A stretch of DNA of 14,961 bases from Dysgonamonadaceae bacterium (GTDB lineage Bacteria > Bacteroidota > Bacteroidia > Bacteroidales > Azobacteroidaceae). The position numbers and the translations under genes are program-made. Under the pieces are notes generated by a model. It did not search any database. It saw only the letters and a list, made by a program, of their open reading frames with translations, and was not told the origin of the DNA. This document shows, piece by piece, positions 1 to 14,961 of this stretch. The stretch spans positions 1-14,961 of the forward strand of contig JAISKG010000096.1 of the NCBI GenBank assembly GCA_031261015.1. Direction: 5' to 3'. Each line of letters starts with the position of its first letter. Position 1 is the first letter of the stretch.

Positions 1-2
1 TC

Positions 3-368
3 GAAGAAGAAGCACATCCCGAACTGATCCGCGACCAAAACGATTTGATCTATAACCTTTTATTAAGTTTTCCGCAAGCTGTTTTGGGAAATACGGTCGA
101 AGTGCCGACCTTGGAAGGCAAAGCTAAAATCAAGATCGAACCGGGCACGCAACCCGGCAAAGTTCTGCGATTGAAAAACAAAGGCTTACCATCCATCAAC
201 AGTTACGGCGTCGGTGACTTGCTCATCAACATCGCCGTGTATATTCCCGAAAATCTGACAAAAGAACAAAAGGAAATCCTTTCCGGATTGGATAATGCGC
301 CGAATTTCCAACCGACACAATCGGTGAAGGAGCGGATTTTCAGCCGGTTTAGGAATTTGTTTGATTAA
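3..368 (+). CDS. dnaJ: Chaperone protein DnaJ, C-terminal part (5' end outside window)
   Basis: DnaJ is the J-domain co-chaperone that delivers unfolded clients to DnaK and stimulates its ATPase. Only the last ~121 codons are present. The reading frame is open from base 3, well before the first internal start-like codon (TTG at 45), so the gene enters from the left edge. The visible part is C-terminal substrate-binding domain [17 protein letters not shown], then [20 protein letters not shown], then the hallmark [19 protein letters not shown], then [15 protein letters not shown]. It ends in a short basic tail (FSRFRNLFD) as in Bacteroidota DnaJ. The J domain, Gly/Phe linker and zinc fingers lie outside. 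It converges on rpsP across a hairpin terminator. The call is secure; a CbpA-type paralogue is less likely given the tail. Confidence 0.93.
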
Positions 369-393
369 ACTGATTTATGTTGAATAAAATAAC

Positions 394-419
394 AAGGGCG
401 CCCCACAAGAGGCGCCCTT
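394..419 (-). terminator. Hairpin terminator between converging dnaJ and rpsP
   Basis: A perfect 9-bp inverted repeat, AAGGGCGCC (394-402) and GGCGCCCTT (411-419), encloses an 8-nt loop. On the minus strand it is followed by a T-rich tract (GTTATTTTATT), so it is a good intrinsic terminator for rpsP. On the plus strand the following bases are not T-rich, so stopping dnaJ transcription here is plausible but weaker. Confidence 0.82.
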
Positions 420-442
420 ACTGTATCACATAACAGTATTGA

Positions 443-1018
443 TTATTCTGCCGGTGCAGCTTCTACTACCGGAGCCTCTGCCGGAACCTCGGCAACCGGA
501 GTTTCTTCCACTACAACTTCTTCCGTTACAGTATCTTTCTTAGCAGCTTCTTTAGCTAATTCGGCTTTTTTTGCCGCCAGCGCTTCGGCTTTCGCTTTAT
601 TCACTGCTTTTTCAGCATCCAAACGAAGTTTTTCCGCTGTTTTCTTGGATTCGCTCAATGAGCTGATTTCTTTACTGAAGCCCGCTTGTTTGGTTTGTTT
701 CCAAGCCTCAAATTTGCTTTCGGCTTCCGCTTCGGTTAAAGCGCCTTTTTTCACACCTCCTAATAAATGTTTTTTGAGAAGCACACCTTCGCGAGAAAGT
801 ATATTGCGCGTAGTATCGGTAGGTTGCGCACCTACTTGCAGCCAATACAAAGCTCTGTCGAATTTCAAATCTATTGTAGCAGGATTCGTATTGGGGTTAT
901 AAGAACCAATCCTTTCGATAAATTTTCCATCACGTGGAGCTCTGCTATCTGCGATCACGATGTGGTAAAACGCGTACCCTTTGCGACCGTGTCTTTGCAA
1001 TCTGATTTTTGTTGCCAT
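443..1018 (-). CDS. rpsP: 30S ribosomal protein S16 (bS16) with long C-terminal extension
   Basis: bS16 is a small-subunit assembly protein. Residues 1 to about 85 form the conserved core: [42 protein letters not shown], then [22 protein letters not shown]. The E. coli protein is about 82 residues, while this one is 191. The extra part is Lys/Ala-rich and probably helical (about 95-160), followed by a Glu/Val/Pro/Ala-rich acidic tail (about 162-191). Tails like this are usual in Bacteroidota S16. The start is the ATG at 1018, which gives the canonical MATKIRL. No Shine-Dalgarno is visible upstream, only an A/T-rich leader, as is normal in this phylum. It has its own promoter at 1061-1092 and lies directly downstream of ppx on the same strand. 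Confidence 0.96.
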
Positions 1019-1060
1019 TGTTTAAAAATAAATTAATTTGAAATTTGTATTTAGCGGGTG

Positions 1061-1092
1061 CAAAGGTATGATAAAATTTTATTATCCGCAAA
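1061..1092 (-). promoter_or_regulatory. Bacteroidota-type promoter of rpsP
   Basis: On the minus strand a -33 TTTG (1089-1092) is separated by 20 nt from a -7 TACCTTTG (1061-1068), matching the TTTG / TAnnTTTG consensus. The initiation region continues GCACCCGCTAA, identical to that of the tRNA-Glu promoter. The predicted leader is about 35-40 nt. The -33 box starts only 7 bp from the ppx stop codon. Confidence 0.75.
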
Positions 1093-1098
1093 CAAAAT

Positions 1099-1998
1099 TT
1101 ATTTCTCCTCCGTATATTTCAAATACATTTTATTAATTATTCCATCCGCAATGCTGATCGAAGGAACGATAATTTCATTGATCTGCATTACTTTGGCTGC
1201 ATCGAGGAAAATATCTGCCGCATAGCCGATTACTTCCGCGCGGTCGCGTTTGATTTTGTATTTTCGCATCCGGGTTTCGACGGCTAAAGGCGTTAGTTCT
1301 TTATTTAATACGCCAAGTTTCCGGACGTTCAGGATGACGTCGTTTTTTCTATCTTGCAATAATTTAACCAACTTGTTGATGTTTCCGCCCGAACCGACCA
1401 GTTTGAAATTGGGGTATTGCGTACGTAAATCCTGTAAGGTAGCTAAAAACATTTCTCTTTCGTCGGGTTTCACCTTGTTGTTCATCATACGCACCGTACC
1501 GATGTCAAACGAATGTGAATAAACCAATTCGCCCGATTTGATCAGCGAAATTTGCGTGCTACCGCCGCCTACGTCCATGTACATGTAATCGGCGTCCTGG
1601 CCGAAGTCGCGCTCGATATGCGTTTCATACACGAAGCGGGCTTCTTCTTCGCCGTCGATAATTTCAAGGTCAATGCCGGTTTTTTTCTTGATTTTTTCCA
1701 CGATTGCCTTTCCGTTGGCGGCATCACGCATCGCTGAAGTGGCGCAGGCACGGAAATCGCTGATCGGGAAAATTTTCAGCATTTGACGGAAAGCTTTCAT
1801 CAAATGCACCAACTGTTTGATTCTCGTTTTAGCTATTTCCCCTTTGGTAAAAGCGTCTTTTCCCAAGCGAAGTGGAAAACGAACCAGCAAATCCTGTCCG
1901 AGTCTTTCGGAATTATCCGACGGATCTTTTTCTATACTTTTGATTACTAAACGAACGGCGTTAGAGCCAATATCGATGGCTGCAAAATGTGTACTCAT
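1099..1998 (-). CDS. ppx: Exopolyphosphatase, Ppx/GppA family (short form)
   Basis: Ppx/GppA enzymes release phosphate from the ends of polyphosphate or hydrolyse pppGpp. The 299-residue product has the ASKHA phosphatase fold: first phosphate loop AAIDIGSNAVRLVI (6-19), the GEEEARFVY region (116-124) with the expected catalytic glutamate, second phosphate loop DVGGGSTQI (142-150), GSGGNINKL (202-210) and a closing SIADGI (282-287). The C-terminal HD-like domain of the ~500-residue E. coli enzymes is absent, as in other short forms. The frame stays open upstream to 2067, but that start would overlap ppk. I chose the ATG at 1998, which begins just before the AAIDIG motif and leaves a 10-nt gap after ppk. 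The operon context favours polyphosphate as substrate; the sequence does not exclude pppGpp. Confidence 0.9.
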   Translation of the reverse strand: MSTHFAAIDIGSNAVRLVIKSIEKDPSDNSERLGQDLLVRFPLRLGKDAFTKGEIAKTRIKQLVHLMKAFRQMLKIFPISDFRACATSAMRDAANGKAIVEKIKKKTGIDLEIIDGEEEARFVYETHIERDFGQDADYMYMDVGGGSTQISLIKSGELVYSHSFDIGTVRMMNNKVKPDEREMFLATLQDLRTQYPNFKLVGSGGNINKLVKLLQDRKNDVILNVRKLGVLNKELTPLAVETRMRKYKIKRDRAEVIGYAADIFLDAAKVMQINEIIVPSISIADGIINKMYLKYTEEK

Positions 1999-2008
1999 AA
2001 TTTTTATT

Positions 2009-4042
2009 TTATTGATTGTAATAGTTGTATAATTCTTCCTGTGAACGGAAAGGCGCGCCTTCCGCAACGATTTGATTTTCGCCGGAGCCGTCCACGACGC
2101 GGGCTTTCAGGTTGTCTTTCAAGCCGTATTCGACAATCATTTTCAATTCGCGTTGAATTTTTTCGTCATACACGGGAGCAAGCGCTTCTACGCGCGTATC
2201 GAAATTGCGAGGAATCCAGTCGGCCGAACCTATATAATATTTTTCTTTACCTCCATTGCAGAAAATAAAAATGCGCGAATGTTCCAAATACCGGTCGATA
2301 ACGCCTTTGATTGTTATATTCGAACTAATGCTTTTTATTCCCGTTACGATCGAGCAGCTTCCCCTTACGAGCAGTTCAATTTTCACGCCGGCGGCGGATG
2401 CTTCATACAATTTCTCGATGATTTCCTTGTCGGTGATATGATTTAATTTGCATTGAATATAGGCCGGTTTTCCTTTTTTTGCATGTTGAATTTCCGTATG
2501 TATCAACGATTTAATTGAAGATCGTAAAGTCAGTGGAGAAACAAGTAATTTTCTGAAAACGGGAGCAAGGTAAGGTCTTTGTATAAACAGAAATACATTA
2601 TCTACTTCCTTCGTGATGCTCCGGTTGGCTGTCATCAGAGTTAAATCGGTGTAAGCCTTGGCGTTGCCTTCGTGGAAATTTCCCGTATTGATGCAGGCGA
2701 CACTTCCTCTTTTCCCTTTAATTAAAGTGAGTTTGGAATGGATTTTCAAGCCTTCGATTCCCAAAATCACGTTGATTCCGGCTTCCTGCATTTTTTGTGT
2801 CCAGTAAATATTGGAGGCTTCGTCGAAGCGCGCGAGAAGCTCGATGACTGCGGTCACTTTTTTGCCGTTTTTGGCGGCGCAGATCAAGGCTTCTGCTACG
2901 GTGGATTTTTTAGCTAAACGATATAATGTAATTTTGATCGACTGCACGTCTTTGCTCACCGCCGCTTCCCGCAAAAGACGAATATAATTAGAGAAACTGT
3001 GATAAGGATAATGCAGCAGCAGGTCTTTTTTGCGGACGACGTCCATTACGCTGACGGATTCCATGATTTCCTCGACGGGCAAAGCCGGCCATTGCGGATA
3101 TTTCAGGTCTTTGCGCAGGCACGAAGGAAACGACATCAAGTCTTTCAGGTTGTGGTAGCGGCCGCCGGCGGTGACGTTGTCGTTTTTCTGAACATTAAAC
3201 GCTTTCCGGATTTGTTTTAATAAATCAGCCGGCATATTCATATCGAAAATAAACCGGACGGGATCGCCCCATTTGCGGTTTTTAACAGCTTTGCTCACTT
3301 TTTTCAGAGTGTCGCCCAAGTTGATGTCAATATCAATTTCCGCATCTTTCGTCAGTTTGAACGAATAAGCATCGAATTGTTTAAATTCCTGTCCTATAAA
3401 GACTAATGGCAAGCAAACGCGAATCACATCATCCAAAAACAAAAAAGCTTTTTTCGCCGGATCGCCGGAAGCTACTTCGATGAAACGGCCGAAAACTGCG
3501 CTTGGAATTTCAAGCAGGGCGTATTCCTTTCTGCCTGTATCCGTTAAGATACGAATGGCTAAATAAACGCTCTCGTCATTAATATCCCGGAAACTCGAAT
3601 TTTTGGAAAACAAACGCGGATAGAGATGCAAATTGAGTTCTTCAAAGAAAAATTGCCGTATTTGCTTTCTTTGTTCTTCGCTGATTTGTTTTTCATCCAA
3701 TATACAAATTCCCTGTTCTCCTAATTCGCTTTTTAATACATTGAATGTATCTTCAAATTCGATGGTATATTTTTTATACAAATGATAAATAGTAGTCAAT
3801 GTTTCCTGCGCCGTTTTTTTCTGCTGTCTCAGAGAAAGCTCTTTCAATTCGATGATCCGGTTCAGAACGGCTACGCGGACGCGAAAAAACTCATCCAGGT
3901 TATTGGAGTAAATGCCCAGAAAAGACAATCGTTCCAATAAAGGAACCGTTTTATCCTGAGCTTCCTGTAATACTCTGTGATTGAAATACATCCAACTGAT
4001 ATCGCGTTCCAGATAATGTGTTTTTTCCTGTTTGATTTTCAT
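2009..4042 (-). CDS. ppk: Polyphosphate kinase 1
   Basis: PPK1 transfers the gamma phosphate of ATP to growing polyphosphate, reversibly. The 677-residue length is normal for the family. The N-terminal domain opens with YLERDISWMYFNHRVLQEA (10-28), followed by NNLDEFFRVRV. The catalytic half contains SIKITLYRLAKKS (368-380), GIEGLKIHSKLTLI (428-441) with the phosphorylated histidine at 435 (same number as E. coli H435), INTGNFHEGNAKAYTD (451-466), and IDRYLEHSRIFIF (582-594) with the second histidine at 588, equivalent to E. coli H592. SADWIPRNFDTRVE (606-619) is also typical. It is the middle gene of a minus-strand operon, 13 nt after the PHP-glycosyltransferase gene and 10 nt before ppx. 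No residue expected for activity appears to be missing. Confidence 0.97.
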   Translation of the reverse strand: MKIKQEKTHYLERDISWMYFNHRVLQEAQDKTVPLLERLSFLGIYSNNLDEFFRVRVAVLNRIIELKELSLRQQKKTAQETLTTIYHLYKKYTIEFEDTFNVLKSELGEQGICILDEKQISEEQRKQIRQFFFEELNLHLYPRLFSKNSSFRDINDESVYLAIRILTDTGRKEYALLEIPSAVFGRFIEVASGDPAKKAFLFLDDVIRVCLPLVFIGQEFKQFDAYSFKLTKDAEIDIDINLGDTLKKVSKAVKNRKWGDPVRFIFDMNMPADLLKQIRKAFNVQKNDNVTAGGRYHNLKDLMSFPSCLRKDLKYPQWPALPVEEIMESVSVMDVVRKKDLLLHYPYHSFSNYIRLLREAAVSKDVQSIKITLYRLAKKSTVAEALICAAKNGKKVTAVIELLARFDEASNIYWTQKMQEAGINVILGIEGLKIHSKLTLIKGKRGSVACINTGNFHEGNAKAYTDLTLMTANRSITKEVDNVFLFIQRPYLAPVFRKLLVSPLTLRSSIKSLIHTEIQHAKKGKPAYIQCKLNHITDKEIIEKLYEASAAGVKIELLVRGSCSIVTGIKSISSNITIKGVIDRYLEHSRIFIFCNGGKEKYYIGSADWIPRNFDTRVEALAPVYDEKIQRELKMIVEYGLKDNLKARVVDGSGENQIVAEGAPFRSQEELYNYYNQ

Positions 4043-4055
4043 ACGAAATAGGATA

Positions 4056-6710
4056 TTATTTTACATCATTCATTCCGATGGCCTTCAATAAACCGACGAT
4101 AATCGTACCGGAATTGTAAGTAGCTGCTCTTTCGACAGCGGCTCGCTTGAAGGCTTCTTTTTTCTTGTTGCCCAGGTAAGTCCTGATTTTTTCCGAGATT
4201 TCCTGTTGATTATTAACCAGAAAACCATCCTTCCCGTCGCGAATAATGTCTTTCGGGCCTTTGGTGTTATAGGCGATCACCGGCAATCCACAACTTAGGG
4301 CTTCGAGTACAACGTTGCTGAAAGTATCGAAACGTGAAGGCAAAATCAGCAAATCGGCCGAAGAATAGATTTCCGGGAGTTGGTCGCGGCCGACCCAATC
4401 GAGAAAAACCGCGCCGGGATTTTCGGCTTTCAATTGTTCCGCATCAGGTCCCTTTCCAACGATAACTAATTGTATATTTTTATATTTTTGCTTCACTTGT
4501 TTATAGATGGATGATAATTCCAAAACGCCTTTTTCGCGGCTGATTCGTCCCACGTACAACAAAACGGGATGTTCTTCCGAAATGCCGAATAATTTTTGCT
4601 TGTTAGAAAAAGCAGGCTTGAAGCGGGAGTTTACCCAATGTGCCGTTTGATGTACTTTGTTGGGATTCAGGTTCATCTGCGATCCTGCAAGCCAGTTTTT
4701 TTGATCGGAATTGAGTACGAAAACATGATCGAAGGCTTTGTAAAACGAGCGTAGCATACGGCGAACGCGGTTTAAGTTATGTCCGTCGATATTCAAAACT
4801 TTACGGGCAAACATCAGCCAATCGGTGTGCATGTAAAACGAGGCTTCGACCGAGTAAGCATGCTTGAGGTAGAGGCCGAAAAATCCCATGATGCCTTCGG
4901 TGGAGCAAATAATGCGGTCGTAGCCACCAGAGAGGAATAAGTTATGCAACTCGACGAAATTCGGAATTTTGAAAGCGTACTCGCCGTAAATCGGCAAGGA
5001 AAATTCCTGAACAGGCTGTAAGACAATCAGATGATCTTCGGATTCGAGGGTGGAAGAACAAGTCACAAGGTCGATGGGAAGACTGTTTTTCTTGATTTCG
5101 GCCAGCATTTCCTTCAGGAAAACCGAAACGCCGTTGCCGTCGCCGAAAGTATCAGTGAGCCAGCACACGCGTTCGGGATGCTCGAAACGTTTCAGACGCT
5201 TGGAAAAATCGCGCAGCAACGGACGCGTGTTAAACATCGTCTTGGCGCTGGTAAAATGCGCAGCCAGAATGAATAACGCACCGAAAAACGGGAATGACAA
5301 TCCGTCTAAGAAGTCGGAAACATCGACGTTTTTGCCTTTGCCCTTCTCATTATTTGCGATATAGGAGCGGATGCTGCTCGGCAATTCCAATTTTTCGATC
5401 AGTTCGTCTAAGGATTTGTCTTTCAAAGATTCTTTGGCGCCGGCTTTTTTCAACTTTTTTGTCAATCGCTTAGATAAAACGGCGTACAACTGCTGATTAA
5501 TGTTGAGGATCGAATGATAGTATCCGTCGATTAATTGCTGGCCATTTTCCTTGTTTTTGTTGGCGATATTCACGGCCTCGTCGAAAATCGGCTTGTAGGC
5601 AGGTTTCACAACTAACTTCTTGAGGAACGACGGTTTATCGCCCATCATGCTGTCGTGAAAAATCCGGATAAACGAGGTGGTAACTTTGTGCCGTTGCACT
5701 TCGCAAAACAGGTTGGAAACCAAGAATGCAATCAGTTTATCGTTCGAGGTTCCTTTGTGCAGCAACAGGCGAACCAATCCCGGATCTTTATAATTCAGAG
5801 CGATTTGGCAAGCGTAATCCAAGAAGGCGATCGTCATTTTTTCAGTATTTTGGTAAGCGCCAAAAGGAGCCGTTTGTCCGTTGCGAATGGCTTCCAAAGC
5901 CAGTTGCGAGCGCGATTCTGTTTGTAGTCTTTGTTGTAAATCAGGAATATACAAATAAGTTCCGGTCATTCCGGCAAAAATACTCGTATGGCAATCCGAG
6001 CCGCCGGCCATGGATTTGCGGTAAGGATCGGCGCAAAATTGCAGCGGGTCGATGGCAAATTCCTTCGCATATTGATCGATTTCCGCCGGCGAAATTTGTT
6101 CCAGCCATTCCTTGACGAGCAGGTTTTGCCAGGTATCGCGCTGTCCGTTAACTACTTCAAAACGTTCAAAGACCAGCAGCATTTTATTAAAAAAAGCGGG
6201 CGGCGGCGTTTTTTTTGCGGCGTAATGATAGAGCGGATGCGCCCAGATAGTTGGGATTTGATGCGCGCGGGCGTATTCCAGAAATTGATAGAGATTTTTG
6301 CGCAGTTTATCCAAGCGGATTTCCTGTTCGGGCGTAAAACCGTAGGCGAGCACGTGAATTCCGATTTCAAAATCGGGAACCCAGCAACTAAATTCGGCAG
6401 CGGTCAATACGTCTATTCCTTTGCTCTGCAAGGCATAACACGAGCGTGCATTGTTGTGGTTGGTAATCGTGAACGTATCGCAACCATTGGCCGTCAATTT
6501 TTCGATGAGTTTTTCGCTGGAGAGCCAAGTTTCGGGTACGTTAAGAATCCGGCCGATCAATTCGTCGGGCACATCGCTGTTGAAATCATGGCAGTGCAAG
6601 TCGATTTTAAGGACGTCTTGCGCAGGGAATTTGTTTTGCTGAGCCAGAACAAATTGTTCAAACGCTTCTCTCAGTGTTGCTTGAAAATCAGGTTTCATAA
6701 GTATATTCAA
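4056..6710 (-). CDS. PHP-domain phosphoesterase fused to a GT4 glycosyltransferase
   Basis: This 884-residue protein joins two enzyme modules. The N-terminal PHP domain (about 33-285) keeps a full set of probable metal ligands: DLHCH (37-41), TNHN (83-86), E106, H119, H158 in AHPLYHY, and GSDCH (237-241). Residues ~290-505 are a mostly helical, Lys-rich linker I do not recognise. The C-terminal part (about 510-880) is a GT-B glycosyltransferase of family GT4: WLTDTFGDGNGVSVFL (517-532), YVGRISREKGVLEL (719-732), IVGKGPD (750-756) and PSRFDTFSNVVLEALSCGLP (791-810), a donor-site motif with Asp in place of the usual first Glu, as in lipid-sugar transferases of the SQD2 / alpha-mannosyltransferase type. 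Neither signal peptide nor clear membrane helix is seen, so it is probably cytoplasmic or membrane-peripheral. The start could be 6710 or the in-frame ATG at 6698. It heads the ppk-ppx operon. Substrates are unknown. Confidence 0.88.
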   Translation of the reverse strand: MNILMKPDFQATLREAFEQFVLAQQNKFPAQDVLKIDLHCHDFNSDVPDELIGRILNVPETWLSSEKLIEKLTANGCDTFTITNHNNARSCYALQSKGIDVLTAAEFSCWVPDFEIGIHVLAYGFTPEQEIRLDKLRKNLYQFLEYARAHQIPTIWAHPLYHYAAKKTPPPAFFNKMLLVFERFEVVNGQRDTWQNLLVKEWLEQISPAEIDQYAKEFAIDPLQFCADPYRKSMAGGSDCHTSIFAGMTGTYLYIPDLQQRLQTESRSQLALEAIRNGQTAPFGAYQNTEKMTIAFLDYACQIALNYKDPGLVRLLLHKGTSNDKLIAFLVSNLFCEVQRHKVTTSFIRIFHDSMMGDKPSFLKKLVVKPAYKPIFDEAVNIANKNKENGQQLIDGYYHSILNINQQLYAVLSKRLTKKLKKAGAKESLKDKSLDELIEKLELPSSIRSYIANNEKGKGKNVDVSDFLDGLSFPFFGALFILAAHFTSAKTMFNTRPLLRDFSKRLKRFEHPERVCWLTDTFGDGNGVSVFLKEMLAEIKKNSLPIDLVTCSSTLESEDHLIVLQPVQEFSLPIYGEYAFKIPNFVELHNLFLSGGYDRIICSTEGIMGFFGLYLKHAYSVEASFYMHTDWLMFARKVLNIDGHNLNRVRRMLRSFYKAFDHVFVLNSDQKNWLAGSQMNLNPNKVHQTAHWVNSRFKPAFSNKQKLFGISEEHPVLLYVGRISREKGVLELSSIYKQVKQKYKNIQLVIVGKGPDAEQLKAENPGAVFLDWVGRDQLPEIYSSADLLILPSRFDTFSNVVLEALSCGLPVIAYNTKGPKDIIRDGKDGFLVNNQQEISEKIRTYLGNKKKEAFKRAAVERAATYNSGTIIVGLLKAIGMNDVK

Positions 6711-6837
6711 ACTTTTTACAAAGGAAATGAATTTTTATTACCTGATTGTTGTTTTTTTATTACGTTTTTGTTACGATTTTATTTTCAATCCTTTATTTCC
6801 CACCAACGACCGCGCATCTACGTAAATGAATAATACG

Positions 6838-6870
6838 CAAACTTACAAAAAAACTTTTCAAAACACCAAA
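6838..6870 (-). promoter_or_regulatory. Possible promoter of the PHP-GT/ppk/ppx operon
   Basis: On the minus strand TTTG (6867-6870) and TAAGTTTG (6838-6845) resemble the Bacteroidota -33 and -7 boxes, but the spacing is 21 nt, longer than at the other promoters here. The 9-mer GTAAGTTTG occurs twice (6838-6846 and 6867-6875), so the match may be partly chance. It would give a leader of about 120 nt. No other good match lies between the receptor gene and 6710. Confidence 0.42.
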
Positions 6871-8870
6871 CTTACCCGCGCCACGAAATTTCGCCCAATA
6901 TTATAAATCCCTTCCTGCTTATATCGCGACAAATGATCGTAATACTGTGCATTAAACAAGTTATTCGCCGCCACATTCAACCGGATGGTTTGTTTTGCTA
7001 ATTTCCAATCCAACAACGCGCCGGCATCGACGACGTGATAAGCGGGAGTAGCCGTTTCGTAAGCCGCCGTCCGATTTTGCGCAAACGATTGCAATCCATG
7101 TAGATAGAACGATATTTTCCGTACATTCTTTTTATCTTGAAAATGAATGCGTACCGTTGCGTTCAGCTTTTGCGAAGGCATCAAAGGCAAGGGGTCGCGC
7201 TCGTCATTCTGCCCGAAAGCGTTGCTGTAAGAGCCTTCCAAATGCAACCAATCCCACGGATGCGGGTGAAAATGAAAACCGGCTTCTCCGCCGTATAAAT
7301 AGGCATCGCCCTGTACGTAATTGTAAACAGGAAAGTCGTCCCGCATTTCGCCGGCAGGTTTTAAATAAATATACCGACGTATATAATTGAAATACGGATT
7401 GACAAACAAAGCCAAATGCTCACTATCGTACCGTAAGGCTACATCCACTTGATAACTGTTTTCTGTTTGAAGTTGCACATTCCCGATTTCGTAACGGTTG
7501 GTTCCCTCATGAACGCCGTCGCTCAGCAACTCAAACATGTTGGGCGCGCGGTAACCCGAAGAAAGATTGGCGCGCAACGACAATTTCCGGTTTAATTGCT
7601 GGTAAACGCCGGTCGAAAAACTGAATGCCGTATAAGACGTTGAAAGCTCCGTGCCGCCGATGTGCCGCCCGTCAACGCGAACGCCCGCCTGCCAGTAGGA
7701 TTTTCCGGAATAATAGTAATCCGACATCACGAAAACTCCTGCATCCGTAGTAGTTGCATCGGGAATCAACTGTTCCTCGCCGCGATTGGCATTGGTTTGG
7801 TACATGCCCTGACTACCGGCAACGAGCGACCAGCGTTCGTTCCACTTCGGCGAATACCATTTGGCATTGTACGACCACGTTCCCAGATTCATGTTTAAGC
7901 TTGCAACCGCCTCTCCGTCTTCCTCTTCCAATTCTTTCCGATTGTTGAATACATAACCGGCATCGAATTTCAGGCGGGAATTATTTTCAAAAATATAGGT
8001 ATTTTCGGAACTGATAATATGCGTAGTCAAATTTTGATAGGGCGTTTTCGGTTGGCGGCCATTTGGAATCATCGAATCTTCGCCGTCTTCCGTTTCAGTC
8101 AAACCGTATTGTTCATTTAAAAAACTGTATTTCAACGAAGTATTGAATTTTTGTCCCGTATATCCCCACACAGATTTGAAATCGCCGGTGTGGAAGCGGC
8201 TGTTGTTCACGCGGTTGCCGGCACCATCTTGATAATCCTCGTGCGTAGTGTATCCACCGAAAAGATTCCAATGCAAGCGATCTTTCGTAGCTTTCAGCGC
8301 ACCGGTATTACGCCAGCCCTTGGTATTGCTGTTATATTCCGAAGCCGCTGAGCCTTCGAGCGCATTTTCCGCCGCATAACGTTCGTCGCTGAAATAGAGC
8401 ACGCCGCCCAGAGCGTCGCTGCCGTAAAGAAGCGAGGCCGGCCCTTTGATGATTTCCACTTGACCATAGCCGTTTTCGTCGAGTCCCAAGCCGTGCTCGT
8501 CGCCCCATTGCTGGTTTTCCATGCGAACACCTTGCGCAAAAACCGCCACTCTATTACCGCTCAATCCACGGATTACAGGCTTCCCGATGCCTACGCCGGT
8601 GCTGAGATTGCTGACGCCCGCTACGCCCGACAATTTTTCCGCCAACGAAAATCCCTGGATATCCGGATTATTGTAAAGATTGAGTTTTTCGACATTCACC
8701 ACATTTTCGCCTTGCAATTTCAAGCCGCTGCCGGAAACGACAACTTCCTGCAAATCAAAATGAGAGGGTTCGGTGCAAAGGCTGTCCGGAACGACGAAAC
8801 GATTTTGAGCGGAAAGAGTTTGTTGTAGCAAACAACAAGAAAAAATGAGGAAAAGACAAATGAGTCGCAT
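6858..8870 (-). CDS. TonB-dependent outer-membrane receptor, probable cation or metal-complex uptake
   Basis: TonB-dependent receptors import scarce ligands through a 22-strand outer-membrane barrel. I start at the ATG at 8870 because it gives a signal peptide (MRLICLFLIFSCCLLQQTLSA, probable cleavage near 21-22). The frame stays open to 9035, but that extension runs through a palindromic repeat and is not credible. The mature protein has a TonB-box-like LQEVVVSG (40-47), then a plug domain (about 60-160) with PVIRGLSGNRVAVFAQGVRM, NQQWGDEHGLGLDENG, and VEIIKGPASLLYGSDALGGV. The barrel ends in Phe (FVARVSLVF), the usual assembly signal. There is no N-terminal carboxypeptidase-like domain and no SusD partner, so glycan uptake is unlikely. 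The plug resembles the ZnuD-like group, and extracellular-looking loops are acidic (ETEDGED, ELEEEDGE), which hints at a cation. The substrate is not provable from sequence. It is 670 residues and divergent from mgtA. Confidence 0.9.
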   Translation of the reverse strand: MRLICLFLIFSCCLLQQTLSAQNRFVVPDSLCTEPSHFDLQEVVVSGSGLKLQGENVVNVEKLNLYNNPDIQGFSLAEKLSGVAGVSNLSTGVGIGKPVIRGLSGNRVAVFAQGVRMENQQWGDEHGLGLDENGYGQVEIIKGPASLLYGSDALGGVLYFSDERYAAENALEGSAASEYNSNTKGWRNTGALKATKDRLHWNLFGGYTTHEDYQDGAGNRVNNSRFHTGDFKSVWGYTGQKFNTSLKYSFLNEQYGLTETEDGEDSMIPNGRQPKTPYQNLTTHIISSENTYIFENNSRLKFDAGYVFNNRKELEEEDGEAVASLNMNLGTWSYNAKWYSPKWNERWSLVAGSQGMYQTNANRGEEQLIPDATTTDAGVFVMSDYYYSGKSYWQAGVRVDGRHIGGTELSTSYTAFSFSTGVYQQLNRKLSLRANLSSGYRAPNMFELLSDGVHEGTNRYEIGNVQLQTENSYQVDVALRYDSEHLALFVNPYFNYIRRYIYLKPAGEMRDDFPVYNYVQGDAYLYGGEAGFHFHPHPWDWLHLEGSYSNAFGQNDERDPLPLMPSQKLNATVRIHFQDKKNVRKISFYLHGLQSFAQNRTAAYETATPAYHVVDAGALLDWKLAKQTIRLNVAANNLFNAQYYDHLSRYKQEGIYNIGRNFVARVSLVF

Positions 8871-8893
8871 AATAATATAGGTATTTAGGGCAA

Positions 8894-8901
8894 CAAAGTT
8901 A
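8894..8901 (-). promoter_or_regulatory. Possible -7 element of the TonB receptor gene
   Basis: On the minus strand TAACTTTG fits the TAnnTTTG box and would give a leader of about 18 nt before the ATG at 8870. The place where a -33 TTG should sit (about 8920-8924) lies inside the palindromic repeat and does not match, so this is an incomplete promoter. Confidence 0.4.
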
Positions 8902-8912
8902 GTGAAATTTTC

Positions 8913-8974
8913 AAACACAGAGGCACAGAGAACACAGAGAATTTCTACTCCGTGTTCTCTGTGCCTCTGTGTTT
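8913..8974. repeat. Palindromic intergenic repeat (27-bp stem, 8-nt loop)
   Basis: The arms 8913-8935 and 8952-8974 are perfect 23-bp inverted copies. The stem extends inward by three more pairs (8937-8939 with 8948-8950) after one mismatch, leaving the 8-nt loop 8940-8947. The sequence is built from CACAGAG/CTCTGTG-type units (GAGGCACAGAGAACAC). From general knowledge, very similar palindromes recur between genes in many unrelated bacterial genomes and often yield spurious predicted proteins with RTQR / SLCLCV-like strings, which are visible here on both strands. It lies exactly between two divergent promoters. Transcribed either way it would form a strong hairpin, but no T-tract suited to termination follows on the minus strand. 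Confidence 0.85.
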
Positions 8975-8986
8975 TTCCACTCTCTC

Positions 8987-9016
8987 TTGCATTTCTCAAA
9001 AAAAACACTACCTTTG
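8987..9016 (+). promoter_or_regulatory. Promoter of the mgtA leader and gene
   Basis: TTG (8987-8989), a 19-nt spacer and TACCTTTG (9009-9016) match the Bacteroidota sigma consensus. Transcription should begin near 9022, which leaves a leader of about 135-150 nt before mgtA. The bases after the -7 box, GCGCCCG, resemble the start region of the rpsP and tRNA-Glu promoters. Confidence 0.75.
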
Positions 9017-9021
9017 CGCCC

Positions 9022-9038
9022 GAATTGTCACACAATTC
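9022..9038 (+). promoter_or_regulatory. Inverted repeat at the predicted mgtA transcription start
   Basis: GAATTGT (9022-9028) and ACAATTC (9032-9038) are perfect inverted copies around a 3-nt centre (CAC). The repeat starts 6 bp after the -7 box, so it covers the expected start of transcription. It could be a repressor operator or a small 5'-end RNA hairpin; no regulator is identified. Confidence 0.5.
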
Positions 9039-9065
9039 ATTTCATATTCACAAAAAATATTCATT

Positions 9066-9122
9066 ATGGACGAAGGACCGTATCCGAGTTGTAGAAAAAC
9101 AAAAGTATTCACGCTTCTGTAA
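9066..9122 (+). CDS. Putative MgtL-like leader peptide upstream of mgtA (18 codons)
   Basis: An ATG at 9066 opens an 18-codon frame ending at TAA (9120-9122), encoding MDEGPYPSCRKTKVFTLL. It follows an A/T-rich stretch (CAAAAAATATTCATT) typical of translation starts in this phylum. It resembles the enterobacterial mgtA leader peptide MgtL ([17 protein letters not shown], from memory) in design: acidic residue at 2, Pro at 5 and 7, Arg at 10, basic residue at 11, same length class and same position before an mgtA gene. In MgtL, acidic/Pro-rich N-terminal codons make the ribosome fall off in low Mg2+. The stop codon lies inside one arm of an RNA stem that competes with the stem masking the mgtA start. 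Such a short ORF can occur by chance; the context is what supports it. Confidence 0.6.
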   Translation: MDEGPYPSCRKTKVFTLL

Positions 9123-9167
9123 GGAGTCCTTTGTAATCTCCTTATAGATCTAATTATGAGGGGATTA
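9116..9167 (+). promoter_or_regulatory. Two-state RNA attenuator masking the mgtA ribosome-binding site
   Basis: Two stems compete for the same strand. Stem A pairs 9116-9126 with 9138-9148 (11 pairs, one G-U, 11-nt loop) and includes the leader-peptide stop codon. Stem B pairs 9134-9147 with 9154-9167 (14 uninterrupted pairs, three G-U, 6-nt loop). Stem B hides GAGGGG (9158-9163), 7 nt before the ATG at 9171, and also hides the alternative ATG at 9156. Both stems use 9138-9147, so they exclude each other. A ribosome at the leader stop codon would cover the 5' arm of stem A and leave stem B free. No U-run follows, so control of translation rather than intrinsic termination is the likelier output. 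The pairing was worked out by hand, base by base. Confidence 0.65.
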
Positions 9168-9170
9168 ATC

Positions 9171-11864
9171 ATGAATGAAAAAAATCTGAAGAAAAAGAAA
9201 AACGCTCTTCAATACGATCGCGAACGAGCTTTTTTCATTGCTACCCAACCGGCAAAAAATGTTTGCGAAATTTTAGAAACTACCCGCGCCGGCTTGCCCG
9301 AAGAGGAAGTCGAAACCCGCAGAAAACAGTACGGCGAGAATGAAATCGCACGCGAACAGCGCGACCGGGGCTTGGTGATGTTTATCAAAACGTTTATCAA
9401 TCCGTTTATCGGTATTTTAATGGGTTTGGCGCTCGTGTCGCTGGTCATCGACGTATGGATGGCCGAACCGCAAGACCGCGAATGGACGACCGTGATCATT
9501 ATCAGCGCAATGGTGCTGCTTAGCGCCATCCTGCGTTTTGTACAGGAACGAAAATCCGACATTGCTTCGGAAGCCTTGCAAAAAATGGTCAACAACACGG
9601 CTTCGGTCTATCGCGACGGCGCAACGGAAAGTCAGGAAATCAACATCGAGGACATCGTTCCGGGCGACGTCGTCTATCTGGCCGCCGGCGATATGATTCC
9701 TGCCGACATGCGCATCATCGAATCCAAAGACTTGTTTATCAGCCAATCATCACTCACAGGCGAATCGGATGCCGTCGAAAAAACGCCCGAACTGAACGGC
9801 GACGCCTCGCAACTCAAAAGCATCACCGACTGCAACAATATTAGTTTCATGGGATCGAATGTGGTGAGCGGCTCGGCCATCGGAATCGTTTTTGCCACCG
9901 GACAATCGACCTATTTAGGAACGATTGCGAAAAGCCTCACCGGCGTGCGTGCACAAACGAGTTTCGATATAGGAATCAATAAGGTGAGTTTGCTATTGAT
10001 CCGGTTTATGCTGGTGATGGTTCCGTTTGTCTTCTTAGTCAACGGGATAACCAAGGATGATTGGTTCGACGCTTTCATTTTCGCCATCTCAATCGCCGTA
10101 GGTCTTACGCCCGAAATGTTGCCGATGATCGTGACTTCTAACTTGGCGAAAGGCGCCGTCACGATGTCGAAACGGAAAACGATCGTCAAAAACCTGAATG
10201 CCATCCAGAGTTTCGGCGCAATGAATATTCTTTGTACCGATAAAACCGGCACGCTTACGCACGATAAAATTATCTTGGAACGCTACTTAAATGTGGCCGG
10301 CAAGGAAGACATCCGCGTGCTGCGCCAAGCGTATTTCAACAGTTTTTTTCAAACGGGACTGAAAAATTTGATGGACAAAGCTATTTTGTCGCACGTCAAA
10401 GAATTAGGTTATGAAAATCTGGAAGAACAATACAAAAAAATCGACGAAATTCCTTTCGATTTTTCGCGTCGCCGCATGTCGGTCGTGATCGAAGACAGCA
10501 ACGGCCAACGGCAAATCATCACCAAAGGTGCGATCGAAGAAATGCTTGCTATCTGCTCTTATGCCGAATACAATGGTAAAATTTTGCCTATGACGCAGGA
10601 ACTTCGCGAAATGGTTTTGCGCGAAAGCAACGCTATGAACGACGGGGGGATGCGCGTGCTGGGTGTGGCGCAAAGAAACTGGATCGAAAAAAATCATTCT
10701 TTTGCCGTGGAAGATGAATCGGACATGGTGCTGATCGGGTTCCTCGCTTTCCTCGATCCTCCGAAAGAATCGGCCGAAAGAGCGATCAATCAATTGCATG
10801 CGCACGGAGTAGAAGTAAAAGTTTTGTCGGGCGACAACGAAGCAGTGGTGAAAGCGATCTGCCGCCAAGTCGGCGTGGATACCACTTTTACTTTAGATGG
10901 CGGCGAAATCGAGACGATGAGCGACGAAGCTTTGAAGGAACGTATCGGCGAAGTGAAAATTTTCGCGAAGCTCACGCCAATGCAGAAAACCCGCATTATC
11001 ACGATGTTGCAAGAGCAAGGAAATACGGTTGGCTTTTTGGGCGACGGCATCAATGACGCTTCGGCCTTGCGCCAATCCGACATCGGTATTTCGGTCGATA
11101 CGGCTGTCGATATTGCCAAGGAAGCTGCCGATATTATCCTCTTGGAAAAAGATTTAATGGTGCTCGAAGAAGGCGTAATCGAAGGACGCAAGATTTTCGG
11201 CAACATCATGAAATATATTAAAATGACGGCAAGTTCCAATTTCGGAAACATGTTCAGCGTATTGGCGGCGAGCGCATTTTTGCCGTTCCTGCCGATGTTG
11301 CCTATTCAACTCCTGATACAGAACTTGCTGTACGATACGTCTCAAACCGCCATTCCTTTCGATCGTGTGGATAAGGAATATTTGAAGAAACCGCGCAAAT
11401 GGGATGCTTCCGATTTGAGTCGCTTCATGATTTTCATTGGCCCGATCAGTTCGATCTTCGACATAACCACTTATCTGTTAATGTATTTCTTGATCGGACC
11501 GATGGTTTTCGGCGGCGTTGCCTACCATGTATTGGACGGCGCACAGCAACTCGAATTTGCGAAACTGTTCCAGTCCGGCTGGTTTATCGAAGGCCTGCTG
11601 TCGCAAACGCTGATTGTGCACATGATACGCACGCGCAAAATACCGTTTATTCAAAGTAGCGCGTCTTTGCCGGTAACGCTGTCAACGCTGGCGGTCATGG
11701 CTGTGGGTATCGTGCTTCCGTTTACGGGACTTGGATCGCAAATCGGATTGGTGCCGCTACCGTTCAGCTATTTTCCATGGTTAATTGCTACTTTACTATG
11801 TTATTGCGTTTTAACGCAAGTGGTTAAAACTTGGTACATCCGAAAGTTTAGCCGGTGGTTATAA
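9171..11864 (+). CDS. mgtA: Magnesium-transporting P-type ATPase
   Basis: MgtA is a P3B-type ATPase of the inner membrane that imports Mg2+ when it is scarce. With the ATG at 9171 the product is 897 residues; a second ATG at 9156 would add MRGLI. I prefer 9171 because GAGGGG lies 7 nt upstream. Counting from 9171, the actuator loop has TGES at 196-199, helix 4 has GLTPEMLPMIVTSNLAKGA (311-329), the phosphorylation site is CTDKTGTLT (355-363) with Asp357, the nucleotide domain has TKGAIEEML (452-460) and the hinge GDGIND (624-629). The IQNLLYDTSQTAIPFD stretch (716-731) and the following KKPRKWD and GPISSIFDITT are the signature of MgtA and separate it from Ca2+ or heavy-metal pumps. There are about ten membrane helices and a Lys-rich N-terminus (KNLKKKKN). 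No key residue is missing. Confidence 0.95.
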   Translation: MNEKNLKKKKNALQYDRERAFFIATQPAKNVCEILETTRAGLPEEEVETRRKQYGENEIAREQRDRGLVMFIKTFINPFIGILMGLALVSLVIDVWMAEPQDREWTTVIIISAMVLLSAILRFVQERKSDIASEALQKMVNNTASVYRDGATESQEINIEDIVPGDVVYLAAGDMIPADMRIIESKDLFISQSSLTGESDAVEKTPELNGDASQLKSITDCNNISFMGSNVVSGSAIGIVFATGQSTYLGTIAKSLTGVRAQTSFDIGINKVSLLLIRFMLVMVPFVFLVNGITKDDWFDAFIFAISIAVGLTPEMLPMIVTSNLAKGAVTMSKRKTIVKNLNAIQSFGAMNILCTDKTGTLTHDKIILERYLNVAGKEDIRVLRQAYFNSFFQTGLKNLMDKAILSHVKELGYENLEEQYKKIDEIPFDFSRRRMSVVIEDSNGQRQIITKGAIEEMLAICSYAEYNGKILPMTQELREMVLRESNAMNDGGMRVLGVAQRNWIEKNHSFAVEDESDMVLIGFLAFLDPPKESAERAINQLHAHGVEVKVLSGDNEAVVKAICRQVGVDTTFTLDGGEIETMSDEALKERIGEVKIFAKLTPMQKTRIITMLQEQGNTVGFLGDGINDASALRQSDIGISVDTAVDIAKEAADIILLEKDLMVLEEGVIEGRKIFGNIMKYIKMTASSNFGNMFSVLAASAFLPFLPMLPIQLLIQNLLYDTSQTAIPFDRVDKEYLKKPRKWDASDLSRFMIFIGPISSIFDITTYLLMYFLIGPMVFGGVAYHVLDGAQQLEFAKLFQSGWFIEGLLSQTLIVHMIRTRKIPFIQSSASLPVTLSTLAVMAVGIVLPFTGLGSQIGLVPLPFSYFPWLIATLLCYCVLTQVVKTWYIRKFSRWL

Positions 11865-11867
11865 AAA

Positions 11868-11895
11868 AAAACCGGTTCCCTAAAAAACCGGCTTT
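11868..11895. terminator. Shared terminator between mgtA and rpsT
   Basis: CCGGTT (11872-11877) pairs with AACCGG (11886-11891) around the loop 11878-11885. After one A-C mismatch, three more A-T pairs extend the stem. On the minus strand it is followed by nine T residues, a strong intrinsic terminator for rpsT. On the plus strand it begins 3 nt after the mgtA stop and is followed by CCCTTCTCTT, so it probably also ends mgtA. Confidence 0.8.
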
Positions 11896-11928
11896 CCCTT
11901 CTCTTAAATAAAGATCTCTATACTTTCT

Positions 11929-12183
11929 TCAACTCAATTTATTCACATGCAAGGCTAATTTCGATTTCAAATTGCCCGCTTTGTTTTTGTGAATAATATG
12001 ATTTTTAGCTAACCGATCCAACATCGAGCTAACTTTCTTGTACAATTCGGCTGCTTCTGTTTTCTCAGTAGTATGACGAAGTTTTTTCACTGCATTACGA
12101 GTGGTTTTTGCATAATAACGATTGTGTAACCTTCTGGTTAACGTCTGTCTAATTCTTTTTACAGCTGACTTGTGATTGGCCAT
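11929..12183 (-). CDS. rpsT: 30S ribosomal protein S20 (bS20)
   Basis: bS20 binds 16S rRNA early in small-subunit assembly. The 84-residue product starts [22 protein letters not shown], the family signature. It is Lys/Arg-rich and all-helical, and has the conserved [19 protein letters not shown] near the C-terminus. Length is normal. It begins 33 nt after tRNA-Glu on the same strand, with no convincing promoter in between, so the two are probably transcribed together from 12307-12337. The strong minus-strand terminator at 11868-11895 follows. Confidence 0.97.
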
Positions 12184-12216
12184 ACTTGATCAATTTCGTT
12201 TAATTGTTTATATTTG

Positions 12217-12288
12217 TAGTCCATAGGGGAGTCGAACCCCTCTTTCAAGAATGAAAATCTTGCGTCCTAACCGATAGACGAATGGACC
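12217..12288 (-). tRNA. tRNA-Glu (anticodon UUC)
   Basis: The minus strand folds into a 72-nt cloverleaf. The acceptor strands are GGTCCAT and ATGGACT (first pair G-U), discriminator A. The D stem is GTCT/GGAC. The anticodon stem CAAGA/TCTTG holds the loop TTTTCAT, anticodon TTC. The T arm is AGGGG-TTCGACT-CCCCT. No CCA is encoded; the gene is followed by CA. It lies upstream of rpsT. Confidence 0.96.
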
Positions 12289-12306
12289 CTTCTCGCTTAG
12301 CGGGTG

Positions 12307-12337
12307 CAAATATAGAGTTTATTTTTAAATTTACCAA
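12307..12337 (-). promoter_or_regulatory. Promoter of tRNA-Glu and rpsT
   Basis: On the minus strand TTG (12335-12337) is 20 nt from TATATTTG (12307-12314), a good Bacteroidota-type match. The following GCACCCGCTAA is the same as at the rpsP promoter. Transcription would start about 13-15 nt before the mature tRNA 5' end. It is back to back with the debranching-enzyme promoter. Confidence 0.75.
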
Positions 12338-12373
12338 AAACTGACCTGATTTTTTAAAAAGAAGCCGAAATCC

Positions 12374-12404
12374 TTGTGTATTTCAATGATTCATTGTACC
12401 TTTC
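12374..12404 (+). promoter_or_regulatory. Promoter of the glycogen debranching operon
   Basis: TTG (12374-12376), a 20-nt spacer and TACCTTTC (12397-12404) fit the Bacteroidota consensus except that the last -7 base is C rather than G. The predicted leader is about 24 nt. No Shine-Dalgarno precedes the ATG at 12434, only an A-rich stretch. Confidence 0.62.
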
Positions 12405-12433
12405 GTCGTTTTAATCCGTAAGCAGAAAAAACT

Positions 12434-14383
12434 ATGGGATACCTTAAATTTGATAAAACGCTTCTCATCAATCTGGAAGAATCGCTGAAACGCGAAATTT
12501 TGCGCACCAACCGCGGAGGAGCTTACCATTCTACCACCATCGTCGATTGTAACACAAGGAAATATCACGGCTTATTGGTGATTCCCGTGCCGCAGTTGGA
12601 TACCGACAATCACGTGATTTTATCGTCGTTAGACGAAACGGTGATCCAGCACGAAGCCGAATTTAATCTGGGCATTCACCAATATCCGAACGATCATTTC
12701 AGTCCCAACGGACACAAATATGTGCGACAATTTGAATTTGATTCGGTGCCGCGAACGATTTATCGTGTGGGCGGCGTAATTCTGAGCAAGGAAAAAGTGT
12801 TCACCCAATTTGAAAACCGAATCTTGGTCAAATATACTTTGTTGGACGCACATTCGCCTACTGTGTTACGGTTCAAGCCTTTCCTCGCTTTCCGCAACGT
12901 GAACGCGCTGACTTGCGAAAACGAAAAGGCGAGCCGCGATTACTCCGAAATTGCAAACGGCATCCAAACGCGCATGTATGCCAATTATCCCGATTTATTC
13001 ATGCAATTCAGCAAGCCGGCCAAATTCGTATTTGAGCCTCATTGGTATAAAGATATTGAGTACTCGAAGGAAAGAGAACGCGGTTTCCCGTTCAAGGAAG
13101 ATCTTTACGTGCCCGGCTATTTTGAATTGAGTATCGAAAAAGGCGAATCGGTGTATTTTTCGGGCGGCGATACGGAAATCGACCCGTCGCTGATCGCCGG
13201 CAAATACGAGGAAGAATCGCAGACACGCACGCCGCGAACGAGTTTTTACAATTGCCTGAAAAATTCGGCGCAGCAATTTTATTATCGTCCCACCGAAAAT
13301 GACGCTTACTTGCTTGCCGGCTATCCGTGGTTCAAAGTGCGGGCGCGCGATTTGTTTATCTCTTTGCCGGGCTGTACCTTAGCCATCGACGATCCTGTTC
13401 GTTTTGAAAAAATCATGACGACGGCGATTCCTGCCCTTCGCCATTTTATGCAGGAAGGAAAAACAGATGCCGTGATTCAGGAAATTGATTTGCCCGATAT
13501 TTTGTTGTGGGTGATTTGGGCCTTGCAACAATACGCCAAATCGGTAGGACAGGAACGTTGCAACAAAGAATACGGCGCGCTGATTCAAGAAATTATCACT
13601 TACATTCGCGCCAATAAACATCCGAATTTGCATTTGGAAGACAGCGGTTTACTTTCGGCCGACGGCAAGGAAACAGCCATTACGTGGATGAATTCCACTT
13701 TCGAGGGTAAGCCGATCGTTCCGCGTTCGGGTGATATCGTCGAATTTAATCTCTTGTGGTATAACGCATTGAAATTTTCCGCCGAATTGGCGAAATTAGA
13801 CGATCAAACCGAATGGATGGAATCGCAGGAAACCTTGGCAGTGCAAGTGAGCGCCTCATTCCTCGATACCTTCGTCAACGGCTACGGCTATTTATTTGAT
13901 TATGTCGATGGCAATTACGTGGATTGGAGCGTGCGTCCCAACATGCTTTTTGCGGTGTCGCTCGATTATTCGCCTTTGGATCGCTCACAAAAGCGGGCGA
14001 TTTTGAATATTGTCACTAAAGAATTATTAACTCCGAAAGGCATTCGCTCATTAAGTCCGAAAAGTGAAGGTTACCGGCCGTATTACGTGGGGCCACAATA
14101 CGAACGTGATTGGGCTTACCATCAGGGAACAGCTTGGCCTTGGATGCTCGGCGCGTATCTGGAAGCGTATTTGCGTTTATACCAATACAGCGGTATTTCG
14201 TTTGTAGAGAGAATGTTAATCGGAATGGACGAAGAAATGAATACGCATTGCATCGGTTCCCTTTCCGAATTGTTCGATGGTAACCCACCGTTTCAAAGCC
14301 GGGGTGCGATTTCGTTTGCTATAAATGTGGCCGCCATTTTACGAGTACTTAAATTGTTGGAAAGTTATAACAATACTATATGA
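12434..14383 (+). CDS. Glycogen debranching enzyme (amylo-alpha-1,6-glucosidase type, GH133-like)
   Basis: This 649-residue protein matches the bacterial/archaeal debranching family that removes alpha-1,6 branch stubs from glycogen. The N-terminal domain (about 15-260) has REILRTNRGGAYHSTTIVDCN with TRKYHGLLVIPVP (41-53) and LSSLDETV (63-70). The C-terminal (alpha/alpha)6-type domain has YLLAGYPWFKVRARDLFISLPG (292-313), VEFNLLWYNAL (436-446), RPNMLFAVSLDYSPL (501-515), RDWAYHQGTAWPWMLGAYLEA (558-578) and GSLSELFDG (608-616). These are the standard sugar-binding and acid-residue blocks. There is no signal peptide, so it acts on stored glucan in the cytoplasm. Its stop codon overlaps the start of the next gene (ATGA at 14380-14383), implying translational coupling with a glycogen-synthase-like enzyme. 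Confidence 0.92.
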   Translation: MGYLKFDKTLLINLEESLKREILRTNRGGAYHSTTIVDCNTRKYHGLLVIPVPQLDTDNHVILSSLDETVIQHEAEFNLGIHQYPNDHFSPNGHKYVRQFEFDSVPRTIYRVGGVILSKEKVFTQFENRILVKYTLLDAHSPTVLRFKPFLAFRNVNALTCENEKASRDYSEIANGIQTRMYANYPDLFMQFSKPAKFVFEPHWYKDIEYSKERERGFPFKEDLYVPGYFELSIEKGESVYFSGGDTEIDPSLIAGKYEEESQTRTPRTSFYNCLKNSAQQFYYRPTENDAYLLAGYPWFKVRARDLFISLPGCTLAIDDPVRFEKIMTTAIPALRHFMQEGKTDAVIQEIDLPDILLWVIWALQQYAKSVGQERCNKEYGALIQEIITYIRANKHPNLHLEDSGLLSADGKETAITWMNSTFEGKPIVPRSGDIVEFNLLWYNALKFSAELAKLDDQTEWMESQETLAVQVSASFLDTFVNGYGYLFDYVDGNYVDWSVRPNMLFAVSLDYSPLDRSQKRAILNIVTKELLTPKGIRSLSPKSEGYRPYYVGPQYERDWAYHQGTAWPWMLGAYLEAYLRLYQYSGISFVERMLIGMDEEMNTHCIGSLSELFDGNPPFQSRGAISFAINVAAILRVLKLLESYNNTI

Positions 14384-14961
14384 AAGCGTTGATGTTCGGA
14401 TGGGAGTTTCCCCCTCATATTTTGGGCGGTTTGGGAACAGCAAGTTACGGATTGACCAAGGGAATGGCCATGCAAAACGACATGGAAATCACATTTGTGA
14501 TGCCCAAGCCTTGGGGCGACGAGGATCAAAGTTTTTTGCGGCTGATCGGCGCATGCTATACGCCGGTCGTCTGGCGAGACGTTTCGTGGGAACAGGTGAA
14601 ACGCCGGATCGGAAAAACGATGGATCCACAGTTGTATTACGATTTGCGCGATCATATTTACGCCGATTTTAATTATTTACATACCAACGATTTAGGCGGT
14701 TTTGAATTTTCGGGTCGTTATCCCGATAATTTGATTGAGGAAATCAACAATTATTCCATTGTGGCGGGAGTGATTGCGCGCACTGTGCCTTTCGACGTGA
14801 TTCATTCGCACGACTGGTTGACTTATCCTGCAGGCATTCATGCGAAAGCAACGACGGGAAAGCCTTTGTTTATCCATGTGCACGCGACGGATTTCGACCG
14901 CAGTCGCGGCAAAGTGAATCCGCAAGTTTATGCCATCGAGCGGGATGGAATGGATCATGCC
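14380..14961 (+). CDS. Starch/glycogen-synthase-like glycosyltransferase, N-terminal part (3' end outside window)
   Basis: The ATG at 14380 overlaps the previous stop by 4 nt and opens 194 codons that run to the window edge. The start MKALMFGWEFPPHILGGLGTA is the nucleotide-sugar-binding N-terminus of GT-B enzymes of the GT4/GT5 type, with GGLG in place of the classical KxGGL loop. Further on, FDVIHSHDWLTYPAGIHAKA and GKPLFIHVHATDFDRSRG are typical of glycogen synthase-like proteins. In Bacteroidales a debranching enzyme, such a glycosyltransferase and a GH57 amylase are often adjacent, so the next gene outside the window may be GH57. Donor specificity and whether it makes glycogen cannot be judged without the C-terminal half. 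Confidence 0.85.
   Translation, partial: MKALMFGWEFPPHILGGLGTASYGLTKGMAMQNDMEITFVMPKPWGDEDQSFLRLIGACYTPVVWRDVSWEQVKRRIGKTMDPQLYYDLRDHIYADFNYLHTNDLGGFEFSGRYPDNLIEEINNYSIVAGVIARTVPFDVIHSHDWLTYPAGIHAKATTGKPLFIHVHATDFDRSRGKVNPQVYAIERDGMDHA

Follow-up and report, generated by a model that had tools for sequence, protein, structure and literature searches.

The mgtL leader, which precedes mgtA in E. coli and Salmonella, was reportedly described by Gall in 2016 and by Chadani in 2017. Its peptide carries an acid/proline motif (EPDP) right after the start; according to the excerpt of PMC11282234 that we draw on, translation of MgtL is aborted at low Mg2+, which raises mgtA, and the output is Rho-dependent termination. 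A second system, mgtQ of Salmonella, is located between mgtC and mgtB. As described in the sections of PMC8092293 cited here, it is a short uORF with acidic codons near the start (Asp2 and Glu5), with stems 1:2 and 3:4 opposed to stem 2:3; stem 3:4 masks the ribosome binding site (RBS) of the Mg2+ transporter gene mgtB, and control is exerted at translation, opened by ribosome destabilisation. For corL, the leader of corA in E. coli, the relevant part of PMC11552253 reports uORF translation that is inverse to corA and a Mg2+ response through the leader, with Rho in the output, a peptide with fewer acids and prolines, and a UUG start. Other Mg2+-related leaders are the M-box (ykoK) riboswitches, including the translational M-box of M. 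tuberculosis, which show alternative masking of the Shine-Dalgarno (SD) sequence and require an M-box aptamer (PMC12810186, in part), the mgtE motif, a riboswitch candidate that is not a uORF and places the SD in a stem before a gene called mgtE, reported only from Thioalkalivibrio in the cited portion of PMC11109978, and the corA motif of Gammaproteobacteria (PMC6429828, in part).

Here we describe a leader of mgtA in a stretch of 14,961 nucleotides from a Dysgonamonadaceae bacterium (the window), which belongs to contig C19 of a 2.0 Mb draft assembly with a completeness of 72%. A preliminary description had ascribed to it the logic of enterobacterial mgtA. The locus is closer to mgtQ-mgtB as portrayed in the cited sections of PMC8092293, with a short uORF, acidic codons near its start, pairings 1:2 and 3:4 opposed to 2:3 and a masked RBS of a Mg2+ transporter gene. 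Whereas mgtQ is intergenic, serves one gene and belongs to the Enterobacterales according to the same sections, the leaders described below are 5′ leaders behind a promoter motif of their own, occur with several transporter genes in Bacteroidota, and have a uORF that stops within segment 2 or shortly before it. They also have an acid/proline motif of the destabilising type known from mgtL, which is a likeness of motif, not homology. The resemblance to mgtQ, mgtL, corL, the M-box and the mgtE motif appears to be one of logic, compared by description only; unlike M-box leaders, the window leader has no detected M-box aptamer. We infer an origin independent of the enterobacterial systems because the phylum is distant. 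Searches of the open-licence literature yielded no account of such a leader in Bacteroidota.

Layout of the mgtA leader

The elements of the leader are listed in Table 1. The sequence TACCTTTG is labelled a promoter motif after what we take to be the Bacteroidota promoter consensus, and from its position the transcript is predicted to start at about 9022-9025. The product of mgtA matches TIGR01524 (1233 bits, cut-off 611) and NF011702 (1260 bits, cut-off 975). GAGGGG lies 7 nt 5′ of ATG 9171, which is favoured as the start because of this spacing; ATG 9156 falls within stem 3:4.

Table 1. Elements of the mgtA leader and their positions in the window; segment and promoter assignments are predictions
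Feature	Position	Strand	Remarks
Putative promoter motif, Bacteroidota type	8987..9016	+	TTG 8987-8989, 19 nt, TACCTTTG 9009-9016
uORF MDEGPYPSCRKTKVFTLL	9066..9122	+	stop TAA 9120-9122; window sequence
Segment 1, uORF codons 2-5	9070..9078	+	pairs with 9126-9134 (1:2); seen in MFE
Segment 2	9116..9134	+	9116-9126, uORF end and stop, partner of segment 3; 9126-9134, linker, partner of segment 1
Segment 3, anti-Shine-Dalgarno strand	9134..9148	+	common to both stems
Segment 4	9154..9167	+	GAGGGG 9158-9163 and ATG 9156 inside; pairs with segment 3 (3:4, OFF)
mgtA, Mg2+-translocating P-type ATPase	9171..11864	+	897 aa from ATG 9171; 902 aa from ATG 9156

The two stems proposed in the preliminary description were recovered exactly. 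A 14-pair stem joins 9134-9147 (TAATCTCCTTATAG) to 9154-9167 (TTATGAGGGGATTA) with three G-U pairs, and an 11-pair stem joins 9116-9126 (TCTGTAAGGAG) to 9138-9148 (CTCCTTATAGA) with one. They have a central strand in common (overlap 9138-9147) and exclude each other. As had been claimed, the first (3:4) masks GAGGGG together with one candidate start, ATG 9156, and the 9116-9126 strand of the alternative (2:3) contains the uORF stop. The view that this geometry is unlikely to be chance is borne out by dinucleotide shuffling of 9022-9173: an exclusive 14/11 stem pair arose in none of 2000 shuffles, a helix of at least 14 pairs in five, and a weaker exclusive 9/9 pair in 43. The MFE of 9022-9200, a fold that had been suggested as a check, is better than that of all 200 shuffles (z −2.98). 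This structure holds stem 3:4 and an extra stem in which uORF codons 2-5 (9070-9078) pair with the linker behind the stop (9126-9134). The earlier two-stem picture is therefore correct in its stems and incomplete in that it missed this pairing 1:2; it also missed that the leader is a family found across several transporter types. In the window the hairpins 2:3 and 3:4 are almost equal in energy (−13.5 and −13.9 kcal/mol), and 1:2 amounts to −13.4 kcal/mol.

Further upstream, 8920-8967 is a long near-perfect inverted repeat (GAGGCACAGAGAACAC...), terminator-like on the − strand and lying between mgtA and a divergent TonB-receptor-like gene. The latter is a TonB-dependent-receptor-like ORF by eye (6858-8870, − strand), the listed start of which (9035) overlaps the mgtA promoter; judged from sequence, an ATG near 8870 is the likelier start.

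A leader family before Mg2+ transporter genes

Among 38 genomes of the genus, MgtA was found at E ≤ 1e-150 in one, the window's own; because MgtA is so rare in the genus, relatives of the leader were sought through the uORF and other genes. The nearest mgtA among the named-genome contigs (L031, Paludibacter sp. MAG, 82%) has a uORF, MNEDPYPSCSKKVFILL, and both stems. Apart from the window, 21 mgtA loci of Bacteroidales were read over 330 nt upstream (L031-L049, L100, L107). L031 alone has the leader, and its absence from the other 20 counts against the attenuator explanation. L033 and L107 were left out of the family since they carry a different, longer uORF leader.

The leader before mgtA of L033 and L107 (match start 1501) is about 260 nt long, with a uORF MDSVPR(K/E)S... 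and a second uORF ending in LSAFT. By eye, the end of the first uORF is complementary to the sequence just downstream; this is perhaps a second acid/proline attenuator type. Other mgtA loci (L034, L035, L037-L048, L100; from Bacteroides, Parabacteroides, Tannerellaceae, Dysgonomonas and others) are without uORF leader. By eye, the region 50-200 nt upstream of their mgtA contains TCTAA repeated in tandem at a spacing of about 11 nt, followed by a TAnnTTTG-like promoter. In several of them the repeats follow a histidine-kinase-like reading frame, and they are likely a response-regulator site.

A degenerate peptide-start pattern matched in 3 of 45 genomes of the family and in 10 of 393 of the order. 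Eight of the 11 places in the order were true, before mgtE, corA or mgtA, and three (L115, L117, L123) were dropped, being without ATG and without context; the reversed pattern, used as control, fired in 2 of the 393 genomes. When the 393 order genomes were searched with the MgtE protein from L122, 54 of them had matches at E ≤ 1e-60; 30 of the 56 matches were fetched, and one further match (genome G231) was read later. The uORF leader was present at 18 of the 30 fetched mgtE loci. The 12 without such a leader were left out before alignment and count against the attenuator explanation.

The first 24 leaders were chosen blind to structure: the window, L031 by MgtA, four by the peptide pattern, and 18 by MgtE with the uORF picked by eye. 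A covariance model, R1, was built with stem 2:3, and the last 16 leaders came through it. R1 matched at least 35 of the 393 order genomes, at one place each, and, in 395 genomes across the phylum, at least the window and, from outside the order, a single genome (G813, two copies), all of these being lower bounds because the searches ran with stricter filters. The window scores 92.6 bits over its whole length against R1, being itself one of the 24 training sequences; the next match in its genome (E 2.24) was rejected as a second copy. A gene of Mg2+ transporter type follows all 35 order matches and both matches in G813. With L031, L112 and L113 added to the R1 matches (alignment A2), the family comprises 40 loci, namely 35 from the order genomes (25 families), two from G813 and three from the other searches. 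In 35 of them TAnnTTTG occurs 12-110 nt 5′ of the uORF, as compared to a mean of 2.6 and a maximum of 8 with shuffled upstream DNA (200 rounds).

The genes behind the 40 leaders are mgtE (21), corA (15), mgtA (3) and an MgtE_N-CBS/Nramp operon (1, L187). By BLAST, the gene behind every leader is related to MgtE, CorA or MgtA, and Pfam was run on seven. At L187 the first gene codes for a PRC-MgtE_N-CBS protein, which matches MgtE at 28% (E 2e-26), and the next for an Nramp transporter.

The position of the leader (L187:382-488) before this gene and Nramp (also L191:277-1524) is a hint that the Nramp protein may carry Mg2+. In G813, the sole genome outside the order with the leader in the phylum sample, L184 and L185 each precede a corA of their own. 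The window's genome also has a CorA fragment at a contig end (G000:C251:1-633), with any leader beyond the contig, and a second cation P-type ATPase (G000:C17:1294-3495).

Covariation of the exclusive stems

Covariance analysis in related genomes, as the preliminary description had proposed, revealed compensatory changes in both stems, in the 24 structure-blind leaders as well as in all 40. The 24, gathered by protein or peptide, were aligned with MAFFT (A1). In stem 2:3, 91.2% of the cells are paired (42-55% in slid registers) and double changes occur at 7 of 11 pairs, which 2 of 500 shuffles reach; the covariation score was reached by none of 500. The core of stem 3:4 is 94.4% paired (slid registers 46-60%) with double changes at 5 of 9 pairs, and none of 500 shuffles did as well on any measure; its eight double-change cells, however, were equalled or exceeded in two slid registers (10 and 8), which counts against it.

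With all 40 leaders, 88.1% of the cells of stem 2:3 are paired (slid controls 44-53%), double changes occur at 9 of 11 pairs (reached by 4 of 500 shuffles) and no shuffle of 500 reached the covariation score; because R1 uses stem 2:3, these tests, and those of 1:2 below, lean to 2:3 for the last 16 leaders. The nine-pair core of stem 3:4 is 91.0% paired (slid controls 49-60%) and has double changes at 8 of 9 pairs; neither this number nor the covariation score was reached in 500 shuffles. L118 (misplaced in A2), L189 and L190 are poorly aligned. By eye both pairings are kept in L118, with very divergent letters, and in L183, L186 and L187. An automatic best-helix search confused the segments and was discarded. 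The pattern suggests that the mutually exclusive pairings 2:3 and 3:4, the latter masking the RBS, have both been conserved by evolution.

Peptide and stop codon of the uORF

The uORFs have lengths of 10-21 and in most of the 40 leaders start with M-[DE]-[DE]-x-P. Pro5 is present in all 40, encoded by four codons (CCG 23, CCT 8, CCC 6, CCA 3), and an acid is found at position 3 in 39, at position 2 in 34, and at two or more of positions 2-4 in 39, figures that are inflated because the leaders were partly found by peptide; the 18 mgtE leaders were anchored on protein but picked by eye for a uORF. At codons 3 and 5 the first and second bases are 97-100% constant, whereas the commonest third base accounts for only 65% and 57%. 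Such variation, in which the third base changes and the acid or proline stays, looks like that of coding sequence. The C-terminal parts are without conservation. In 25 of the 40 uORFs the fourth residue is Gly, and many have Pro only at position 5; the acid/proline run is therefore shorter than EPDP, which is a point against. In the window uORF, D2, E3, G4, P5, Y6 and P7 are proposed as candidate sensor codons.

The same four-segment device could instead respond to stalling at proline or acidic codons, whether through EF-P, through an ABC-F factor or through the levels of charged tRNA-Pro/Asp, as in classical attenuation. Pro5 as the single invariant codon would fit this, and so would the reported action of EttA on MgtL (PMC11282234) and two Salmonella papers that reportedly concern EF-P and Mg2+ transporter genes (PMC6460261, PMC5299641). 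We consider it unlikely, since the acids at positions 2-3 are conserved nearly as much as Pro5, Pro-Pro occurs in none of the 40 uORFs, and the genes behind the leaders are relatives of MgtE, CorA and MgtA, not amino acid genes.

Relative to the start of segment 2, the position of the uORF stop ranges from 9 nt upstream to 4 nt within the segment (19 in L118, which is misaligned); in the window it is located 48 nt 5′ of ATG 9171. To model a ribosome on the stop, its leading edge was placed 16 nt downstream of the base that opens the P-site codon. Such a ribosome covers 5-11 nt of segment 2 in all 40 leaders and never extends beyond the first aligned base of segment 3, the alignment of L118 being poor. 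In this model the end of the uORF would overlap or reach one strand of the alternative stem.

These features bear on the possibility that the RNA is a direct Mg2+ riboswitch acting through the balance of 2:3 and 3:4, with a uORF that is incidental or sets the basal level only. Small ionic effects could indeed tip the near-isoenergetic hairpins of the window, but the conserved peptide start with its third-base variation and a stop reaching segment 2 point to translation, and Rfam offers no known RNA. At the gathering score the window leader had no match, the single match in the window being a tRNA (12217-12288), and at E up to 5 only three unrelated families, and no M-box, appeared in 8980-9260. 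An M-box or other known RNA was rejected because no leader was matched when the window, 12 loci and a further 20 were scanned; within the family, the leader was unmatched in the 31 of 40 loci scanned whole (the window and 30 of the 39 others). We regard a direct riboswitch as very improbable.

A third pairing between uORF codons and linker

Across the 40 leaders, codons 2-6 paired with their own linker have a mean energy of −10.03 kcal/mol, versus −8.36 with swapped and −6.19 (sd 0.36) with shuffled linkers, and none of 10000 permutations was as good as the own linkers. The last 16 leaders gave a weaker, marginal result (−9.48 own, −8.58 swapped; 253 of 10000 permutations), and in the control with codons 7-11 the values were −3.60 and −3.00. 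Pairing 1:2 is weak in L118, L128, L134, L180, L185 and L187 and nearly absent in L134, L180, L185 and L128. From the own-linker energies and permutations we conclude that 1:2 is real for the leader family, yet not universal. The pairing of uORF codons 2-6 with the linker after the stop would complete a four-segment attenuator, weakly so in some leaders.

Proposed mechanism and modelled folding

Given the observed sequence, the pairings and their covariation, the constraint on the peptide, the association with transporter genes and the position of the stop, we consider it probable, from sequence and modelling, that the leader is a translational attenuator which senses Mg2+ via the ribosome. 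Translation of the uORF, Mg2+ as the signal, drop-off as the sensor and an output at translation are the parts that we infer. With ample Mg2+, ribosomes would complete the uORF, occupy its stop and cover segment 2, so that segment 3 would pair with segment 4 (the mgtA RBS) and mgtA would be off. At low Mg2+, ribosomes would be destabilised on Met-Asp-Glu-Gly-Pro-Tyr-Pro and would either fall off or be retained at segment 1. Segment 2 would then be free to pair with segment 3 during transcription, leaving segment 4 open and mgtA translated. If the uORF is untranslated, 1:2 and 3:4 should yield a low basal level of mgtA.

Folding models of the 40 leaders agree with parts of this scheme. At equilibrium the full-length leader without ribosome has mean values of 0.85 for 3:4 and 0.08 for 2:3, which predicts a mostly OFF state for the untranslated leader. 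A ribosome at codon 4 shifts these to 0.59 and 0.33, and a ribosome at the stop to 0.93 and 0.00. With the early ribosome, the SD is more open than in the stop-ribosome state in 35 of 40 leaders and than in the no-ribosome state in 33. When the transcript is cut off directly behind segment 3, 2:3 has means of 0.75 without ribosome, 0.86 with the early ribosome and 0.01 with the ribosome at the stop, and exceeds 0.5 in 33, 39 and none of the 40 leaders, respectively. That 2:3 already forms in truncated transcripts without ribosome counts against a settled role for 1:2. Since the stop ribosome abolishes 2:3, it is the strong gate in the model, and the timing of folding must matter.

These values are in line with the earlier proposal that a ribosome finishing the uORF blocks the alternative and leaves the masking stem, as modelled by 2:3 at 0.01 in truncated and 3:4 at 0.93 in full leaders. 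As for the companion proposal, that early drop-off frees the alternative, the early ribosome raises 2:3 across the modelled leaders, at equilibrium only to a mean of 0.33. The window keeps 3:4 at 0.99 at equilibrium although the modelled ribosome stands as early as codon 4, a result that speaks against switching by equilibrium alone. The ON state of the window therefore needs co-transcriptional folding; on these models, switching would have to be kinetic, or else the model is incomplete.

The short distance between the uORF stop and ATG 9171 could also be read as positive coupling, in which uORF translation opens 3:4 and promotes initiation at mgtA. This seems extremely unlikely, since in none of the 40 leaders does the stop ribosome get past the first aligned base of segment 3, 3:4 stays at 0.93, and the conserved 2:3 would have no purpose.

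As to the output of the attenuator, no terminator-like site was found on the + strand at 8900-9300, and output through an intrinsic terminator was rejected. Together with the lack of an Rfam match this makes translational output, as suggested in the preliminary description, the simplest reading. Termination of transcription by Rho, in place of masked initiation or in addition to it, has its precedent in mgtL and corL, the leaders of mgtA and corA in enterobacteria, according to the cited parts of PMC11282234 and PMC11552253. For the present leaders it is rather improbable: segment 4 is SD-like and in the family alignment ends 2-8 nt before the gene start, a pure Rho device needs neither, and the + strand of the window is free of terminator-like sites over the interval given above.

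Significance

On balance we incline to the view that the translational attenuator is a portable Mg2+ sensor cassette that evolved in Bacteroidota independently of mgtL and mgtQ. The Mg2+-dependent stability of the ribosome would be the sensor and the destabilising codons would themselves be strand 1; the cassette would have moved among genes for unrelated transporter types (MgtE, CorA, MgtA and an MgtE_N-CBS/Nramp operon) and would provide a Mg2+ regulon throughout the order that dispenses with a dedicated protein or riboswitch. To our knowledge, ribosome destabilisation by acidic and proline-containing nascent chains has been known as a Mg2+ sensor only from enterobacteria. If the proposal is true, the occurrence of a covarying leader in 25 sampled families of the order, before mgtE, corA and mgtA as well as an Nramp operon, would make this a general, perhaps convergent strategy. 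It would name a testable Mg2+ regulon for Bacteroidota, and the 40 natural variants are available for finding the codons that sense Mg2+.
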